Made by a program: the position numbers and the translations under genes. The notes under the pieces are model-generated. The model had not been told where the DNA came from. It saw only the letters and a list, made by a program, of their open reading frames with translations, and made no database searches. From positions 1,240,001-1,304,000 of the forward strand of contig NZ_CP101456.1 in NCBI RefSeq assembly GCF_024362485.1: DNA of 64,000 nt. Reading direction: 5' to 3'. Source of the stretch: Natronobeatus ordinarius (GTDB lineage: Archaea > Halobacteriota > Halobacteria > Halobacteriales > Natrialbaceae). Shown one piece after another: positions 1 through 64,000 of this stretch; position 1 is the first letter of the stretch, and every line of letters begins with the position of its first letter.

Positions 1-574
1 GCAGCCACTCGGCAGCTTCGAACCGCGACTCGATGAGCTCGAGTATCGCGTCGACTTCCTGTGCTCCCTTCTCGGACGGCGAGATCATCGGAGACGGGTG
101 AACTGAGTAGTCGAGTTCCTCCCGCAGCGAGTCTGCGAGATCGGGTGGGTGGGTGAAGCCGGTTTCGAGCGACCGATACTCCGATTCCGACGCGTCCGGC
201 CCGCCGGCGACGACGAAGCCGTCGACGGATTTCGGTGGATACGTCGACGGTTTGTTCACGATTCCGGTCGTGTAACCGTCGTCGTTGAGGTAGTCCCACA
301 GTTCCGCACTCTGGAAGTCAGTGGCGTCGTGGAACGTGTGCGTCTGTGACTCGGTGTCGATCCTGTCGAATCGGAAGACGCCGAGCTTCCCGGGATTTTT
401 CCCCGTCGCATAGCACTTCCAGTTTGGGACCGTCAACGGCGGCAAACAGCTCTCGCTCGTGCCGCCGATCCCGGTTTCGATCAGGCGCTCGAGGTTCGGC
501 AACGCGCCCTCGGCGAGCCACTCCTCGAGTAACGTCCAGTTCGCGCCGTCCAGTCCGATCGCGATCGTCGCCAC
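1..574 (-). CDS. Alkaline-phosphatase-superfamily (type I phosphodiesterase/nucleotide pyrophosphatase-like) protein, 3' end outside window
   Basis: This is the last visible gene of the surface-polysaccharide operon, and its C-terminus lies beyond base 1. The GTG start at 574-572 sits one base after the TAA of the deacetylase gene, so the two are probably co-translated. The 191 visible residues open with a metal-ligand strand (AIGLDG, Asp9) followed by LPPLTVPNWKCYATGKNPG, where Thr48 occupies the nucleophile position of type I phosphodiesterases. Such enzymes hydrolyse phospho- or sulfo-ester bonds. In haloarchaeal glycan clusters they are often annotated only at family level and the substrate is unknown. 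No signal peptide is seen, so a cytoplasmic role on sugar-phosphate intermediates is inferred. Confidence 0.8.
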   Translation of the reverse strand, partial: MATIAIGLDGANWTLLEEWLAEGALPNLERLIETGIGGTSESCLPPLTVPNWKCYATGKNPGKLGVFRFDRIDTESQTHTFHDATDFQSAELWDYLNDDGYTTGIVNKPSTYPPKSVDGFVVAGGPDASESEYRSLETGFTHPPDLADSLREELDYSVHPSPMISPSEKGAQEVDAILELIESRFEAAEWL

Positions 575-575
575 T

Positions 576-1349
576 TTATCTCACCACGTTGAGTCCGCGT
601 TTCGCGACGTTGACCGCGAGGTCTTTCGCCGTCTCGGCGACGAGCTCCGGGGTCGTTCGCGCCCACCGGTTCGGGTGGCTGAGCACGCACACCGCGGGGA
701 TCGATCGGGCGGCAAGGAGCGCGATCAACTCGTCGGTGTCGGCCACCTGGACGGATTTCGACGCTCGGCCGACGGGGTGATCTTTGATCTTCAACGCCCC
801 GTCTTCCCACGTCCGCCCCGTATCGGAAAAGTACGTGACGTCGGTGAAATCCATCGAGAGGTACGCCTCGCCGTGCAGGTCGTAGTCGTCGACGGCGTAC
901 CGGCCGGCCCACAGCTCCCGATTGTCGTGTTTCGTCAGCGGGTTGCCGTGCATACAGACCGTCTCGACCGTCGCGACGTCCCGGAGGCGCTCGAGTTCGT
1001 ACGTGAACGATCGGTGGGCTCGCTCGAGGTCGCCCTCGGCTCGGTCCAGATCCTCGTAGTGGTAGCCGACCTCGTGGCCGAGCGATTCGATCCGTTCGAT
1101 CAGCGACGGCTCGAACGTCTTCTCGATCGTCCGGAAGTAGTACGTACTCGAGATTCCGTACTCGGCTTCCAGTTCGGCCATCGCCAGTGCGTTCTCCGGC
1201 TTTCTGTCGACGTCGTGTCGGTGAACGACGAACCGATCCGGCGGCTCGTCCCGGGAGAGGTACTCCCGGACGGTGAGGTGGTCGTAGCCGGCCTCGAGGC
1301 CGGTGTCTAACAGCCGTTCGTACATCTCGAACGTGAAGTCTCTAGTCAT
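576..1349 (-). CDS. Polysaccharide deacetylase-family protein
   Basis: A 257-residue protein of the NodB-like carbohydrate esterase 4 superfamily. It carries the metal-binding HRHDVD motif (residues 43-48) and a second histidine motif, GHEVGYHY (91-98), which supplies the other zinc ligands in this fold. The expected reaction is hydrolysis of N- or O-acetyl groups on a sugar, here presumably a glycan or lipid-linked intermediate. There is no signal peptide, so it probably acts inside the cell. It overlaps the upstream glycosyltransferase gene by 8 nt and abuts the downstream phosphodiesterase gene, consistent with one operon. The specific substrate cannot be read from the sequence. Confidence 0.85.
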   Translation of the reverse strand: MTRDFTFEMYERLLDTGLEAGYDHLTVREYLSRDEPPDRFVVHRHDVDRKPENALAMAELEAEYGISSTYYFRTIEKTFEPSLIERIESLGHEVGYHYEDLDRAEGDLERAHRSFTYELERLRDVATVETVCMHGNPLTKHDNRELWAGRYAVDDYDLHGEAYLSMDFTDVTYFSDTGRTWEDGALKIKDHPVGRASKSVQVADTDELIALLAARSIPAVCVLSHPNRWARTTPELVAETAKDLAVNVAKRGLNVVR

Positions 1350-2364
1350 GGATCTGCACCTCTCGGGCCTCGTTCGCCTGCATGTCGAACAGCATCGCGA
1401 ACATGAGGAACATACTCCCCGTGATGAGCAACAGCATGCTCAGCGAGCCACGGACGAACAGCGAGTGGCCGTACATCGTCCAGGCGTACAGCGACCAGAG
1501 TCCGCCGGCCGTGCCGAGAAGCGCCGTGACTGCCCCGATGACGTAAAACAGCGCGAGGGGGTGAAAGTCGAGCACGAGGTAGCGGACTTTCAGCCGCCAG
1601 AGGAAGTCACGGAGCAGCAGGCTCGAGACCTTTCGAATGTAGGTGGCGTACCTGATGCTCGACTCCTCGTCGCCGTAGACGGCGGGCATCGCGACGTCGG
1701 CGACGCGCATCCCCTTCGCGTTCAGCCGCACCAGCAGGTCGTTACAGTAGCCGTAGTACTCGTACATCGACTCGATGCCGACGTTCTCGAGGGCGTGGTG
1801 TGAGATCGCCGTGTAGCCGTTCTGCGGGTCCATCATCTTCCAGTAGCCGCTCGCGATCTTCGTCAGGAACGTCAGGATCGCGTTGCCGAGAAAACGCCAC
1901 TTCGGCATCCCCTGCCGGAACTCCTTGTACAGCAGTCGGTTTCCTTTCGTGTAATCGGCTTTGCCGTCGATGATCGGGTCGAGAAACCGCGGCAGGATGT
2001 CGGGATCCATCTGTCCGTCACCGCCCATGACGGCCGTGACGTCGAGGTCGTCCTCGAGCGCCGCCAGGTAGCCGGTCTTGAGTGCTGCGCCGACGCCGCG
2101 ATTGCGTTCGTGTCGGATCGGAACGACGCGCGTCTCGAACGGCGACCCGCCATCGGTCGCGGCAAGCGCCGCCCGGTCGTTTCCGTACTCATCGTTCGCT
2201 TTCTGCGCTGCGGCGTCGATCTCCGACCAGGTGCCGTCGGTCGACCCGTCGTCGATCACGTACACCCGATCGACGTACTCGGGCATCGTCTCGATCACCT
2301 CACCGACGAACCCCGCTTCGTTGTACGCGGGGACCACGACGCCAACCGTGTGCCCCCTATACAC
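1342..2364 (-). CDS. GT2 family glycosyltransferase with C-terminal membrane segments
   Basis: A glycosyltransferase of the dolichol-phosphate-mannose-synthase-like GT2 type. The chosen GTG start at 2364 gives 340 residues beginning MYRGHTVGVVVPAYNEAGF, has a GGGGGTG stretch just upstream, and overlaps the preceding stop by only 8 nt. An ATG further upstream would extend the protein into the dehydrogenase gene with no family resemblance. The GT-A core shows VPAYNE, IDDGSTDGTW and a GGDGQMDP acidic metal site. Two hydrophobic segments near the C-terminus anchor it in the membrane. It likely moves a nucleotide-activated sugar onto dolichol phosphate or a growing glycan; donor and acceptor are unknown. 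Confidence 0.88.
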   Translation of the reverse strand: MYRGHTVGVVVPAYNEAGFVGEVIETMPEYVDRVYVIDDGSTDGTWSEIDAAAQKANDEYGNDRAALAATDGGSPFETRVVPIRHERNRGVGAALKTGYLAALEDDLDVTAVMGGDGQMDPDILPRFLDPIIDGKADYTKGNRLLYKEFRQGMPKWRFLGNAILTFLTKIASGYWKMMDPQNGYTAISHHALENVGIESMYEYYGYCNDLLVRLNAKGMRVADVAMPAVYGDEESSIRYATYIRKVSSLLLRDFLWRLKVRYLVLDFHPLALFYVIGAVTALLGTAGGLWSLYAWTMYGHSLFVRGSLSMLLLITGSMFLMFAMLFDMQANEAREVQIHD

Positions 2365-3802
2365 CGCGTCCACCCCCGTAATCGCCGCCTGAAGCATCCT
2401 CACGATCGCCGCCGGACGCATCGCTTCCGAGTGTGTACACGCGATGGCCCGCCCCCGCGACCGCCTCGGTCTCGAGTGCGTCCCGTCCGTCGACGACGAC
2501 GAGCGTCCCCGACTCCCGCTCGAGGTCCGCCCACCGGATCGACTGGAACTCCTCGTGTGGCGTGACGAGCACGACGCCGTCGAACGGGCTGTCGTAGACC
2601 GCCTCGAGCGCGAGCGCCTCGAGATCGAACGTCTCGAACGAGTCGAGCAGCGGATCGACGCCGTAGACGGTCGCTCCCGCCCCGGAGAGCTGCTCGGCGA
2701 TCGCGAGCGAGGGTGACGCTCGAATCTCCTCGACGCCGGGACGGTACGTCAACCCGAGCAACAGAATCGACGTCTCCGACAGGTCGACGCCTTCGGCGGC
2801 GAACTCTTCGCGGAGCTTCGCCACCGTGAACGCCGGCATCGAATCGTTCACCGTACGGGCCGCCTCGAGCAGCGGGGCGTCGGTCTCGAAGGGGTCGATC
2901 AGGAAGTACGGATAGAACGGAATGCAGTGACCGCCGACGCCGGGCCCGGGTTCGTGAATGTCACAGTACGGCAGGGTGTTCGCGACCTCGATGGCTTCCC
3001 GAACGTCGATCTCGAGGTCGTCGGTGAATCGCGCGAGCTCGTTCGCGAGGCCGATGTTGACGTCACGGTAGACGCCCTCGAACACCTTCACCGCCTCCGC
3101 AGTCGTCGCGTCGGAGACCCGGATAACCGCCGCGTTGGTGAGCGCCTCGTAGAGGATCGCCGCTGCGCGGGTACTCTCCTCGTCCACACCGCCGACGACT
3201 TTCGGATAGGCGCCCCGGATGTCCTCGAGTGCCCGCCCGCTGGACGTTCGTTCCGGACAGACCGCCACGCCGAACTCGCCGCGTTCGAGCCCCGACGCCT
3301 CCTCGAGCGCGGGGCGAACGCGGTCGGCGGCCGTTCGCGGCGGGACCGTACACTCGACGATCACGAGGTCACCCGGCTCGAGCCCCGTGGCGACGTCGGC
3401 GACGACGTCGTCGAGGATCGAGTAATCGGGCTCGTGGTCGTCGGTGATCGGCGTCGGGACGATCACGACGTGAACCGCGCCGGCCGCCGCCGCCTCTCGT
3501 GGATCTGCCGTGGCCGTGAGCGCGCCCTCGGCGACGGTTTCGGCTACGAGCTCGTCCAGCCCCGGTTCCCGCTTCACGTGGGACTCCCCGGCGTTGACGG
3601 CGTCGACGACGGCCGGATCGACGTCCGCACCGACGACGTTCCCCGTCGTCTCGGCGAGGGTCGCCGCCAGCGGAAGCCCCATCTTTCCGAGGCCGTAGAC
3701 GGCGACGGGAATCGCCCCCGACGTCAGCGACTCGCGTAACTCATCCGAGTGCTCGACGCCGTACAGCTGTCGGTGCGTTCTTTCGGCCCTCGTATCAGTC
3801 AT
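2357..3802 (-). CDS. UDP-glucose/GDP-mannose dehydrogenase family nucleotide-sugar dehydrogenase (WecC-like)
   Basis: A 481-residue NAD-dependent four-electron dehydrogenase that oxidises the C6 alcohol of a nucleotide sugar to the uronate. The Rossmann motif VYGLGKMGLPLA lies near residue 37, and the catalytic cysteine is in GVGGHCIPFYP at about residue 293. The HCIP context resembles UDP-N-acetylmannosamine dehydrogenases (WecC/VI polysaccharide type) more than plain UDP-glucose dehydrogenases. The ATG at 3802 is preferred over an upstream in-frame codon because it overlaps the preceding stop by 8 nt. The C-terminal tail is Gly/Asp-rich low complexity. The product would be a uronic-acid donor for the neighbouring glycosyltransferase. 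Confidence 0.9.
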   Translation of the reverse strand: MTDTRAERTHRQLYGVEHSDELRESLTSGAIPVAVYGLGKMGLPLAATLAETTGNVVGADVDPAVVDAVNAGESHVKREPGLDELVAETVAEGALTATADPREAAAAGAVHVVIVPTPITDDHEPDYSILDDVVADVATGLEPGDLVIVECTVPPRTAADRVRPALEEASGLERGEFGVAVCPERTSSGRALEDIRGAYPKVVGGVDEESTRAAAILYEALTNAAVIRVSDATTAEAVKVFEGVYRDVNIGLANELARFTDDLEIDVREAIEVANTLPYCDIHEPGPGVGGHCIPFYPYFLIDPFETDAPLLEAARTVNDSMPAFTVAKLREEFAAEGVDLSETSILLLGLTYRPGVEEIRASPSLAIAEQLSGAGATVYGVDPLLDSFETFDLEALALEAVYDSPFDGVVLVTPHEEFQSIRWADLERESGTLVVVDGRDALETEAVAGAGHRVYTLGSDASGGDREDASGGDYGGGRGV

Positions 3803-4781
3803 CGATGATCTCCGTCCGACGCTGTTCACGGCGGGCGTTCTCGTCGATCGCGTGTGCGATCTCGAGTGCAGCCACTCCGTCGTCGATCGTCACCGCTGGC
3901 GTGTCGTTCGTCGCCACGGCCTCGAGAAACGACTCGAGTTGCCGCCGGAGCGGTTCGTCGTTCGACACTTGCGGGCGCTCGACGATGCTCTCGTGTCTGT
4001 ACCGAACGTCGCCGTTTCGCTCGACGTACTCGGGGTACGATCGGCGGTGGATCTCGATCGACTGGTCGGTGTAGTCGAGTTCGACGAGACACTGCCTGGC
4101 GGTGAGTCGCAGGCGTCTGACCTTGCGCTGTGTCAGCCGGCTCGCCGTCAGCGAGGCCACTCGACCCGAGTCGAACGAGAGGAGCGCCGACGCGTACCGG
4201 TTGTCGCGAACGCCGGCACTCTCGATCGTCTCGGGCGTCTCCCCGAGCAGCGAGCAGACGACGTCGATGTCGTGGATCATCAGATCGAGCACCGCACTGT
4301 CGTCGATCCGTCGGTCGGGTGGTGGCCCGAGCCGTTCGGCCGCGACGCTGACGATCGAGAGGTCGGAGACGATCTCCTCGAGCGTGGTCACCGCCGGGTT
4401 GAATCGCTCGACGTGGCCGACCTGGACGGGGACGTCCGCTCGAGCCGCCGCCGCTCGAAGGCGCCGTCCCTCCTCGAGGTCGCTGGCGATCGGTTTCTCC
4501 ACGAGCGGGGCGACGCCTGCGTCGAGACACGCCGTCGTGACGTCGTAGTGGTGTGCCGTCGGGACGGCGACGGAGACGGCGTCGACCGAGCGCAGGAGTC
4601 GGTCGAACGCCATCGGGCTCGTCTCGTACTTCTGAGCGACCCGCCTCGCCCGTCGCTCGTCGACGTCGGAGACGCCTACCAGGTTCGCCGTCGGGAGGGC
4701 GTCGTACACCCGTGCGTGATGGTTCCCCATCGTTCCGACGCCGATCACGCCGACGTCGATCGGGCTCCGCTCACGCGCCAT
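3795..4781 (-). CDS. Gfo/Idh/MocA family oxidoreductase (WlbA-like)
   Basis: A 328-residue NAD(P)-dependent sugar oxidoreductase. The N-terminal Rossmann motif GVIGVGTMGNHH (residues 11-21) is followed by the family hallmark EKP at 95-97 and the characteristic GHVERFNP stretch. Family members that sit beside nucleotide-sugar dehydrogenases commonly oxidise the 3-position of UDP-HexNAc uronate, as WlbA does. That assignment is inferred here from the adjacent WecC-like gene. No partner aminotransferase or acyltransferase is in the window, so the finished sugar is unknown. It is the first well-supported gene of the minus-strand operon. Confidence 0.87.
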   Translation of the reverse strand: MARERSPIDVGVIGVGTMGNHHARVYDALPTANLVGVSDVDERRARRVAQKYETSPMAFDRLLRSVDAVSVAVPTAHHYDVTTACLDAGVAPLVEKPIASDLEEGRRLRAAAARADVPVQVGHVERFNPAVTTLEEIVSDLSIVSVAAERLGPPPDRRIDDSAVLDLMIHDIDVVCSLLGETPETIESAGVRDNRYASALLSFDSGRVASLTASRLTQRKVRRLRLTARQCLVELDYTDQSIEIHRRSYPEYVERNGDVRYRHESIVERPQVSNDEPLRRQLESFLEAVATNDTPAVTIDDGVAALEIAHAIDENARREQRRTEIIDD

Positions 4782-5061
4782 CGCCGACGTGCACCCCCGT
4801 GACGTGGCCTTGCTCGAGCGTCGACAGCAGCTCCGTCACCGCTGCCGGCTGGTCGTTGGGCTCGGTCGCGGAATTCGGGTCGGTCACGGATCGGTCACAA
4901 CTCCACCGAAACCGGTGGCACCCACCGTCGGGATACGAGACTGGCGACTCGGGTACAGCACCCTCTGCGGTCGGTTCGCCACCCCCACCGTCGTCGCCCA
5001 CAGTCGCTCCGTCGTCCATAGTGGCTCGAAATCGGAATCGACTGACATAAGCGAAAGCCAC
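4771..5061 (-). CDS. Possible small acidic leader gene of the glycan operon, unrecognised
   Basis: An open frame of up to 96 codons (GTG start at 5061; an alternative ATG at 5019 gives 82). It ends 11 nt inside the Gfo/Idh gene, the kind of overlap the other operon genes show. The composition is haloarchaeal in style (Gly/Asp-rich start, acidic), but there is no recognised domain, hydrophobic core or repeat. It could be a genuine small protein, a degenerate remnant of a longer operon gene such as a sugar acyltransferase, or chance. I do not recognise it and assign no function. Confidence 0.3.
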   Translation of the reverse strand: MAFAYVSRFRFRATMDDGATVGDDGGGGEPTAEGAVPESPVSYPDGGCHRFRWSCDRSVTDPNSATEPNDQPAAVTELLSTLEQGHVTGVHVGDGA

Positions 5062-5465
5062 CGTTCCAGTCGTTAATCCATCGTCTGTACGTATTGTGGG
5101 GGCTGATGGACACGAATACCGTCACCTTACTCGGCTAGGCAGCACTTTCTCGAGCCAGCCCGACACGGGCGGGTCGACTGCCCCTTCGGACGTCCAGTGG
5201 ATCGATCGCCGACATTTCGTCCTCTAGGCGGGGTCAAACCGACGACGACGACCTCCGCTCCCGTCCGCTCAGCATCGACTCCTCCCTCGAGACCGCCAGC
5301 TACCATCGATCAGCAGTATCCGCGGACCGGTAGTTTCCGACTTCGAACGGCCGCAGGACGCCTGTACGTCCGCGCTGTCCGCCGATTTCGCCCGAAAGGG
5401 TTATCCGACGGTCGGACGTACCGGGCGACGATGACCGAGGCTCTCGTACCGGGAGGTGAACCGCC
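5062..5465. other. Divergent intergenic region between the glycan operon and topA
   Basis: About 400 bases without a convincing gene. It must hold the promoters for both directions. On the plus strand, AGGGTTATCC near 5397-5406 is TATA-like and lies about 26 nt upstream of an ATG at 5431. That ATG opens a 14-codon frame (MTEALVPGGEPPWS, stop 5473-5475) that overlaps the topA start. No repeat, RNA gene or insertion sequence is seen. Confidence 0.5.
5452..5459 (+). promoter_or_regulatory. Strong Shine-Dalgarno sequence for topA
   Basis: GGAGGTGA lies 6 nt before the GTG at 5466 and is a full match to the archaeal anti-Shine-Dalgarno sequence. It fixes the GTG as the topA start in a genome where many other genes appear leaderless. 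Confidence 0.8.
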
Positions 5466-7952
5466 GTGGAGCTGATTATTACCGAGAAGGACAACGCTGC
5501 ACGGCGGATCGCCGACATTCTCAGCGGCGGCTCGATGGAGTCCACCAGGGAACGCGGCGTCAACGTCTACGAGTGGGGCGGCAAGCGCTGCGTGGGGCTC
5601 TCGGGCCACGTCGTCGGCGTCGATTTTCCACCGGAGTACGCAGACTGGCGAGACGTCGAACCCGTCGAGCTCGTCGACGCATCGATCGAGAAGACGCCGA
5701 CGAAAGAGAACATCGTCGCCACGTTACGCATCCTCGCCCGACAGGCCGAGCTCGTGACGATCGCGACCGACTACGACCGCGAGGGCGAACTCATCGGCAA
5801 GGAGGCCTACGAGATCGTCCGCGACGTCAACGAGGACGTCCCGATCCGGCGCGTGCGCTTCTCCTCGATCACCGAGAACGAGGTGCAGTCGGCGTTCGAC
5901 CAGCCGGACGACCTCGACTTCGACCTCGCCGCCGCCGGCGAGGCTCGCCAGATCATCGATCTGATCTGGGGCGCCTCGCTGACCCGGTTTCTCTCGCTCT
6001 CGTCGGGCCAACTCGGCAACGACTTCGTCTCCGTCGGCCGAGTCCAGTCGCCCACGCTCAAGCTGATCGTCGACCGCGAACGCGAGATCGAGGCGTTCGA
6101 CCCCGAGACGTACTGGGAACTGTTCGCCGACCTCACCAAGGACGACGAGCCCTTCGAGGCGCAGTACTTCTACCGTGACGAGGACGGCAACGAGGCCGAG
6201 CGCGTCTGGGAAGCGCCCGACGCCGAGGCGGCCTACGAGGCGCTCTCGAGTGCCGACGCGGCGACGGTCGTCGACGTCACCCGTCGCACGCGAACTGACC
6301 GACCCCCGGCGCCGTTCAACACCACGCAGTTCATCCGCGCCGCTGGCGCGATCGGTTTCTCGGCCAAACGGGCGATGTCCATCGCCGAGGACCTCTACAC
6401 CGCCGGCTACATCACCTACCCCCGGACGGACAACACCGTCTACCCCGACGACCTCGACCCCGAAACGCTGCTCGACGAATTCGTGGGCCACGCCGTCCTC
6501 GGCGAGTCAGCCGAGTCGCTGCTCGAGTCCGATCACGACCTCGTCCCGACCGAGGGCGACGAGGAGACGACCGACCACCCGCCGATCCACCCGACCGGCG
6601 AGATTCCCACTCGCGGGGGCGACGTCAACGAGGACGAGTGGAAGGTGTACGAACTCGTCGTCCGGCGCTTCTACGCGACGGTCGCCGAACCCGCGAGGTG
6701 GGAACACCTCAAGGTCGTCGCCGAGGCCGCCGACCGCCGGCTGAAGGCCAACGGCAAGCGCCTCGTCGAGCCGGGATACCACGCCGTCTACCCGTACTAC
6801 AGCACGAGCGAAAACTACGTCCCCGCCGTCGAGGAGGGAGAAGAACTCGCCGTCAGCGAGGTCGACCTCGAGGAGAAAGAGACGCAGCCGCCCCGGCGGT
6901 ACGGCCAGTCGCGACTCATCGAGACCATGGAGGCGATGGGGATCGGCACGAAAAGTACGAGACACAATACCTTAGAAAAATTATACGACCGTGGCTACAT
7001 CGAGAGCGATCCGCCCCGACCCACCCAGCTCGCGATGGCGGTCGTCGACGCCGCCGAGAACTACGCCGACCGCGTGGTCAGCGAGGAGATGACGGCCCAG
7101 CTCGAGGCCGACATGGACGCGATCGCCTCCGGCGAGGCCACCCTCGACGACGTCACCGCCGAATCCCGCGAGATGCTCGAGACGATCTTCGACGACCTCG
7201 TCGACTCCAGAGAGGAGATCGGCGACCACCTCCGGAAGTCGCTCAAAGCCGACAAACGCCTCGGCCCCTGTCCGGAGTGTGGCGAGGACTTACTCGTTCG
7301 CCGGAGCCGCTACGGCTCGTATTTCGTCGGCTGTGACGGCTACCCCGACTGCGAGTTCACCCTCCCGCTGCCGTCGACGGGCAAGCCGCTGATCTTAGAG
7401 GAGACCTGCGAGGAACACGACCTCCACCACGTCAAGATGCTCGCCGGCCGGGGGACGTTCGTCCACGGCTGTCCGCTCTGTAAGGCCGAGGAGGCCGGCG
7501 AAGGGCCGATCATCGGCGACTGCCCCGACTGCGGAGCCGAACACGGCGGCGAACTCGCCATCAAGACCCTCCAGAGCGGCTCTCGGCTGGTGGGCTGCAC
7601 CCGCTACCCCGACTGTGAGTACTCCCTGCCGTTGCCCCGCCGGGGCGAGATCGAGGTCACCGACGAGTACTGCGACGAACACGACCTGCCCGAGCTCGTG
7701 ATCCACAACGGCGACGAGCCCTGGGAGCTGGGCTGTCCCATCTGTAACTATCGCGAGTTTCAGGCCCGCGAGAGCGAGTCGGGTTCGGACCTCGAGTCCC
7801 TCGAGGGGATCGGCGCGAAGACGGCCGAAAAGCTCGCCGACGCCGGTATCGAAAGTCTCGACGACCTGACAGCCGCCGACCCCGACGACGTCGCCGGCGA
7901 GGTCGAGGGCGTCAGCGCCGACCGCGTCCGAAGCTGGCAGGCGAAGGCCTAG
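5466..7952 (+). CDS. topA: DNA topoisomerase I (type IA) with C-terminal zinc ribbons and helix-hairpin-helix module
   Basis: An 828-residue type IA topoisomerase that relaxes negative supercoils through a transient 5'-phosphotyrosine link. The TOPRIM domain is at the N-terminus (MELIITEKDNAARRIA, then ATDYDREGELIG). The catalytic tyrosine is Tyr318 in GYITYPRTD, and GIGTKSTRHNTLEKLYDRGYI belongs to the core. Residues from about 600 to 770 form alternating zinc-binding blocks (CPECG...CDGYPDCEF, then CEEHDL...CPLC, each pattern occurring twice). The last 50 residues form a Rad51/EndoIII-type HhH module (LEGIGAKTAEKLADAGI). Start is set by the GGAGGTGA ribosome-binding site. The next gene begins 2 nt after the stop. 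Confidence 0.97.
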   Translation: MELIITEKDNAARRIADILSGGSMESTRERGVNVYEWGGKRCVGLSGHVVGVDFPPEYADWRDVEPVELVDASIEKTPTKENIVATLRILARQAELVTIATDYDREGELIGKEAYEIVRDVNEDVPIRRVRFSSITENEVQSAFDQPDDLDFDLAAAGEARQIIDLIWGASLTRFLSLSSGQLGNDFVSVGRVQSPTLKLIVDREREIEAFDPETYWELFADLTKDDEPFEAQYFYRDEDGNEAERVWEAPDAEAAYEALSSADAATVVDVTRRTRTDRPPAPFNTTQFIRAAGAIGFSAKRAMSIAEDLYTAGYITYPRTDNTVYPDDLDPETLLDEFVGHAVLGESAESLLESDHDLVPTEGDEETTDHPPIHPTGEIPTRGGDVNEDEWKVYELVVRRFYATVAEPARWEHLKVVAEAADRRLKANGKRLVEPGYHAVYPYYSTSENYVPAVEEGEELAVSEVDLEEKETQPPRRYGQSRLIETMEAMGIGTKSTRHNTLEKLYDRGYIESDPPRPTQLAMAVVDAAENYADRVVSEEMTAQLEADMDAIASGEATLDDVTAESREMLETIFDDLVDSREEIGDHLRKSLKADKRLGPCPECGEDLLVRRSRYGSYFVGCDGYPDCEFTLPLPSTGKPLILEETCEEHDLHHVKMLAGRGTFVHGCPLCKAEEAGEGPIIGDCPDCGAEHGGELAIKTLQSGSRLVGCTRYPDCEYSLPLPRRGEIEVTDEYCDEHDLPELVIHNGDEPWELGCPICNYREFQARESESGSDLESLEGIGAKTAEKLADAGIESLDDLTAADPDDVAGEVEGVSADRVRSWQAKA

Positions 7953-7954
7953 CG

Positions 7955-8374
7955 ATGGTGCTCGAAGAACACATCCACGCGCGGGGACACGAACACGTCC
8001 GCGCCGCCCACGCGAGCACGTTCGAGGTGACGACCGACGATTACCTCACGCCCGCCGGCGACTGCATCCTCGCGATCGAGGCCGACCGCGCGCCCGCCGA
8101 CTTCGACCCCGCGTTCGTCGAGGCGTGTCGTGATCCGGACGCGACGATAACGATGACGATCGCCGCGGGCGGTCACGAGGAGACGGTCACGGGGCGGGGC
8201 GATCCAGCACTCGAGTTCACGAACGAACGCAGCGCGGTCGGCCGGACGAGTGAGTACGTCGACGACCGGACCGTGATGGTCGGCGCCGAGTTCGCCGCCG
8301 AAGGATTCGACCGCGACCTCGTCGACGCGCTCGCAGGCGGTGCCGAGGCGACGGTGACGTTCGCCGTCGAGTAA
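7955..8374 (+). CDS. DUF371 family protein
   Basis: A 139-residue protein that begins 2 nt after the topA stop, so it is almost certainly translated from the same mRNA. It matches the archaeal DUF371 pattern: an N-terminal AHASTFEVTTDDYLTPAGDCILAIEA-like block (positions 18-43) rich in beta strands, followed by a GHEETVTGRGDPALEF segment and a central HERS-like region. There are no catalytic motifs, metal-ligand clusters or membrane segments. The function of the family is unknown; the tight link to topA hints at a nucleic-acid-related role, but that is only context. Confidence 0.8.
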   Translation: MVLEEHIHARGHEHVRAAHASTFEVTTDDYLTPAGDCILAIEADRAPADFDPAFVEACRDPDATITMTIAAGGHEETVTGRGDPALEFTNERSAVGRTSEYVDDRTVMVGAEFAAEGFDRDLVDALAGGAEATVTFAVE

Positions 8375-8433
8375 CCACGCGAGGGCGGCTGATCCATTTT
8401 TACGGCCGCGAGCGAAGCTCACCTCGCGGCACC

Positions 8434-8625
8434 GACGTAGCCGACACTCGAGTACGGCCTTGCGTGACGTAGCTGGCACTCGAGTACGGCCTTGCGTGAC
8501 GTAGCCGACACTCGAGTACGGCCTTGCGTGACGTAGCCGACACTCGAGTACGGCCTTGCGTGACGTAGCTGGCACTCGAGTACGGCCTTGCGTGACGTAG
8601 CTGGCACTCGAGTACGGCCTTGCGT
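8434..8625. repeat. Six-unit 32-bp tandem repeat, two variants
   Basis: Six head-to-tail units of exactly 32 bp (8434-8465, 8466-8497, 8498-8529, 8530-8561, 8562-8593, 8594-8625). Each contains GACGTAG, a 5-base variable block, then ACTCGAGTACGGCCTTGCGT. The variable block is CCGAC in units 1, 3 and 4 and CTGGC in units 2, 5 and 6, while the other positions are identical. There are no spacers, so it is not a CRISPR array. The array fills most of the gap between the DUF371 gene and the convergent phosphomevalonate decarboxylase gene. Confidence 0.95.
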
Positions 8626-8666
8626 GATCGAGGTGGGAACGCGGTGCCCGAGTCGCCCGGTGCCGG

Positions 8667-9653
8667 CTAGAACAGGTGGTCCGACTCGTCCTCGAGCAGC
8701 CGGGCCGGGCCGCCGACGTTCCACGTCGTCGTCGAGACGCCGCAGTCGGAGATTTCCGCTTCGACGTACTCGGCGTGTTCCTCGGTGGTGTTGACGTAGA
8801 CGCTCGCGCCGGTGTCCGTCGAGAAGTACACCGGAATCTCCTCCTCTTCGCGGAGTTCGCGCACGCGGTTGAAGACGGCGAGGGTGGCAGGCTGCCAGTA
8901 GACCCAGCCGGAGGGTCCGGTCATCGTCGTCGCGGCGAGGGAAAGCGAGTCGTGCTCGGCGAGTTCGAACGCCCGCTCGAAGTCGTCCGTTCGGAGGGCG
9001 TCACGCATCTCGGCGATCTGGCCGTGGACGTGGGCCATCCGCGCCTCGAACATGTGGCTGTCGGCGGCCTCCCGATGTGCCGACTCGGTGTGTTTGTGGT
9101 AGGGGACGAGCGCGACGATCGTTCGCAGCTCCTCGTGGAGGTTCGTCGGAACGCGTCGGGAGACGCAGTCCTCGTCGTTGAGCCCGGTGTAGAGCTGGGA
9201 GAACGCACCCGTCACCGCGCGGGCGGCCGACGCTGAGCCGACGCGGGCGATCGTCGAGATCTCCTGGCGGGTGACGTCGAGTTCGGCCGCCTCGGCCAGC
9301 GCCACTGCGGCCGCAGCGAAGCCCGACGAGGATGAGCCCAGCCCGACGTTCGACGGGAAGCTGTTCTCGCTCTCGATCCGAACCGGGTACACCGTGTGGG
9401 CGGCGTCGGACATCCCGCGCGCCTTGTCGACGACGGCCTCGAGGCGTTCGAACGCGCGACCCTCGAGTTCCTCGCCGTCGACGACGTAGACGTCGTCGTC
9501 GTAGTCCATCGAGAACTCGACGGTCGTCCGGGTGTGGCTCGGGGCCGTACAGACGCTGATGCTGTCGTGGTAGGGCAGCCGTTCGATGTCGTCGCGCATC
9601 CCGTGGTACTTGACCAGCCCCTGGATCGGGTGGGCCATGGCCGTCGCTTTCAT
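8667..9653 (-). CDS. Phosphomevalonate decarboxylase (GHMP kinase superfamily)
   Basis: A 328-residue protein of the diphosphomevalonate decarboxylase family. In haloarchaea this protein decarboxylates mevalonate 5-phosphate to isopentenyl phosphate in the alternative mevalonate pathway that feeds archaeal lipid synthesis. The GHMP ATP-binding loop is FPSNVGLGSSSSGFAAAA, and the N-terminus MKATAMAHPIQGLVKYHGM matches the family. The ATG at 9653 is chosen because the frame upstream of it is the reverse complement of nth. Just downstream (on the other side of the stop) is the 32-bp tandem repeat. Family identity is firm; the monophosphate specificity is taken from known haloarchaeal homologues. 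Confidence 0.92.
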   Translation of the reverse strand: MKATAMAHPIQGLVKYHGMRDDIERLPYHDSISVCTAPSHTRTTVEFSMDYDDDVYVVDGEELEGRAFERLEAVVDKARGMSDAAHTVYPVRIESENSFPSNVGLGSSSSGFAAAAVALAEAAELDVTRQEISTIARVGSASAARAVTGAFSQLYTGLNDEDCVSRRVPTNLHEELRTIVALVPYHKHTESAHREAADSHMFEARMAHVHGQIAEMRDALRTDDFERAFELAEHDSLSLAATTMTGPSGWVYWQPATLAVFNRVRELREEEEIPVYFSTDTGASVYVNTTEEHAEYVEAEISDCGVSTTTWNVGGPARLLEDESDHLF

Positions 9654-9785
9654 ACCCAGACAGGTGTCTGATGGGTGCATAAAGGTCACGACTCGACGAA
9701 CGTCGGTCGAACCTGCCGTCGGTCGCCGGCTCGAGGCCGGGAGCGAACCCGAACGCTCAAACGACGGGCCTCCCACCCCACCCAT

Positions 9786-10469
9786 ATGGGAACGCCGTGC
9801 GGTACTCGTGAGGAACAGGCCGATGTAGTCATCGAGCGACTCGAGGAGGCCTACCCCGACTCGACGATCTCGCTTCGGTACGCGAATCGCCTCGAGTTGC
9901 TGATTGCCGTCATCCTCTCGGCGCAGTGTACGGACGCGCGGGTGAACCAGGAGACCGAGCACCTCTTCTCGAAGTACGACGGGCCGGCGGACTACGCGAA
10001 CGCTCCCCAGGAGGAACTCGCCGAGGACCTGAACTCGATCACCTACTACAACAACAAGGCGAAATACATCCGCGAGGCGTGTGCGAAAATCCTCGAGGAA
10101 CACGACGGCGAGGTGCCCGACACGATGACCGAGTTGACCGACCTCCCCGGCGTGGGGCGAAAGACGGCGAACGTCGTCCTCCAGCACGGCCACGACGTCG
10201 TCGAGGGCATCGTCGTCGACACCCACGTGCAACGACTCTCGCGTCGGCTGGGGCTGACCGAGGAACAGTATCCCGAGCCGATCGAGGCGGACCTGATGGG
10301 CGTCGTCCCCGAGGGCTACTGGCAGCAGTTCACCCACCTCTGCATCGACCACGGTCGGGCGGTCTGCACGGCTCGGAACCCGTCCTGTGAGGAGTGCGTG
10401 CTCGCGGACGTCTGCCCCGCAGAACGCGGTGACAGCGAGATCGATCTCGCCTCGGGCGAGCCCTGGTAG
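9786..10469 (+). CDS. nth: Endonuclease III, DNA glycosylase/AP lyase
   Basis: A 227-residue helix-hairpin-helix glycosylase that removes oxidised pyrimidines and nicks the abasic site in base excision repair. The HhH motif is LPGVGRKTANVV with catalytic Lys126. The catalytic Asp is Asp145 in VVDTHV. The [4Fe-4S] cluster ligands are Cys194, 201, 204 and 210 with the canonical C-x6-C-x2-C-x5-C spacing. It is divergent from the phosphomevalonate decarboxylase gene, with 132 nt between the two starts. Confidence 0.96.
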   Translation: MGTPCGTREEQADVVIERLEEAYPDSTISLRYANRLELLIAVILSAQCTDARVNQETEHLFSKYDGPADYANAPQEELAEDLNSITYYNNKAKYIREACAKILEEHDGEVPDTMTELTDLPGVGRKTANVVLQHGHDVVEGIVVDTHVQRLSRRLGLTEEQYPEPIEADLMGVVPEGYWQQFTHLCIDHGRAVCTARNPSCEECVLADVCPAERGDSEIDLASGEPW

Positions 10470-10547
10470 CCGAGTCGGACCCGACGCTGTGCTCGCAAGG
10501 CCAACCGCTTTTCACCTCACTGCGCTACCGCCACGGGCGTGAGCACT

Positions 10548-10790
10548 ATGTCCAATGAATCCACCGACCACGGCCGCGACGTCGAACTCGAGCGAGAGGA
10601 TCCCGAGGCCGAGGAAGCCGAGGAGATCGACGAGGAGGAACTCACCGAGGCCCAGCAGGAGGCCCGACGCGAGCAACGGGAAGAACAGCGCCGCCAGGAC
10701 ATCGAACACCAGTCCGACGAGCGCGAGAACGACGCCCTCGAGAACGTAAATCCCGACCACCACCGGGACGAAGAGCCGTACAACAGCTAG
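10548..10790 (+). CDS. Small highly charged hypothetical protein
   Basis: An 80-residue protein that is almost entirely charged and polar (long stretches of Glu, Arg, Asp and Gln), predicted to be one extended helix or coiled coil, with a short C-terminal His/Asp tail. A GTG 9 nt upstream (10539) is an alternative start. It lacks hydrophobic core residues and recognised domains. It has its own spacer from nth (78 nt). Haloarchaea encode many such acidic helical proteins of unknown role, and I assign no function. Confidence 0.65.
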   Translation: MSNESTDHGRDVELEREDPEAEEAEEIDEEELTEAQQEARREQREEQRRQDIEHQSDERENDALENVNPDHHRDEEPYNS

Positions 10791-10931
10791 CGTGCGTCGA
10801 CGCCGCGTCTCCTTCGTCGTCTGGAACGCCAGTTTCGATCACGGCCGCCACGACTGACTCGAGTCCCGCCGGCGAGTCACCCCGTCGCCGAGACGGGCAC
10901 AGTTAAGGTTCGCGACGAGCACCCTCGAGTC

Positions 10932-11696
10932 ATGCACGTCGACGAAGCTGACGGAGTGTTACGGATCACGTTCGACCGGCCCGGCGTCCTGAACGCGTTT
11001 TCGATGGAGACAGCGGTCGAGTTCGCCGAGCACGTCGCGAGTGCCGATCCCGACGACCACCACGCCGTCGTCGTCACGGGTGAGGGCGACGCCTTCAGCG
11101 CCGGCGGGGACATCGAGGCGATGGCCGAGCGACGCGAGACGCCACAGGACGCCTACGAGCGAATCTGTGAGACCTTCGGCCGGATCGTCGAGGAGATGCT
11201 CGAGTGTCCGGTGCCGATCGTGGCGAAGGTCAACGGCGACGCGGTGGGGGCGGGGCTCGCTATCACGGCGCTCTCGGATTTCGCCTACGCCGTTCCTGAT
11301 GCCCGTTTTTCCTGTGCGTTCGTTCGCGTCGGCCTCATCCCCGACACGGGTGGAACGTTCATCCTGCCCGAACTCGTGGGGCTGCGAACCGCGAAACAGC
11401 TCGCGTTCACCGGCGAGTTCTTCGACGCCGAGCGGGCTGCCGACCTCGACCTGATCAACGAGGCCGTCGCGGCCGACGACCTCGACGACCGCGTCGACGA
11501 GCTCGTCGAGACGCTCTCCCGGCGGCCGACGCTCACCATCGGGCTGACGAAGCAGGCGATGCACGAGAACCTCGGCCGGAGCTGGTCCGAGGCGCTCGAC
11601 TACGAGAACCTGCTTCAGGTGCAAGCCTACAGCTCCGACGACCACGAGGAAGGCGTCAGCGCCTTCCTCGAGGGACGGAAACCCGACTTCAACTGA
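10932..11696 (+). CDS. Enoyl-CoA hydratase/isomerase family protein (crotonase fold)
   Basis: A 254-residue crotonase-superfamily enzyme. The two oxyanion-hole segments are visible: DAFSAGGDIEAM (about residues 55-66) and NGDAVGAGLAITALSDFAYA (about 103-122), followed by RVGLIPDTGGTF. Family members hydrate or isomerise acyl-CoA double bonds, mostly in fatty-acid or amino-acid degradation. There is no adjacent acyl-CoA dehydrogenase or thiolase to define the substrate. TTAAGGTT at 10902-10909, about 25 nt upstream of the ATG, is TATA-like and suggests a leaderless mRNA. Confidence 0.88.
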   Translation: MHVDEADGVLRITFDRPGVLNAFSMETAVEFAEHVASADPDDHHAVVVTGEGDAFSAGGDIEAMAERRETPQDAYERICETFGRIVEEMLECPVPIVAKVNGDAVGAGLAITALSDFAYAVPDARFSCAFVRVGLIPDTGGTFILPELVGLRTAKQLAFTGEFFDAERAADLDLINEAVAADDLDDRVDELVETLSRRPTLTIGLTKQAMHENLGRSWSEALDYENLLQVQAYSSDDHEEGVSAFLEGRKPDFN

Positions 11697-11799
11697 CGGG
11701 AACGGAATCGAGTGGGTGCAGGGTGTTCGATCGACGCTCGCACGACAGGCATGCGAAAGCATCACCGACTTCCCGCGACGGGCCCTTCGCTATACCGTT

Positions 11800-12462
11800 A
11801 TGTCCGCACAGTTCACTGACGACGACGTCGGCAAGACAGTGGTCAACGCGAACGGCGAGGACGTGGGGATCGTCGCGGCCATCGAGCACGGCACCGCCCA
11901 CGTCGAGCCCGATCCAGGGATGTTCGAGACCATCAAGGCCAAACTCGGCTGGGAAGGGTCGGGAGACGACAGTTACCCACTGCAGGAGACGGCCGTGGCC
12001 GAGATCACCGACGATCACATTCGGCTCGAGGGCGACCTCTCGGGCGCCGGTGGATCGACGGGGACCGACACCGAGATGGGGTCGGGAGCAGGCACCGACA
12101 CCGGGACGAGAACCGACACGGGCGTTAGAGACGACGATGACGACCTGATCGGCGACGACACCGGCATGAGAGACGACGAGGGCATCATGGGCGACGATGA
12201 CGACGACCTGATCGGCGACGACGACGAAGGTCTCATGGGAGACGGTGACGACGACCTGATCGGCGACGACGACACCGGGACGAGAGGTGGAACCGGGACG
12301 AGAGACGACACCGGCATGAGAGACGACGACGATCTGATCGGTGATGACGACGAGGGCCTGATCGGCGACGACGATGACGACCTGATCGGTGACGACGACG
12401 ACGACGAACTCCTCGGCGACGACGACCGCGACCGTGATCGCGACCGCGACGACGTCGTCTGA
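11800..12462 (+). CDS. PRC-barrel domain protein with Asp-rich repetitive C-terminal half
   Basis: A 220-residue protein. Residues 1-80 form a PRC-barrel-like domain (DDDVGKTVVNANGEDVGIV...). From about residue 85 the sequence is low complexity and built from repeated acidic blocks of the type DDDLIGDDDEG interspersed with TGTRDDTG linkers, with at least seven copies of the L(I/M)GDD core. The tail ends in alternating Asp and Arg. PRC barrels occur in RNA-processing and photosynthetic proteins and act as interaction modules. The acidic repeats could bind divalent cations or keep the protein soluble at high salt; either role is inference. Confidence 0.85.
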   Translation: MSAQFTDDDVGKTVVNANGEDVGIVAAIEHGTAHVEPDPGMFETIKAKLGWEGSGDDSYPLQETAVAEITDDHIRLEGDLSGAGGSTGTDTEMGSGAGTDTGTRTDTGVRDDDDDLIGDDTGMRDDEGIMGDDDDDLIGDDDEGLMGDGDDDLIGDDDTGTRGGTGTRDDTGMRDDDDLIGDDDEGLIGDDDDDLIGDDDDDELLGDDDRDRDRDRDDVV

Positions 12463-12583
12463 TCGGCGACTCGAGCACGGTTCCGGAGAATCGGTTCGGT
12501 TGCACCGATCGGTTTCGCTATTTCAGCTTCCGTAGCCCGCGGCCCGTCGAACTCGAGTCGGCCGCCGACTGGCCCGTCGGGCG

Positions 12584-13462
12584 CTACAATCCGAGGAACT
12601 CCTCGGCGGTCTCCCAGAGGATCTTTCGCTGAATCTCCTCGGGGAACTCGAGCTCGGCGAACTGCTCGAGCCACGGCTTGGGCTCGAGCATGGGGTAGTC
12701 AGTGCCGAACATGACCTTGTCCTTGAGCAGGGTTTTCGCGTAGTGGAGCACCTGGTCGTCGATGTACCTGGGCATCCAGCCCGAGAGGTCCATGTAGACG
12801 TTGCCCTTCTGCTGGCAGATGGCGAGCTGTTCTTTCTCCCAGGGGTAGGCGGGATGGGCAATGAGGATCTGGAGCTCGGGGAACTCCGCGGCGACGTCGT
12901 CGATCAGCATCGGGTTGCCGTACTTGATCTTCAGGCCGCGTCCACCGGGCGAACAGGCGCCGAGCGTGGAGTTGCCGCCGTGGAAGACCACCGGAACCTC
13001 GAGGCCCTCGATCGTCGCCCACAGCTCTCGGTGTTCGGGCGCGGAGGGGTCGAATCCCTGGGCGATCTGCTGGAACTTGAAGCCGACGAGGTCGAGGTCC
13101 TCGACGCAGCGGATCGCCTCCTCGACGCAGTCGTCTTTGAGGGGGTCGACGGAGCCAAAGCCGATGAAGAAGTCGTCGTACTCGTCGCGCACCTCCGCGA
13201 CGTAGTCGTTGGGCACCGGTGGGTTGCCCGTGTTGGTCTCGGCGTCCCACCCCAGCAGGACGGCACGGCCGACGCCGACCTCGTGGTACTCCTCGATCAT
13301 GTGCTCGTAGGTATCGGTCTCGAGGTCGGTACCGAAGCGGTCGGCGGCGTCTTTCATCATCTGGCCGCCCGCGTCGTGGAGGAACTCGCTGGTGGGCTGG
13401 TGTGCGTGCGTGTCGATCGCTCGCGGCCCGTCGGCCGCCTCGAGCGCTGTCGGGAGTGCCAT
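12584..13462 (-). CDS. Amidohydrolase family protein (ACMSD-like)
   Basis: A 292-residue metal-dependent hydrolase of the amidohydrolase_2 type. Metal and active-site motifs appear in order: DTHAHQP near the N-terminus, VVFHGGN in the middle, LIAHPAYPW, and a C-terminal FGTDYPM with the catalytic Asp. Such proteins carry out C-C decarboxylations or hydrolyses (for example amino-carboxymuconate-semialdehyde or gamma-resorcylate decarboxylases). The substrate here is unknown and the neighbours give no pathway. The ATG at 13462 is preferred because a longer frame would run into the CapA-like gene's end. Confidence 0.88.
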   Translation of the reverse strand: MALPTALEAADGPRAIDTHAHQPTSEFLHDAGGQMMKDAADRFGTDLETDTYEHMIEEYHEVGVGRAVLLGWDAETNTGNPPVPNDYVAEVRDEYDDFFIGFGSVDPLKDDCVEEAIRCVEDLDLVGFKFQQIAQGFDPSAPEHRELWATIEGLEVPVVFHGGNSTLGACSPGGRGLKIKYGNPMLIDDVAAEFPELQILIAHPAYPWEKEQLAICQQKGNVYMDLSGWMPRYIDDQVLHYAKTLLKDKVMFGTDYPMLEPKPWLEQFAELEFPEEIQRKILWETAEEFLGL

Positions 13463-13512
13463 ACTGGTGGGTGCGTGCCGACGCGCTAAAAGCTGCCACG
13501 ATTTTGGCCCGA

Positions 13513-14511
13513 TCACAGCTCGAGGACGAGCTCCTCCCCGTCTCGCTCGAAGCTCGTGCCGAACGGCTCGGAGCGCTCGCGCATCCGGTCGCGCGACCAG
13601 GAGGCGGCGGGTTCGGTCGCCCGGTAGACGGCGCAGTTGTCGATCCGGGTGGGGAAGAGGCGCAGCTCGCCGATCTCGCCCGTGTCAGGCTCGAGCCGGG
13701 CCTCGAAGAGGAAGCTCCGATCGTTGTGCAGCCGACGATCGATCGCGTAGTCGTCGACGAAGTCGCCGCAGTCGTAGCAGACGGGGACGCCGTCGATCAC
13801 CTCGATCCCCTGGAAGACGTGTGCGCTGTGGCCGTGGATCAGGTCGACGCCCTCCTCGACGAGAAAGCGAGCGAACCGGCGGTGGGCCGGTGCGGGTTCT
13901 TCGACCATGTTCGGTCCCCAGTGCAGCGAGGCGACGAGCAGGTCCGACCGCTCGTCCCGCGCGGCCAGCAGCGCCTCGCGGGCTCGTTCTCGAGCCGCCT
14001 CCTCGTCGTCCTCGATCGGGAGGAACGCCGTTCCCGGCTCGTCCCCCGCTGCGGCGTACTCGGGCGTGTTGTCGGTGAACGAGACGAACGTCACCCGCAG
14101 GTCGCCCACGGTGATCGTCGCTGGTTCGAACGCCTCGGTCTCGTCTCTGCCCGCGCCCGTGTGAGCGATGCCGGCGTCCTCGAGTTCCGAAAGCGTGTCG
14201 TAGAGGGCGGGCTCTTCGAAGTCGAGGACGTGGTTGTTCGCCAGTGCGGCGAACGAGACGTCGACGTCCTCGAGGGCGGGGACGGCCCAGTCGGGATCGG
14301 CGCGGAAGTGAAACGGACGATGCGTCAGGGTCCACGGCTGGCCTCGCGTCGAGAGCGCACACTCGAGGTTGATCGCCAGCGCGTCGAGCGAGCGAAGGTG
14401 CTCGCGGAGGTCGCCCCAGACGGCGCCGACGGATCGGTTCCGGTGACGCTCGTCGACGAGTCGACCGAGCATGACGTCGCCGGTCAACCCGAGCCGAAGG
14501 GAGGTGGCCAT
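13513..14511 (-). CDS. CapA/PgsA-like metallophosphatase-fold protein
   Basis: A 332-residue protein of the CapA family, related to calcineurin-like phosphoesterases. It shows LGLTGDVMLGR at the N-terminus, ANNHVLDF in the middle (the NNH metal site), and HSAHVFQGIE near residue 225. Bacterial CapA/PgsA proteins take part in poly-gamma-glutamate capsule synthesis, but they carry a membrane anchor that this protein lacks. A soluble phosphoesterase role is therefore equally likely. It lies upstream of the amidohydrolase gene on the same strand with about 50 nt between them. Confidence 0.85.
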   Translation of the reverse strand: MATSLRLGLTGDVMLGRLVDERHRNRSVGAVWGDLREHLRSLDALAINLECALSTRGQPWTLTHRPFHFRADPDWAVPALEDVDVSFAALANNHVLDFEEPALYDTLSELEDAGIAHTGAGRDETEAFEPATITVGDLRVTFVSFTDNTPEYAAAGDEPGTAFLPIEDDEEAARERAREALLAARDERSDLLVASLHWGPNMVEEPAPAHRRFARFLVEEGVDLIHGHSAHVFQGIEVIDGVPVCYDCGDFVDDYAIDRRLHNDRSFLFEARLEPDTGEIGELRLFPTRIDNCAVYRATEPAASWSRDRMRERSEPFGTSFERDGEELVLEL

Positions 14512-14615
14512 AGTCGGTCGAGTACGGCTCGCACGGTGATAAAGGAAAACCCGAAATCGGCTGTCGCTGTCGAGGTGCCCACAGAACTATATGCTTCTCG
14601 AGGCTGCGTGTAACC

Positions 14616-14622
14616 GAGGTGA
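14616..14622 (+). promoter_or_regulatory. Shine-Dalgarno sequence fixing the universal stress protein start
   Basis: GAGGTGA ends 5 nt before the ATG at 14628. The GTG inside it (14619) is in frame but is part of the ribosome-binding site, so the ATG is the better start. Confidence 0.7.
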
Positions 14623-14627
14623 ACCCA

Positions 14628-15074
14628 ATGCACTTTCTCGTTGCAACCGACGGCTCCACGGAGAGCGAGGAGGCACTCGAGCACGCGATCGACCTCGCCG
14701 CCGCCGCGGGTGCGCGCCTGACCGTGGTCAACGCCGTCCAGCCGCGGATCCGGTCGGGTGGCCTCGAGCCGACCCGGTCGCTCTCCGACGCCGAGCGCCG
14801 ACTGATCGTCGAGAACGTCGAGGAGGCGGAAGCTCGCGGGGAAGCGATCCTCGAGCGCGCCGCCGAGACGGTCTCGGAGGCGGGGGTCGACGTCGACACC
14901 GAGTTGCTGTACGGTAGTCCCGTCGAGACCATCGTCGAGTACGCCGACCCCGACGTCCACGACGTTCTCGTCGTCGGCCACCGGGGACTGTCCGGTCGGG
15001 CCGAGTCGCTGCTCGGGAGCACCGCGAGTGAACTCATCCGTCGGGCACCCGTGCCGGTCACGGTCGTCAGGTGA
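14628..15074 (+). CDS. Universal stress protein A family
   Basis: A 148-residue UspA-domain protein. It starts HFLVATDGSTESEEALEHA, the usual first strand and helix, and ends with the ATP-binding motif G-2x-G-9x-G-S (GHRGLSGRAESLLGST) and APVPVTVVR. Such proteins bind ATP and act in stress responses; the specific trigger is not visible. A convergent second UspA gene (15133-15570) is 58 nt away, so the two form a tail-to-tail pair. Confidence 0.93.
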   Translation: MHFLVATDGSTESEEALEHAIDLAAAAGARLTVVNAVQPRIRSGGLEPTRSLSDAERRLIVENVEEAEARGEAILERAAETVSEAGVDVDTELLYGSPVETIVEYADPDVHDVLVVGHRGLSGRAESLLGSTASELIRRAPVPVTVVR

Positions 15075-15132
15075 GGCCGTCGGCCCGGCCGGGGTCGGCC
15101 GGACGACTGGGCTCGTCTCGTCCCCGTCAGCC

Positions 15133-15570
15133 TCAGGAGTTCGCTCGCCGAACGGTGACCACCGGGACGTCAGCGAGCCTGACGACTCGCTCCGTGACGC
15201 TCCCGAGGAGATAGCGACCGATCCCCGTCCGGCCGTGGGTTCCCATGACGATCAGGTCGACGTCCTGGTCCGCAGTGTACTCGAGGATCGTCCGGTGTGG
15301 CGTCCCGCGCGCGAGTTTCGTGGTGATTCGATCCCGTTCGAGGCCAGCCTCGTGGGCCCGTTCGGCGACGTCCTCGAGGATGTGCTCGCCCGCGGACTCG
15401 AATTCCTCGACGATCGTTCCGACCTCGATGTCACCCGTGACGACGCTCGCGTCGACGACGTAGAGGACGTGTAACTCGGCGTCGTACTGCCCAGCGAGGT
15501 CGACGGCGTGCTCGAGTGCGTCGTCGGTCGCCTCGCCGCCGTCAGTCGGGAGGAGGATTCGCCGGTACAT
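15133..15570 (-). CDS. Universal stress protein A family
   Basis: A 145-residue UspA-domain protein beginning MYRRILLPTDGGEATDDAL and ending with an intact nucleotide motif (GTHGRTGIGRYLLGSV) followed by DVPVVTVRRA. It is convergent with the other UspA gene and only moderately similar to it, so the pair is not a recent duplication. The purine-rich GGAGG immediately before the ATG is too close to act as a normal ribosome-binding site, so a leaderless or near-leaderless mRNA is likely. Confidence 0.93.
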   Translation of the reverse strand: MYRRILLPTDGGEATDDALEHAVDLAGQYDAELHVLYVVDASVVTGDIEVGTIVEEFESAGEHILEDVAERAHEAGLERDRITTKLARGTPHRTILEYTADQDVDLIVMGTHGRTGIGRYLLGSVTERVVRLADVPVVTVRRANS

Positions 15571-15785
15571 GCCTCCGAAGAGGAGACCAACGGGCAAAAC
15601 AGTGTGCCCCGAACGGCTCGTGTCGGTCTCGGTCGGCCGGACGGGGTGTGCACTCGGCCCGGACGGGTTTCGGGTACCGAAGCGTTATTCCCGTACGCCG
15701 GTGAATCGTCGACAATGACAGTGCCCTCGCCGTTCACCGCGCCCCTCGTATCAGTTGCCGACGACCCGAACGTCACCAGGGTTCG

Positions 15786-16343
15786 ATGTCGGTCGACGAA
15801 CTGACCCTGCGCGCCGACGAGGCGGCCCGTCGGTCGGCGGAGCTCTACCGGCGCCTCGAGAACCGGTACGACGAGTTTCTCCCTCGCGAGCGGACGCGCC
15901 GCATCTCACGACATCGATTCAGCACGCTCCTCGAGCGGATCAGACGTACGGGGCTTCCGTACGGCGTCCATACGATCGTCTACCGGGACTCCGGCGAACT
16001 CCTGCTGGTTCGCCACGAGGGGGTCGACCGATGGGTGCTCCCCGGCGGGGGGATCGACGGCGACGAATCGTTGCTCGAGGCGGCCCGCCGCGAACTCGCC
16101 GAGGAGGCAGGCGTCGAGGCGCGATACGACGGACTCGCGATGCTCACCCGGATCGAACTCGCCACCGGCGGCTACCGGACCTGGGGCGTCCTCCCGATCT
16201 TCGCCGCCAGCGCGGAGACGCTCGAACTCGACGTGACCGATCCCGACGGAGAGATATCCATGGCGCGCTGGTTCGAGGAACTCCCGGAGGACACGCGCGA
16301 CCGCGACGAACTGCTCGCCTGGCGGCGGCGAATGCTCGAGTGA
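15786..16343 (+). CDS. NUDIX hydrolase
   Basis: A 185-residue protein with a complete Nudix box (G-x5-E-x7-REL-x-EE-x-G) around residues 88-110, preceded by WVLPGG. The N-terminal 50 residues form an extra helical region (VDELTLRADEAARRSAELY...), as in several haloarchaeal Nudix proteins. These enzymes hydrolyse nucleoside diphosphates linked to another moiety. The exact substrate (NDP-sugar, oxidised nucleotide, NADH) cannot be decided from the sequence. Confidence 0.93.
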   Translation: MSVDELTLRADEAARRSAELYRRLENRYDEFLPRERTRRISRHRFSTLLERIRRTGLPYGVHTIVYRDSGELLLVRHEGVDRWVLPGGGIDGDESLLEAARRELAEEAGVEARYDGLAMLTRIELATGGYRTWGVLPIFAASAETLELDVTDPDGEISMARWFEELPEDTRDRDELLAWRRRMLE

Positions 16344-16382
16344 CGACCTGCGCTGGCCGCGACGACGGAACCTGCCGTCAGG

Positions 16383-17222
16383 TCACTCTTCCGTGGCGGG
16401 CTCTCCGTGGGTGACACCCTCGCGCGCCTCGGCTGACAGCCGACGGAGCGCTGCCTGGGCGTTCGCCGCGTCGTAGCCGAAGAAGACGTCCTTCCCGTAG
16501 GCGTCGGCGACCTCGGTCGCGTGGATCAGGTTATCGACGTCGACGTTCACGGCGTAGAGTTCGATGCTGAACGGCGTCTCGAGTGCGCTCTGGAAGCCCT
16601 TCGCGATGGTCTCGAGCCAGTAGGTCGTCCCGTAGTGTGTATCGTAGAGCGGGACGACGAACTCGTCGACGTGTGCTGCGAGCGCCGGAAGGTCGAGGCC
16701 GGCGCGTTCGTAGAGGTGGCCGGGGTACGGGTCCGGGTAGAGCGTCAGGTAGACGCGACCTGGGATTCGATCGGCGGCCTCGGAGACGAAGTCGGTGATG
16801 ACGCTCGCTCGCCACTCGAGGCGGTCGTCGAACTCGCTCGCGGCGAACGCTTCGGCGCAGCGATCGCAGTGGCAGTACTCCGCGCGCGGAAAGCCGACGT
16901 CGTCGAGGCGGACGTCCGCGTTCGCGGCGACGCAGTCGTCGACGATCTCGAGTAGCCCCTCGCGGTACTCCTCGCGGGTCGGGCAGACGTACGCCCAGTC
17001 GAAGTAGGGCTGCTCGCGAGTGGCGCGGTTGCCCTCGTCGTCGACGGGGACGAGCGAGGGGTCGGCGTCGGCGGCGGCGTTGTCCCCGAAACAGGAGACC
17101 ATGTTGACGGCCTCGGGGAGCGGTTCGGCGGACCTGCCGGTGACGTCTTTGACTTCGTAGAAACCGCGATCGAACGCGTCCCAGGTCACCTCTTCGGCGT
17201 TCCGGGTGACGACTCCATACAT
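16383..17222 (-). CDS. Conserved hypothetical protein, probable TIM-barrel hydrolase-like
   Basis: A 279-residue soluble protein with the alternating helix/strand pattern of a TIM barrel. Notable segments are RLDDVGFPRAEYCHCDRC (a CxCxxC cysteine cluster), VYLTLYPDPYPGHLYERAG, FVVPLYDTHYG, and FSIELYAVNVDVDNL near the C-terminus. The strand-end acidic and aromatic residues resemble sugar-hydrolase-like barrels, but I cannot name a family with certainty. It is followed on the same strand by a 36-codon membrane peptide gene further upstream. Confidence 0.7.
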   Translation of the reverse strand: MYGVVTRNAEEVTWDAFDRGFYEVKDVTGRSAEPLPEAVNMVSCFGDNAAADADPSLVPVDDEGNRATREQPYFDWAYVCPTREEYREGLLEIVDDCVAANADVRLDDVGFPRAEYCHCDRCAEAFAASEFDDRLEWRASVITDFVSEAADRIPGRVYLTLYPDPYPGHLYERAGLDLPALAAHVDEFVVPLYDTHYGTTYWLETIAKGFQSALETPFSIELYAVNVDVDNLIHATEVADAYGKDVFFGYDAANAQAALRRLSAEAREGVTHGEPATEE

Positions 17223-17265
17223 ACCCGACCGGAGGGCCTGGAGAGAGTAAGGCGTTCGGTCTCAG

Positions 17266-17376
17266 TTATTCGACTGGGTCGTACTCGATCTCGGGGTCCG
17301 TCGAACTGCTGAAGACGACTTTCCAGACGAGGGCGATTACGACCAGGGCGATCAGGATTTTAATGGCTCGCGACAT
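17266..17376 (-). CDS. 36-residue single-span membrane peptide
   Basis: A short frame, ATG at 17376-17374 and TAA at 17268-17266, encoding 36 residues. It begins MSRAIKILIALVVIALVW, a basic N-terminus followed by a hydrophobic span, and ends in an acidic tail (SSSTDPEIEYDPVE). This charge pattern (positive inside, acidic tail) is what a real haloarchaeal bitopic peptide looks like. It sits alone between the barrel gene and pyrI. AT-rich sequence upstream (TTAGATTTTTCTAGA around 17405-17420) could supply the promoter. The function is unknown. Confidence 0.65.
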   Translation of the reverse strand: MSRAIKILIALVVIALVWKVVFSSSTDPEIEYDPVE

Positions 17377-17498
17377 GTACGTCAGTATCGTCGACCGGCA
17401 CGCACTTAGATTTTTCTAGAGGTTCGGTTGCATGGGAGAAGTCATCGCTGGCAAACCGGGCCGCGCGTCGAGCCACAGCGGGTGAGCGATCGCTCGTC

Positions 17499-17960
17499 TC
17501 ACTCCTGGATGTGGCTGGCGATGTGCTCACGCACGATCGTTCCACAGTACGCACACCGAACGCCGTCCTCGAGCACCTCGAAGGTCGTCGTGACCGGCTC
17601 GTCGGCGTTCGTGATACAGCCGGGGTTGGGGCACTCGAGGACGGCTTCGACGACGTCGGGCCGTTCGACGCGCGATTTTTCGACGACCTCGTAGTCGCGG
17701 ACGATATTGATCGACGCGTCGGGCGCGATCAGCGAGAGGACGTCGACTTCGTCCTGGCTCAGTTCGTGGCCTTCGACCTTGACGATGTCTTTGCGCGCGA
17801 GCCGGTCGGACGGGACGTTCATGCCGACGGAGACCTCCTCGCCTCTACTCCCGTCGATGCCGAGGATCGCGAGGACGTTGAGCGACTGCCCGCCGCGGAT
17901 GTGGTCGATGACGGTTCCATCGCGGATCTTGCTGACGCGGAGTTCGTGGTCGTCGCTCAT
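17499..17960 (-). CDS. pyrI: Aspartate carbamoyltransferase regulatory subunit
   Basis: A 153-residue regulatory chain that binds nucleotide effectors and joins catalytic trimers. The N-terminal allosteric domain starts [19 protein letters not shown]. The C-terminal zinc domain has the four ligands in CPNPGC and CAYCG. It overlaps the end of pyrB by 4 nt (ATGA), so subunit stoichiometry is probably set by translational coupling. The enzyme catalyses the first committed step of pyrimidine synthesis. Confidence 0.97.
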
Positions 17961-18871
17961 GGCGAATCACCCAGGAGGAGGTCGAGCAGCGCCATGCGAA
18001 CCGGCACGCCGTTGTGTGCCTGTTCGAAGTACGCCGCGTGGTCGGTGCCGTCGACGGCCGGCGAAATCTCGTCGACGCGCGGGAGCGGGTGCATCACGGT
18101 CAGGTCGTCGGCTGCGTCCTCGAGCGTCTCGAGATCGATCTGGTACTCGCCGGCGACCTGCCGGTACTCGGACTCGTCGGGGAACCGCTCGCGCTGGATC
18201 CGGGTGACGTAGAGGACGTCGAGGTTCGGGAGGACCGCCTCGAGCCCGTCGTGTTCCCTGACCGTCGCGCCCTCCTGGTGGAGGTCGTAGATGACCTCTC
18301 GGGGCAACTGGAGGCTTTCGGGGCTGATGAAGTGTTGCTGGGCGTCGAAGTTCGTCAGGGTGTACGCGAGCGAGTGAACCGTCCGGCCGTACTTCAGATC
18401 GCCCATGACGCCGATGGTGAGGTCCTCGAGGCCGGCGTTCTGGCGGATCGTGTAGAGGTCGAGTAAGGTCTGGGTCGGGTGCTGTCCCGCCCCGTCGCCG
18501 GCGTTCAAAAGCGGCACGTCGACGTACTCGCTGGCCATCTTCGCCGCTCCCTCTCGCGGGTGACGCAGGACGAGCGCGTCGGCGTAGCCCTCGATGACCC
18601 GGACGGTGTCGGCGAGGCTCTCGCCTTTCTTGACGCTCGAGGACTCGATCGAGCCCATGTCGACGACGTCGCCACCCAGGCGCTTCATCGCCGTCTCGAA
18701 GCTCATCTTCGTTCGCGTGCTCGGCTCGAAAAAGAGGAGGCCGAGCAACTTCCCCGCGTGTCGCTCCGCGACGGCAGCCGGATCGGCGTCGATCTCGGCG
18801 GCGCGATCGAGGACGAGCTCGACGTCCTCGCGAGCGAGTTGCTTGCTCGTGATGAGGTGATCGTGGCGCAT
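17957..18871 (-). CDS. pyrB: Aspartate carbamoyltransferase catalytic subunit
   Basis: A 304-residue catalytic chain that joins carbamoyl phosphate and aspartate. The carbamoyl-phosphate loop is [21 protein letters not shown], the segment [11 protein letters not shown] follows, then [12 protein letters not shown], and the aspartate-binding [10 protein letters not shown] is near the C-terminus. The start is the ATG at 18871 ([12 protein letters not shown]); in-frame codons further upstream extend into the divergent intergenic region. It forms a two-gene operon with pyrI. Confidence 0.97.
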
Positions 18872-19178
18872 CCGTTCGTTACGGCTCTCCGGTGCCCCTT
18901 GAATCTCTCCATTCGGGTGGCCACAGCCAGCCACGACGTGAGCCGTGCTGACAGGCTGGACGGCTCGTCACCGCGTCGGGACGCCGATTTCGGATCCATC
19001 GGTCGAACGAAGATCGGCTCCGACCGACGATTCTACGACTGGTTGCGATGAGCCGACGAGCGTTTCCGGCGGCCGTCTCACGGCGTCGACTGCTGGCCCC
19101 GCACGGCGAGTCGAACGGGCCCCGATCTGAAGCCAAGGTAAAGAGTTATCAGTGGAGTACGGTAATACCACACAATCG
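18872..19178. other. Divergent promoter region between pyrB and the KaiC-like gene
   Basis: About 300 bases with no gene. On the plus strand AAAGAGTTATCAG (19139-19151) is TATA-like and lies about 30 nt before the ATG at 19179, which favours that codon over a GTG at 19152. No repeat or RNA gene is seen. Confidence 0.5.
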
Positions 19179-19805
19179 ATGGAGGGTCGGCTGCACACCG
19201 GAATCGACGTGTTAGACCGGAAACTCGACGGCGGTCTGCCACCAGGTTGTGTCGTGGCGTACACCGCAGCGCCGGCCAGCCAGTCTGAGCTACTCCTGTA
19301 CGAACTCACGGCCGCCCGGGGGACGCTTTACATCTCGACCGAGCGCTCCGATCAGTCCATCCGACACGCGGTCGACTCGTCGATGGCCCGAGTCGGGACG
19401 CCAACCGTCAGACGGATCGACAGCCAGAATCCGCTCGAGGAAGCCACGCGACTGATCGGCGCGCTCCCGGAGGGGGCGAACCTCATCGTCGATCCGATGG
19501 ACCCCCTCGAGCGCACGGACCGGGAGGCGTACGTGGACTTTCTCAACGCCCTCAAAGACCGGATGCTCGAAACCCGGAGCATCGCGATCTTGCACTGCCT
19601 GAAAGCCGACGATCAGCCCGCGAACCGGTCGACGACCGAGCACGTCGCTGACGCCGTCTTCAACCTCCAGACGCGGGTCGGTGCGACGGAACTCGAGAAC
19701 TTCCTTACGATTCCCAAGTATCGTCACGGCGGCGCACCCACCGAGACGATCAAGCTCCAGCTCTCAGAGCGGGTCGAGATCGACACGAGTCGCGACATCG
19801 CCTGA
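19179..19805 (+). CDS. KaiC/RAD55-like RecA-superfamily protein with degenerate Walker A
   Basis: A 208-residue protein with the RecA-fold layout of archaeal KaiC-like/RAD55 proteins. It begins LHTGIDVLDRKLDGGLPPG, the classic lead-in to the P-loop. Where a GxxxxGK(S/T) would follow, it reads AYTAAPASQSELLLYEL (residues about 28-44), with no glycines and no lysine. A Walker B-like strand (ANLIVDPMDPLE) is still present. It is therefore probably unable to hydrolyse ATP and may be a regulatory or structural paralogue. The ATG is chosen from family resemblance and the TATA-like box about 30 nt upstream. Confidence 0.8.
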   Translation: MEGRLHTGIDVLDRKLDGGLPPGCVVAYTAAPASQSELLLYELTAARGTLYISTERSDQSIRHAVDSSMARVGTPTVRRIDSQNPLEEATRLIGALPEGANLIVDPMDPLERTDREAYVDFLNALKDRMLETRSIAILHCLKADDQPANRSTTEHVADAVFNLQTRVGATELENFLTIPKYRHGGAPTETIKLQLSERVEIDTSRDIA

Positions 19806-19818
19806 ATAGAGAAATCGA

Positions 19819-20538
19819 CTACCCGTCGTAGGAGGTGAGCGTCAGTTCGTGCAGTAGTGCACCTGTTTCGTCAAAATCAGCACTGGACAGAATCATCGCG
19901 TGCTCAGTCGAGACACAGTATTTGAAACTCAACTCATCGAAAATTCGACGCTCAACAACCAGACAATCAAGCCCTGCATGACTGTCGGTGCCCGTCACTT
20001 CATAATTGAGCCCGGCCGTTTCTTCCCAGGTATCACCGACCGAAAGGGTGGATAAATCAACGTTTGCGAAATCGTTGATCGGATACCACAAATCGCCAAC
20101 CCGGGCGTTTGTGAGGTCGTCGATATCGAGATCCTCGTTGAGCGGCCGGCCATCAGAAAAGCTGTCCGGAATAATTGGCGTCACCGTAATCGTCTCTTCT
20201 TCCACGAAGCCCGCTTCGTCGATCGTGACATCGACGGTTGCCTCGTCGCCGTCTATGTCTCGAACGTCCCAGACGAACCGTTCGATAGTCAGGTTCGTGA
20301 CCTCGAACTCGTATCGACCAGTATGGGGCGTATCTGCAAGCGTCAAGCCCGCCACGGAGCCGTTTCCACCGTTACCGCCACCGGTCTCGGTATCGTCGGT
20401 ATCGTCGCCGTTTCCACCGTTACCGCCACCGGTCTCGGTATCGTCGGTATCGTCGCCGTTTCCAAGACAGCCTGCAAAGCCAATCGCCGTGGCCGATCCA
20501 CAGAGTGCGAGCAGCTGACGCCGCGTTGATTGTCGCAT
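19819..20538 (-). CDS. Tat-exported lipoprotein of unknown function
   Basis: A 239-residue precursor. The N-terminus has a twin-arginine motif (TRRQLL), a hydrophobic stretch and a lipobox ending FAGC, typical of haloarchaeal Tat lipoproteins anchored outside the membrane. A Gly/Asn/Asp/Thr-rich linker follows, then a beta-rich globular domain with one conserved-looking Cys pair (HAGLDCLVVER and FKYCVSTEH). The gene has clearly lower GC than its neighbours, lies next to an insertion-sequence remnant, and contains a perfect 48-bp duplication in the linker, all suggesting recent acquisition. The ligand or role is not known. Confidence 0.8.
   Translation of the reverse strand: MRQSTRRQLLALCGSATAIGFAGCLGNGDDTDDTETGGGNGGNGDDTDDTETGGGNGGNGSVAGLTLADTPHTGRYEFEVTNLTIERFVWDVRDIDGDEATVDVTIDEAGFVEEETITVTPIIPDSFSDGRPLNEDLDIDDLTNARVGDLWYPINDFANVDLSTLSVGDTWEETAGLNYEVTGTDSHAGLDCLVVERRIFDELSFKYCVSTEHAMILSSADFDETGALLHELTLTSYDG
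20360..20455. repeat. Perfect 48-bp tandem duplication inside the lipoprotein linker
   Basis: Units 20360-20407 and 20408-20455 are identical, and 8 bases of a third copy follow (20456-20463). The unit is a multiple of three and encodes a 16-residue Asp/Thr/Gly/Asn-rich linker block, so length changes keep the frame. Its perfect identity implies a recent expansion. Confidence 0.95.
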
Positions 20539-20602
20539 GAATACTATGTTAACTAGACGTATATATGACATTCTATTTCCCAGGATCACGAGCAACGAAT
20601 CC

Positions 20603-20698
20603 TCATGCTCCATCGATAGTCGGATTCCTCCCCCGACTAACGTCGTGGGCTTCCTCCTTGCACTTCTGTGACTTGCCGAATTCACCTGCATTGAGGCG
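20603..20698 (-). mobile_element. IS200/IS605-family tnpB C-terminal remnant
   Basis: Reading the minus strand from 20698 to the TGA at 20605-20603 gives LNAGEFGKSQKCKEEAHDVS and then RGRNPTIDGA. This is the characteristic C-terminal tail of haloarchaeal IS605-family TnpB/OrfB proteins. The codon just upstream (20701-20699) is a TAG stop and no TnpB core is present, so only the last 31 codons survive. The nucleotides 20631-20649 form the short hairpin (CCCCGAC / GTCG-GGG arms) typical of the right end of these elements. It marks an old or truncated insertion beside the AT-richer lipoprotein gene. Confidence 0.8.
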
Positions 20699-20786
20699 CT
20701 AAGGCCCCTTCCTCAACGAGCGAGCGAAGCGAGCCGCCGACCGGCGAGGAGAAACCCCTAACCGTCGGGCCTTCCAACGCCTGTCG

Positions 20787-21710
20787 ATGACCGACGACGC
20801 CGTCGAGTTGCCAGCGGATCTCGACCTCGAGGCCGTCCGCGAGGCGCTGCTCGAGTGGTACGAGGCGGACCATCGGCCGTTTCCCTGGCGGGAGACCGAC
20901 GATCCGTACGCGATCCTCGTCTGTGAGGTGATGAGCCAGCAGACCCAGCTCGACCGGGTGGTCGACGCCTGGGAGGCGTTCCTCGAGCGCTGGCCGACGA
21001 CGGCCGATCTCGCCGCGGCCGATCGGGCCGACGTGGTGGGCTTCTGGAGTGGACACCGGCTGGGCTACAACAACCGGGCGAAGTACCTCCACGAGGCGGC
21101 GAGTCAAGTCGAAGCGGAGTACGACGGTGCGTTTCCCCGCGAGCCCGACGAGCTCCAGGAGCTGATGGGCGTCGGCCCCTACACGGCCAACGCGGTGGCG
21201 AGTTTCGCGTTCAACGAGGGCGACGCGGTCGTCGACACGAACGTCAAACGGGTCTGTTACCGGGCGTTCGACGTCCCCGACGACGACGCGGCGTTCGAAC
21301 GGGCGGCGACCGCGCTCATGCCCGACGGTCGCTCACGGGCGTGGAACAACGCGATCATGGAGCTCGGGGGTGTGGCCTGCACCCAGACGCCGCGCTGTGA
21401 CGAGGCCGGCTGTCCCTGGCGGGAGTGGTGTGGCGCCTACGCGAGCGGCGACTTCACGGCCCCTGACGTGCCCACCCAGCCCAGTTTCGACGGGAGCCGC
21501 CGCCAGTTTCGCGGCCGGATCGTCCGCACCCTTCGGGAGTACGACGAACTCGAGCTGGATGTCCTCGGTCCCCGGATTCGAGTCGATTACAACCCCCAGG
21601 GCGAGCACGGCCGAGCGTGGCTGCTGGAACTGCTCGCCGACCTCGAGACCGACGGCCTGGTCACGCTCGAGACGCGCGATGGCGAGCCGGTCGCGCGGCT
21701 TCGGCGCTGA
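20787..21710 (+). CDS. mutY: A/G-specific adenine glycosylase
   Basis: A 307-residue HhH glycosylase that removes adenine mispaired with 8-oxoguanine. Catalytic glutamate lies in CEVMSQQTQLDRV, the HhH motif is MGVGPYTANAVASFAF, and the conserved Asp is in VVDTNV. Fe-S ligands are in CTQTPRCDEAGCPWREWC with C-x5-C-x4-C-x5-C spacing, slightly different from endonuclease III. The C-terminal region beyond about residue 230 is short and looks more like a winged-helix module than the full Nudix-like domain of bacterial MutY, so 8-oxoG recognition may differ. Confidence 0.93.
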   Translation: MTDDAVELPADLDLEAVREALLEWYEADHRPFPWRETDDPYAILVCEVMSQQTQLDRVVDAWEAFLERWPTTADLAAADRADVVGFWSGHRLGYNNRAKYLHEAASQVEAEYDGAFPREPDELQELMGVGPYTANAVASFAFNEGDAVVDTNVKRVCYRAFDVPDDDAAFERAATALMPDGRSRAWNNAIMELGGVACTQTPRCDEAGCPWREWCGAYASGDFTAPDVPTQPSFDGSRRQFRGRIVRTLREYDELELDVLGPRIRVDYNPQGEHGRAWLLELLADLETDGLVTLETRDGEPVARLRR

Positions 21711-21750
21711 TCGGCCTGAGCTTTTTCCCCGTCGGCGACGACTCGAGGGT

Positions 21751-22359
21751 ATGACGGCCGACGGCGACGCCGACAGCACCGATCCGATCCGCGTCGTAGC
21801 GATCTGTGGGAGCCTCCGCGAGGACAGCTACACCCGCCTGGCGCTCCGGCGCGCGCTCGAGGAAGCCGAACGTGGGGGCGTCGAGACGGAGCTACTCGAT
21901 CTTCGGGAGTGGGACCTGCCGGCGTTCGACGCCGACGTCGACCGAGCGAGCGCTGGCGACGCCGCGGAACTGGCTGCCCGGGTGCGCGAGGCCGACGCGG
22001 TCCTGCTGGGGACGCCGATGTATCACGGCTCGTTCTCCTCGCCGCTGAAGACCGCGCTCGACTACTGTGGGTTCGAGGAGTTCGAAGACAAGACGGTCGG
22101 CCTGCTCGCGGTCGCCGGCGGGGCGTTCCCGGTGACGGCGCTCGAGCACCTGCGATCGGTCTGTCGGTCGCTCAACGCGTGGGTGATCCCACACCAGGTG
22201 GCGGTGGCGAACGCCCGCCGTGCCGTCGACGACGGCGAGTTCGTCGACGAGTCACTCGAGAACCGGGTGGCGACGCTCGGCCGGCGGGCGGTCCAGTACG
22301 CACGAATCGAACCCGACCCGGACTCCTTCGAGAGCGATCAGAACGTCGGCGCGCGGTAG
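21751..22359 (+). CDS. NADPH-dependent FMN reductase family protein
   Basis: A 202-residue flavodoxin-fold protein. The FMN phosphate loop is VVAICGSLREDSYTRLALR, the conserved LLGTPMYHGSFSSPLKTALDY follows near residue 88, and GLLAVAGGAFPVTALEHLR is the third flavin-contact block. Family members reduce FMN, quinones or chromate with NAD(P)H. It lies 40 nt downstream of mutY on the same strand; a role in oxidative-stress handling is plausible but is context only. Confidence 0.9.
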   Translation: MTADGDADSTDPIRVVAICGSLREDSYTRLALRRALEEAERGGVETELLDLREWDLPAFDADVDRASAGDAAELAARVREADAVLLGTPMYHGSFSSPLKTALDYCGFEEFEDKTVGLLAVAGGAFPVTALEHLRSVCRSLNAWVIPHQVAVANARRAVDDGEFVDESLENRVATLGRRAVQYARIEPDPDSFESDQNVGAR

Positions 22360-22364
22360 AGTGA

Positions 22365-22394
22365 CAACTGAAACGGGTTACACACTACGAGCAG
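22365..22394 (+). repeat. 30-bp dispersed repeat, copy 1
   Basis: Starts CAACTGAAACGGGTTACACA and ends GAGCAG. It matches copies at 34266-34295 and 37180-37209 with only one to three differences each. It begins 6 nt after the FMN reductase stop. Immediately downstream CACTGACGTTCAGTG (22400-22414) is a further inverted repeat, followed by GCTACTATAG, which resembles the right flank of copy 3. Confidence 0.85.
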
Positions 22395-22473
22395 GTGTGC
22401 ACTGACGTTCAGTGGCTACTATAGCTCGGTGACGGGCGTCGCGGAGATCGGCCACGACGCGGCCGAGGGCGTG

Positions 22474-23142
22474 TCACGGATCGAGGGTTCGGTAGAGGCG
22501 GCGCTGCTGGGCGATAAACGAACAGAGCCAGAACGAGAACACGCCGAAGTAGAACGCGGGGAACTCGACGAAGAGACTCGTCCCCTCAACGGTAAACAGC
22601 GTCGTCCTGAACGACCAGTCGGTGAACCACGTCGTCGCGAGTAGCGCCGACGCCCCGAGTGCGACGAGGATCGCCGGGACGACTCCCGGGGGCGAGGGGA
22701 CGCTCCTCGAGGCCGATCGGTCGTCGTCCGCGTCGATATGGAAGATACGTCGCTCGAGGGCGAACTGGCCGGTGAGGACGAGCGCGAGCGAGAGACCAGC
22801 GACGGCGACGCCCCGTTTACCACCGACCGATTCGGCGATCAGCAGCCAGACGATCCAGCTCCCCGTGAGGACCATCGTGGTGAGGAGCCGCCGTGGGCGG
22901 AGCAAGTCGACGAGGTCGCTCGTCGCCACGCCGAAGACGCCGGTTCTGAGTAGCGAGCCACAGAAGAGGATCCCCAGCCCGGCCATGGCAGTCGAGAGCG
23001 TCCGCGCCTCGACGGCGACGAGGACGAACCACGCCCCCACCGCCGTCGTCTCGACCGTCGCCGAGGAGAGAGCGGCCGTCACGCCGACCAGCCGACGCCG
23101 CGTGGTCTGGCCGAGGACGCTCGGCTGGCGAAAGACGCTCAT
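22474..23142 (-). CDS. Integral membrane protein, unknown
   Basis: A 222-residue protein with about six hydrophobic spans (for example TVETTAVGAWFVLVAVEAR, TMVLTGSWIVWLLIAESV, VAVAGLSLALVLTGQFAL, VVPAILVALGASALLATTW and FPAFYFGVFSFWLCSFIAQ). Short charged loops and an acidic HIDADDD loop lie between spans. I see no transporter or enzyme motif. It is convergent with the FMN reductase gene; the dispersed repeat copy 1 lies in the 114-base gap. Confidence 0.8.
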   Translation of the reverse strand: MSVFRQPSVLGQTTRRRLVGVTAALSSATVETTAVGAWFVLVAVEARTLSTAMAGLGILFCGSLLRTGVFGVATSDLVDLLRPRRLLTTMVLTGSWIVWLLIAESVGGKRGVAVAGLSLALVLTGQFALERRIFHIDADDDRSASRSVPSPPGVVPAILVALGASALLATTWFTDWSFRTTLFTVEGTSLFVEFPAFYFGVFSFWLCSFIAQQRRLYRTLDP

Positions 23143-23469
23143 ACCGGACGAACGGGTTCCATCGGCTTCGTTATGGGAACCCTTCTCCTCGGTGGCGAAC
23201 GGAAATTGTGTTGTTCGAGCGCCGAGACTGTGCGCTGGCTGCCCGAGAGGTCCTGAGCGCCGCGCCAGTCGTCCACGCGCCCACGCGCCCATCGTGTCCG
23301 CGTCTCTCCCCGGCCACAGTCTCACGCGATCTCGGGCCGTCGACCATCAGTTAGGGTCGTATTGTCTGGCCGGAAGCACGGTCGTAAGTCGTGCGTAACC
23401 GACGCCCGCTCGAGTGAACTACTCGAAACGTTGGACAGAACTATTTACAGTGATGTCGTCGAGCGCAAT
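23143..23469. other. Divergent intergenic region between two membrane-protein genes
   Basis: About 330 bases with no supported gene. ACTATTTACAG (23448-23458) is the most TATA-like stretch on the plus strand, but it is only about 18 nt from the ATG at 23470. No repeats of the families seen elsewhere and no RNA gene are visible. Confidence 0.45.
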
Positions 23470-24039
23470 ATGCCCGATTCGGAGCAACAGGACGAGCGGC
23501 TTTCAGAGCGCGTCGTAAAAGAAGCGGTGAGCGTCGGTATGGAGACGCCGATGCGGGAACCGATCCTCGAGGCCGTCGAGGAGGCAGACGGGGGACCATC
23601 GTCGGGCGGGCGTCGGTTGCCGCTCGCAGGAGCGCTCCTCGCACTCGGTGCAGCGGTGGGCTATCTCGTCGGGACGAAACGCGAGCACCTCGATTCGGAG
23701 GCGCTATCGATCGAGGACTTCGAGACGCCGGATGCCATCACCGAGGTGGCCGAAGACGTGGAATCGCCCGAAATCGAGACGGCTGACGACGACGTCGAGG
23801 TCGACGCCGACGAGGAGTCCGGTGGGAGTCGGCTTCGCCGGATCGGGATCGTGCTGGCGATCGTCGGCGCGATTGCCCTCCTGCGGCGTCGTTTCTCTTC
23901 GTCAGCGGAAGAGGAGTGGGAGCCGATCGAAGAGTTCGAGCCCGCGGTGGACATCGACGAACCGAGCGATCCCGACGAGTCGGAAGCGGACGTCGACGAG
24001 GAGCCGACGCCGTCGTTGGACGACGAAACCGAAGAGTGA
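23470..24039 (+). CDS. Two-span acidic membrane protein, unknown
   Basis: A 189-residue protein beginning MPDSEQQDERLSERVVKEAV. The first half has a hydrophobic span (LPLAGALLALGAAVGYLVG, about residues 55-73); a second span (IGIVLAIVGAIALL) lies near residues 122-135, followed by a basic RRR and a long acidic tail. The acidic linker and tail are probably cytoplasmic or surface exposed depending on topology. No enzymatic motif is seen. It resembles many haloarchaeal small membrane proteins of unknown role. Confidence 0.75.
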   Translation: MPDSEQQDERLSERVVKEAVSVGMETPMREPILEAVEEADGGPSSGGRRLPLAGALLALGAAVGYLVGTKREHLDSEALSIEDFETPDAITEVAEDVESPEIETADDDVEVDADEESGGSRLRRIGIVLAIVGAIALLRRRFSSSAEEEWEPIEEFEPAVDIDEPSDPDESEADVDEEPTPSLDDETEE

Positions 24040-24154
24040 GTCGTCTGGACCCTCGGTGTGCTGGGTCCCGCGAGTTCTAATCAGAAATCCGACTGATCGC
24101 CCTGGGCGATGGTCAAGATAAACAGTAAAGTCAGGACTGGTCGTATTCAGGCTC

Positions 24155-24490
24155 ATGACGGAGTACACCGTGGAGTTCGTCGGCACCGGCGAGACGATCA
24201 CGTGCTCGGACAAAGAGACGATTCTCAGTCGCTGTCTCGAGGAAGGCATCGCCCAGGAGTACTCCTGTCGCGTCGGGATGTGCCTGGCGTGTTCGGCTGA
24301 GATCCTCGAGGGTGACGTGACCCAGCCAGCCGCCCGCGGACTCACGGAGGCGGAGGCCGACCGCTACGCCCTGACCTGCATGGCTCGCCCCCAGTCGGAC
24401 CTCAAACTCGAGCGCGGAAAGTACCCGCCGAGCATCGAGGACGACGTCGACGCCGACGCTTCGAGCGATCCGGCGACGGCCGACGACTGA
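24155..24490 (+). CDS. [2Fe-2S] ferredoxin, plant-type
   Basis: A 111-residue electron carrier with cluster ligands Cys38, Cys43, Cys46 and Cys75 in the C-x4-C-x2-C...C arrangement (SCRVGMCLACS and LTCM). The N-terminal beta strands (TEYTVEFVGTGETITC) and the acidic C-terminal tail (DDVDADASSD) are typical of halophilic forms. It lacks the long N-terminal insertion of the major halobacterial ferredoxin, so it is probably a second, specialised ferredoxin. GATAAACAGTAA about 35 nt upstream is a likely promoter element. Confidence 0.92.
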   Translation: MTEYTVEFVGTGETITCSDKETILSRCLEEGIAQEYSCRVGMCLACSAEILEGDVTQPAARGLTEAEADRYALTCMARPQSDLKLERGKYPPSIEDDVDADASSDPATADD

Positions 24491-24638
24491 ACCGTACCGA
24501 GTAACCGGCGCAACCGCGACCGTGCGTCGGATGGATCGAAATTGCCGGACGGCGGTACTGATACGGCTGCGTGCTGATCGGCTACTCGAGTGTGCGCGTC
24601 GACGCGAAAATGGACTCCCTGTGGCAGGTTATGACCGC

Positions 24639-25769
24639 TCACTCGACGAAATCGATGTCGTTCGCGCCCGGTCCGACCGCTTCGGTTTCGGGACGGCCGT
24701 AGATCTGTGGCGAGTCGACGCCGGTGACGACGATCATCGTCCGCATGCTGCCCTCGAGGCTCTCGTCGATCGAGGTCCCCCAGATGATGCGTGCGTCGGG
24801 GTCGATCCGGTCGTAGATCTCCTCGACGACGCCTTCTGCTTCCTCGATGGACATGTCGTTGCCGCCGGTGACGTTGACGAGCGCGGAGTTCGCGCTGGAG
24901 ATGTCGACGTCGAGCAGGGGTGATCGCAGTGCCGTCTTGACGGAATCTTCGGCTTTCGCTTCCGAATCGGCCTCGCCGAGCCCGATCATCGCGACGCCAC
25001 CACGTTCCATGACGGTGCGGACGTCGGCGAAGTCGAGGTTGACGAGCCCGGGCTTCGTGATGAGTTCGGTGATGCCTTTGACCGACCGCATCAACACCTC
25101 GTCGGACACCTTGAACGCTTGTCGAACGGGGAGTTTGCCGACCGAGTCGAGCAGGCGGTCGTTCGGGACGACGATGACGGTGTCGGAGACGTCGCGCAGG
25201 CGCTCGAGGCCGGCCTCCGCGTTCGTTCGCCGGACTTCGCCTTCCGCGGTGAAGGGGGTCGTGACGATCGAGATGGTGAGTGCGCCGGTCTCGCGGGCGG
25301 CCTTGGCGACGACGGGGGCAGAGCCCGTGCCAGTACCGCCGCCGAGTCCGGCAGTGACGAACACCATGTCAGAGCCCTCGATGGCGTCGTAGATGTCCTG
25401 CTGGCTCTCGAGGGCGGCTTCCTCGCCGACCTGCGGGAGCGAGCCCGCGCCGCGGCCGCCGGTCTTCTGTTCGCCCATCAGGATCTTCGTGTCGGCGTCG
25501 ATCTCGACGAGGTGCTGAACGTCCGTGTTAGCGGCGACGAGTTTCGCACCGTGGATCCCCTCCTCGGTCATCCGGTTGACGGTGTTTCCGCCCGCGCCAC
25601 CACAGCCGACGACCGTGATATCCGTCTGGAGGTCCTGTAGTACGTCGGCTAACTCCTCGTCGGTCATCGTCCCGCTCGCGTTTTCGGCTTCGAGGTCGGC
25701 CTCGGCGTCGAACTCCTCCGGGCTCTCGTCCTCGGCCTCGTCGATAGCGTCTTCGATGATGGAGTCCAT
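24639..25769 (-). CDS. ftsZ: Cell division GTPase FtsZ
   Basis: A 376-residue tubulin-superfamily GTPase that assembles the division ring. An acidic N-terminal extension of about 45 residues precedes the GTPase core. The T4/GTP loop GGGTGTG is at residues 143-149 and the synergy loop region contains [15 protein letters not shown]. The [20 protein letters not shown] lead-in is typical of the archaeal FtsZ1 group. Its promoter region carries an 18-bp palindrome (25817-25834), the first candidate for regulation of this gene. Confidence 0.96.
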
Positions 25770-25816
25770 TCCTTGGCCGGTATAGAAGATGGAGTGTAAT
25801 TACCTTTCCCCTAGAC

Positions 25817-25834
25817 GTCAGACGACCGTCTGAC
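25817..25834. promoter_or_regulatory. 18-bp palindrome upstream of ftsZ
   Basis: GTCAGACG and CGTCTGAC flank a 2-base centre, giving a perfect 8-bp inverted repeat 48 bases upstream of the ftsZ start codon. A TATA-like CATAAGTAA (minus strand, about 25845-25854) lies just upstream of it, so the palindrome would overlap the transcription start. That position suits an operator or a 5' stem-loop. Confidence 0.6.
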
Positions 25835-25924
25835 ACCGTACTGATTACTTATGGGTCGAAAGTACGGCAATTGAGAACAGACGTACTCGAGCGTAGATGT
25901 CGTTTTACTCACTCCTCTCTAGAA

Positions 25925-27244
25925 CTAAACCGGGAACCGATGCGTTCGGTCGACGTGAACGTCTTCGGGAGCGACCGTTCTGCCGTCGACGGTGACGGTG
26001 TCACCGCTCGTCAGCCGACCGAACGCCGGTCCCTCGCTGACGCCCAGCTCACGCGCCCGTTTCGGGTCGAACGCCGTCTCCGACACGACGACGGCGTCGT
26101 CCTCGATGGCCACCGTGTCGTACTTGCACTCGAGGATCGCCGCGAGGTCGGCGACGACCCCCTGGAGCACCTCCTCGCCCGGGACGGCGGCCCGATCGCC
26201 GACGCGGCTCGCACCGTTTCTGGTCGTGAAGGCGACGGTCCGGTTCTCGAGGATTGCCCATACCTCGTCCGGATCGATTCCCTCGGCCGTCTCGACCAGT
26301 TTCACCGGTAAGTCGACGACGGTGAACGGCTCCGATCGCTCGCTGCCGAACCGAACGCCGTCGTCGACGGTGCCGAGTTCGTCTTCGATCGCCGTCACGA
26401 GCGAGCGAGGGCGATCGCCGACCTCGCGCAGCCAGGTCTCGCTCACGACCTCGTAGCCGAGAGCGTCGAGTACTCGCTCGAGAGTGGGATACTCGCCGTC
26501 GATGACGGCGCAGTCGGCGTCGCTTTCCTCGAACGCCGCCGCGAGCACGTCGCGTTCGGTCTCGGGGTGGGCCATCGCCTCGAGCGCCCAGTCGGCGGCG
26601 ACGTGGCCGACGGCCCACGGGGTCTCGCGGACGATCCGCGTAAAGCGGGGGGCGTAGTGGTTGCCGCCGAAGCCGACGACCTGTTCGTCGCGGTGAGGGG
26701 CGACGTCTCGGAGGTCGAGAATAGCGCGCGCGACGGCCTCGGCGCCTGCGGGATCGTTCCACTGCTCGTCGTCGCTTCCGAGTTCGGCGAACAGCGAGGG
26801 GACGCCGACGTCGGTCGGGCCGTGGTGGGTACACTCCATCCCGACGTCGTAGTCCGCAGGGGCGTACTCGTCGAACGACTCGAGCAGCGTCGCGAGTGCG
26901 TTCGGGCACGTCGCGGCGAGCTCGCCATCGTCGCCGCCGAACTCGGCCGGGCCGAAGTTACCCGTGAAGTGGCCGGTCAGTAGCGGGCCGGTGCCGCCCG
27001 AGTGTCGGGAGGCGAACACCAGCAGGTCGGGGTCTCCCTCGAAGGCGTCGGCCGGTCGCTCGAGTTCGATGTGGAGGTCGTCGAACGACCGGAGCTCCGC
27101 CCCGTCGGTCCGGTACCAGGTGCTGCCGCCTTCGCCGTCGGGCCGGGTGTCGTCCCCGCGTCGCTCCCAGTCGACGAGCTCACGGAGGTAATCACAGACG
27201 TGGACGGAGGCGCGGTCGGCGCGACTTTCGACGATCGCGATCAC
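25925..27244 (-). CDS. dtdA: D-aminoacyl-tRNA deacylase (DTD2/GEK1 type)
   Basis: A 439-residue archaeal-type editing enzyme that cleaves D-amino acids from mischarged tRNA. It begins IAIVESRADRASVHVCDYLR. Conserved histidine blocks follow in order: FASRHSGGTGPLLTGHFTGN, MECTHHGPTDVGVPSLF and VGFGGNHYAPRFT. The GTG at 27244 is the start because the family begins at this IAIVES strand; the upstream frame is GC-biased noise. The C-terminal extension (about residues 280-439) is longer than in plant homologues but usual in haloarchaea. Confidence 0.92.
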   Translation of the reverse strand: MIAIVESRADRASVHVCDYLRELVDWERRGDDTRPDGEGGSTWYRTDGAELRSFDDLHIELERPADAFEGDPDLLVFASRHSGGTGPLLTGHFTGNFGPAEFGGDDGELAATCPNALATLLESFDEYAPADYDVGMECTHHGPTDVGVPSLFAELGSDDEQWNDPAGAEAVARAILDLRDVAPHRDEQVVGFGGNHYAPRFTRIVRETPWAVGHVAADWALEAMAHPETERDVLAAAFEESDADCAVIDGEYPTLERVLDALGYEVVSETWLREVGDRPRSLVTAIEDELGTVDDGVRFGSERSEPFTVVDLPVKLVETAEGIDPDEVWAILENRTVAFTTRNGASRVGDRAAVPGEEVLQGVVADLAAILECKYDTVAIEDDAVVVSETAFDPKRARELGVSEGPAFGRLTSGDTVTVDGRTVAPEDVHVDRTHRFPV

Positions 27245-27535
27245 ACGAGTCGATGCGGGACGGGGGCCTGAATACGCTCCGTTTTCCGCTCGGTCGACCC
27301 GCGATCGACGTTCCGCTCGGCCGGTCCGCAACCGACGGCGGAGACCGGTCCGAGACGCCGGTCCGAGACACCGGCCCGGTCCGCCCGTTGGTATGCTACG
27401 ACCCAATCAGTATTCTACTAGTGTGGATAATTGACACACATCGTTTCAGCCGACTGTCTGCCGGGTAAATCTTCGATTTCCACCCCAGTAGACGGCGTAT
27501 ACCAATACGAATCGGTCGCACCTGCTCACCCGAAC

Positions 27536-27763
27536 ATGCCTGTCGAAGCTATCGAAGACCAGCGCCTGACGCCGATTCCGGACGAGATCGAATCGTCACA
27601 GGGCAAACTCGTGTACCTCTCGCTCTTACTTACGGACGGTGCGACGGCAACCGAACTTCAGAAGACGCTTTCGCTGAAAAAGATCACGGTCCTGAGTGTT
27701 CTGAACTCCCTCGCTTCGCGCGGTCTCGTCCAGCGAACCGGCGGCAACTACGTCCCTGCGTGA
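27536..27763 (+). CDS. Small winged-helix DNA-binding protein
   Basis: A 75-residue protein that is nearly all one winged helix-turn-helix domain: helix 1 (SSQGKLVYLSLLL), helix 2 (TATELQKTL), recognition helix (KKITVLSVLNSLASRGLV), then the wing (QRTGGNYVPA). This resembles MarR/TrmB-type N-terminal domains without any effector domain. It is followed after 3 nt by another gene that may be co-transcribed. The target is unknown; single-domain regulators of this kind often control nearby genes. Confidence 0.85.
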   Translation: MPVEAIEDQRLTPIPDEIESSQGKLVYLSLLLTDGATATELQKTLSLKKITVLSVLNSLASRGLVQRTGGNYVPA

Positions 27764-27766
27764 TCC

Positions 27767-28285
27767 ATGACGACCGAGCCAACCACCTCCCGACGAGTCG
27801 AATTGCGCGTTCGAGACGATACGCCGACGCCAGTCCTCGAGACAGCCGACCGAATCGCCTCCCGGTTGCGACGGCTCGAGGACGACGATCAGATCGCCGA
27901 GTACGCTCTCGAGAGCTGGGGGTGTCGACAGCTCCGGCCGGCCGAAGCCGTCGAAGCGCCGACGGCGGCCGTCGTCGAGGCCTATCGCTCGTGGGCCGAC
28001 AACGCCGGCCACACGCTCGAGCCGGCGTTCTGCCGACGCGAGGTCTCCTCGATGGTCTCGGAGACGTCCTACACGAAACTCGTCGTCCCGTTCGTGACGA
28101 TCGCCGTCTACGACGGCGAAGAACTCGAGTGCGTGGCTCCGTGTTCGAACGGAGCAGCGGTCTGCACCGTCGACGACTGTCTGGCCGCGCTCGAGGGCGG
28201 CGCGCCCGACCTGGTCGCCGAGTCGCTCGACTCGGATTCGGTGGGCGACGTCGAGAGCGCCGAGCGACAGGTCCATCCGGCGTGA
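27767..28285 (+). CDS. Conserved haloarchaeal hypothetical protein
   Basis: A 172-residue soluble protein immediately after the winged-helix gene (3 nt gap), so likely in the same operon. The N-terminal part (RRVELRVRDDTPTPVLETA and following) is helical; the C-terminal half contains SYTKLVVPFVTIAVYDGEEL and a Cys-containing CVAPCSNGAAVCTVDDCL block with four cysteines, which could bind a metal. I do not recognise the family. The pairing with a one-domain regulator suggests a two-gene regulatory unit, which is inference. Confidence 0.7.
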   Translation: MTTEPTTSRRVELRVRDDTPTPVLETADRIASRLRRLEDDDQIAEYALESWGCRQLRPAEAVEAPTAAVVEAYRSWADNAGHTLEPAFCRREVSSMVSETSYTKLVVPFVTIAVYDGEELECVAPCSNGAAVCTVDDCLAALEGGAPDLVAESLDSDSVGDVESAERQVHPA

Positions 28286-28329
28286 CGGCGCAGCCGCCGG
28301 CGTTCAGCTCGCGACCCTGGTGACGCGTA

Positions 28330-29277
28330 TCACGGGAATAAGAGAAAGACGAAGCCGACGTAGCCGACGACGAGGATCGCCCCGTCGACGCGACTCAACT
28401 CGTCGCCGTGGGCCATCATTCCGACGAGGACGAGCGTGAACGCGACCAGTGCCGGGAGTTCGAAGCGCAGGGTACTCGGCGAGACGGAGATCGGGACGAT
28501 CAGCGCGACGATCCCGATCACGGCGAGAACGTTGTAGATGTTCGATCCCACGACGTTCCCGATCGAGAACGCCGTCTCGCCACGGATCGCGCCGACGACC
28601 GAGGCCGCGAGCTCGGGTAACGAGGTGCCGAGTGCGAGGACGGTGAGTCCGATGAACAGGTCCGAAAACCCCATCGCGGCGAGCAGGCCCCGCCCGCCCG
28701 AGATGAGCCACCGAGAGCCGATCACGAGCGCGAGTAACCCACCGACGACGAGCAGTACGGTCCGGAGCGTGATCCCTTCACCCGATCCGGGCTCGGCCGA
28801 TACCGGCGCGGGATCGGCGTTGACGTAGTACAGCAGATAGCCGGTAAAGCCCACGAGGACGGTGAGGAGGACCGCTCCCTCGAGTCGACCGATCGTTCCG
28901 TCGACGCTCAGGACGAGCAGCAAGAACGCAGCCAGCACCATGAACGGGACGTGCCGGCGGAGTACGAGTGGGCTGATCGGGAGCGGACGAATCAACGCTG
29001 CGAGTCCCAGCACGAGTCCGATGTTGGCGACGTTCGAGCCGACGACCGTTCCGAGGCCGATGTCCCCCGAGACGTCGAGCGCGCCGATCGTCGCGACGAA
29101 CAGCTCCGGCGCGGTGGTCACGAGCGCGACCACGGTCACTCCGACGGTCGCCGCCCGGAGGCCGACGCCGAGGGCCACTCGCGCGGCTCCGGCGACGAGC
29201 AACTCCGCGCCGACGTAGAGCGCCACGATCCCGCCCGCGAGCAAGAGGAGAAAGAGGGCGGTTCCCTCGAGGATCAT
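28330..29277 (-). CDS. Na+/Ca2+ exchanger family antiporter (CaCA)
   Basis: A 315-residue membrane protein with ten or so spans and the two inverted alpha-repeats of the CaCA superfamily: VTVVALVTTAPELFVATIGA with GTVVGSNVANIGLVLG, and LTVLALGTSLPELAASVVGA with GNVVGSNIYNVLAVIG. These supply the acidic cation-binding residues. It exchanges sodium for calcium across the membrane. In a haloarchaeon it would use the Na+ gradient to keep cytoplasmic Ca2+ low. The start is the ATG at 29277. Confidence 0.94.
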   Translation of the reverse strand: MILEGTALFLLLLAGGIVALYVGAELLVAGAARVALGVGLRAATVGVTVVALVTTAPELFVATIGALDVSGDIGLGTVVGSNVANIGLVLGLAALIRPLPISPLVLRRHVPFMVLAAFLLLVLSVDGTIGRLEGAVLLTVLVGFTGYLLYYVNADPAPVSAEPGSGEGITLRTVLLVVGGLLALVIGSRWLISGGRGLLAAMGFSDLFIGLTVLALGTSLPELAASVVGAIRGETAFSIGNVVGSNIYNVLAVIGIVALIVPISVSPSTLRFELPALVAFTLVLVGMMAHGDELSRVDGAILVVGYVGFVFLLFP

Positions 29278-29504
29278 ACGGTTGACTAGTCCCGATTCGC
29301 GTATAAGCCGTGCGGAACCGGGATCAACGGCGCAGACGCACCGCTGTCTGGTAGCACCAGCCCGTTTCACGACCTGGGGGTTCCGTCCTGCTGGGGCTCG
29401 ACTCCGTCGTCTTCGCCGTTGTCCGCTTCGGCGTGGCTGACCGTAGCCGGCCTGCGAGCCGTCGGATCAGACCGATTAAGGGTTCGCCACCACGAAGAAC
29501 GCTT

Positions 29505-30305
29505 ATGCACGTCTTCGGTCTCATTGGCAACCCGGTCGGCCACTCGCTCTCGCCGCCGATGCACGAGGCAGCGTACGACGAACTCGGCCTCGAGGCCCGC
29601 TACGTCACGTTCGAACCGGAGTCCGCGGACCTCGAGTCGGCCATCCGCGGCGCCGACGCCCTGGGGATCTGCGGCCTGAACGTCACCATCCCGTTCAAGC
29701 GAGACGTCCTCGAGTACGTCGAGCCCGACGACCTCGCGAAACGGATCGGCGCGGTGAACACGATCGACTTCGGCGGCGAGCACCCGACGGGCCACAACAC
29801 CGACGCCGCCGGCGCGTTGCGGGCGCTCGAGCGCGGCGACGCCGATCTCGAGGGCGCGCGGGCGGTGCTCGTCGGCGCCGGCGGCGCGGGCCGGGCGATC
29901 GCGTTCGCCCTCGCTGATGCGGGCGCGGCGGTCGCGATCGCAAACCGTACCGAGTCGACGGCGCACGACCTCGCCGCGGCGGTCCCGAACGCGACGGGAC
30001 ACGGCCTCGAGTCGCTCCCGGACCTGCTCGCCGACGCCGACGTGCTCGTCAACGCGACGAGCGTCGGGATGGACGAAGATGTCTCGCCCGTTCCGGCCGG
30101 TGCGCTCCACGCCGACCTCGTGGTGATGGACGCCGTCTACAGCCCGCTCGAGACGCGGCTCTTACGTGAGGCGGCCGACGCCGGGGCGACGACGATCGAC
30201 GGCGCGTGGATGTTGCTCTACCAGGGCGTCGAGGCACTCGAGCGCTGGACGGGCGAGGCGGCACCGGTCGAGGCGATGAACGACGCGCTTCGATCGACCC
30301 TCTGA
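29505..30305 (+). CDS. aroE: Shikimate dehydrogenase
   Basis: A 266-residue NADP-dependent enzyme reducing 3-dehydroshikimate to shikimate for aromatic amino acids and folate. Shikimate-binding [11 protein letters not shown] is near the start, the catalytic lysine is in [10 protein letters not shown], the conserved Asp in [11 protein letters not shown], and the nucleotide-binding GAGGAGRA in [17 protein letters not shown]. It is encoded close to the pabBAC operon, which uses the chorismate this pathway makes. Confidence 0.96.
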
Positions 30306-30408
30306 GCGCGCTTCGATCGACTCTTCGACCCGGTTCGAGTGCGCGCTTGCGAGAATTGACACTACCGGATCAAACGACTTTAGGTGCAGTAACCGATACT
30401 TCAGGGTA

Positions 30409-31053
30409 ATGGGAATCCTCCAGAAGCTGAAGTCGCTGCTCGGGGTCGGCGACTCGCCGTCGGACGCTGCGCGAGAGCGGGACGTCGGCGTGACCGTCGA
30501 GCGGGAACGTCGCGAGCGGGCCGATCCAGACGACCGCGTCGACGAGCCCGGAACGAGCGACGTCGATGCCACCGGCGCCGCCGACGAGGCGGCCGCTGCC
30601 GGCACGACCGCCTCGAGTTCCACCGGCTCGATGACGGAGCCACGTGAGCGTTCGGAACGGGCAGCCGAGCCCGCGGAAGCGACGGGGCCGACCGAAACAG
30701 ATGCCGCACCGACGACCGAGAAACCGTCCGAACCGACCGAGGAGGCGCCGGAGGCAGCAGCGCCCGACGAAACGGACGCGGCCTCGAGCGACGACGCGAC
30801 GTCAGTGGACGCTGAACCGGCCGACGACTCGAGTGAGGGCGACGCTGAACCGGCCGAGGAAGCGACGTCAGTGGACGCTGAACCGGTCGACGTGATCAAG
30901 GGGATCGGACCGGCGTACGCCGACCGGCTCGCCGGCGCCGACGTCGAGACCGTCGCCGACCTCGCCGCGGCCGACGCCGAGGCCCTCGCGGCCGAAACTG
31001 GCCTCTCGGAAAAGCGCATCCAGGGCTGGATCGATCGGGCGAGCGTCCGATAG
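30409..31053 (+). CDS. Acidic linker protein with C-terminal helix-hairpin-helix module
   Basis: A 214-residue protein with three parts: a short amphipathic N-terminus (MGILQKLKSLLGVGDSPSDA), a roughly 130-residue low-complexity Ala/Asp/Glu/Pro/Thr region, and a 50-residue HhH module (DVIKGIGPAYADRLAGADV...) at the C-terminus. The module closely resembles the one ending the TopA protein of this window. A 25-bp direct repeat in the linker (30796-30820, 30862-30886) encodes a repeated TSVDAEP block. It may tether something to DNA; the function is unknown. CTTTAGG about 30 nt upstream suggests a leaderless mRNA. Confidence 0.8.
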   Translation: MGILQKLKSLLGVGDSPSDAARERDVGVTVERERRERADPDDRVDEPGTSDVDATGAADEAAAAGTTASSSTGSMTEPRERSERAAEPAEATGPTETDAAPTTEKPSEPTEEAPEAAAPDETDAASSDDATSVDAEPADDSSEGDAEPAEEATSVDAEPVDVIKGIGPAYADRLAGADVETVADLAAADAEALAAETGLSEKRIQGWIDRASVR

Positions 31054-31143
31054 CTGCGGCCGCCCTCGAGCCCGACCGGCGAGCCCGCTTCGGGTTCCTT
31101 TCATACCGCAAAACAGTTACTCCAGCGCGTCTATTTCCTGGTC

Positions 31144-32760
31144 ATGAGCGATCCGTACGTCGTCACGACGATCGACGCGTTCAGGCGCACCGCTGCAGGT
31201 GTCGCCGGTGGGTGTGGGACGACGGCGAGTCGATCGTCGGGAACGGACGTCGGTTCCGCTGGCGTGCGGATCCCCGTCGAGGTCAGGCTCACCGTTGACG
31301 ATCCGTTTCTCGCGTACCGACGCGCACGTCCGGCCGGAAGCGACGGGGGCGCGTTCCTCGAGACGACCGGCGGGCAGGCCGGCTGGGGATACTTCGGCGT
31401 CGACCCGATCGACCGGCTCACCGTCGGTCCCGACGCGGTTTCTCGCGACGGTGAGTCGCCGACGCTCGCGGCACTCGAGGGCCTCCTCTCCACCGAGGCC
31501 CTCTCCCGGGGTGATTGTGACGTCCCGTTTCCCGGCGGGGCGATCGGCTGGCTCTCCTACGACGTCGCCCGCGAACTCGAGGCGCTCCCGGGAACGGCGG
31601 CGGACGACCGCGGACTGCCGCGACTCGAGCTCTGCGTCTACGACCGACTCGCCGCCTGGGAGGAGCCACGCGACGGCGACCGAACCACGCTCCGGATCAC
31701 CGCCTGTCCACGCGTCGGTGACGATCCCGACGCGGCCTACGAACGCGGACGCGACCGGGCGCTCGAACTCGCCCATCGGATCGAGGCGGGCGATCCGTCG
31801 GTCGGTCCCCCGCCGGTCGAGGCGACGACGGCGACCTTCGAGAGCGACTGCGGCCGGGAGGCGTTCGCCGACCGGGTTCGCCGCGTCAAGGCGTACGTCC
31901 GCGACGGTGACACCTTCCAGACGAACATCTCCCAGCGACTCGTCGCGCCCGCGGCCGTCCATCCCGTCGCCGCCTACGACGCCCTCCGTCGGGTGAACCC
32001 CGCGCCGTACTCCGGCCTGCTCGAGTTTCGAGCCGCGGACCTCGTGAGCGCGAGCCCCGAACTGCTACTCGAGCGCGAGGTGCCACGCACCTCGGATTGC
32101 TCGAGCGAACGGAGTCCGCGAGAGCGCGATGGGGACTTCGTCCGGACGGAGCCGATCGCGGGGACCCGCCCGCGGGGGGCGACCTCGGAGGAGGACGCCG
32201 ACCTCGAGGCGGACCTGCTGACCGACGAGAAAGAACGGGCCGAACACGCGATGCTGGTCGACCTCGAGCGAAACGATCTCGGGAAGGTCTGTGCGTACGG
32301 CACCGTCGAGGTCGACGAGTATCGCCGGGTGGATCGCTACTCGGAGGTGATGCACCTCGTCTCGAACGTGACGGGGACACTCCGCGACGACGTAACGCTC
32401 GCGGACGCGATCGCAGCGGTGTTCCCCGGGGGGACGATCACCGGTGCGCCCAAACCGCGGACGATGGAGATAATCGACGAACTCGAGGCGACCCGCCGGG
32501 GGCCGTACACGGGCAGCGTGGGGATCTTCGGCTTCGACGGGCGCGCCACTCTGAACATCGTCATCCGGACGCTCGTTCGCCACGCTGAGGAGCACCACCT
32601 GCGCGTCGGCGCGGGGATCGTTCACGACTCCGATCCGGCTCGCGAGTACGACGAGACCCTCGACAAGGCCCGGGCGCTCGTGACCGCCGTCGACGAGGCC
32701 CTGGGCGAACGGGCGGCGATGACCGTCGAGACCGACGGAGGTGCGTCGGCCGATGAGTGA
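31144..32760 (+). CDS. pabB: Aminodeoxychorismate synthase component I (or anthranilate synthase component I)
   Basis: A 538-residue chorismate-binding enzyme. The active-site blocks in order are [21 protein letters not shown] (Ala339), [23 protein letters not shown] and [10 protein letters not shown]. The Pab/Trp distinction is hard from sequence alone: PIAGT is typical of anthranilate synthases, whereas many PabB enzymes have PIKGT. The operon partner is a class IV aminotransferase, which favours p-aminobenzoate synthesis. It makes 4-amino-4-deoxychorismate using ammonia from the next gene product. An 8-nt overlap joins it to pabA. Confidence 0.8.
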
Positions 32761-33400
32761 CGGCGACACCCGAATCATCGTGATCGACAACTACGACTCG
32801 TTCGCGTACAACCTCGTCCAGTACGTGGGCGAGGTCGCCGACGAGGTGCTCGTCCGGCGAAACGACGCGCTCTCCATCTCTGACGTACACGACCTCGACC
32901 CCACGGGGATCGTCGTCTCGCCGGGGCCGGGGACACCCCAGGAGGCAGGCATCTCGATCCCCCTCTTCGAGGAGACCGACTACCCGATCCTCGGGGTCTG
33001 TCTCGGCCACCAGGCGCTGTGTGCCGCCAACGGCGCGCCCGTGGTTCACGCCCCGGAGGTCGTCCACGGCAAGCCCTCCGTCGTCGACCACGACGGCGAG
33101 GGGCTCTTCGCGGGCCTCCCCGACCGTTTCCAGGTCGGGCGCTATCACTCCCTGGCCGTCGAACGCGACGACCTGCCCGAGAGCTTGCTCGAGACGGCGA
33201 CGACGGCCGACGAACGCGAGGTCCTGATGGCCGTCCGCCACCGCGAGAAACCCCACCTCGGTGTCCAGTTTCACCCCGAGAGCATCCTGACCCGCGAGTC
33301 GGGCGCCGGGGAGGACGGTGGTGCGATCTCGCTCGCGGTGGGCAAACGCATGATCCGAAACTTCTGTGCGCTGGCGGCCGCACACGCAGACGACCGATGA
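32753..33400 (+). CDS. pabA: Aminodeoxychorismate/anthranilate synthase glutamine amidotransferase component
   Basis: A 215-residue class I glutaminase subunit that supplies ammonia to the synthase. The nucleophile is Cys83 in GVCLGHQAL and the His174/Glu176 pair lies in [27 protein letters not shown] is the conserved N-terminal strand. The start ATG at 32753 overlaps the upstream gene by 8 nt; the next gene overlaps by 4 nt. This tight spacing implies a coordinated three-gene unit. Confidence 0.88.
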
Positions 33401-34272
33401 GCGAGTTGCAGTACCACGTCGACGGCGACCTCGTCCCCGCCTCGGCGGCGACGGTCTCGGTCGACGACCGCGGCTTTCGCTACGGCGACGGCGCGTTCGA
33501 GACCCTGCGGGCCTACGGCGGGACGATCTTCGAGTGGGACGCCCACGCCGAGCGACTCGAGCGAACCTGCGAGCATCTCCATCTCGAGCACGGCTGCTCG
33601 CGGGCGGACCTCCGGGCCCGAATGGACGAGACGCTGGCGGCGAACGACCTCGTGGACGCCTACGTCCGGCTCTCGATCACCCGCGGCGTCCAGCCGGGCA
33701 AACTCACGCCACAGCCCGAGGTCGATCCAACCGTCGTCGTCTACGTGAAGCCGCTCCCGCGTGGTGGGCTCGAGGGCGAGTCGGTCTGGGACGGCCCGGC
33801 GACGGTCGAGACGGTCGAGACGCGCCGGATTCCCGACGCGGCGCTCCCGGCCGCGGCGAAGACGCACAACTACCTCAACGGCATCCTCGCGCGAACGGAA
33901 CTCTCGCCCGACGCCGACGAGGCGCTGCTCTGTGACCTCGAGGGGCGCGTCGCCGAGGGGGCGACCAGCAACCTCTGTTTCGTCGTCGACGGCGAGTTAC
34001 ACACCCCGACGCTCGAGGGGCCGGTGCTGCCGGGGATCACGCGCCGGGTAGTGCTCGAACTCGCAGCCGACGCGGACATTTCGACGCACGAGGGCTGGTA
34101 CGAACCGGCCGACGTTCGCACGGCCGACGAGGCGTTCCTCACGAACACGACGTGGGAACTTCGTCCCGTCGCGTCGATCGACGGGCACGCGATCGGCGGC
34201 GGTCCGGTGACGTCGCTGCTGGCAGAACGGTTCGACGAACGGGTCGAAGCCGAGAGCTACAGTAACAACTGA
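33397..34272 (+). CDS. pabC: Class IV aminotransferase-fold protein, probable aminodeoxychorismate lyase
   Basis: A 291-residue PLP enzyme of fold type IV. The cofactor lysine is Lys155 in AAAKTHNYLNGI. It begins ELQYHVDGDLVPASAATVSV with the YGDGAFETLRAY block typical of the D-amino-acid/branched-chain/ADC-lyase family. As the third gene after pabB and pabA it most likely cleaves aminodeoxychorismate to p-aminobenzoate and pyruvate for folate. A branched-chain or D-amino-acid aminotransferase would be the alternative. Its stop codon lies inside copy 2 of the dispersed repeat. Confidence 0.85.
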   Translation: MSELQYHVDGDLVPASAATVSVDDRGFRYGDGAFETLRAYGGTIFEWDAHAERLERTCEHLHLEHGCSRADLRARMDETLAANDLVDAYVRLSITRGVQPGKLTPQPEVDPTVVVYVKPLPRGGLEGESVWDGPATVETVETRRIPDAALPAAAKTHNYLNGILARTELSPDADEALLCDLEGRVAEGATSNLCFVVDGELHTPTLEGPVLPGITRRVVLELAADADISTHEGWYEPADVRTADEAFLTNTTWELRPVASIDGHAIGGGPVTSLLAERFDERVEAESYSNN

Positions 34273-34314
34273 AACGGGGTACACACTGCGAGCAGCGTCT
34301 CTCCGTCTCAGTTG
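34266..34314. repeat. Dispersed repeat copy 2, forming a stem shared by two convergent gene ends
   Basis: The 30-bp core is 34266-34295. CAACTGAAACGG at its left end pairs with CCGTCTCAGTTG (34303-34314), 11 of 12 bases, giving a stem with a loop of about 25 bases. The stop codon of pabC (plus strand) and of the convergent hypothetical gene (minus strand) both lie in the arms as AACTGA. A role as bidirectional terminator or mRNA end protection is plausible. Confidence 0.8.
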
Positions 34315-35117
34315 TCACCGGACAGGTCGACGTCCTCGAGAATGTCCGACCAGGTGTCCCAGTGGATGAAAAACACCTTGTAGGGATACTGGCTGTGCTC
34401 GTTGACGTCGACCATCGTCGGCGAGCCATCCAGTTCGCTGGCCAGTAGCTCGAGCTCCTCGATCAGTTCGGCTTTCGTCGGCAGCAACTCGTCGTCCATC
34501 AGCTCGTACATGTCGTCGATCAGTCCCACCGTCTGGTGGTAGGTGACCCGGGGGTAAGCACCCCACTCGTCCACGTCGGTGATCGACGGCGGCCGACTGA
34601 GTTTGCGGGCGATCCGCTCGACGTCCCTGATCACCTCTTCTTCGGTGATGTGTTCGGGCTCGAGTTGCTGCTCGCCGAAGGTGCCCCGGACGACGTGGAA
34701 CCACGTGTCGAAGACCAGCAGGAACTCGTCGGGGTCGATTCCGGTGTGATCGACGACCTCGAACAGCGTGGGATGGCGGTCGACGCCCTCCTCGGCGAGC
34801 GCCTCGTTCGTCTCTTCGACGGCCTCGAGTTGCTCGAGGATGTCGACGTGACCGGCGCGGTGACTCGCCCTGAAGCGGCCGGCTGCGACCAGGGCGTCGT
34901 CCCAGCTGCCGTCGAAGCGCTCGAGTACCTCGGATTCGGTCGCCGGCGTCTCCCGGTCGCGCCAGTCTCGCGGCGTCGGCGGCCGGCCGATCAGCTCCTC
35001 GTCGATGGCGCGGATCGCGTCGAGCACCTCGTCGCTCTTGCCACCGCCGAGATTGATCGGGGTGGCGTCGGCGCGCCGTCGTTCTTCCTCCTCGTCGTCG
35101 ACGTCGTCGTGGTACAT
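34308..35117 (-). CDS. Homing-endonuclease-associated-repeat protein without a nuclease domain
   Basis: A 269-residue acidic protein made of about four degenerate repeats of 45-60 residues. Each has a helical segment, a PT/PPS turn followed by a D-rich helix, then an aromatic strand with W (for example RPPTPRDW...GSWDDALVAAGRF, then RPPSITDVDEWGAYPRVTYH, and GSPTMVDVNEHSQYPYKVFF). This is the pattern of the HNH_repeat family found next to homing endonucleases, but no HNH or LAGLIDADG nuclease motif is present. It may bind DNA. Convergent with pabC. Confidence 0.7.
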   Translation of the reverse strand: MYHDDVDDEEEERRRADATPINLGGGKSDEVLDAIRAIDEELIGRPPTPRDWRDRETPATESEVLERFDGSWDDALVAAGRFRASHRAGHVDILEQLEAVEETNEALAEEGVDRHPTLFEVVDHTGIDPDEFLLVFDTWFHVVRGTFGEQQLEPEHITEEEVIRDVERIARKLSRPPSITDVDEWGAYPRVTYHQTVGLIDDMYELMDDELLPTKAELIEELELLASELDGSPTMVDVNEHSQYPYKVFFIHWDTWSDILEDVDLSGDN

Positions 35118-35142
35118 ACGCCACCGTAGGGCCGAGACGCCC

Positions 35143-35847
35143 TTAGGCAGACGGGTTCGACTCGCGTTCGTCGACGCCGAGTTCCTTGCGGGGGTGCGTC
35201 TCCGCGCCAGCCCACCGCTCGAGATGGACGAGCTCTTCGAGGTCGAGTCGGTCGCGCCAGCCTTCGGTCTGGAGGATCGGCTCGTCGGGAAACGTCTCGG
35301 GGTAGCCGACGCAGAGATAGGCGATCGGCTTGACGTGTGGCGGTATCCCCAGCACCTCCCTGACTTCCGACGGGTAGAGAAAACTCACCCAGCCGACGCC
35401 GATCCCCTCGGCGCGGGCGGCGAGCCAGAGGTTCTGGACCGCGAGGCACGTCGAGTAGACGTCCGTCCGGCGCATCGAGCTTCGACCGAGCACGTGGGGC
35501 TCCCCGCGGGTCGGATCGCAGGTCACACAGACGTTCACCGGCGCGTCCTCGATCCCCTCGAGTTTCAGCCGTCCGAACGCTTCGCGTCTGGATTCCTCGT
35601 AGGCGACCGACGCGGCCTCGATCGCCCGGGAGGCGATCGCCGCGATTTCGGCTTTCGTCCCTTCGTCGCGGATCACGACGAAATCCCAGGGCTGAGAGAA
35701 GCCGACGCTCGGGGCGTGGTGGGCGGCGTCGACGATTCGCTCGAGCGCGTCGTCGGGAATTGGCTCGCCACGAAACCGACGAACGTCCCGGCGAGCGTAG
35801 ATCGTCTCGTAGACCGCCCGAATCTCGTCGTCGCTAAACGCAACCAT
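35143..35847 (-). CDS. bluB: 5,6-dimethylbenzimidazole synthase (BluB, nitroreductase fold)
   Basis: A 234-residue flavoprotein that destroys FMN with oxygen to make the lower ligand of cobalamin. The BluB features are present: RRDVRRFRGEPIPDDAL, the HHAPSVGFSQPWDF block, SMRRTDVYSTCLAVQNLWLA with GIGVGWVSF, and the C-terminal GWRDRLDLEELVH. A plain nitroreductase would lack the YSTCLAVQNLW region. B12 is needed by the methylaspartate mutase encoded at the end of this window. Confidence 0.88.
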   Translation of the reverse strand: MVAFSDDEIRAVYETIYARRDVRRFRGEPIPDDALERIVDAAHHAPSVGFSQPWDFVVIRDEGTKAEIAAIASRAIEAASVAYEESRREAFGRLKLEGIEDAPVNVCVTCDPTRGEPHVLGRSSMRRTDVYSTCLAVQNLWLAARAEGIGVGWVSFLYPSEVREVLGIPPHVKPIAYLCVGYPETFPDEPILQTEGWRDRLDLEELVHLERWAGAETHPRKELGVDERESNPSA

Positions 35848-35932
35848 AGTGGTGTTTGCGAAACTCTATTTGAAGAGCGTTTCTGTACGGGAGTCCAAAA
35901 CACCGCAGTCGGTGCGCGAAACCGCCGATCGA

Positions 35933-36562
35933 CTACCCGAGACAGGCCTCGAGCGTCGCTTCGACCGCCTCGAGGTAGCTCTCGGACTCGTAGCCCAGCC
36001 GGCCGAGCCAGACGTCCTGATACGAGGGATGGAGGATCGGCACGAGCCAGACGTCGAGTCGGTCACACCGGACCGGTTCGAGCACCGCGTCGAGAAAGCT
36101 CTCGAGCGTCCGATCCTCCGCCTCGAGCACGGTCGTCGTGGCGTGTTTTCCCGTCGTGAGGACGACGGCCGGGTCGACCACCTCGAGTTCGGCGAGCAGG
36201 TGGCGACGACAGGTCGTTCGCTCCTCGTCCGTGGGCTCGCGGTTGGTCGTCGGCTCGTCCGGATAGGCTGGGAAACACTTCACCGCGTTCGTGTAGTAGG
36301 CGTCGTCGGCGTAGCCGACCCGCTCGAGCATCGTCCGGATCCGGCGGCCGGAGTGGCGTGAGGTGTACGCTTTTCCCGTCCAGTTGCCGCCTCGCCATCG
36401 ATCGGCTGTCGGGTCCCCGTAGCCGGGGGCCTCGCCGACGACCAGGACGTCCGCGTCGGGGTCGCCGGTCCCCCAGGAGATGCGTTCGCGGGACTCGACG
36501 AGCGCCGGACAGCGGGCACAGTCGGGTGCAACGACGTGGCGGGTCGTCGGAAACTCGGGCAC
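35933..36562 (-). CDS. Uracil-DNA glycosylase, Fe-S family (family 4-like)
   Basis: A 209-residue enzyme (GTG start at 36562) that excises uracil from deaminated DNA. The four cluster cysteines are in DCARCPAL and in KCFPAYP...TTCRRH. Motif A is VVGEAPGYGDPT and motif B is ILHPSYQ. The start is uncertain: the frame stays open for 33 more codons, and another GTG at 36598 is possible. A second, different family member is encoded at 56571-57200. Confidence 0.86.
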   Translation of the reverse strand: MPEFPTTRHVVAPDCARCPALVESRERISWGTGDPDADVLVVGEAPGYGDPTADRWRGGNWTGKAYTSRHSGRRIRTMLERVGYADDAYYTNAVKCFPAYPDEPTTNREPTDEERTTCRRHLLAELEVVDPAVVLTTGKHATTTVLEAEDRTLESFLDAVLEPVRCDRLDVWLVPILHPSYQDVWLGRLGYESESYLEAVEATLEACLG

Positions 36563-36662
36563 AGGTGTCGTTTCGAGGGCAGCGCAGGTATGCGTCACGG
36601 AACCCAGTTGGGTCGTTCTGGAAGGGACAGGTTTAGGATCGTTGGAGCGCGTAGGGCCCACA

Positions 36663-36884
36663 ATGCAATCGGAACTGTTCGCCGAGTTGTTCTCGGTGCT
36701 CCTCTACGTGTTGATCGCCGCCGTCCTGACCGTCGGCGGGCTCGCCGCCGAGTACGCGAGCCTCCAGTACTTCGGTGCTGGCGACTCGATGGCGGCGCTG
36801 TGGCTCGCCGGTGCAGGCCTCGTCATGCTGTACGCGGGGCTCTACGGCGTCGGCTACGGAAAAGTTCTCTCTCGATTCGTCTGA
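36663..36884 (+). CDS. Small two-span membrane protein
   Basis: A 73-residue protein with two hydrophobic spans (LLYVLIAAVLTVGGLAAEYA and ALWLAGAGLVMLYAGLYGVG) separated by a short polar loop. There is a TTTAGGA-like box about 30 nt upstream, consistent with a near-leaderless transcript divergent from the uracil-DNA glycosylase gene. No known motif; the role is unknown. Confidence 0.75.
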   Translation: MQSELFAELFSVLLYVLIAAVLTVGGLAAEYASLQYFGAGDSMAALWLAGAGLVMLYAGLYGVGYGKVLSRFV

Positions 36885-37351
36885 CGCGCTCGGGATCGGT
36901 TCGACCACGTCCGTGGGGACGCTGAGGACGTTCGGTGGTCACGACGGCCGTGACCTGCGTGTCTCGTCCGGAACTGACGCCACCTGCAACGATCCCCCTG
37001 AAACCGTTGCGTTCCAACCCCCCACTGCATCGGCTCCCGTTACATCCACCACGTCCGTCCCCCATTCGATACTTCGTAGCCCGACTAATAGCGATTTTGA
37101 GCAATCCGTTACTGTTGAGGCGCCGTCATTTCGGACGCAGCGTCGCTACCGTGCTCGACTGGCCGCCAGTCTGTAGTCTCAACTGAAACGGGTTACACAC
37201 TGCTCGCAGTAGAACGGACAGCCTCGGTAACGAGGCCGAGGCTGGCCGCTCGGCTGTGACCGGGTGTAATTCGTTTCAACGAGTACTATACGCTGGGAGT
37301 CGTGTCCGTCGGACCGATTCCTCTTTACTACCGGAGTGAATCACGGTACGT
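36885..37351. other. 467-base intergenic region holding dispersed repeat copy 3
   Basis: No supported gene. The left part (36885-37175) is AT-richer than its surroundings without recognisable structure. From 37180 to about 37280 lies the dispersed repeat element. CTTTACTA at 37323-37330, about 25 nt before the ileS ATG, is a probable TATA box. Confidence 0.6.
37180..37278. repeat. Dispersed repeat copy 3 within a ~100-bp element with inverted ends
   Basis: The 30-bp core is 37180-37209. TGAAACGGGTTACACAC (37184-37200) has an inverted partner at 37262-37278, which reads TGAAACGAATTACACCC on the minus strand (14 of 17 identical). Between them CAGCCTCGG / CCGAGGCTG (37220-37245) forms a 9-bp stem. 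The whole resembles a small non-autonomous mobile element or a structured RNA gene. Confidence 0.7.
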
Positions 37352-40300
37352 ATGAGCAGGTTCGACGAGGTCGACGACCAGTACGACCCGCACGCGCTCG
37401 AGGCGGCGGTTTTCGAGTACTGGGAGGACGTCGACGCCTACGAGCGGACCGTACAGCATCGGGCGGACGCCGAGCCGTACTTCTTCGTCGACGGCCCGCC
37501 GTACACCTCCGGGGCGGCCCACCTGGGAACGACCTGGAACAAGACGCTCAAGGACGTCTACATCCGGTATCTCCGAATGCAGGGGTACGACGTCACCGAT
37601 CGGCCGGGCTACGACATGCACGGGCTGCCCATCGAGACGAAAGTCGAGGAAGAACTCGGCTTCGAGAACAAAAAGGACATCGAGGACTTCGGCGAGGACG
37701 CGTTCATCGCAGCCTGCAAGGAGTTCGCCGAGGAGAACCTCGAGGCCATGCAGGAGGATTTCAAGTCCTTCGGCGTCTGGATGGACTGGGACGACCCCTA
37801 CAGGACGCTGGATCCGGAGTACATGGAGGCCGCCTGGTGGGGCTTTGCCAAGGCGGCCGACCGCGGCCTCGTCGAGCAGGGCAAGCGGTCGATCTCGTGG
37901 TGTCCCCGGTGTGAGACCGGGCTGGCGAACAACGAGGTCGAGTACGAGGACGTCGAGGACCCCTCGGTTTACGTCAAATTCGACCTCACAGAGCGCGAGG
38001 GATCGATCGTCATCTGGACGACCACGCCGTGGACGATCCCGGCGAACACGTTCGTCGCCGTCGATCCCGAGGGCGAGTACGTCGGCGTCCGTGCGGAGAA
38101 AAACGGCGAAGAGGAACTGCTCTACGTCTCCGAGGCCAAACACGAGGAGGTCCTCAAGGAAGGACGCTACGAGGAGTACGAGGTCGTCGAAGAACTTACT
38201 GGCGAGGACCTCATCGGCTGGTCCTACGAGCACCCACTCGCCGAGCAGGTCCCCGACCACGTCGACGGCGAGGGCACCCTCGAGGTCTACGCCGGCGACT
38301 ACGTCGACACCCACGGCGACGGCACCGGGCTGGTCCACTCCGCACCCGGCCACGGTGAGGAGGACTTCGAGCGCGGTCAGGAGCTCGGTTTCGAGGCGTT
38401 CTGTCCCGTCGGCGACGACGGCACCTACACCGAGGCCGGTGGCAAGTACGCCGGTCAGTTCGTCAAGGACGCAGACGAGGAGATCATCGCCGACCTCGAG
38501 GACGAGGGTGCGATGCTCGCCTCCGTGACCACTACCCACAGCTACGGCCACTGCTGGCGCTGTGACACGGGCATTATCCAGGTCGTCACCGACCAGTGGT
38601 TCATCACGATCACGGACGTCAAAGACGAACTCCTCGAGAACATCGAGGACAGCGAGTGGTATCCCGACTGGGCGCGTGACAGCCGCTTCCGGGATTTCGT
38701 CGAGGACGCTCCCGACTGGAACGTCTCCCGGCAGCGCTACTGGGGCATCCCGATCCCGATCTGGATTCCTGAAAGCTGGACCGGCGACATGGACGACGTG
38801 ATCGTCGTCGGCACGCGAGAAGAGCTCGCCGAGCGCGTCGACCAGGAGATTGACCCCGAGACGGTCGACATCCACAAGGACACCGTCGACGGGCTGACGA
38901 TCACCGAGGACGGGACGACCTACAGCCGCATCCCCGACGTCTTCGACGTCTGGCTCGACTCTTCGGTCGCCTCCTGGGGCACGCTCAACTACCCCGAAGA
39001 CGACAGCCGCTTCGACGAGCTCTGGCCCGCCGACTTCATCCTCGAAGCTCACGACCAGACTCGCGGCTGGTTCTGGTCCCAGCTGGGGATGGGCACCGCT
39101 GCGATGGGCGAGGTCCCCTACGACAAGGTGCTCATGCACGGCCACGCACTGGACGAGGACGGTCGGAAGATGTCCAAGTCGGTCGGCAACGTCGTCGAAC
39201 CCGGCGAGGCCATTTCCCGCCACGGCGCCGACGCCATGCGCATGTTCCTGCTCGCTGCGAACCCACAGGGCGACGACATGCGCTTCTCGTGGGACGGCAT
39301 GCGGACGATGGAGAACCACCTCCGGACGCTGTGGAACGTCTTCCGCTTCCCGCTGCCGTACATGGACCTCGACGGCTTCGACCCCGCCGAGGCGGACCTC
39401 GAGGCGGTGGATGACCACCTCGAACTCGTCGACGAGTGGGTGCTCGCTCGCCTGCAGTCGACGAAGGTTGAGATGACCGAGGCGATGGATGAATTCCGCC
39501 AGGACAAAGCGCTCGAGGCCCTCCTCGACTTCCTCGTCGAGGACGTCTCGCGCTTTTACGTCCAGGCGGTTCGCGAACGCATGTGGGAGGAGAGCGACAG
39601 CCCGAGCAAACGGGCCACCTACACGACGATGGCCCACGTCCTGCGCGAGGTCGTCGTCCTGCTCGCACCCTTTGCGCCCTTCGTCAGCGAGGAGATCTAC
39701 GGCACGCTCACCGGCGAGTCACGCCATCCGACGGTCCACATGGAAGACTGGCCCGCTGTCGAATCGTACTGGGAAGACGAGGAACTCGAGGTAGACGTCT
39801 CGTTCCTGCGCGCCATCGAGGAAGCCGGCGCGAACGCCCGCCAGCAGGCCGGGCGAAAGCTGCGCTGGCCCGTCCCGCGGGTGGTCGTCGCCGCCGACGA
39901 CGAACGCGTCGTCGACGCCGTGTCCCGCCACGAGGCGCTCCTGAAAGACCGCCTCAACGCCCGCGAGGTCGAACTCGTCTCCCCCGACCAGCAGTGGGGC
40001 GAACTCGCCTACAGCGCCGAAGCCGACATGAGCAAACTCGGCCCCGCATTCGGTGGGCGCGCCGGCGAGGTCATGACCGCGCTCAACGAGACCCGGATCG
40101 AAGAGCCGACCCTCGAGTCGCTCGAGGCGGCCGTAAACGACGCGCTCGCCGAGCCGGTCGAACTCGAGGCGGAGATGGTCTCGTTCGTCACCGAGACGCC
40201 CGACAGCGTCGCCGGCACCGCCTTCGGCCTGAACGGCGACGACCGCGGCGTCGTCTACGTCGACGCCTCGCTCACCGACGACATCGAGAGCGAGGGCTAC

Positions 40301-40555
40301 GCCCGAGAGGTCATCCGCCGCGTCCAGGAGATGCGCAAAGAGCTCGACTTAGACGTCGAAGAGCGGATCGCACTCGAGCTCGAGGTCGACGACGACCGGA
40401 TCGCCGAGCTGGTCGCCGAGCGCGAGGACCTGATCCGCGAGGAAGTGCGTGCCGACGAGCTCGGGACCGTCGAGGACGGCCACCGCAAGGAGTGGGACGT
40501 CGAAGGCATCGACGTCGAACTCGCCATCTCGCCGCTGGCCGAGTCGACGGCCTGA
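37352..40555 (+). CDS. ileS: Isoleucyl-tRNA synthetase
   Basis: A 1067-residue class I synthetase charging tRNA-Ile. The HIGH-like site is HLGT (57-60) and the KMSKS loop is exactly KMSKS (606-610, DGRKMSKSVGN). The editing domain is present between them (VIWTTTPWTIPANTF). WCPRCE in SWCPRCETGL and the C-terminal anticodon-binding region are those of the archaeal/eukaryotic IleRS clade. A TATA-like box lies about 25 nt upstream of the ATG, so the mRNA is probably leaderless. Confidence 0.97.
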   Translation: MSRFDEVDDQYDPHALEAAVFEYWEDVDAYERTVQHRADAEPYFFVDGPPYTSGAAHLGTTWNKTLKDVYIRYLRMQGYDVTDRPGYDMHGLPIETKVEEELGFENKKDIEDFGEDAFIAACKEFAEENLEAMQEDFKSFGVWMDWDDPYRTLDPEYMEAAWWGFAKAADRGLVEQGKRSISWCPRCETGLANNEVEYEDVEDPSVYVKFDLTEREGSIVIWTTTPWTIPANTFVAVDPEGEYVGVRAEKNGEEELLYVSEAKHEEVLKEGRYEEYEVVEELTGEDLIGWSYEHPLAEQVPDHVDGEGTLEVYAGDYVDTHGDGTGLVHSAPGHGEEDFERGQELGFEAFCPVGDDGTYTEAGGKYAGQFVKDADEEIIADLEDEGAMLASVTTTHSYGHCWRCDTGIIQVVTDQWFITITDVKDELLENIEDSEWYPDWARDSRFRDFVEDAPDWNVSRQRYWGIPIPIWIPESWTGDMDDVIVVGTREELAERVDQEIDPETVDIHKDTVDGLTITEDGTTYSRIPDVFDVWLDSSVASWGTLNYPEDDSRFDELWPADFILEAHDQTRGWFWSQLGMGTAAMGEVPYDKVLMHGHALDEDGRKMSKSVGNVVEPGEAISRHGADAMRMFLLAANPQGDDMRFSWDGMRTMENHLRTLWNVFRFPLPYMDLDGFDPAEADLEAVDDHLELVDEWVLARLQSTKVEMTEAMDEFRQDKALEALLDFLVEDVSRFYVQAVRERMWEESDSPSKRATYTTMAHVLREVVVLLAPFAPFVSEEIYGTLTGESRHPTVHMEDWPAVESYWEDEELEVDVSFLRAIEEAGANARQQAGRKLRWPVPRVVVAADDERVVDAVSRHEALLKDRLNAREVELVSPDQQWGELAYSAEADMSKLGPAFGGRAGEVMTALNETRIEEPTLESLEAAVNDALAEPVELEAEMVSFVTETPDSVAGTAFGLNGDDRGVVYVDASLTDDIESEGYAREVIRRVQEMRKELDLDVEERIALELEVDDDRIAELVAEREDLIREEVRADELGTVEDGHRKEWDVEGIDVELAISPLAESTA

Positions 40556-40709
40556 GCCCCTCGAGAGCGTCAGAAGCCAGCGAGGCAATTTTCCGTATCG
40601 ACGTCGACGGTGGCGAGGTCACCGGCGTGAGTCGTCACGGGCCGGATCGTGAGTTTGTCGACGCGAGGTCGAATCCTGCGCCGCCGATCGGGAGTCGCCC
40701 TCGGACCGC

Positions 40710-42512
40710 TCAGCCGAACAGCACCGGTCCCACGAACACGAGCCCGATCGCGACGAGGACGAGCACGCTGGCGAGCGTCATCCCGACGGTGCCGACCGTC
40801 TCCGGACGGGGAATCGAGAGCCGCGAGCAACCGCCCTCGAGGGACGTCCGCAGGAGCTTCGCCCCGTCGAGTGGGTAAAACGGGATGCAGTTGAAGACGC
40901 CGAGCAACAGGCTGAGCCACCACGTCCAGTACAGCAGGTTCGCGATGACGAAGACGCCGCTGCCGAGAGACGAGAGTGCCCCCGTGACGGCGTAGACGTT
41001 GGCGGTGGTGCCGACGAAGCCGGCGAAGTTCGCCGTCGAGAGGCCCCCGATCGCGCCTGCGAACGGGAGGAAGGCGATCGCCAGCACGCGCTCGAGTGCC
41101 GACGAGCCGAGGCCGTCGGCGGCGGGTTCACCGCGGAGGATCGCGAGGTGCTGGTCGCTCGGATGGGCAGCTGCCCCGAAGTCGGTCACCGTGATCCCGG
41201 CCGTCCCCGCGATGGGCGTGACGCCGACGAACGCCGCGCCGTCGCGCTCGCCGAGGGTCACGTCGTACGTTCGACGTTCGCCGTCGACGATCGCCTCGAG
41301 CGTGACGGTCTCGCCCGGGTCGGACGCGGCGAGGGCGTCGAAGAGGTCGTCGGCACCGACGAGTCGCTCGCCGTCGAGGTGTGTGAGGACGAGCGATTCG
41401 GAGTCGTCCGGTTCGGAGGCGCCGGCGGCTGCGAGCGGTCCGTCGTCGGCCACCGCCGCGACGGCGACCCCGGCGACGATCGTCGTCTCGCCGTCGTCCG
41501 TCTTGAGGGTCGCGTGCGTGTCGTTCGCGAGTGCGTCGGCGAACTCGCGTTCGGTGTGGACGGGCGACCCGTCGACGGCGGTGATCACGTCGCCGGGTTC
41601 GAGCGAGGCCGGGCCGGCGTCGACTGAGTTGTCGGCTGCCAGCGAGCCGGCCACGACGACCGACCGCTCGAGGGACACCGTCTCGGTGCCGTCCCGGTCG
41701 CCTTCGACCGCGAGGTCGACCGTTCGGTTGGCACCGGCGAGAGCCGAACGGAGGTCGTCGTCGCCGTCGATGGGGGCGCCGTCGACGGCGGTGATCACGT
41801 CGCCACGCTCGAGGCCGGCCTCCTCGGCGGGCGTGCCGGGCGCGACGCCGCCGACCGCGAAGCCGGGGATCGCGACGATCGACGTCGAGACGAGCGCGAC
41901 GAGCAAGGCGAGCGTGAGAGCCGCCAGCGCGAGGTTGTTCGCGATGCCCGCCGCGTAGATCCGGTTTCGACTCCGCGTCGAGGCGGCGCGCTCGTCCGCC
42001 TCACTGAGTCCGACGAACGCTCCGAAGGGAACGACAGTCAGAAAGATCAGGCCCGCCGACTCGACGCCGACGTCTTCGATGCGGGCGAGCAGGCCGTGGC
42101 CGAACTCGTGGACGAACAGGCCAACGAAGAGGCCGAAGACGATCTCTGGCGCCGCCGACAGCGGCAGGAAGTCGTTGACGCCGGGGATCGCCAGCGCGTT
42201 TCGAGGCTGGGCCACCTCGCTCGCGGCATCGGTCGTCGTCGCGGCGTAGCCTGCGATCAGGACGAGCGCGAACGTCCCCACTACCAGCGAGAGCGAGACG
42301 ATCACGCCGCCGTTGGTCCACGCTCGCCACGGCCGACGGTACCGGGGCCCTGCGAGTCCGTCGAGCACCCCGAGTCCGCTTCGAGTCTCGAGTGTGACCA
42401 GTGGCCCCGTCGCGTCGATCCAGTCGGGCAGCCGACCACGAGCCTCGAGCACCCAGCCGACGACGGAGAAGGCCACGACGCCGACGCCGATCCAGAGCAA
42501 CGTTCCCAGCAT
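40710..42512 (-). CDS. Site-2 protease-like M50 metalloprotease with PDZ domains
   Basis: A 600-residue intramembrane protease. The zinc motif HEFGH is at residues 135-139 within a transmembrane helix (FVGLFVHEFGHGLLARIEDV), and the third ligand is in NCIPFYPLDGAKL near the C-terminus. Two or three PDZ-like domains lie between the catalytic halves (GVAPGTPAEEAGLERGDVIT, then ASLEPGDVITAVDGSPV). Several further membrane spans flank the core. Such proteases cleave membrane-bound regulators; the substrate is unknown. Confidence 0.93.
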   Translation of the reverse strand: MLGTLLWIGVGVVAFSVVGWVLEARGRLPDWIDATGPLVTLETRSGLGVLDGLAGPRYRRPWRAWTNGGVIVSLSLVVGTFALVLIAGYAATTTDAASEVAQPRNALAIPGVNDFLPLSAAPEIVFGLFVGLFVHEFGHGLLARIEDVGVESAGLIFLTVVPFGAFVGLSEADERAASTRSRNRIYAAGIANNLALAALTLALLVALVSTSIVAIPGFAVGGVAPGTPAEEAGLERGDVITAVDGAPIDGDDDLRSALAGANRTVDLAVEGDRDGTETVSLERSVVVAGSLAADNSVDAGPASLEPGDVITAVDGSPVHTEREFADALANDTHATLKTDDGETTIVAGVAVAAVADDGPLAAAGASEPDDSESLVLTHLDGERLVGADDLFDALAASDPGETVTLEAIVDGERRTYDVTLGERDGAAFVGVTPIAGTAGITVTDFGAAAHPSDQHLAILRGEPAADGLGSSALERVLAIAFLPFAGAIGGLSTANFAGFVGTTANVYAVTGALSSLGSGVFVIANLLYWTWWLSLLLGVFNCIPFYPLDGAKLLRTSLEGGCSRLSIPRPETVGTVGMTLASVLVLVAIGLVFVGPVLFG

Positions 42513-42749
42513 CAGTCGACGGCTCGACTCGCCGGGGTACGGCCGACGAACGCCGTTCGATCGTCGATACCGGCCCGCCAGTTCGCGAAACGATGCGGCG
42601 AGCGATCCGAGCGTCGATCGTGAGTACCGCCTTCGTTCATCGTTGCTATCACGTCAGTAGAAATGAACCAACATCAATCGTCCGATCAACGAACGGCGTC
42701 CGGCGAACGATTCGACGATCCGACGACAGTCAGCGCGGCGAGGACGCAC

Positions 42750-43601
42750 TCACTCGAGGTGGGTGGCGACCGTGGGGGCGACCGAGACCGCACTCGCCGG
42801 CCGCTCGATCGTGTCGGTGCCGTAGATGGCCTCGACGCCGGCGCTCGAGAGTTTCGCGTAGGCGTCCCGGACGAGCAGCGGGTGGACGCAAGAGACGAAG
42901 ACGCGGGAAACGCCTCGCTCGCCGAGGACGGCGATGGCCTCGCTCATCGTCGAGCCGGTCGCGATAATGTCGTCGACGACGACGACGTCTCGTTCCTCGA
43001 CGGCGACGTCGCTCGGGGTGATCTCCACCTCGGTGCCCGAGTGGCGGACCTTCTCGAAGTAGTCGACGTCGCCCTCGCCGTAGGCGTCCCGGACCGTCTC
43101 CGCCAGCTCGATCGCGCCGGCGTCGGGCGAGAGGAACACCGGCTCCGCGAGGTCGTCGGGGAGCGGCTCGGCGAGGCGTCCCGCCGCGTCGATCGTCTCC
43201 GCGACCGGCTCGAAGAAGTCACAGACGGCTGCCTCGTGCGGATTGACGGTGAGCACCCGGTCTGCACCGGTCGAGATGGCTCGTGCGACCGCCCGCGCGG
43301 AGATCGGCTGGCCTCGATCGAACGCCTTGTCCTGGCGGCCGTAGCCCATGTACGGGAGCACGGTGACGACCTCCTCGGCGCCGGCCTCCCGGACCGCGTC
43401 CTGGAGCTGGAGCAGTTCGAGGTGGGCCTCGCTCGAGACGGTCGAGGCGACGATTACGGCGCGGTCGGCGTCGAATCCCGGTACCGCCGCGAGCAGTTCC
43501 CCGTCAGGAAATCGGTCGTAGGAGACGGGAGCCAGCGGTTCCTCGAGTTCGCGTGCGAGCGCCGCAGCGAGTGCCTGCGACGCGGATCCGGTGACGATCA
43601 T
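42750..43601 (-). CDS. prs: Ribose-phosphate pyrophosphokinase
   Basis: A 283-residue enzyme making PRPP from ribose 5-phosphate and ATP. It shows YDRFPDGELLAAV near the N-terminus, PYMGYGRQDKAFDRGQPISA, the NPHEAAVCDFF segment, and the PRPP-binding VVVDDIIATGSTMSEAI. The ATG at 43601 gives the usual start MIVTGSAS. It is at the shorter end of the family (about 280-320 residues). PRPP feeds nucleotide synthesis, including the pyrB pathway in this window. Confidence 0.95.
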   Translation of the reverse strand: MIVTGSASQALAAALARELEEPLAPVSYDRFPDGELLAAVPGFDADRAVIVASTVSSEAHLELLQLQDAVREAGAEEVVTVLPYMGYGRQDKAFDRGQPISARAVARAISTGADRVLTVNPHEAAVCDFFEPVAETIDAAGRLAEPLPDDLAEPVFLSPDAGAIELAETVRDAYGEGDVDYFEKVRHSGTEVEITPSDVAVEERDVVVVDDIIATGSTMSEAIAVLGERGVSRVFVSCVHPLLVRDAYAKLSSAGVEAIYGTDTIERPASAVSVAPTVATHLE

Positions 43602-43682
43602 GCTCGAAGCCACAGTCCGGGGACTAAACCCGTTTTCGTTTGGCAGCCGGCTCGTCGATCGGCCGACGGCGTCGGCTCCCGA

Positions 43683-44204
43683 TCACTCGCCACCGGCGTC
43701 GCGCTCACAGGCGCCGCTCGCGGTGTCGCCCGTGATCCTGAGTCCGCCATCGCGACCGACCAGCACGAGGACGGCGAGACAGCTGGGGTCGTTCCACTGT
43801 GCGGGCGTAACCTCGGTGAACTCCTCCTCGTCGAGCCGGACTGTCAGCCGAAACTCGCCCGCGTCCGCTGGCCAGTCGGGTTCGATTGTTACCCCTTCTC
43901 CGCCCGCCTCGAGGTCGTGTGTCGACCAGTGTTCGATCTCCCCGTCGAGCTCGACGAGGACGTCGACCACGTGCGAGCCGTCGTCCAGATTCTCGACCAC
44001 GATCTCGCCGAGGACGGTTCCGGCGGAGTCGTCACCGCCCGCTTCGGTCTCGGCTTCTGCGTCGCCGTCACCGGTTGCGTCCGTCCCGTCGAGGCCGTCG
44101 GCGCCGGTGCTCGGGTCGTCGTCTTCGCCGAGACAGCCGGCGACCGTCACCGCGGTCACCGCACCCGCCCCTGCGAGCAGCCCTCGTCGCGTCAGTTCAC
44201 TCAT
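43683..44204 (-). CDS. Tat-exported lipoprotein of unknown function
   Basis: A 173-residue precursor. The signal has the twin-arginine TRRGLL, a hydrophobic core (AGAGAVTAVTV) and a lipobox ending VAGC. An Asp/Gly/Thr/Ala-rich linker follows, then a small beta-rich domain (GEIVVENLDDGSHVVDVLVE, EIEHWSTHDLEAGG, FRLTVRLDEEEF) resembling immunoglobulin-like folds. It likely sits on the cell surface and binds an unknown ligand or protein. Confidence 0.85.
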   Translation of the reverse strand: MSELTRRGLLAGAGAVTAVTVAGCLGEDDDPSTGADGLDGTDATGDGDAEAETEAGGDDSAGTVLGEIVVENLDDGSHVVDVLVELDGEIEHWSTHDLEAGGEGVTIEPDWPADAGEFRLTVRLDEEEFTEVTPAQWNDPSCLAVLVLVGRDGGLRITGDTASGACERDAGGE

Positions 44205-44266
44205 TCAGTTGGGCGAATGGGCATCGTGGATGATAACTCTCCCGCAAGACGATCGACAGCCGCTCG

Positions 44267-45124
44267 TCAGACGCGGTCGGTCTCGCGCGCCCTCGAGACG
44301 GAGAGTCCCGACGCGTCGACGACGCCAAGCGAGTGCGATCGCCACCCGGCATCGCCGACCGCGAGGAACGTGCCGTCCTCGGTCACGGCGTAGATCGTCT
44401 CGCCGTAACCGACGCCGACGATCGCGGCGTCCGCGCGCTCGCACTCGAGCCACTCGCCGTCGTCGTGCTCGTACAGCGTGTTGCCGGCGGCTGCGTGGGC
44501 ACGCTCGAGTTCGCCGGGGCTCGATCGGGGGTCGGCTGCGACGACGTCGAACGGGCCCGAACGCTCTCGCATCCAGCCGTTACCCAGCTTGTACAGGCCG
44601 TCGTCGGTCGCTGCGAGCGGCACGCCCGCCACCGAGACGTCGCGAACGGCCGAGAGACCGGCGGGCTCGAGCGACCCGCCCCAGTGACGAACGACCCCGT
44701 CAGCCGTGGCGACCAGGTCGCCGTCGATCGCCCTGACGTCTGCGCTCGAGCGTCGCTCGAGGAACACCCACTCGTCTGCTTCCCACCGGGCCACGCGTCC
44801 GTCGGGGGCGGCGGCCACGAGCACGTCGTCGTCGTAGCCGACGGCGACTGCGGGGCCGAATCCGGTCTCCTCGAGCGCCACGTCGGTTTCGACGCCGTTC
44901 GGAGCTGCCGGCCGTTCGGTCACGAGCACGTCCTCGTCCGTCGCGACCGCCAGTTCGCCGGCTCTCGCGGCGACGTCTCGGCTGGCACAGCGCTCGACGA
45001 GCCCGAACGCTCCGACGGCGTCGTCGGAGACGCGGACCCGACAGAGCCCGGTCGCACTGGCGACGTACACCGCGGTCGCCCCGTCTCGCTCGTCGTAGAC
45101 GCGTTTTTCTTCGATCGAATCCAT
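44267..45124 (-). CDS. Beta-propeller-like haloarchaeal protein
   Basis: A 285-residue soluble protein made almost entirely of short repeated beta segments of about 35-45 residues with recurring patterns such as AVYVASATGLCRV, ELAVATDEDVLVTE, AVAVGYDDDVLVAAAPDGRVARWE, and VPLAATDDGLYKLGNGW. This is a propeller-type architecture; NCBI-style annotation of haloarchaeal homologues uses the label HVO_0234 family beta-propeller. The start is the ATG at 45124 (MDSIEEKRVYDERDG). It lies upstream of the lipoprotein and prs genes on the same strand. No catalytic motif. Confidence 0.8.
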   Translation of the reverse strand: MDSIEEKRVYDERDGATAVYVASATGLCRVRVSDDAVGAFGLVERCASRDVAARAGELAVATDEDVLVTERPAAPNGVETDVALEETGFGPAVAVGYDDDVLVAAAPDGRVARWEADEWVFLERRSSADVRAIDGDLVATADGVVRHWGGSLEPAGLSAVRDVSVAGVPLAATDDGLYKLGNGWMRERSGPFDVVAADPRSSPGELERAHAAAGNTLYEHDDGEWLECERADAAIVGVGYGETIYAVTEDGTFLAVGDAGWRSHSLGVVDASGLSVSRARETDRV

Positions 45125-45181
45125 ACCGGTGGCGTCGTCCTCGTGCCTCGAAAGCGTTCCGTCGGCCGGGGCCACACGCAC

Positions 45182-45258
45182 CGTCGACAGCGATCCGGAC
45201 CCACACCCAACGTCGACAGCGGTTCAGACTCACACGCAACGTCGACAGCGATCTGCCG
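45182..45258. repeat. Degenerate 29-bp tandem repeat
   Basis: Two full units (45182-45210, 45211-45239) and a partial third (45240-45258), each starting CGTCGACAGCG and ending ACACxCAA. The units differ at about six positions. It lies in the 213-base gap between the beta-propeller gene start and the transducer gene end. Confidence 0.8.
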
Positions 45259-45337
45259 TCGCGGCGTGCGCTGTGCTGCTCGAGTCGGCGTCGCCGCGAG
45301 CGCCGGTCGCGTCGTCACGGCGACCGCCGATTTCGTG

Positions 45338-46975
45338 TTACCGTTCGTACACGGGCCGGCGCTCGACGTCGTCGATGGAGGTGAGCGTTCCCACGGAGCG
45401 GGCGATCTCCGAGAGCTTTACCGTCTGTTCTTCGGTCGCCGCGGCGACCGACTCCGTTTCTCCGGAGACGCGGTCGGCCTTCTGCGCCGACTGCTGAATC
45501 GTTCGGTAGATTGCCTCGGCGCTGCTCGCCTGGTCGGCCGCCGCGGTCGCGACGTCGTCGATCCCCTCCGACGTGTGCTCGGTCGCGTCGTGGATGGCTT
45601 CGAAGTCAAGCACCGCGTCGTCGACTCGGTCGACGCCCGTCGCCAGCCGGTCGGTCGTCTCCTCGACCCGGTCGACGGTCTCGGTCGCCACCGCCTTGAT
45701 CTCCTCGACCTCCCGCTCGACGGCCTCCAGATCCGTCTGGGTCTGGCCGGCGAACGACTGCACCTCGCTCGCGATGACCTCGAGCGTCCCCTGGGCGTTC
45801 TCACCGCGCTTGGCTTCGACGGAGGCGTTCGTCCCCAGCACCTTCGTCCGCTCGGTGAGTTTGTCGACGCGATCGATCACCTCGTCGATGGCTGCCGTTC
45901 GCTCCTCGAGGCGGGAGACGGTCTCGGTGAGTTCGGCTGCCACCGACTGGACCGCCTCTAGCTCCTCGAGCGCCGCGTTCGCCTGTTCGACCCCGCTGTC
46001 CGCCAGGGATTCGGCGTCGGTGCTCACCTGGTCGACCGACTCGGCGGTTGCGGCGATCTCCTGAACGTTCGCACTCAGCGACTCGACCTCGTCGGCGATC
46101 GTGTCCATGTCGTCGGCCTGACTCGCTGCGAGGTCGTTGATCGTCTGTGCGCTTCGAGCGACCGACGACGACGCGTCGTCGAGCTCCTCGATCGGCGCGT
46201 ACACGTCGCGCTGAACCGAAGTGGCAAGGGCGTTCCGTCGCTCGACCGCCTGATCGAGCTCTCGGCTGTAGCTCTCGAAGTACGTGTCCGTGGCGACCTG
46301 CAGATCGAGGTTGACGATCCGGAGCACGGCGAGAATGTCGGCCATTCCGTCGTGAATCGACTCCCGGACCGTCTCCTCGAGCGTCTCGTCGAGCCCGTCG
46401 GCCTCGTCACCCCCGGCTCCCCCGCCGAGGAACCGATCGACGAACCCCGATGTCGACTCCTTCGATCCCAGTTCCTCGTCGGCCCACGCTTCGATCGCGT
46501 CGACCGTCTGGCGTTGGACCCGCTCGTCGATTTCAGAGAGGATGAGATCGTAGTAGACGCCGTACTGGCCGACGTAGTACTTCATCGGCATGTTCATCAG
46601 CTCGTGCAGTTTCCCGATCCGAGCCCGATTCCGGAAGTACTCCTCGCCGTAGGCACCCGTCGCGAGCGAGACGAGGTACGCACGCTGGGTCTGTTTCAAC
46701 GCCTCGATCCCCTTCGGCGACCGGCCCATGATCTCGAGCGAGCCATCGTAGCTCGTCAGGTTCTCGTAGAACCGATCGGCGATCTCGTTCTGGCGATCCC
46801 GGAACAGCGACTCGAGATCCGAGAGTCGACGCTCGTCCTCCTCGTCGAACTGGATGAATTCCTTCCGCCACGCGATCTCTTCGGCGTCGAGTGCGATGTC
46901 GTCGAGGAGTGCATCGGCGTCGACGTGCGCGTTCAACCCCTCGTGGCCGAAGGCGTCGTCCGGTCGTATTGTCAT
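45338..46975 (-). CDS. HemAT-like globin-coupled methyl-accepting transducer
   Basis: A 545-residue soluble sensor. Residues about 30-185 form a globin-coupled sensor domain with the proximal heme histidine His124 in IGKLHELMNMPMKYYVGQYG. A linker (about 185-260) leads to a long coiled-coil signalling domain. There are no transmembrane spans, as in HemAT aerotaxis transducers. The cytoplasmic tip is unusual: it reads ERTKVLGTNASVEAKRGENA where typical transducers have QTNLLALNAAIEAARAGE. It should bind oxygen and influence the flagellar signalling system, but the altered tip leaves CheA/CheW coupling uncertain. Confidence 0.88.
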   Translation of the reverse strand: MTIRPDDAFGHEGLNAHVDADALLDDIALDAEEIAWRKEFIQFDEEDERRLSDLESLFRDRQNEIADRFYENLTSYDGSLEIMGRSPKGIEALKQTQRAYLVSLATGAYGEEYFRNRARIGKLHELMNMPMKYYVGQYGVYYDLILSEIDERVQRQTVDAIEAWADEELGSKESTSGFVDRFLGGGAGGDEADGLDETLEETVRESIHDGMADILAVLRIVNLDLQVATDTYFESYSRELDQAVERRNALATSVQRDVYAPIEELDDASSSVARSAQTINDLAASQADDMDTIADEVESLSANVQEIAATAESVDQVSTDAESLADSGVEQANAALEELEAVQSVAAELTETVSRLEERTAAIDEVIDRVDKLTERTKVLGTNASVEAKRGENAQGTLEVIASEVQSFAGQTQTDLEAVEREVEEIKAVATETVDRVEETTDRLATGVDRVDDAVLDFEAIHDATEHTSEGIDDVATAAADQASSAEAIYRTIQQSAQKADRVSGETESVAAATEEQTVKLSEIARSVGTLTSIDDVERRPVYER

Positions 46976-47011
46976 AGTATGACACGAGATAACACCAAGA
47001 TACCTTAAATG

Positions 47012-47018
47012 TTTATAG
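47012..47018 (-). promoter_or_regulatory. TATA box of the transducer gene
   Basis: On the minus strand CTATAAACATTTAAGG covers 47003-47018 and contains TATAAA, about 40 nt upstream of the ATG at 46975. It lies in a markedly AT-rich stretch, the clearest promoter in this part of the window. Transcription would start near 46990. Confidence 0.65.
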
Positions 47019-47255
47019 ACACCATTTAGGATTCAGTTGTTACTTTTTATCCAGAAGAGTATGGACCCACTTTCAGAACGTGAATTCTAACTACAACCGC
47101 GCGTAAACGGGTGGAATTGCCGATATCGCCACGGATATTGAAGAGGTACCGATCGTCTCTGGTGAGAGACCGCTGCATTTTCGGCCAACTCGAACGGCAC
47201 CTGGATCCAACAATCGAGCGATTCGAGTGGACGACAGTGGTCGCCGAAACGAGTA

Positions 47256-47927
47256 CTACAGCTCCTCGAGCAACGTCTCTGCAGCCACACGCGAAGAGCC
47301 CGGTCCTCGGGCGGTGATCAGGTCGCCGTCGACGGTGACGCTCACGTCGGCGTCGAGTTCGGCGTCCCACTCGCCGCCCGCCGCTTTCACCTCGTCTTCG
47401 ACCCAGTAGGGGAGTTTCCGCCCGTCTGGCAGTCGGTCGGTCTCGTCGACGATGTCTGCTTCCCACTCGTTCGGGAAGCCGGTAACCGCGCGGCCGGTGA
47501 CGAGGAACGCCCCGTGGCGGTCCCGGGCGAACGCGAGGAGCCCGACGGCGTGACAGATCACGAGCGCCGTGCCGTCGCCCTCCAGGGTCTGGCGCAGCAG
47601 TTCGCGAGCGTGACGGTCCTGGTTGACGTCCCAGACGGTGCCGTGCCCACCGGGAAAGACGACGGTGTCGTAGTCGTCGGCGCGAGCCTCGGCGATCGGG
47701 ATCGGATCGGTCAGTCGGTCGTCCGTCTCGTGAACCGTCCGGAGGCGCTCGGCTTCTTTCGCACCGACCTGGGCCGGATCGACCGACCGCTCGTCGATCA
47801 CGGGCGGCGAACCGGTCGGCGTCGCGACCGTCACCTCGACGCCCGCCTCGGTGAGTCGCTCGAGGGGCACGATACACTCTTCTCCCCAGTAGCCTTCCTC
47901 GCTGACGACGAACAGTGCAGCGGGCAT
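47256..47927 (-). CDS. DJ-1/PfpI family protein (class I glutamine amidotransferase-like)
   Basis: A 223-residue protein of the Hsp31/PfpI branch. The nucleophilic cysteine is in LVICHAVGLLA and the conserved glutamate lies in EEGYWGEECI at the N-terminus. DTVVFPGGHGTVWDVNQD matches the family's glycine-rich strand. Members act as chaperones, glyoxalases or peptidases. The long HGTVWD loop is typical of Hsp31-like forms. No partner gene is obvious. Confidence 0.9.
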   Translation of the reverse strand: MPAALFVVSEEGYWGEECIVPLERLTEAGVEVTVATPTGSPPVIDERSVDPAQVGAKEAERLRTVHETDDRLTDPIPIAEARADDYDTVVFPGGHGTVWDVNQDRHARELLRQTLEGDGTALVICHAVGLLAFARDRHGAFLVTGRAVTGFPNEWEADIVDETDRLPDGRKLPYWVEDEVKAAGGEWDAELDADVSVTVDGDLITARGPGSSRVAAETLLEEL

Positions 47928-48063
47928 ACGTCACACCGTACCCTGACCATCCACTAAAGTGTGGAGCCGTCTCGTGACGGGAGGACCGTCGGTCCGAGCG
48001 CCAACGCAGTCGCCGTTCTCATACTCCTGGACAACACTCAGTGAACCGTTTTCTCCGGCCGTA

Positions 48064-49080
48064 TCAGCTCTCGTCGTCGAACTCGCCGTTCAGGTTGAGC
48101 GCGTCGAAAAAGCGCCGCTCGATCCGCGTTCCGACGAACTCGAGTAAGTCCGCCTCGTCGTCGCCCTGGTCGGCGAACAGGCCGAGGTCGATGCGGCCGC
48201 CGGCCATGTCGTGGTGGCCGCCGACGGAGCCGAACGACTCGAACGCCGCTTTCAGCGTCTCGCCCATGTGGATCCGCGGATCGATCGACCGGCCGCTCAT
48301 CCGAATCGTGCCGTCGACGATGCCGTAGGCGAGGACGGTGTCGACACCTTCGACGTTGAGGAGGTAGTCGGCCGCTTGTGGGAGCGCGTCGGTCTCCGTG
48401 GTTCGCCCCACGGAGGCGACCAACGAGGAGCCGCGTCGGTCTCGGGTCGCGATCGCACGCCCGATCGCGTCGATCGTCGCCGACGTGAACGCGGTGCCGT
48501 ACAGCCGCTCGAGCAACTCTAGGTCTGCGGCCGGATAGACCGCGAGGGCGGCCTCGTACTCCCGTTTCGTGGGCTCGCGGATGAAATCGAGTCGCTCGCG
48601 ATGGAGCGCGAACAGCAACGCCGAGGCGACCCGTCTCGTCATCGCCACCTCGAGGTCGGTGAGGTACTCGACGAAGATCGTCGACGTCGCCCCGTACTCG
48701 ACGCGAACGTCGGCGAACGCGGCATCGACGGCCCCGTTGGGGTGGTGATCGACGACGACGTCGGGGTCGATCGATCGAGGCACCTCCGTGTTGGCCCCTG
48801 TCCGTGAGTGATCGACGAACGCGATACAGTCGTACGCCTCGAGATCGACCTCGTCGATGCGTCGGGCAGCGACCTCGAGCAGGTTGACGAACGCACGGTT
48901 TTGCTGGTGGGAGATCTCCCCGCCGTAGACGATCACGATCTCCTCGACCCCGCAGGCGTCGGCGATCCTCTCGAGGGCGACGGCGCTGGCGAGGCTATCC
49001 GGATCGGGGTTGTCGTGGGTGACGACCGCCAGTGATCCGGCGTCCTCGAGGACGGATTCGAGTTCCGCCGCGCGGGACAT
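48064..49080 (-). CDS. DHH family phosphoesterase
   Basis: A 338-residue protein of the DHH/DHHA1 superfamily. The N-terminal metal site reads VVTHDNPDPDSLASAVAL, the family DHH triad follows in VVVDHHPNG, and the C-terminal DHHA1 motif is GGHHDMAGG. Relatives include RecJ-like exonucleases, nanoRNases and c-di-AMP phosphodiesterases. The size and absence of OB or helicase modules fit a small nanoRNase or cyclic-dinucleotide hydrolase. Confidence 0.9.
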   Translation of the reverse strand: MSRAAELESVLEDAGSLAVVTHDNPDPDSLASAVALERIADACGVEEIVIVYGGEISHQQNRAFVNLLEVAARRIDEVDLEAYDCIAFVDHSRTGANTEVPRSIDPDVVVDHHPNGAVDAAFADVRVEYGATSTIFVEYLTDLEVAMTRRVASALLFALHRERLDFIREPTKREYEAALAVYPAADLELLERLYGTAFTSATIDAIGRAIATRDRRGSSLVASVGRTTETDALPQAADYLLNVEGVDTVLAYGIVDGTIRMSGRSIDPRIHMGETLKAAFESFGSVGGHHDMAGGRIDLGLFADQGDDEADLLEFVGTRIERRFFDALNLNGEFDDES

Positions 49081-49263
49081 ATTCGGTATAGGGAGGCGAT
49101 CCGCTTGAACCCAGCGGCGGTTTTCAGAGCCGTAACCGAGTAATGGCAGGTTGCCTGGTGGCTGCCACTGGCTCGTGGGACCGTTTCCCGCTGTAACGGT
49201 GAACTGTCCCGCCGTTGCATCGACGCGGTCACATCAGTCGTTCTGAGTGGGGGGCTGCAAGAG

Positions 49264-49599
49264 TCACGCCCTCGAGGGCTCCTCGGCCTCGGCGTCCGCG
49301 ACGATAAACCCTGCCCCGGCGAGGACGAACGCGGCCGGGACGATTGCCAGCCAGAAGCTCGCCTGCCAGAACGCGAGCGAAAAGCTCACGAAGCCGGCGA
49401 CGATCGCCGGCACGCCACGGCCGAACAGCGTGCCAGCCGTGCCGACGATCGCCAGCCCGACGTGGATCGCGAAAAAGCCCACGACGAACGCGGACGTGCC
49501 TTCGTACGAGGTCACCCAGAGGAAGCCACCGAGCAGGTACAGGACGGCCACCACCGACGCGACGATTCCGACGACGGACCGGCGTCTCTCGCGGAGCAT
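49264..49599 (-). CDS. Four-span membrane protein, unknown
   Basis: A 111-residue protein with four hydrophobic segments (VVGIVASVVAVLYLLGGF, AFVVGFFAIHVGLAIVG, VPAIVAGFVSFSLAFW and FWLAIVPAAFVLAGAGFIV) and an Arg-rich cytoplasmic N-terminus. The acidic tail AEAEEPSRA is short. No transporter signature is visible. Confidence 0.8.
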   Translation of the reverse strand: MLRERRRSVVGIVASVVAVLYLLGGFLWVTSYEGTSAFVVGFFAIHVGLAIVGTAGTLFGRGVPAIVAGFVSFSLAFWQASFWLAIVPAAFVLAGAGFIVADAEAEEPSRA

Positions 49600-49671
49600 A
49601 CTCGGCGTTGGAACCGCGATCGCTTATCGGTTCGGTCCCGGCTGCCTCACGACCGTTCGGTCCCGACCGGC

Positions 49672-50673
49672 TCACAACCGCCCGGTCAGCGCCTCGCTGG
49701 CCGGTGCGAACGAAATCTCCGTCCCGACGCCCGCCTCGAGCGCCCGTTCGTAGAGCAGGTGCGCCGCCGCGACCGTCTCGATGCCCGTTCCACCGCTGTC
49801 GAAGACGGTCAGTTCGTCGTCGCTCGTCCGACCCGGCGCGATCCCGGCGACGACCTCGCCGAGTTCGGCGTGGACGTGGTCTGCCTCGATCGCACCCGCC
49901 TCGAGCGCCGCGATGAACGCCCCTGCATCTTGCGTGACCCGTTCTGTGAGGTCCGGAACGTACGTCGCCCGCTCGATCGTCGGCACGTCGAGCTCCCGCT
50001 TCTCGGGGTGATACTGCCCCATCGCCGTCACGTGCGTCCCGGGCTCGAGCAGGTCGCCGTCGACGACTGGCTCGCTCGCGGTCGTCGCCGTGATCACCAC
50101 GTCCGCGCCGGTGACGGCCTCGGCACTCGAGTCGACGGCGGAGACGTTGGCCTCGAGGTCGGCGTCGAACTCGGCGGCGAACGATTCGCGGTGCTCGCGC
50201 GTCGGCGAGTAGACGCGAACGTCGCGCCAGTCGCGGACGGTCGCGGTCGTGATCAGCTGGCCGCGGGCCTGGGGGCCGGTGCCGATGATCCCGATCGTTT
50301 CGGCGTCCTCGCGGGCCAGCTCGTCGACGGCGACGGCCCCCGCCGCGCCGGTTTTGAAGGGGTTCATGCTCGCGCCGTCGATGATGGCCAGTGGCTCGCC
50401 CGACTCGGCGTCGAAAAGCGGCGTCACGAACCAGGCGTCGCCCGCACCGAACCCGGCGGAGTACGTGTAGCCACCCATCGCTCCGGTTTCGGGCAGGATG
50501 GCGGCGTAGCTCGTGAACAGGCCGTCGGGATCCGCCCGGAAGAACTGCTGGCGAGGTTTGGCAGCCCCACCCTCACCGCGCTGGCGGTAGCCCTCCCGAA
50601 CCGCGTCGACGTAGTCGGGAGGCGATACGAGGTCGGTGACGTCTGCACTGGTGAGAAACAGCGTCTCGGTCAT
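49672..50673 (-). CDS. Ornithine cyclodeaminase/mu-crystallin family protein, possibly alanine dehydrogenase
   Basis: A 333-residue NAD-dependent enzyme of the OCD family. The substrate-binding part shows KPRQQFFRADPDGLF and GAMGGYTYSAGF, and the Rossmann motif is IGIIGTGPQARGQL. Archaeal family members include L-alanine dehydrogenases as well as true cyclodeaminases. No ornithine- or arginine-metabolism gene is nearby, so the substrate is unresolved. Confidence 0.88.
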   Translation of the reverse strand: MTETLFLTSADVTDLVSPPDYVDAVREGYRQRGEGGAAKPRQQFFRADPDGLFTSYAAILPETGAMGGYTYSAGFGAGDAWFVTPLFDAESGEPLAIIDGASMNPFKTGAAGAVAVDELAREDAETIGIIGTGPQARGQLITTATVRDWRDVRVYSPTREHRESFAAEFDADLEANVSAVDSSAEAVTGADVVITATTASEPVVDGDLLEPGTHVTAMGQYHPEKRELDVPTIERATYVPDLTERVTQDAGAFIAALEAGAIEADHVHAELGEVVAGIAPGRTSDDELTVFDSGGTGIETVAAAHLLYERALEAGVGTEISFAPASEALTGRL

Positions 50674-50720
50674 ACCGAACCAACGACCGACTGAGTGAAA
50701 AAGGGAGGAGAAGTGGGCAG

Positions 50721-50936
50721 TTAGTCCGCTCTGGCTGGGGTGTGGGAGGGACCGCTCTCGTCGCGCTGATCGACCGGTGAATTGACGAACATCGAGTGGC
50801 CGATGATTCCCAGCGCGACGAACGCACCGATCGGGACGGCACTCGTCAGCGAGACGCCGACGACAGTGAGCGCTGCAGTGATCCCTAGCAGTGCAACCGG
50901 AACGAGCCCAAGTACAATGTCGTAATATCCAGCCAT
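50721..50936 (-). CDS. Small two-span membrane protein
   Basis: A 71-residue protein with two hydrophobic spans (YDIVLGLVPVALLGITAALTV and AVPIGAFVALGIIGHSMFV) and a polar C-terminal tail (SPVDQRDESGPSHTPARAD). The start is supported by a strong TATA box about 30 nt upstream (50964-50970), which makes the mRNA near-leaderless. It resembles other haloarchaeal small membrane proteins without assigned function. Confidence 0.78.
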   Translation of the reverse strand: MAGYYDIVLGLVPVALLGITAALTVVGVSLTSAVPIGAFVALGIIGHSMFVNSPVDQRDESGPSHTPARAD

Positions 50937-50963
50937 AATCTATCTCATACTATGGGAGATTAG

Positions 50964-50970
50964 TATATAA
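50964..50970 (-). promoter_or_regulatory. TATA box of the small membrane protein gene
   Basis: Minus-strand GCTTATATACTAATC (50959-50973 region) contains TTATATA about 30 nt before the ATG at 50936. The surrounding 50940-51100 is strikingly AT-rich for this genome. A CCTATAATAGG palindrome (50978-50988) lies just upstream of the box. Confidence 0.6.
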
Positions 50971-51202
50971 GCCTTTCCTATAATAGGCTGATATTGGATT
51001 CGTCTATGACCCATACTTTGGGGCGTGAATTCCCATAACTTATGAGTGAATTATTCCAAACGTCCTGGTAGAAATATATGGAGTATCGAACTCGTATTAT
51101 GGCCACATGGGCCGTCGAGACGCGAGCGTCCCGGTTTCACCATCGAGATGCCCTGGTCGACGTCAGTGGCAATGCCACTCGACGGACGGCGGCGCGGGTA
51201 CG

Positions 51203-52156
51203 TCACCTGGAAATCGTCGAGTGGTCACCCGCCACGATTCGGTCGACGGCTTCCGGTTCGACGACCGCGACGTCTCCCGGAATCGTCCGCTTGAGTGCGG
51301 CAACTGCAGCCCCGTACTCGAGCGCCGCTCCGAGGTCGGCGCCGTCGAGTCGGCTCGAGAGGAAGCCGCCGACGAAGGCGTCTCCCGTCCCAATCGGGGC
51401 GATCGTCTCCGTCTCGAACGCCGGTCGGTCGACGAGCGATCCGTCCCGGCAGGCCACGGCGCCGTCCGCGCCACACGTCACCACCACCGTCTCGAAGTTC
51501 CACTCGTCGGTGAGCTCCGTGGCGATCTCGCTCGCGTCGCCGCGCTCGTCGAGGACGGCACGGGCGTCACGGAGCGGCGTGACGAGGACGTCGATCAGGG
51601 GGAAGTAGCCCTCGAGCGTCTCACGGGCTGTCTTCGGGGACCACAGCTTCCGCCGGTAGTTCACGTCGAACGCGGTCTCGACGCCCGCCTCGCGTGCGAT
51701 TGTGAGCAGCTCACCCACCGTTCGCTCGAGCGTCGACGACAGCGCCGGTGTGATTCCGCTGGTCAAGAATAGTTCGGCGTCTCGAATCGGCTCGGTGGAC
51801 AGCTCGTCGGCGGTCGCGGTCGTCACCGCGGCGTCGGCTCGATCGTACACGACGTCGATTCCCCGTGGATCGCCCGCGAGCTCGAGGTAGTAGGTGCCCT
51901 GCCGGCCCGCGTCGGACCAGACGACGTCGACCTCGAGGCCGTGCCGCCGCAGGCCGGAAGTCACCCGGCGACCGAGCGGGGAGTCAGGGAGCTTCGAGAG
52001 CCACGTTGCAGCCGTTCCGAGACGACTGGCGGCGACCGCCGCGTTGCTCTCGGCACCTCCGGGATGGACCTCGAGTGTGGCCGCGGTCTCGAGGCGTTCG
52101 TGACGCGGGGGCGACAGCCTGAGCATCGTCTCGCCGAACGTAACGAGCTCCGTCAT
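51203..52156 (-). CDS. kdgK: 2-keto-3-deoxygluconate kinase (PfkB family)
   Basis: A 317-residue sugar kinase. It begins LVTFGETMLRLSPP, carries the PfkB signature 1 block (VHPGGAESNAAVAASRLG) and ends with the anion-hole and catalytic segment APIGTGDAFVGGF. The MLRLSPP start and YDRADAAVTT segment match haloarchaeal KDG kinases, which phosphorylate 2-keto-3-deoxygluconate in the semi-phosphorylative Entner-Doudoroff pathway. It is the third gene of the gap-pgk-kdgK unit, with a 76-nt spacer. Confidence 0.9.
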   Translation of the reverse strand: MTELVTFGETMLRLSPPRHERLETAATLEVHPGGAESNAAVAASRLGTAATWLSKLPDSPLGRRVTSGLRRHGLEVDVVWSDAGRQGTYYLELAGDPRGIDVVYDRADAAVTTATADELSTEPIRDAELFLTSGITPALSSTLERTVGELLTIAREAGVETAFDVNYRRKLWSPKTARETLEGYFPLIDVLVTPLRDARAVLDERGDASEIATELTDEWNFETVVVTCGADGAVACRDGSLVDRPAFETETIAPIGTGDAFVGGFLSSRLDGADLGAALEYGAAVAALKRTIPGDVAVVEPEAVDRIVAGDHSTISR

Positions 52157-52232
52157 GCGTCAGCCGTCCACGACCGCCGGCATAATAGAGCGGGGAGAGC
52201 AGGGTGGCGATTCGACGACCGTGACCGTTAGC

Positions 52233-53441
52233 TCAGTCCTCGTGCTCGAGCACCTCGATCCCGACGAGAGGCTCGCCGGTGAGCGCGCGGACGTACGCCC
52301 CGCCGGCGAGCGAGACGCGCGAGAAGTCCTCCTCCTCGAGGTCGTACAGTTCGATCGAGTGAGCGGTATCGCCCCCACCGACGACCGAGAAGCAGTCGGC
52401 GTCGGCGATCGCCGAGAGCACCGTGACGGTGCCGTGGGCGAACCGGTCGTCCTCGAAGACGCCGAGTGCGCCCTTCACGAAGACGGCGGCGGAGTCGGCG
52501 ACGAGGTCGGCGTAGCGATCGGCCGTCTCGGCGCCGACGTCGAGGAAGGGCCGTTCTTTCGTCACGCCCTCGAGGGACGTCTCCGCGCGCTCGCCGTCGT
52601 CGTCGTAGGCGAGATCGGTCGGCAGAACGAGGCGGTCGCCACAGGACTCGAGGATACGCTCGATCGCCTCCCGGTGGTCGTCCCACTGGTGATCGAACAG
52701 GTCGGTTCCCTCGACGTCGTAGCCGACGTCGTGGCCGTCGGCGCGCAAGAAGAGTTCGCCGACGACGCCGCCGAGACAGAACCGGTCGACGGTGTCACAG
52801 AGGCGTTCGACGACCGGAATCGTGTCCTCAGCTTTCGTGCCGCCCAACACCAGTGTGACCGGACCGTCGAACGGCCGGTCCTGGAGGGCGGTGTTCGCCG
52901 TGTACTCTGCTTCCATCACGCGCCCCGCGTAGGCGTCCAGCACGAGGGGGAAACCGACGATCGAGGCGTGAGACCGGTGGGCCGCCGAGTACGCGTCGCC
53001 GACGTAGGCGTCGAACTCGGGGGCGAGCGTTCGGACGAGTTCCGTCTCGGCTTTGACCTCGGGGTCCGCTTCAGGGAGCTCTCCCTCACACATACGGACG
53101 TTCTCGAGGAGGAGGACGTCGCCCGGCTCGAGGGCGTCGATCGCCGCGAGCGCGTCTTCGCCGCAGGTGTCAGCGACGAAGTCGACCGCGTGACCGAGGT
53201 GGTCGGCGAGGAGCTCGGCGTGGCGTTCGAGCGAGACGAACGTGTCCTTCCCGGGCCGACCCTGGTGGGCGAGCAGGGCGATCGCGTGGTCTTCGGCGAG
53301 CAGTTCGGCGATCGTTTCGGCGTGGCGGGCGAACCGGCGGTCGTCCTGGACGACCGCGTCCTCGATGGGGGCGTTGACGTCGATGCGGACGAGCAGCCGC
53401 TGTCCGGGCTCGAGGTCGTCGATGGTTCGAAACGTGGGCAT
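52233..53441 (-). CDS. pgk: Phosphoglycerate kinase
   Basis: A 402-residue enzyme converting 1,3-bisphosphoglycerate and ADP to 3-phosphoglycerate and ATP. It shows LLVRIDVNAPIEDAV near the start, LLAHQGRPGKDTF, a hinge, and the nucleotide-binding FSVVGGGDTAHSIE near the C-terminus. The archaeal form is somewhat longer than bacterial ones by its acidic insertions. It follows gap by 52 nt and is probably co-transcribed. Confidence 0.96.
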   Translation of the reverse strand: MPTFRTIDDLEPGQRLLVRIDVNAPIEDAVVQDDRRFARHAETIAELLAEDHAIALLAHQGRPGKDTFVSLERHAELLADHLGHAVDFVADTCGEDALAAIDALEPGDVLLLENVRMCEGELPEADPEVKAETELVRTLAPEFDAYVGDAYSAAHRSHASIVGFPLVLDAYAGRVMEAEYTANTALQDRPFDGPVTLVLGGTKAEDTIPVVERLCDTVDRFCLGGVVGELFLRADGHDVGYDVEGTDLFDHQWDDHREAIERILESCGDRLVLPTDLAYDDDGERAETSLEGVTKERPFLDVGAETADRYADLVADSAAVFVKGALGVFEDDRFAHGTVTVLSAIADADCFSVVGGGDTAHSIELYDLEEEDFSRVSLAGGAYVRALTGEPLVGIEVLEHED

Positions 53442-53493
53442 GAGTGGGTAGATCAGTCCAGTCGGTTGGAAGCCGAGTCAGACGACGTCAGTA

Positions 53494-54567
53494 TCAGCGC
53501 ACGACCGCCTCGTCGTGGTCGATGGCCTCGGTTTCGGCGGCGACGTACTTCGCGAGCGCCAGCATCTGCATCGAGAAGCCGTACTCGTTGTCGTACCACG
53601 CGAGCACTTTCACCATGTCGTTGGCGACGACCATCAGGGAATCGAGGTCGACGTAGGAGGCAAGCGGCAAGCCGACGATATCCCGCGAGACGATCTCCTC
53701 GTCGGTGTAGCCGAGGACGCCGGCGAGGCTGTTGTCGGCCGCCTCGCGGAGGGCGTCGGCGACCTCCTCTCGCGTGATGTCGGCCTCGAGGTTGAGCGTG
53801 AGGTCGGTGATCGAGCCGTTCGGGACCGGGACGCGCATCGCCATCCCGTCGAGTTTGTCCTCGAGTTCGGGCAGTACTTCGGTGGCCGCGATCGCCGCCC
53901 CGGTCGTGGTCGGGACGATGTTCTCGGCGGCGGCGCGGCCGCGACGACGCTTCTCCATCGGTCCGTCGACGAGGCCCTGGCTCCCCGTGTAGGCGTGGAC
54001 GGTCAGGAGCAGGCCCGAAACGATGCCGAACTCCTCCTCGAGCACCTGCAGAACCGGCGCGACGGAGTTCGTCGTACACGAGGAGTTCGAGACGACGGCC
54101 TCCCCGTCGTAGGTCTCGTGATTGACGCCGTAGACGAACATCGGGACCTCCCGCTCGCCTTTCGGCGGGGCCGAGATGACGACCCTGTCGGCGCCAGCCT
54201 CGAGGTGCTGGGCCGCCTCGTCGTGGGTGCGAAAGAGGCCGGTCGCCTCGAAGGCGACGTCGACGTCGAAGTCGTCCCACGGTAGTTCGGACGGCTCGGG
54301 CTCGGAGCACAGCTGGATCTCCTGGCCGCCGACGTAGAGGGTACTTCCCTCACGTGACACCCCGCTGAGCCGCCCGTGGACCGAGTCGTACCGGAGCAGG
54401 TACTCCATGTCGTCGTCGTCCATCACGTCGTTGATGGCGACGATCTCGACGTCGTCGTCGGTCAGCGACGCGCGAAGAATGCTCCGGCCCACCCGTCCGA
54501 AGCCGTTGAGCCCGATTCGAAGCGGCTCGCTCGATCCCGCGCCACCGCTGTAGACGTGATGTCTCAT
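53494..54567 (-). CDS. gap: Glyceraldehyde-3-phosphate dehydrogenase, bacterial-type
   Basis: A 357-residue class I GAPDH of the bacterial type rather than the archaeal type II enzyme. IGLNGFGRVGRSILRAS is the NAD motif and SNSSCTTN contains catalytic Cys164 (usual consensus SNASCTTN). NGMAMRVPVPNGS-like and WYDNEYGFSMQ blocks follow. It has a short N-terminal extension (MRHHVYSGGAGSSE). Bacterial-type GAPDH in haloarchaea is thought to be a transferred gene used in sugar catabolism. TATA box and palindrome upstream point to regulated transcription. Confidence 0.95.
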   Translation of the reverse strand: MRHHVYSGGAGSSEPLRIGLNGFGRVGRSILRASLTDDDVEIVAINDVMDDDDMEYLLRYDSVHGRLSGVSREGSTLYVGGQEIQLCSEPEPSELPWDDFDVDVAFEATGLFRTHDEAAQHLEAGADRVVISAPPKGEREVPMFVYGVNHETYDGEAVVSNSSCTTNSVAPVLQVLEEEFGIVSGLLLTVHAYTGSQGLVDGPMEKRRRGRAAAENIVPTTTGAAIAATEVLPELEDKLDGMAMRVPVPNGSITDLTLNLEADITREEVADALREAADNSLAGVLGYTDEEIVSRDIVGLPLASYVDLDSLMVVANDMVKVLAWYDNEYGFSMQMLALAKYVAAETEAIDHDEAVVR

Positions 54568-54590
54568 AACTGAGGGGTCTACGCCGAGAG

Positions 54591-54598
54591 TTAAATTT
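54591..54598 (-). promoter_or_regulatory. TATA box of the gap-pgk-kdgK operon
   Basis: Minus-strand AAATTTAA centred about 28 nt upstream of the gap ATG (54567). The distance predicts a leaderless or near-leaderless gap transcript. Confidence 0.6.
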
Positions 54599-54613
54599 GT
54601 TGTCCCGGACAAC
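54599..54613. promoter_or_regulatory. 15-bp palindrome abutting the gap promoter, candidate operator
   Basis: GTTGTCC and GGACAAC flank a single C, a perfect 7-bp inverted repeat that touches the upstream edge of the TATA box, where the BRE/TFB contacts would be. A repressor or activator of sugar catabolism (haloarchaea use TrmB- and GlpR-type regulators) could bind here. The sequence is unlike the TACT-N7-GAGTA TrmB site described for Halobacterium. Confidence 0.6.
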
Positions 54614-54812
54614 GGGGATGAAAACGACAGGCATCGTTCCGGTCGGCTCCAGATATAGTCCGCAGTTGGGTTACTATCACCAATCGAATGTGTACCGACC
54701 AGTAACGAACGACACCTACGGCTTGACCCTACCGCCACCCGACGGTGCGCCGACGCGACGCCGTCGCCAGCAGGGCACAGTTCTTAGGTCGGCTGACCCC
54801 CTACCATGGTCG

Positions 54813-55136
54813 ATGACCGTCACCGTCAGCTACACCTGCCCCCACTGCAACGCGGTCACGCGCCTCGAGCGTCGTCCCGACCTCGCGGACAAATCCGTCA
54901 CCACCATCCCCCAGCCGGGCTGGGAGTACGCCGAGCCGGGAAACGACGACCTCGAGGCGGCCGACGGCGTCGCCTTCCGCTGTGGCGAGGACGGCCCGAC
55001 GACCGACCTCGAGGGTGAGCCGGTCGAGGGCTGTGGCCGCCCGTTCTACCTCAACTTCGTTCGCTTCGAACGCGGGGTCGAACTCGAGCCGGACCCGCCG
55101 ACGTACGGCGGGCCCCGGTTCGATTTTCGGCCCTGA
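54813..55136 (+). CDS. Small zinc-ribbon-like haloarchaeal protein
   Basis: A 107-residue soluble protein with CPHC near the N-terminus (SYTCPHCNAVTRL) and a second cysteine pair (FRCGED and EGCGRPF), which could form a zinc ribbon. The start is ATG 54813; a nearby ATG in another frame (54805) gives no family-like product. It is divergent from gap and upstream of the Mrp gene. Possibly an RNA- or protein-binding accessory; the function is unknown. Confidence 0.75.
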   Translation: MTVTVSYTCPHCNAVTRLERRPDLADKSVTTIPQPGWEYAEPGNDDLEAADGVAFRCGEDGPTTDLEGEPVEGCGRPFYLNFVRFERGVELEPDPPTYGGPRFDFRP

Positions 55137-55191
55137 GCGACCGGCTCCGGCACCCACAACGCTTTTCGCGCCCGACCCGCCATGCTCAGGC

Positions 55192-56280
55192 ATGGACGAA
55201 GCCGCCGTACGTGACCGGCTGCGGGCGGTCGAGGATCCAGAGCTCGGGGACGACATCGTCTCGCTCGGGCTCGTCAACGACGTCTCGATCGACGGTGACG
55301 AGGTCGCGATCGACCTCGCACTGGGAGCACCCTACTCGCCGACGGAGACGGCGATGGCGGGAGACGTGCGATCGGTGCTCATGGAAGAGGGAGTCGACCC
55401 CGAACTCTCCGCGAGCGTTCCCGGTCGGGACGACGCCGGGGCGGCCGAGGGGACGGTGTTGCCCAACGTCAAGAACGTCATCGCCGTCGCCTCCGGGAAG
55501 GGCGGTGTCGGCAAGTCGACCGTCGCGGTGAACCTCGCCGCCGGCCTCTCACAACTGGGCGCCCGCGTCGGGCTGTTCGACGCGGACATCTACGGGCCGA
55601 ACGTGCCGCGGATGGTCGACGCCGACGAACCGCCGATGGCGACGGCCGAGGAGACGCTGATCCCGCCGGAGAAGTACGGCGTGAAACTGATGAGCATGGC
55701 CTTCCTCGTCGGCGACGACGACCCGGTCATCTGGCGGGGACCGATGGTGCACAAGGTGATCACCCAGCTCACCGAGGACGTCGAGTGGGGTCACCTCGAT
55801 TATCTCGTGATCGACCTCCCGCCGGGGACGGGCGACACGCAGCTGACGATGCTCCAGACGATCCCCGTCACGGGCGCGGTGATCGTGACGACGCCCCAGG
55901 ACGTCGCGCTCGACGACGCCCGCAAGGGGCTGCAGATGTTCGCCCGCCACGAGACCGTCGTCCTCGGCATCGTCGAGAACATGGCGACGTTCGTCTGTGA
56001 CGACTGCGGGAAACACCACGACATCTTCGGCGCCGGCGGCGGCGAGGCGTTCGCCGACGTCCACGACCTGCCGTTTCTCGGCTCGATCCCGCTCGATCCT
56101 CGAGTCCGGGAAGGCGGCGACGAGGGCGACCCGGCCGTCCTCGACGAGGAGAGCGACACCGGCGAGGCGCTGCGCGAGGTGACCGAGGCGATCGCGAACA
56201 ACACCGGCGTCGTTCACCGCCAGGCCGTCTCCTCGACGGTCGAAGATCGAATGCCACCGGCAGAACTCGAGGACGTATGA
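55192..56280 (+). CDS. Mrp/NBP35-family iron-sulfur cluster carrier ATPase
   Basis: A 362-residue protein. Residues 1-75 are a DUF59/MIP18-like domain (RAVEDPELGDDIVSLGLV), then the deviant P-loop VASGKGGVGKSTVAVNLA, LFDADIYGPNVPRM, and the switch YLVIDLPPGTGDTQLT. A CxxC pair (FVCDDCG) near residue 270 is the cluster-binding motif of ApbC/NBP35 proteins. It assembles or delivers Fe-S clusters, for which this window has several customers (Nth, MutY and two uracil-DNA glycosylases). The next gene overlaps by 4 nt. Confidence 0.94.
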   Translation: MDEAAVRDRLRAVEDPELGDDIVSLGLVNDVSIDGDEVAIDLALGAPYSPTETAMAGDVRSVLMEEGVDPELSASVPGRDDAGAAEGTVLPNVKNVIAVASGKGGVGKSTVAVNLAAGLSQLGARVGLFDADIYGPNVPRMVDADEPPMATAEETLIPPEKYGVKLMSMAFLVGDDDPVIWRGPMVHKVITQLTEDVEWGHLDYLVIDLPPGTGDTQLTMLQTIPVTGAVIVTTPQDVALDDARKGLQMFARHETVVLGIVENMATFVCDDCGKHHDIFGAGGGEAFADVHDLPFLGSIPLDPRVREGGDEGDPAVLDEESDTGEALREVTEAIANNTGVVHRQAVSSTVEDRMPPAELEDV

Positions 56281-56525
56281 GCGACGCGACGGACGGAGAC
56301 GACCCCGACGATCCGGAGTTCGAGCCCGACCCCGAGCGCGTCGCGCTCCTCCGGGAAATCGCCGACGAGGTCCGTGGCGACAGCTCCGAGCGAAAACAGC
56401 TCGCGAACATCCTCTATCGCGTGAGCGACCTCTACGACGACGCCGAGGAGACCTCGCCCGAGGAGATCGTCCGAAACGTCAAATTTATCCTCGAGGTCAA
56501 AGAGCGCGGCGGCCTCGAGCGCTGA
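56277..56525 (+). CDS. Small acidic helical protein downstream of mrp
   Basis: An 82-residue protein overlapping the Mrp gene by 4 nt, so translationally coupled. The N-terminus is Asp-rich and disordered (DATDGDDPDDPEFEPDPE); the rest is two or three amphipathic helices (RVALLREIADEVRGDSSERK, ANILYRVSDLYDDAEE, EEIVRNVKFILEVKERG). No cysteine and no known domain. A partner of the Fe-S carrier is possible from the coupling only. Confidence 0.75.
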   Translation: MSDATDGDDPDDPEFEPDPERVALLREIADEVRGDSSERKQLANILYRVSDLYDDAEETSPEEIVRNVKFILEVKERGGLER

Positions 56526-56570
56526 GCGACTCGAGCGTACCCCTTTTGCGTTCGGACGCCAAGGACGGAT

Positions 56571-57200
56571 GTGGACGCGAACCAACACTCCCGTGAGAAC
56601 CCGTTCGGCATGGACGAAGCCTGCCGGAACTGTCCGGCGCTCTGTGAGCCGCGCACACAGGTCGTCCACGGCTACGGCGACGTCGGCGCCGACTTCCTGT
56701 TCGTCGGCGAGCGACCCGGCCCCGGCGCGGACGCCGCTGGCGTCCCGTTCGCGGGCGACGACGGAGCGCCGTTCCGGCGGCTCCTCGAGCGCCTCGGCCT
56801 CTGTCGCGTCGACTCCGATCCCGACTGGCCGGAACTCGTCAACGTCTACCTGACGAATCTCACGCGCTGTCGGGACCCCGACCGGCGGCCGACCGACGAC
56901 GAGATCGAAAACTGCGAGCCGTTTCTCAACGCCGAGATCCGGATGATCAACCCCGAGATCATCGTCCCGATCGGCGAACGCGCCCTCCACGAGATTGGGG
57001 AGGAGTACACCACGGCGCCCGTCGACGACCTCGACGTGGTCGCACAGCACGGAACCGCGATCCGCGGGCGCGGCTTCGAACTCGTTCCCATGATCGATCC
57101 CCACGAACAAAGCGACGAGCAGATCCAGTCGTGGCTCGAGTCGTTCGCGGCGCTGATGGCGTCGGACTACCGACAGACGAAAGGCCGCCAGGAGCGGTGA
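56571..57200 (+). CDS. Uracil-DNA glycosylase superfamily protein, Fe-S type
   Basis: A 209-residue protein (GTG start 56571; an internal ATG at 56610 would give 196). Four cysteines suit an Fe-S cluster (CRNCPALC and TRCRDP...ENCEPF). Motif A is VGERPGPGADAAGVPF and the family helix FRRLLERLGL follows. The motif-B histidine region reads VPMIDPHEQSD, which differs from the HPS of typical family 4 enzymes, so activity may differ from the paralogue at 35933. It sits just after the mrp operon. Confidence 0.83.
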   Translation: MDANQHSRENPFGMDEACRNCPALCEPRTQVVHGYGDVGADFLFVGERPGPGADAAGVPFAGDDGAPFRRLLERLGLCRVDSDPDWPELVNVYLTNLTRCRDPDRRPTDDEIENCEPFLNAEIRMINPEIIVPIGERALHEIGEEYTTAPVDDLDVVAQHGTAIRGRGFELVPMIDPHEQSDEQIQSWLESFAALMASDYRQTKGRQER

Positions 57201-57209
57201 CCGGCGTCG

Positions 57210-57431
57210 TTACCAGTAGGAGCTTCGAACGCCGCCGCTCGCGTTCGAGCCGAGGCCGCTGAGAACGAGCACGAAGCCAGCCGCGACGGCGAGGGTCGCG
57301 ACCGTCGGGACCAGCAGGGCGGGGTCGGCGGGATCGAGTCCGTAGTTCGTGACGAACGCCACGAGCCCGACGACGGCGGTCGCGGCGATGACGAGCGTTC
57401 CGAGCAGTCCGAGGAGTCGTCGTTCGTCCAT
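57210..57431 (-). CDS. Small two-span membrane protein
   Basis: A 73-residue protein: a polar start (MDERRLL), a span (LLGTLVIAATAVVGLVAFVTN), a short loop with PADPALLVP, then a second span (TVATLAVAAGFVLVLSGLG). No motif. It is convergent with the glycosylase gene (9 nt between stops) and divergent from the next gene. Confidence 0.75.
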   Translation of the reverse strand: MDERRLLGLLGTLVIAATAVVGLVAFVTNYGLDPADPALLVPTVATLAVAAGFVLVLSGLGSNASGGVRSSYW

Positions 57432-57514
57432 ATCGCTCACCTGGTCTGTGTGGCACATAAACGTACTCGTCGCCAAGCGCCGCGTTCAAGACACTCACGC
57501 GCCCACTGTGAGGT

Positions 57515-58255
57515 ATGATCGTCGTCGTTCCGGTACCCCCGCCCCGCGAGGGACTCGTCCTGTCGTCGCTCACAGAGGAGACGCCCCTGTCGACGGCCGA
57601 GGTGACACGACTCGCCGAGGCCGCGACGATGGACGTGCTCCACGCCGCCCGCTCGAGCGGCGGTGACCTCCTCGTCAACTACCGCGACGAGGAGACGCTG
57701 CCCGACGCGTTCGACGACGGCGACCCCGAAGCCGAGGTGCGCGACCTGGTACAGGACACGCTCGGCGAGGACGCCGAATTCCGCCTCGAGCGTCAGGTCG
57801 GCTCGACGCGAGCCGCACGGGTCGGCAACACCGTCACCCACCTCCTGAATCGCGAGGACGCGGCGAGCGTGGGCGTCCTCGAGCCGACGGCCCCGCTGGT
57901 GGCTCGCACCGAGATCGACGGCGCGGCGATGTCCGTTCGCCGAACCGAGGTGGTGCTCGGCCCGGCCGGCGACGGCTCGGTGTACTTCGCCGCCTTCGCC
58001 GACCCGATCGACTTTACGGACGCCTACGAGCCGCCAGCGCTCGAGACGCTCGCCCGCCGCGGCGAGTCGGCCGGGCTGGACGTCGGCTTCGCCCCGGCGA
58101 TCCCGACGATCACGACCGAAACCGGCCTCTGTGCGACGATCGCCGGCCTCGAGGCCCGCCGGGCGGCCGGCCGGCCGATCCCCGAAGCGACCGCACTGGT
58201 CGTCGACGACCTCGGCCTGACCGTCGAAGACGGCCCGACGCTCGGTCGCGAATAG
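57515..58255 (+). CDS. Haloarchaeal protein of nucleotidyltransferase-like appearance, function unknown
   Basis: A 246-residue soluble protein that starts VVVPVPPPREGLVLSSL, contains SGGDLLVNYRDEETLP, and a central FRLERQVGSTRAARVGNTVTHLL, then VGVLEPTAPLVARTEIDGAAM and VVLGPAGDGSVYFAAFADP. The alternating pattern and the LGPAGDGSVYF segment recall DUF2064/CofC-like GT-A folds, but the usual DxD metal site is not clear. I would treat this as a possible glycosyltransferase-like or nucleotidyltransferase-like protein. It ends 41 nt before tRNA-Ser. Confidence 0.65.
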   Translation: MIVVVPVPPPREGLVLSSLTEETPLSTAEVTRLAEAATMDVLHAARSSGGDLLVNYRDEETLPDAFDDGDPEAEVRDLVQDTLGEDAEFRLERQVGSTRAARVGNTVTHLLNREDAASVGVLEPTAPLVARTEIDGAAMSVRRTEVVLGPAGDGSVYFAAFADPIDFTDAYEPPALETLARRGESAGLDVGFAPAIPTITTETGLCATIAGLEARRAAGRPIPEATALVVDDLGLTVEDGPTLGRE

Positions 58256-58296
58256 ACCGACAATGCTTTTTGAGTCGGTGGAAAACTCACACTCGA

Positions 58297-58380
58297 GGTG
58301 AGGTGGCAGAGCGGCCTAACGCGCCTGCCTTGAGAGCAGGTGGCTGGAAAGCCTCATGGGTTCAAATCCCATCCTCACCG
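58297..58380 (+). tRNA. tRNA-Ser (anticodon UGA)
   Basis: An 84-nt type II tRNA. The acceptor stem pairs GGTGAGG (58297-58303) with CCTCACC (58373-58379), with G58380 as discriminator; CCA is not encoded. The anticodon stem is CCTGC/GCAGG, with anticodon TGA at 58331-58333. A long variable arm (GGCT-GGAA-AGCC) confirms serine. The T arm is ATGGG/CCCAT around TTCAAAT. A T-rich stretch (GCTTTTTG, 58265-58272) about 28 nt upstream may be its TATA element. Confidence 0.95.
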
Positions 58381-58439
58381 TTTTCCGCGAGCACACACGA
58401 CGAGCGAAGCGAGGAGTCGCTCGAGCGGAAAACGGGAAC

Positions 58440-58523
58440 GGTGGGATTTGAATCAGGGAAGTCGCAACGGCCGAACGGAGTGAGGCCGACCGTCTTCCCG
58501 TGGTTCAAATCCCATCCTCACCG
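58440..58523 (+). repeat. tRNA-tail hairpin unit 1
   Basis: GGGATTTGAATCA (58443-58455) pairs with TGGTTCAAATCCC (58501-58513), allowing one T-G pair. GGGAAG (58456-58461) pairs with CTTCCC (58494-58499) after a one-base bulge. An inner CGGCC/GGCCG stem caps it. It ends with a tRNA-like ATCCTCACCG. Confidence 0.88.
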
Positions 58524-58561
58524 CTTTTGTGACGAACGGACGTGAGGAGCAAAGCGGGAAC

Positions 58562-58635
58562 ACGGGATTTGAATCAGACCGAGGTTCTGCGCTTCGCGCA
58601 GGTTCTCGGGCGTGGTTCAAATCCCATCCTCACCG
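58562..58635 (+). repeat. tRNA-tail hairpin unit 2
   Basis: The same outer stem (58564-58576 with 58613-58625) around a different core, where CCGAG/CTCGG encloses CTGCG-CTT-CGCAG. The tRNA-like tail follows to 58635. So the outer arms are conserved while the insert differs from units 1 and 3. Confidence 0.88.
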
Positions 58636-58727
58636 TTGCTGTCTTCAAAAGAGCGCGAGCGCTCTTTTGGACCTCGCGGAGCTTCGCTCCGCTCAGTCGC
58701 GAACAATTCGTGAGCGACAGCGAGGTC

Positions 58728-58811
58728 GGTGGGATTTGAATCAGGGAAGTCGCAGCGGCCGAACGGCGTGAGGCCGACCGTCTTCCCGTGGTTCAAATCC
58801 CATCCGCACCG
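58728..58811 (+). repeat. tRNA-tail hairpin unit 3
   Basis: Nearly identical to unit 1 over 84 bases (two differences in the loop and one in the tail, where CCTCACC becomes CCGCACC). Outer stem 58731-58743 with 58789-58801; inner GGGAAG/CTTCCC (58744-58749 with 58782-58787). Confidence 0.88.
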
Positions 58812-58896
58812 TACTCAGTCCCCGGCGAGCGGAGACGACACGTCGTGATCGCCGCATCCTGTACGTTTTTCCGCGTCAGCCGGCAACCACTAGTCG

Positions 58897-59910
58897 ATGA
58901 CACAGTCACTCGAGAACGCCGACCTCGATTTCGAGCCACTCGGTCGCACCGGCATACACACGAGCGAGCTCCAGTTCGGGACCTGGCGCTTTGGCCGCAC
59001 CACCGAGGCGGGGAACCTCGAGATCACCGAGGAGCGCGCGCACGAACTGCTCGACGCTTACGCCGACGCTGGCGGTCGGTACATCGACACGGCCGACGTC
59101 TACGGCGGCGGCGACAGTGAACGGTGGATCGGCGACTGGCTCGACGAGCGCGAGCGGGAGCGATATACGATCGCCTCGAAGATCTACTGGCGGATCCGCG
59201 ATGGCGATCCGAACAGCGTGGGGACGAACCGGAAGAACCTCCGCCACCGCCTCGAGGCGCTCCTCGAGCGCCTCGACACCGACTACGTCGACGTCCTCTA
59301 CATCCACCGCTGGGACGACGAGACGCCGACCCGGGAGCTACTGAAGACGCTGAACGGATTCGTCGAGTCCGGCATGGTCCACTACCTCGGCGCGTCGACG
59401 ATGCGGCCGAACGCCTGGAAGGTGGCGGAGGCGAACGCCATCGCCGAGGCCAACGGCTGGGAGCCGTTCACCGTCCTCCAGCCGCGGTACAACCTCGTCG
59501 ACCGCGAGATCGAGGGCGACTACCTCGAGTTCGCGCGCGAGCGCGGGCTCGCGATCTGTCCGTGGAGTCCCCTCGGGCAGGGGTTTCTGACCGGGAAGTA
59601 CTCCCGCGAGGCGGACCTGCCGACGGACTCGCGGGTGGCCGAGTCGAGCCGGTTCCGGGAGTCGTACCTCACCGAGGAGAACTTCGACGTACACGACGAA
59701 CTCGACGCGGTCGCCGCGGAAGTCGACGCCTCCCCCGCGCAGGTGGCGCTCGCGTGGCTGCTCCACCGCGACGGCGTCAGCGCGCCGATCATCGGGGCGC
59801 GGACGGTCGAACAACTCGAGGAGAACCTCGCGGCCGCGTCGATCGAACTCTCCGCGGAACAGGTCGAGCGGTTGACGGCGGCGAAGGCGGGCCCCTACCA
59901 GGGGTTGTAA
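58897..59910 (+). CDS. Aldo/keto reductase
   Basis: A 337-residue TIM-barrel NADPH oxidoreductase. The catalytic tetrad is visible: Asp and Tyr in YIDTADVYGGGDSE, Lys in YTIASKIYW, and His in DVLYIHRWDD. The C-terminal SAPIIGARTVEQLEENL binds the cofactor. It belongs to the YajO/AKR11-13-like group of general stress or sugar reductases. It follows the hairpin array by 85 bases and has no evident operon partner. Confidence 0.93.
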   Translation: MTQSLENADLDFEPLGRTGIHTSELQFGTWRFGRTTEAGNLEITEERAHELLDAYADAGGRYIDTADVYGGGDSERWIGDWLDERERERYTIASKIYWRIRDGDPNSVGTNRKNLRHRLEALLERLDTDYVDVLYIHRWDDETPTRELLKTLNGFVESGMVHYLGASTMRPNAWKVAEANAIAEANGWEPFTVLQPRYNLVDREIEGDYLEFARERGLAICPWSPLGQGFLTGKYSREADLPTDSRVAESSRFRESYLTEENFDVHDELDAVAAEVDASPAQVALAWLLHRDGVSAPIIGARTVEQLEENLAAASIELSAEQVERLTAAKAGPYQGL

Positions 59911-60018
59911 CCACGGAGGGGACGGCCGGGCGTGCTCGCGTTCGCGACATCGTCCTCGAGTGCGCGACTGCCTCGCGTTCGGGACCTCGGATTCGAGAAA
60001 AACGGGGCCGACTCGTTC

Positions 60019-61059
60019 CTATCGGTACGACAGCTCGAGGTCGAGCGCGCGCTCGAGCAGGGCTCCGTCGTAGCGCTCTTCGGCCTGTTCGGGCCGTCGA
60101 CCGTGGATCGTGCGCACCTGCTGGATCGAGTTGCGGAACACCTTGAACGTCGCCTCGTCGACCATCTGGCCGTCTAAGGTGACCGCGCCGGTACCCTCGC
60201 GTTTGGCTGCGTTGAAGCGTTCGATCTTGCTCACGTCGCGCTCGAGTTCCGTGGGCGTCGGCATGTGGATCGTGTTCGCCTGGATCGTCTGTTTCGGATA
60301 GAGCGACCAGGAGCCGTCCAGTCCGAGGTGGGCCTCGTGTTCGACCTGGTCGGCGTAGCCGTCGGCGTTGTAGTAGGTCAGTCCGGCGCGCTCTTTGAAC
60401 AGATCGTCGAAGGGGCCGCCGATGGCGAGCAGGCCGGCGGCGCTAGCTTCGTTCGAGAGGCGTTCCAGGAGCCCATCCCAGCGTGGGCGACCGTCGCCGA
60501 GGTCGCGCGCGCCGAGTTCGGCGGCGTAGTCGACGGGACCGAAGACGAGCGCGGTGAGCCGGGAGTCGGCGCCGAACTTCGCAATCTCGCGGAGATCGGA
60601 GCGTGCGCGACCGGTCTCGACGATGATCGACATGCCGATCGAGCCGTCGGGGTGGCCGTGTTCGGCCTCGGCTTCTGCGATCGCTTCGGCGGCGCGTTCG
60701 ACGTCCTCGAGGCGGCCGACCTTGGGGACGACGACGCCGTCGATCTCGTCACCGATCTCGGCGACGAGTCGGTCGATCTGGTCGCGCCCGCGGGCGCGAA
60801 ACGCCTCGTCCTCGTAGCTCCACTCGACGCGGGGCCAGATCTCGCCGGGGAACTCGTGTTCGGGGACGAGTTCGATCGTGTTCTCGAGGCCCGTCTCTTT
60901 CATGTCGGGGGCCGTCCCGTCTTCCATGTCGGGGACGAGCCAGTCGGGCGCCTGGAAGCCCTCGGCGGTGAGGCCCGAGCGGAGGTATTTCGCCGTGTCG
61001 TCTTTCGGGACGGCGGCCGGTGCGGTCTGGAAGGTTCGGCAGAGTGTAACGTCGGTCAT
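60019..61059 (-). CDS. mcl: Malyl-CoA/beta-methylmalyl-CoA lyase (HpcH/HpaI-CitE family)
   Basis: A 346-residue aldolase of the CitE family. It shows APDWLVPDMEDGTAPDMK (acidic metal site), VVVPKVGRLEDVE, IGMSIIVETGRARSDL and LVFGPVDYAAELG. Next to mesaconyl-CoA hydratase and methylaspartate ammonia-lyase it would cleave beta-methylmalyl-CoA to glyoxylate and propionyl-CoA in the methylaspartate cycle. The gap to the upstream gene is 52 nt, the only sizeable spacer in the cluster. Confidence 0.9.
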   Translation of the reverse strand: MTDVTLCRTFQTAPAAVPKDDTAKYLRSGLTAEGFQAPDWLVPDMEDGTAPDMKETGLENTIELVPEHEFPGEIWPRVEWSYEDEAFRARGRDQIDRLVAEIGDEIDGVVVPKVGRLEDVERAAEAIAEAEAEHGHPDGSIGMSIIVETGRARSDLREIAKFGADSRLTALVFGPVDYAAELGARDLGDGRPRWDGLLERLSNEASAAGLLAIGGPFDDLFKERAGLTYYNADGYADQVEHEAHLGLDGSWSLYPKQTIQANTIHMPTPTELERDVSKIERFNAAKREGTGAVTLDGQMVDEATFKVFRNSIQQVRTIHGRRPEQAEERYDGALLERALDLELSYR

Positions 61060-61111
61060 GTATTTCGTAGGTTCGATAGGTAATGTGTAATCGTTGCGTT
61101 TATCGGTCGGT

Positions 61112-62212
61112 TCAGTTCCCTCGCTTACAGATCTTCGCCGTCCGGATTCCGGAGTAGACGGGCTCGTCGTTCTGGTTGAACGCGATGTGCTCGAAGCGGA
61201 CGGTGCCGGCGACGTCGCCGTCGTTCTCGGACGACGTCCGAGAGCCAGTCGAGGTTTCCTCGACGCTGTCTTCCGCGTCGAGTACTCGAGTAAAGGCGTA
61301 GACGGTGTCGCCGGGCGTGACGAAGGTGTGGAACGTCTCGTCGTCGAAGCCGACCTCGCGGTAGGTCTGTTCGTCGGAACGCGCGTGACCCAGTGCGGTC
61401 GAGCGGGTCACGTCGCCGTACGTGACGATGTCGCCCGAGGGCGAGTCGGCCATCACGTCGAGGTTGTGATGTTGTTTCGCCGTGTTGAGCGTCGACAGCG
61501 GCAGGTAGGCGACGGTGACGTCGTCCTGGCTGCGCCCGCGCTCGTGGCGGTAAGCGACGGCGGCGTCTCGACCCGCTGCTTCCTCTAACGCCTCGACGAA
61601 GTCTTCGAAGTAGCCGCCGTCGGGATTGATGAACTCCGCGGGGAGCCCCTCGTCTTCCTCTTCGTCGGCGTTCTCGACTGCACCTCCATCAGTTTCGAGG
61701 GGCTTTCGCCGCGGGATCATGTTCGTGCGCTCGTACGAACACAGTACTTCGCCGGTTTCGGCGTCCTTCCCGCGGGTTCGCCAGGAGACGATGCCGTAGT
61801 TCGGGCGGGAACTCGAGGAGGCCTTGTTGACGACCTCGCTTTCGACGTGGAGTTCGGTTCCCGTGTAGACCGCGTCGGTCGGGAACCGGACGTCGGTGCG
61901 TCCGAGGAAGTAGCCGCCTTTCTCGCTCAAGTCCTCGACGGTGATGCCGAGGGTGGCGGCGGTGAGGTAGTCGGGGTGGACGGGAGGTTCCTCGAAGCCA
62001 CGCGCCTCGGCGGCGTCCTGGCGCCAGTAGGCGGGGTCGTGGTTGAGCGTCTGGCTCATCCACGCTTCGTTGCCGTGGCGGGTGAGCGTCAGACCGGGGT
62101 CGTGGTCGATCACCTGGCCCTCCTCGAAGTCCTCGAAGCAGTTGCCCTTCGCTTTGGTCTCGGCCTGTTCAAGCGCCTGTGTGAACGTATCTGGATCTGT
62201 CCAATCAGTCAT
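61112..62212 (-). CDS. mch: Mesaconyl-CoA hydratase (MaoC-like, double hot-dog)
   Basis: A 366-residue protein of two MaoC-like halves. The first has GNCFEDFEEGQVIDHDPGLT; the second has the region with STALGHARSDEQTYREVGFD. Mesaconyl-CoA hydratase adds water to give beta-methylmalyl-CoA, the substrate of the neighbouring lyase. It overlaps the upstream methylaspartate ammonia-lyase gene by 8 nt. An acidic insertion (NADEEEDEGLPAEF) separates the halves. Confidence 0.9.
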   Translation of the reverse strand: MTDWTDPDTFTQALEQAETKAKGNCFEDFEEGQVIDHDPGLTLTRHGNEAWMSQTLNHDPAYWRQDAAEARGFEEPPVHPDYLTAATLGITVEDLSEKGGYFLGRTDVRFPTDAVYTGTELHVESEVVNKASSSSRPNYGIVSWRTRGKDAETGEVLCSYERTNMIPRRKPLETDGGAVENADEEEDEGLPAEFINPDGGYFEDFVEALEEAAGRDAAVAYRHERGRSQDDVTVAYLPLSTLNTAKQHHNLDVMADSPSGDIVTYGDVTRSTALGHARSDEQTYREVGFDDETFHTFVTPGDTVYAFTRVLDAEDSVEETSTGSRTSSENDGDVAGTVRFEHIAFNQNDEPVYSGIRTAKICKRGN

Positions 62213-63479
62213 CTGCAGTCACCTCGTCTTCGATCTCGCGTCGCTCGCGTGCGCGGCGAGCGACCGTGCGGCGCATCTCGTTTTCGACGATCATGTAGCC
62301 TTCGTCGAAGCCCATGCCGGGTTTCGCGAGCACCTGTGCGGCGTTCGTCGCGAGCGCGACGTGAGCGCAGGCGCGTGCGGACGTCTCGGTCTCGTTGCAA
62401 GTGCCGCCGAGGTAGGCGCGGGTGTCGGTTCCGTCACAGTACTGGACGGCTCGGGCGCTGCGCTGGATGCCCCCGAGGTCCGGCGTCTTCACCTGGACCA
62501 CGTCGGCGGCGCCCGCGTCGACGAACGCTTGCACGTCCGCGAAGGTGTTACACCACTCGTCGGCGACGAGGTCGACGCCGACGCCGGCCTCGGCGAGGCC
62601 ATCACGTAGTTCACACATCGCCTCGATCTGTGCCTCGCGATCGCCGACGTCCATCGGGCCCTCGATCTGGATCGGCAGGGGGCCAGCGGCGTCCTCGAGT
62701 GCGGCGAAGTAGTCGACGACCTCGGGGCGGTCGTACGGCGCACTGAAGATCTCGCCGATCATGCCGTAGACGTCGATGTGGAGACGGGGCTCGTAGCCGT
62801 CGGGGCCGAGTTCCGCAGAGCGGGAGACCAGCCACTCGACGTACTCGAGCAGCGTCTCGCCGTCCGAACCGATCTTCTCCTCGGCGTTGATCAGTCCGTG
62901 GGGCAGAACGGGGACGCCTTTGACGAACATCTTCTCGGCGTTGACGTAGCGGTCGTCGCCACTCTGGCCGAACACGGGGATGGGTTCGGTGGCGGGTTCG
63001 GTCCCGAGTTCGTCGGCCAGAACGTCCGTCCGGGTCGTCCCCTCAGCTTCAGCGGCCGCGGCGAGCAACGCCTGGGAGACGCCGTAGCGGATCGCCGTGT
63101 GTAAGCGATCGCCCTCGACGTCCAGCTCCTCGAGCAGTTCGGCGTTCTCGAGGAAGTCCGCTGCATCGCGCCCGACGAGTTCCTCGGCGACCGGCCCCTC
63201 GACGACGGGGGCGTACTCCTCGGCCTGGAACAGTGGATCGCGTCCGCCGGCGCCCGAATACTGGACCGCAGCACAGTCGCCACGGACCACGGTGCCGTCG
63301 GCGAGTTCGAGTTCGACGAGCAGGGCCTCCCCGGCCTGGCGGATCGAGTCGAAGCCGTCGGTGACGGGCTCGCCCACGTAGGCGAAGCCGTCCTGGCTCG
63401 CGCCCCCCTTGATCGCGCGCTGATCGTCGAAGTAAAAGCCCGAGAAGCCGGGCGTGGCGTGGACGCCCTCAATCCGCAT
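62205..63479 (-). CDS. mal: Methylaspartate ammonia-lyase
   Basis: A 424-residue enolase-superfamily enzyme that removes ammonia from 3-methylaspartate to give mesaconate. It starts RIEGVHATPGFSGFYFDDQ. Conserved blocks are LHIDVYGMIGEIF, PIQIEGPMDVGDREAQIE, VDLVADEWCNTFADV (metal ligand), and VVQVKTPDLGGIQ with the catalytic lysine. The ATG at 63479 lies 11 nt inside the preceding glmE gene. Its length agrees with the family (about 410-425). Confidence 0.95.
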   Translation of the reverse strand: MRIEGVHATPGFSGFYFDDQRAIKGGASQDGFAYVGEPVTDGFDSIRQAGEALLVELELADGTVVRGDCAAVQYSGAGGRDPLFQAEEYAPVVEGPVAEELVGRDAADFLENAELLEELDVEGDRLHTAIRYGVSQALLAAAAEAEGTTRTDVLADELGTEPATEPIPVFGQSGDDRYVNAEKMFVKGVPVLPHGLINAEEKIGSDGETLLEYVEWLVSRSAELGPDGYEPRLHIDVYGMIGEIFSAPYDRPEVVDYFAALEDAAGPLPIQIEGPMDVGDREAQIEAMCELRDGLAEAGVGVDLVADEWCNTFADVQAFVDAGAADVVQVKTPDLGGIQRSARAVQYCDGTDTRAYLGGTCNETETSARACAHVALATNAAQVLAKPGMGFDEGYMIVENEMRRTVARRARERREIEDEVTADD

Positions 63480-64000
63480 TGCCAACACCTCCGGCGCCGC
63501 GGCCACGGCCGCTGGGTCGGCCGATCAGTTTCCCGTCGCTGATCGCGTCGACGTCGTCGGCGACCATTCGGAACGACTGTTCGCGTCCCTCGGTTTCGGC
63601 TCGCTGGGAGAGGCGAGCCTTGTGGATCTCCTTGATCTCGTCGTCCATCTCGAGGTCGGCCCACTCGAAGATGCGAACCCGACCGTCGTCGTCTCGAGCC
63701 GGGAGCACCGAGCCCTGTGCGCTGTCGCTGGGGGCGAAGGGGACGTCGAGCGCGCCCGACTCGAAGGCCTTGATGGTGCCCCACGCGACGTCGCCGTCGC
63801 CGTGGTCGAGAATCGTCTCCATCAGGCAGTGGGTCTCGCGTTCGATCAGCTCCTGTTCCTCGTCGACGCCGTCGATGTCGATGTTCTGCTCGATCGCCAT
63901 ATCGATGATCTGTCTCGTCGTTCGCAAGCCGGCGGCGTTCGCCTCCATCGTCGGCACGCCCTGGAACTCCTGGGGAGATTTGGTGATGACCTTGTCGGGG
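63469..64000 (-). CDS. glmE: Methylaspartate (glutamate) mutase epsilon subunit, C-terminal part
   Basis: The C-terminal 176 residues of an adenosylcobalamin-dependent mutase subunit; its start lies beyond base 64000. The visible part begins PDKVITKSPQEFQGVPTMEA, followed by ANAAGLRTTRQIIDMAIEQ, and later ERETHCLMETILDHGDGDVA, which fits the GlmE TIM barrel. It interconverts L-glutamate and 3-methylaspartate with the small subunit GlmS, which is not in the window and is expected just upstream. It overlaps mal by 11 nt. Confidence 0.9.
   Translation of the reverse strand, partial: PDKVITKSPQEFQGVPTMEANAAGLRTTRQIIDMAIEQNIDIDGVDEEQELIERETHCLMETILDHGDGDVAWGTIKAFESGALDVPFAPSDSAQGSVLPARDDDGRVRIFEWADLEMDDEIKEIHKARLSQRAETEGREQSFRMVADDVDAISDGKLIGRPSGRGRGAGGVGNAD

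Follow-up and report, generated by a model that had tools for sequence, protein, structure and literature searches.

A dispersed palindromic repeat of Natronobeatus ordinarius belongs to a haloarchaeal family of miniature inverted-repeat elements very probably mobilised by an IS630-group transposase

The window analysed here is a stretch of 64,000 nucleotides (C1 1240001-1304000) of the 4.2-Mb genome of Natronobeatus ordinarius. A sequence-only reading of it had pointed to three copies of a 30-bp repeat, all in the same orientation and in gene-free or gene-end positions, and both the copies (22365-22394, 34266-34295 and 37180-37209, with few bases differing between them) and their siting are borne out. 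Copy 1 (22357-22423, plus strand) is a 67-bp, internally deleted element of subfamily A that has kept both ends and lost its central stem; it matches the covariance model of the family described below at 45.7 bits, and the TAG stop (22357-22359) of a gene predicted by the codon model (21751-22359, plus strand) lies within its end. Copy 2 (34258-34295, plus strand) is truncated to the left arm of subfamily A, recognised by a 21-mer match with one mismatch and, even with filters off, too weak to be called by the covariance model (E 0.11). The TGA stop (34270-34272) of a second gene called by the codon model (33397-34272, plus strand) falls within this arm. Copy 3 (37172-37290, plus strand) is full-length and intergenic. 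It ends 61 bp before a 1067-aa gene (37352-40555, plus strand; open reading frame and gene call) whose product, judging from its N-terminal motif, we take to resemble a class I aminoacyl-tRNA synthetase, and an effect of the repeat on the promoter of this gene is possible.

The 30-bp repeat forms one of the arms of an imperfect palindrome, which is dispersed in this genome and usually measures 122 bp there. In copy 3, the palindrome comprises 119 bp including the two flanking TA positions (core 37174-37288) and scores 70.9 bits. It had been described as an inverted-ended element of about 100 bp at 37180-37278; the inverted ends are there, but this extent is too short. The left arm (37172-37209, plus strand) is of subfamily A and contains the 30-bp repeat. 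The inverted partner and the 9-bp stem noticed earlier are present, the latter (37219-37227 with 37236-37244) forming a central hairpin at 37219-37244 (plus strand), as seen in the sequence and in the DNA fold. According to arm typing, the second arm (37246-37290, minus strand, ending in TACTATA) is an inverted left arm of subfamily B, making copy 3 a mosaic (L_A + L_B). In comparison, 82 of 87 genome copies combine a left-type and a right-type arm of one subfamily; as for the other four odd copies, one pairs two B left arms, and in the remaining three one arm or both scored weakly. The segment 37215-37290 (76 bp) is 97% identical to another copy of the genome (G000:C1:1611782-1611857), and the mosaic probably arose via the central palindrome, by recombination or template switching. 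DNA folding of copy 3 departs strongly from that of shuffled sequences (z = -6.75), and copy 1, with its central stem lost, does not stand out (z = -0.87).

The genome-wide search that the sequence-only reading had proposed revealed many more copies. The 21-bp core, with up to three mismatches, has 30 matches, against none for the reversed control, and a search with the repeat region yielded 72 matches, most of which share the same boundaries. The end pattern TATAGTANNCNNTGAAA occurs 187 times with up to two mismatches, versus 12 for its reversed control. A covariance model built from 40 copies returned 141 matches at no fewer than 87 distinct places, with a length of exactly 122 bp in 53 cases; these counts are a lower bound, with 150 of 6495 candidates scored. 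Each copy reads TA-[TAGTA...TACTA]-TA, and the aligned copies run over about 122 bp from TATAGTA to TACTATA. They fall into two subfamilies, A (CAACTGAAACGGTTTACACACTGCTCGC...) and B (CTCGTTGAAACGATTTACACCCGGTCACAG...). The A2 alignment leaves out the mosaic window copy, L079 (which has the same element sequence as L078) and L090. With lengths of 67-140 bp that leave no room for a transposase, TATAGTA/TACTATA ends and at least 87 places in the genome, and with a core that is not confined to one annotated insertion sequence, the repeats have the features of miniature inverted-repeat transposable elements (MITEs), one of the two readings first offered for them.

Some copies depart from this plan. 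In subfamily B, the central 16-20 bases form a loop that can point either way with respect to the arms: CCTCGT or a similar loop is read in most of the 41 typed copies and its reverse complement in about eight, counted by eye, possibly as a result of inversion through the palindrome. A 28-bp remnant at L246:1501-1528 (G000:C1:1157162) consists of the two ends fused. Tandem or nested copies with a single TATA at their junction occur at L002, L024, L046, L168 and L257/L260, and the single-TATA junctions include that of an IS630 element lying within another IS630 gene.

A comparison of related genomes defines the mobile unit. In Natrinema mahii, a filled site reads GGGAATA[TATAGTAGCC...GGCTACTATA]GAATTC, with 84 bp between the outer brackets (L163), and the empty site of a congener, whose flanks are 88% identical, reads GGGAATATAGAATTC (L194). 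The net difference is 82 bp, namely the 80-bp core TAGTA...TACTA and a duplicated TA. This one clean empty site shows that the core inserts with duplication of TA, the target-site duplication that the sequence-only reading had suggested looking for. A second element of the same locus (L163:3496-3579) sits inside a multi-copy insertion sequence and is absent from the homologues of that sequence found in other genomes of this genus. In the homologue of this site and in that of the pair L181/L179, TG or CG stands at the expected position of the TA; these two further pairs are therefore compatible with a TA target without being proof of one. The tandem pair of L168 differs from L142 by a net 80 bp, with TATA in common and no extra TA, and one TA may have been lost later. 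Beyond the TA itself, the flanks follow a C-TA-G preference, which is found for 17 of the 44 MITEs with TATA at both ends in this genome and for 59 of 84 in relatives, against a background of 17 CTAG among the 966 NTAN sites of the window.

The family is widespread among haloarchaea. Of 125 genomes of the taxonomic family to which the organism belongs together with Natrinema, 48 contain the 122-bp form, and an 84-bp form with the same ends is found in Natrinema. Within the order, 94 of the 392 genomes, and 26 of the 95 genera, contain a longer end pattern (up to two mismatches), and none contains the reversed pattern. An exact-pattern scan of species genomes returned 70 stretches, all labelled haloarchaeal. 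The 84-bp form also matches 54 plasmid records, including records of Haloarcula hispanica, Halomicrobium, Halostella and Natrialba magadii, and the 122-bp B consensus matches a single plasmid record, weakly. As for carriage by viruses, we rejected it, having found no match in phages and no viral-contig stretch with the exact pattern. Two Natrinema species contain near-identical copies that differ in their flanks, an indication of recent activity. In N. thermotolerans, 18 copies have distinct flanks and 13 of these are at least 97.6% identical to another copy, and amplification must therefore have been recent, though the draft shows no transposase.

The search for a transposase whose element carries matching terminal repeats, also proposed at the outset, led to a resident insertion sequence. 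The genome has nine matches to DDE_3 (PF13358). A 1059-bp IS is present in five copies that are 99.8-100% identical to each other and in one at 87%. It contains two overlapping ORFs that score 112.6 and 140.8 bits against the NCBIfam IS630 model (cut-off 100) and also match the Pfam domains HTH_33 and DDE_3. As the second ORF is in another frame, a programmed frameshift is likely. Annotated relatives include ISNma7 and ISNpe3, the names being those given in annotated plasmids. Over 13 bases, the left end of the IS, TATAGTAACCGTT, coincides exactly with the right end of subfamily B. We compared the ends of 37 IS rows from many genera with those of 79 MITE copies by position-wise similarity and column permutations, pairing left ends with left ends and right ends with right ends. 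L294 and IS copies with truncated or decayed ends were left out, and one or more IS copies are represented by two rows (L273 and L319 denote a single place). Over positions 3-17, the summed similarity is 19.83 for a permuted mean of 8.40, and none of 50,000 permutations reached that value. Over positions 18-30 it is 13.67 for a permuted mean of 6.96, with seven of 50,000 permutations as high. In this subterminal region, the best pairing is right with right (8.39), and the MITE left box is closer to the right end of the IS (6.98) than to its left end (5.28); therefore, a left-to-left correspondence of the subterminal boxes is not established. Positions 14-15 also differ, with TGAAA in the MITE and TAGAA in the IS. 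Among the IS copies with both flanks readable, 23 of 27 by an eye count have C and G, and the MITE and the IS thus have a common target choice, which is independent of the terminal sequence. The genome harbours a second kind of IS630 transposase of 347 aa, encoded by a single ORF (L260:808-1851; also in L259). We discarded this type II IS630, to which no ends could be assigned, as the partner. The TATAGTACTCGTT that lies in L259 several hundred bp before the ORF is better explained as a remnant of a MITE. A long autonomous element with full MITE ends was likewise sought, and no such pair was present in the eight end-pattern loci examined or among the end-pattern positions listed, which is why we prefer the IS630 element that shares the ends only.

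Taken together, these observations make it very likely that the repeats are a MITE family mobilised by an IS630-group transposase. The MITE would be a short, gene-less and imperfectly palindromic element with a mobile core, TAGTA...TACTA, of about 80 bp in Natrinema and about 118 bp here. A transposase of the IS630 (Tc1/mariner) group would act in trans, recognising the terminal repeat of about 17 bp and two different subterminal boxes, and would insert the element at TA, preferably at C-TA-G, with duplication of the TA. What speaks against this model is that the presence of the IS and that of the MITE are not associated across 96 genomes of the family, 39 of which have both, 29 the MITE only, 14 the IS only and 14 neither (Fisher p = 0.65). 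No match to the IS protein was obtained in nine genomes that have 20 or more end matches. In the MITE-rich genomes G066 and G076, no match to DDE_3 was found, and one of these two has near-identical MITE copies; G076 is a draft of about 70 contigs, from which IS copies may be missing.

MITE-rich genomes without a detectable IS630 element might be better accommodated if the repeats belonged with the small mobile repeats (SMRs) of Haloquadratum and moved by a mechanism other than IS630. SMRs resemble them in length, copy number and terminal repeats; however, the available parts of PMC3119063 describe SMRs without target duplication and with terminal repeats unrelated to transposons, whereas duplication and a related transposon are both found here, and we hold this origin to be very improbable. 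The long palindrome, the intergenic places and the tandem copies sharing TATA also bring to mind REP-like palindromes moved by a single-strand transposase of the IS200/IS605 or RAYT type. Nevertheless, IS605-type elements have neither terminal inverted repeats nor target duplication, as far as PMC3119063 could be consulted, and the TA duplication at the clean empty site and the inverted terminal repeats common to the MITE and an IS630 element make single-strand transposition extremely unlikely.

The hairpin raises the question of a role beyond mobility. In 38 distinct rows, 97.8% of the cells are paired and 15 pairs are changed on both sides (125 cells), against 2-10 cells in slid controls. 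Some of these both-side changes distinguish subfamily A from subfamily B and were passed on to many copies, but columns 47/76 vary between CG, GC and UA within subfamily B too. The hairpin is thus kept by compensatory changes, and selection on the folded strand or correction between the palindrome arms could both explain it. Gene context was determined for 87 copies with a gene finder trained on the window (86% coding). None lies wholly inside a predicted gene; 37 are between tandem, 25 between convergent and 18 between divergent genes, and seven have no neighbour in the stretch. Similarly, of the 40 plasmid matches listed, seven are in unannotated records and 31 of the 33 others are outside annotated genes.

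The other reading offered from the sequence alone was a family of structured regulatory RNAs. In its strongest form, the repeats would be such RNAs or transcript-end elements, i.e. terminators or stability hairpins, that are kept by selection and whose mobility is only past. The preserved pairing with its both-side changes and the location of all copies outside or at the ends of genes, a good share of them between convergent ones, speak for it. Nevertheless, in tandem contexts the orientation is unbiased (17 same, 20 opposite), copies also occur between divergent genes, insertions are polymorphic between species and near-identical copies exist, and the ends are common to the MITE and an IS; moreover, the pairing could also be maintained by conversion or template correction between the palindrome arms. 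In the four loci scanned, each with a copy, none of the Rfam families attained its gathering score (best 28.6 bits versus 95). The RNA reading is thus unneeded, and we consider it improbable, even if the compensatory changes that it draws attention to are real. We also rejected a structured RNA with a preferred strand. Among 79 oriented 84-bp copies, after 21 of 100 with a non-positive orientation score had been left out, G-U pairs exceed A-C pairs (138 versus 53), but few columns carry most of them, and folding energy favours neither strand clearly (32 versus 47 copies), in line with the unbiased gene orientation. It is tempting to speculate that an IS630-mobilised element might also act as a folded single strand, as RNA in transcript ends or as an extruded DNA cruciform used in movement, the hairpin itself being under selection and its pairing kept while subfamilies and cores diversified across haloarchaeal families; we regard this as rather unlikely.

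We conclude that the repeats are a real MITE family of wide distribution, ordinary in kind, and that there is good evidence that its mobiliser is of the IS630 group. The analysis gives this haloarchaeal repeat a boundary, a rule for its target and a probable mobiliser, and a transposition test can therefore be designed. Its copies also supply gene ends: in 12 of the 87, an adjacent predicted gene has its stop codon within the element, in most cases 15 bases inside.

An IS630-related MITE of haloarchaea was not found in the literature searched, including the accessible parts of PMC3119063, PMC12306157, PMC4866403, PMC3402447, PMC10969869 and PMC2759123, a search that lay outside most subscription journals and ISfinder. 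Among known systems, the resident IS, a homologue of ISNma7 and ISNpe3, has like the MITE a TATAGTA... terminal repeat and TA at its ends, the C-TA-G preference and subterminal boxes in register, the correspondence of the left boxes not being established; unlike the MITE, it is 1059 bp long, has transposase ORFs and lacks a long palindrome. The SMRs of Haloquadratum walsbyi are also haloarchaeal, transposase-free and short (about 80-110 bp, up to 54 copies), with terminal inverted repeats, but they are reported, in the parts of PMC3119063 at hand, without target duplication and without a related transposon. As for the ERIC or RU-1 elements of enterobacteria, they have bacterial hosts and a different sequence; their consensus begins with TATACCC, and a comparison by eye only with the consensus of PMC2759123 revealed no likeness to the MITE beyond TATA. 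No mobilising IS is named for them in the portions of PMC2759123 and PMC10969869 that we could consult. According to the same portions, they are intergenic elements of about 127 bp with a stable stem-loop, TA ends and TA duplication, present in dozens to hundreds of copies and sometimes fused to gene ends. The haloarchaeal MITE resembles them in size, intergenic location, stem-loop, TA ends and duplication, copy number and gene-end fusions, and can be viewed as an archaeal counterpart of the bacterial ERIC elements.

Follow-up and report, generated by a model that had tools for sequence, protein, structure and literature searches.

Palindromic cassettes carrying the tRNA 3' end trail tRNA genes throughout Halobacteria

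Behind its tRNA-Ser(UGA) gene, the genome of Natronobeatus ordinarius carries copies of the tRNA 3' end in both orientations, which raises the question of what these copies form and whether the arrangement is peculiar to this gene. The window in which they lie, that is, the whole stretch of DNA analyzed at this locus, comprises 64,000 nucleotides of the chromosome (NZ_CP101456.1, positions 1,240,001 to 1,304,000). A preliminary description of this DNA had reported three downstream copies of the 22-nt tRNA-Ser end, each with an inverted partner. We found direct copies of this end (GGTTCAAATCCCATCCTCACCG) at 58502, 58614, and, with one mismatch, 58790, and the partners (GGGATTTGAATCA) at 58443, 58564, and 58731. 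The three units could be delimited at 58440-58523, 58562-58635, and 58728-58811, and the relationships described among them held as well: units 1 and 3 are near-identical (92% identity over 96 nt), while the core of unit 2 is different, being of type B as opposed to type A in the other two. In addition, each unit is preceded by a hairpin, H1, which starts at the end of the tRNA or of a copy (Table 1).

Table 1. Features of the array behind tRNA-Ser(UGA), with positions counted from the first letter of the window.
Feature	Position	Strand	Sequence or form	Detection
tRNA-Ser(UGA), source of the copied 3' end (nt 53-73)	58297..58380	+		ARAGORN; Rfam RF00005, 52.9 bits
Unit 1 H1 hairpin	58380..58433	+	outer stem GTTTTCCGC/GCGGAAAAC	
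Unit 1 T' (inverted partial copy)	58440..58456	+		
Unit 1 type-A core	58457..58501	+	AGTCGCAAC..GACCGTCT around a GA-capped hairpin	
Direct copy 1	58502..58523	+	last 22 nt of tRNA-Ser	
Unit 2 H1 hairpin	58524..58555	+	CTTTTGTGACGAACGGACGTGAGGAGCAAAGCG	
Unit 2 T'	58562..58577	+		
Unit 2 type-B core	58578..58613	+	ACCGAGGTTCTGCG..CGCAGGTTCTCGG	
Direct copy 2	58614..58635	+	last 22 nt of tRNA-Ser	
Unit 3 H1	58636..58723	+	TTGCTGTC..GACAGCGA, broken up by extra hairpins	
Unit 3 T'	58728..58744	+		
Unit 3 type-A core	58745..58789	+		
Direct copy 3	58790..58811	+	last 22 nt of tRNA-Ser, 1 mismatch	

On the + strand, the tRNA and the three units hold the only copies of at least 16/20 in the entire 64 kb. 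A single unit has a folding energy of about -48 kcal/mol and a z score of about -6, and none of 200 shuffles folded equally well. The type-A core of units 1 and 3 has the consensus AGTCGCARC..GACCGTCT, and the type-B core of unit 2 occurs also behind Lys, Phe, Val, Arg, and Ser tRNAs. The long form of H1 in unit 1 is specific to Ser and was seen again behind tRNA-Ser(UGA) of related genera. Within the H1 of unit 3, we noted a perfect 11-bp hairpin (CAAAAGAGCGC/GCGCTCTTTTG) at 58646-58669 together with another hairpin. A scan of positions 58200-58900 against Rfam 15 with E values up to 10 returned only the tRNA above its gathering score; the best non-tRNA match was the H/ACA RNA Pab160 (20.9 bits, E 0.82, gathering score 47.4). 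The array behind tRNA-Ser(UGA) is confirmed as real, and it is one instance of a much larger family.

A blastn search with unit 1 returned further copies in the genome, mostly directly behind other tRNA genes. We scanned 600 nt of downstream flank at each of 46 tRNA genes identified by covariance search and found that 31 of them carry a copy of their own 3' end (at least 16/18), as compared to about 1% under the same settings in a null built from the flanks of other tRNAs. The inverted arm (at least 9/10) was present at 26 of the 46 genes and accompanied the direct copy at 24; because T loops resemble each other, the inverted arm alone is less informative, its rate in the null being 26%. From the genome, 45 units were extracted and folded. 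The covariance model R1, which was built from units, gave 46 matches in its own genome at E≤1, all of them at a tRNA gene or a displaced array with the exception of a single orphan. Two Ala-tRNA genes lacked units, and we read them as located inside rRNA operons; in the one informative tandem tRNA cluster, units stand only behind the last tRNA. The orphan, at chromosome positions 3924678-3924754, has no tRNA; its upstream copy resembles tRNA-Arg(CCT) and its downstream copy tRNA-Val(TAC), so that by its sequence it looks like a recombinant of two loci. Another R1 match, at 3994685 (region 3994500-3994770), lies behind a putative tRNA-Pro(CGG) that is absent from the 46-gene covariance list.

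Several of the unit-free tRNA genes carry integrated elements. Inspection of the 20-40 kb downstream of tRNA genes lacking a unit revealed three displaced arrays about 18-20 kb off, namely, an Arg-TCT array with three copies 20.4-20.6 kb downstream, an Arg-CCG array at 18.8 kb, and a Met-CAT array at 17.9 kb. The Arg-CCG and Met-CAT arrays follow a 13-nt remnant of the tRNA end (nt 61-73). Because such remnants precede the displaced arrays at the far ends of the elements, the arrays are older than the integration. Integrases, whose proximity the preliminary description had considered, do occur here: integrase-family genes are present in the displaced-array regions, and none lies inside a unit array. 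At tRNA-Arg(TCT) (chromosome 295883-316650), the element is about 20 kb long and carries integrase-family genes at either end; the array lies at its far end, and the first unit there has lost H1 and most of T'. The Arg(CCG) element (1436406-1455400) and the Met(CAT) element (617500-636097) have a stretch in common just behind the tRNA.

The extent of the copied block was determined on 219 units behind 160 tRNA genes, mostly from Halobacteria. In first units, copy and tRNA mismatched in 1-9% of cases per position over nt 54-73 and in about 50% from nt 74 onward; the 5' edge of the direct copy lies at nt 52/53. Thus, the copied block is nt 53-73, and both of its edges are sharp. T' is the complement of tRNA nt 54-63 and most often lies 37-47 nt past the tRNA end, the layout being fixed. 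Where a tRNA departs from the consensus of its isoacceptors, the copy carries the local base in 116 cases and the consensus base in 7, and this tracking extends to acceptor positions 66-69. T' follows the local tRNA as well, with 24 local as compared to 4 consensus bases. At positions where copy and tRNA disagree, T' fits the tRNA in 45 cases and the copy in 15, some of these cells being bulge artefacts. Positions 66-73 of the copy lie beyond the unit hairpin and have no partner in the unit, yet they are equally conserved. Several genera share a recurrent one-base bulge or insertion where the copy corresponds to the T loop (TTCACAATC), with T' intact. Together, these data define a cassette with two parts: H1, which begins where the mature tRNA ends, and then an imperfect palindrome of T' arm, GA-capped core, and nt 53-73 copy.

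Whether other haloarchaeal genomes hold such units, a point raised by the preliminary description, was answered by covariance search: they are common throughout the class, where the arms fit the local tRNA and R1 matched 382 of the 391 Halobacteria genomes, representing 83 of 86 genera. In a second draw, from across the phylum, 42 of 43 Halobacteria genomes and none of about 204 others gave a match. Each of the 30 best matches examined, one of which came from the window's own genome, followed a same-strand tRNA at a distance of 26-199 nt, and its arms were identical to the adjoining tRNA. A pattern search with the fixed core found units in named Haloferax, Haloarcula, Halorubrum, Halobacterium, and Natrinema, among others; a tRNA was located 28-356 nt upstream of 110 of its 127 matches, and most of the remainder lay at contig edges or behind tRNAs missed by ARAGORN. 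Two genomes with about 48-49% GC (G014 and G129) gave neither an R1 match nor a copy at the 22 tRNAs examined, which indicates that units are dispensable there, and the loss may go with GC content, to judge from these sequences. In a third R1-negative genome, which is deep-branching, 6 of 13 tRNAs are followed by copies; the core there is minimal and escaped R1. Eleven viral contigs contained no unit, their one common match being a chance match in an apparently protein-coding stretch, and the phage records searched yielded none; a viral or phage origin was rejected on these grounds. On plasmids, we found three matches, of which two follow a tRNA-Gly and a tRNA-like Glu sequence, respectively, and the third is a core without arms. 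A plasmid of Halomicrobium urmianum (~701-752 of L305) has a type-A core with no tRNA-derived arms and no tRNA gene nearby. The locus behind tRNA-Ser(UGA) is thus one member of a class-wide haloarchaeal family of tRNA-trailing cassettes.

Covariation was evaluated on ten Gly-TCC units with 34 proposed pairs. We found that 97% of the cells are paired, as compared to only 28-44% in slid controls. Both sides have changed in 10 of the 34 pairs, amounting to 31 cells, a number that none of 500 shuffles reached; a T.T mismatch conserved in the core is unpaired in 8 of the 10 units. These compensatory changes, present in H1 as well as in the core, bear out the suggestion that a structured family is involved. 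Among the closest orthologues, identity is 0.88-1.0 in H1 and 0.92-1.0 in the core, as compared to 0.35-0.67 in the flanks. In orthologues at Ser-UGA, the types of H1 recur and the cores have been exchanged; two relatives carry an extra unit ahead of an older one, apparently inserted between the tRNA and the older unit. The conservation of orthologues together with the swapped cores indicates that units are mostly inherited, with recombination among them. Cassettes are passed on together with their tRNA gene, undergo tandem duplication, and exchange cores, and both arms are kept matched to the local tRNA.

The evidence on whether the cassettes act as RNA or as DNA is divided. GA-capped hairpins lie on the tRNA-sense strand in 226 cases and on the other strand in 6, and the sense strand also folds better. 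Mismatches within the units include 68 G.U and 52 A.C, as compared to 24 and 2 in tRNAs of the same genomes (p = 0.0005 for the units); the corresponding counts are 10:8 in H1 and 43:46 between T' and copy. With G.U about as frequent as A.C, RNA pairing is not visibly under selection. In H1, the ratio of double to single changes does not exceed that in tRNA stems, and templated correction of the palindrome is therefore not supported as the source of the compensatory changes; as a whole, the stem-change statistics do not distinguish selection from templated correction. The preliminary description had favored a processed RNA that uses tRNA end-processing signals. Its structured family stands, while the stems lack the wobble preference of RNA; its T arm must be dropped as a signal, since the copy (nt 53-73) holds only the 3' strand of that arm, which cannot form from it.

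We consider a conserved module of the tRNA trailer that functions in the transcript to be the best reading of these sequences, although a tentative one that falls a little short of an even chance. In this reading, the pre-tRNA transcription unit would end in the cassette, which would act in cis as its 3' trailer. Once transcribed after the last tRNA, the cassette would fold immediately into stable hairpins, and pairing of the nt 53-73 copy with T' would keep the anti-T-loop strand away from the tRNA. The hairpins might mark off or insulate the 3' end, in termination, in processing of the trailer, or in decay, or might serve as a decoy of the tRNA end. The copies would stay identical to the tRNA because the 20-nt direct repeats recombine with one another, and T' would stay complementary because the hairpin is under selection. 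This reading is favored by the transcript-terminal placement of the units, with none behind the Ala-tRNAs and units only behind the last clustered tRNA, by the sense-strand bias of caps and folding, and by orthologues that keep H1 and core, compensatory changes, and a fixed layout. It is further favored by the small RNAs reported in Haloferax mediterranei from at least 12 gaps flanking tRNA genes, on a side that is not stated (PMC5852579). It is weakened by the near parity of G.U and A.C in the palindromes, by the conservation of the unpaired positions 66-73, and by the GC-poor genomes that lack units.

The same strand-symmetric mismatches argue for an element acting at the level of DNA, in which the palindrome would be folded DNA or a recombination site in the T loop (nt 53/54), working much as the folded single-strand sites of integrons do, and a recombinase or template switching would gain and homogenize units. 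The copied block, from the edge of the T loop to the discriminator base, is what integration at the T loop of a tRNA gene would be expected to copy; the direct as well as the inverted copies track the tRNA, tandem arrays have swapped cores, and the caps hold GNA loops and tandem GA motifs, which are very stable in DNA too. However, no recombinase is linked to the units, the viral contigs and phage records are free of them, orthologous units are inherited vertically, and in three cases elements integrated at the tRNA end and not at the copies. Nor do double and single stem changes carry a signal of templated correction beyond that of tRNA stems. We regard this explanation as unlikely, if worth keeping in view, and give the same doubtful standing to a new kind of locus-templated element, a palindromic cassette behind most tRNA genes of the class whose arms would be rewritten again and again from the adjoining tRNA, directly for nt 53-73 and inverted for nt 54-63, by a dedicated process that works on the transcript or on folded DNA. 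Quite improbable, in our judgment, is a selfish or passive palindromic repeat with no host function that inserts beside tRNA genes and duplicates nt 53-73. The occurrence of one core type at many tRNAs, the apparent insertions in the two relatives at Ser-UGA, and the unit-free GC-poor genomes are in its favor, but units stand behind most tRNA genes in nearly every genome of the class, close orthologues are much better conserved than their flanks, and target-site duplication cannot account for the inverted arm or for its tracking of the local tRNA. Moreover, the diversity of cores within one genome (mean identity 0.55) gives no sign of a recent burst.

The other explanation weighed in the preliminary description, attachment sites left behind as elements, here viruses or plasmids, integrated one after another at the tRNA gene, had been faulted there for leaving the paired inverted copies unexplained, and this objection stands. 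Integration at tRNA ends that leaves 3'-end copies behind is indeed known for haloarchaeal elements (PMC3119063) and has occurred in this genome, and the copy runs from nt 52/53 to nt 73, as from a crossover point to the tRNA end. Such remnants are alike in block extent and downstream position, including those of archaeal tyrosine recombinase elements. The units differ in being short, gene-free, and inherited with the tRNA, in carrying an inverted arm, a conserved core, and H1, none of which belongs to such remnants, and in having been displaced by real elements, which they pre-date at Arg-CCG and Met according to the 13-nt remnants. No integrase lies within the arrays, in which about 40-120 nt of noncoding DNA separate the copies, the viral contigs and phage records hold no units, and units recur in 382 of 391 genomes. 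All of this makes attachment remnants highly improbable. Chance or low-complexity GC-rich hairpins, for which the GC-rich intergenic regions of this genome might speak, have a negligible probability and were excluded given the 31 of 46 genes against a 1% null, copies that fit the local and not other tRNAs, and the fold z score of about -6.

Other identities were tried and rejected. A general haloarchaeal 3'-UTR hairpin was discarded because GA-capped hairpins, surveyed in the window and in 351 kb of mostly non-tRNA sequence, are clustered at tRNA arrays. H/ACA or C/D guide RNAs were considered on account of a T' that is antisense to the T loop and of K-loop-like caps; the units show no pocket, ACA, or D box, and the H/ACA match scores far below its threshold. 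As we read the folds, the units show no bulge-helix-bulge, as a substrate of the splicing endonuclease would, and the arms equal the local tRNA instead of forming the constant terminal repeats of a transposon-derived MITE.

Among known systems, the nearest analogue is the tyrT repeats of Escherichia coli with their RtT RNAs, which are likewise tandem units downstream of a tRNA gene and contain 19 nt of its 3' end. To our knowledge, these repeats lack an inverted T-loop arm, nor do most tRNA genes carry one with arms matched to the tRNA in question. The RtT covariance model gave no match in 58200-58900 even at an E value of 10. The transcripts of tRNA operons, that of tyrT among them, release RtT RNAs, which have been tied to the stringent response (PMC4986893). 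Haloquadratum harbors small mobile repeats, MITEs, and PATEs, which are short palindromic noncoding repeats of haloarchaea (PMC3119063); no link to tRNA genes, and no arms re-templated from a neighbor, are described for them. The genome G014, which lacks units at the tRNAs examined, is Haloquadratum-like. Integron attC sites are imperfect palindromes with structure conserved over sequence and a variable terminal hairpin, and they stand in tandem behind a fixed site. The likeness is one of apparent working, as the units have no gene cassettes or linked integrase and their arms are host tRNA sequence. CRISPR arrays also have direct repeats split by inserts beside a fixed leader-side element; in the units, however, the repeat is the tRNA end, and the inserts have a core conserved across the class in place of unrelated spacers. 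A literature search found the family undescribed in the sources covered; subscription papers lay outside this coverage, and an earlier mention is possible. The cassettes are a family, near-universal in Halobacteria, that is without a match in Rfam or in the literature covered.

If the family is as general as the searches say, it is an unnamed basic part of tRNA gene anatomy in Halobacteria, where a trailer assembled from the gene's own 3' end would follow most tRNA genes. Such a finding would point either to a new mode of tRNA end formation or control, or to a new type of element whose arms are rewritten from the gene next to it. Haloferax volcanii, a genetically tractable species, would allow a direct test. 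The recognition of attachment sites at tRNA ends would be affected too, since many archaeal "partial tRNA" repeats may be units. A last observation concerns the apical loops of H1 and core, which have the consensus stem-GA-RC-(GNA or longer)-GY-GA-stem with tandem GA pairs. From their sequence, these GA-pair loops are possibly K-loop-like, as in the K-loops bound by L7Ae, and would then be a candidate protein site.
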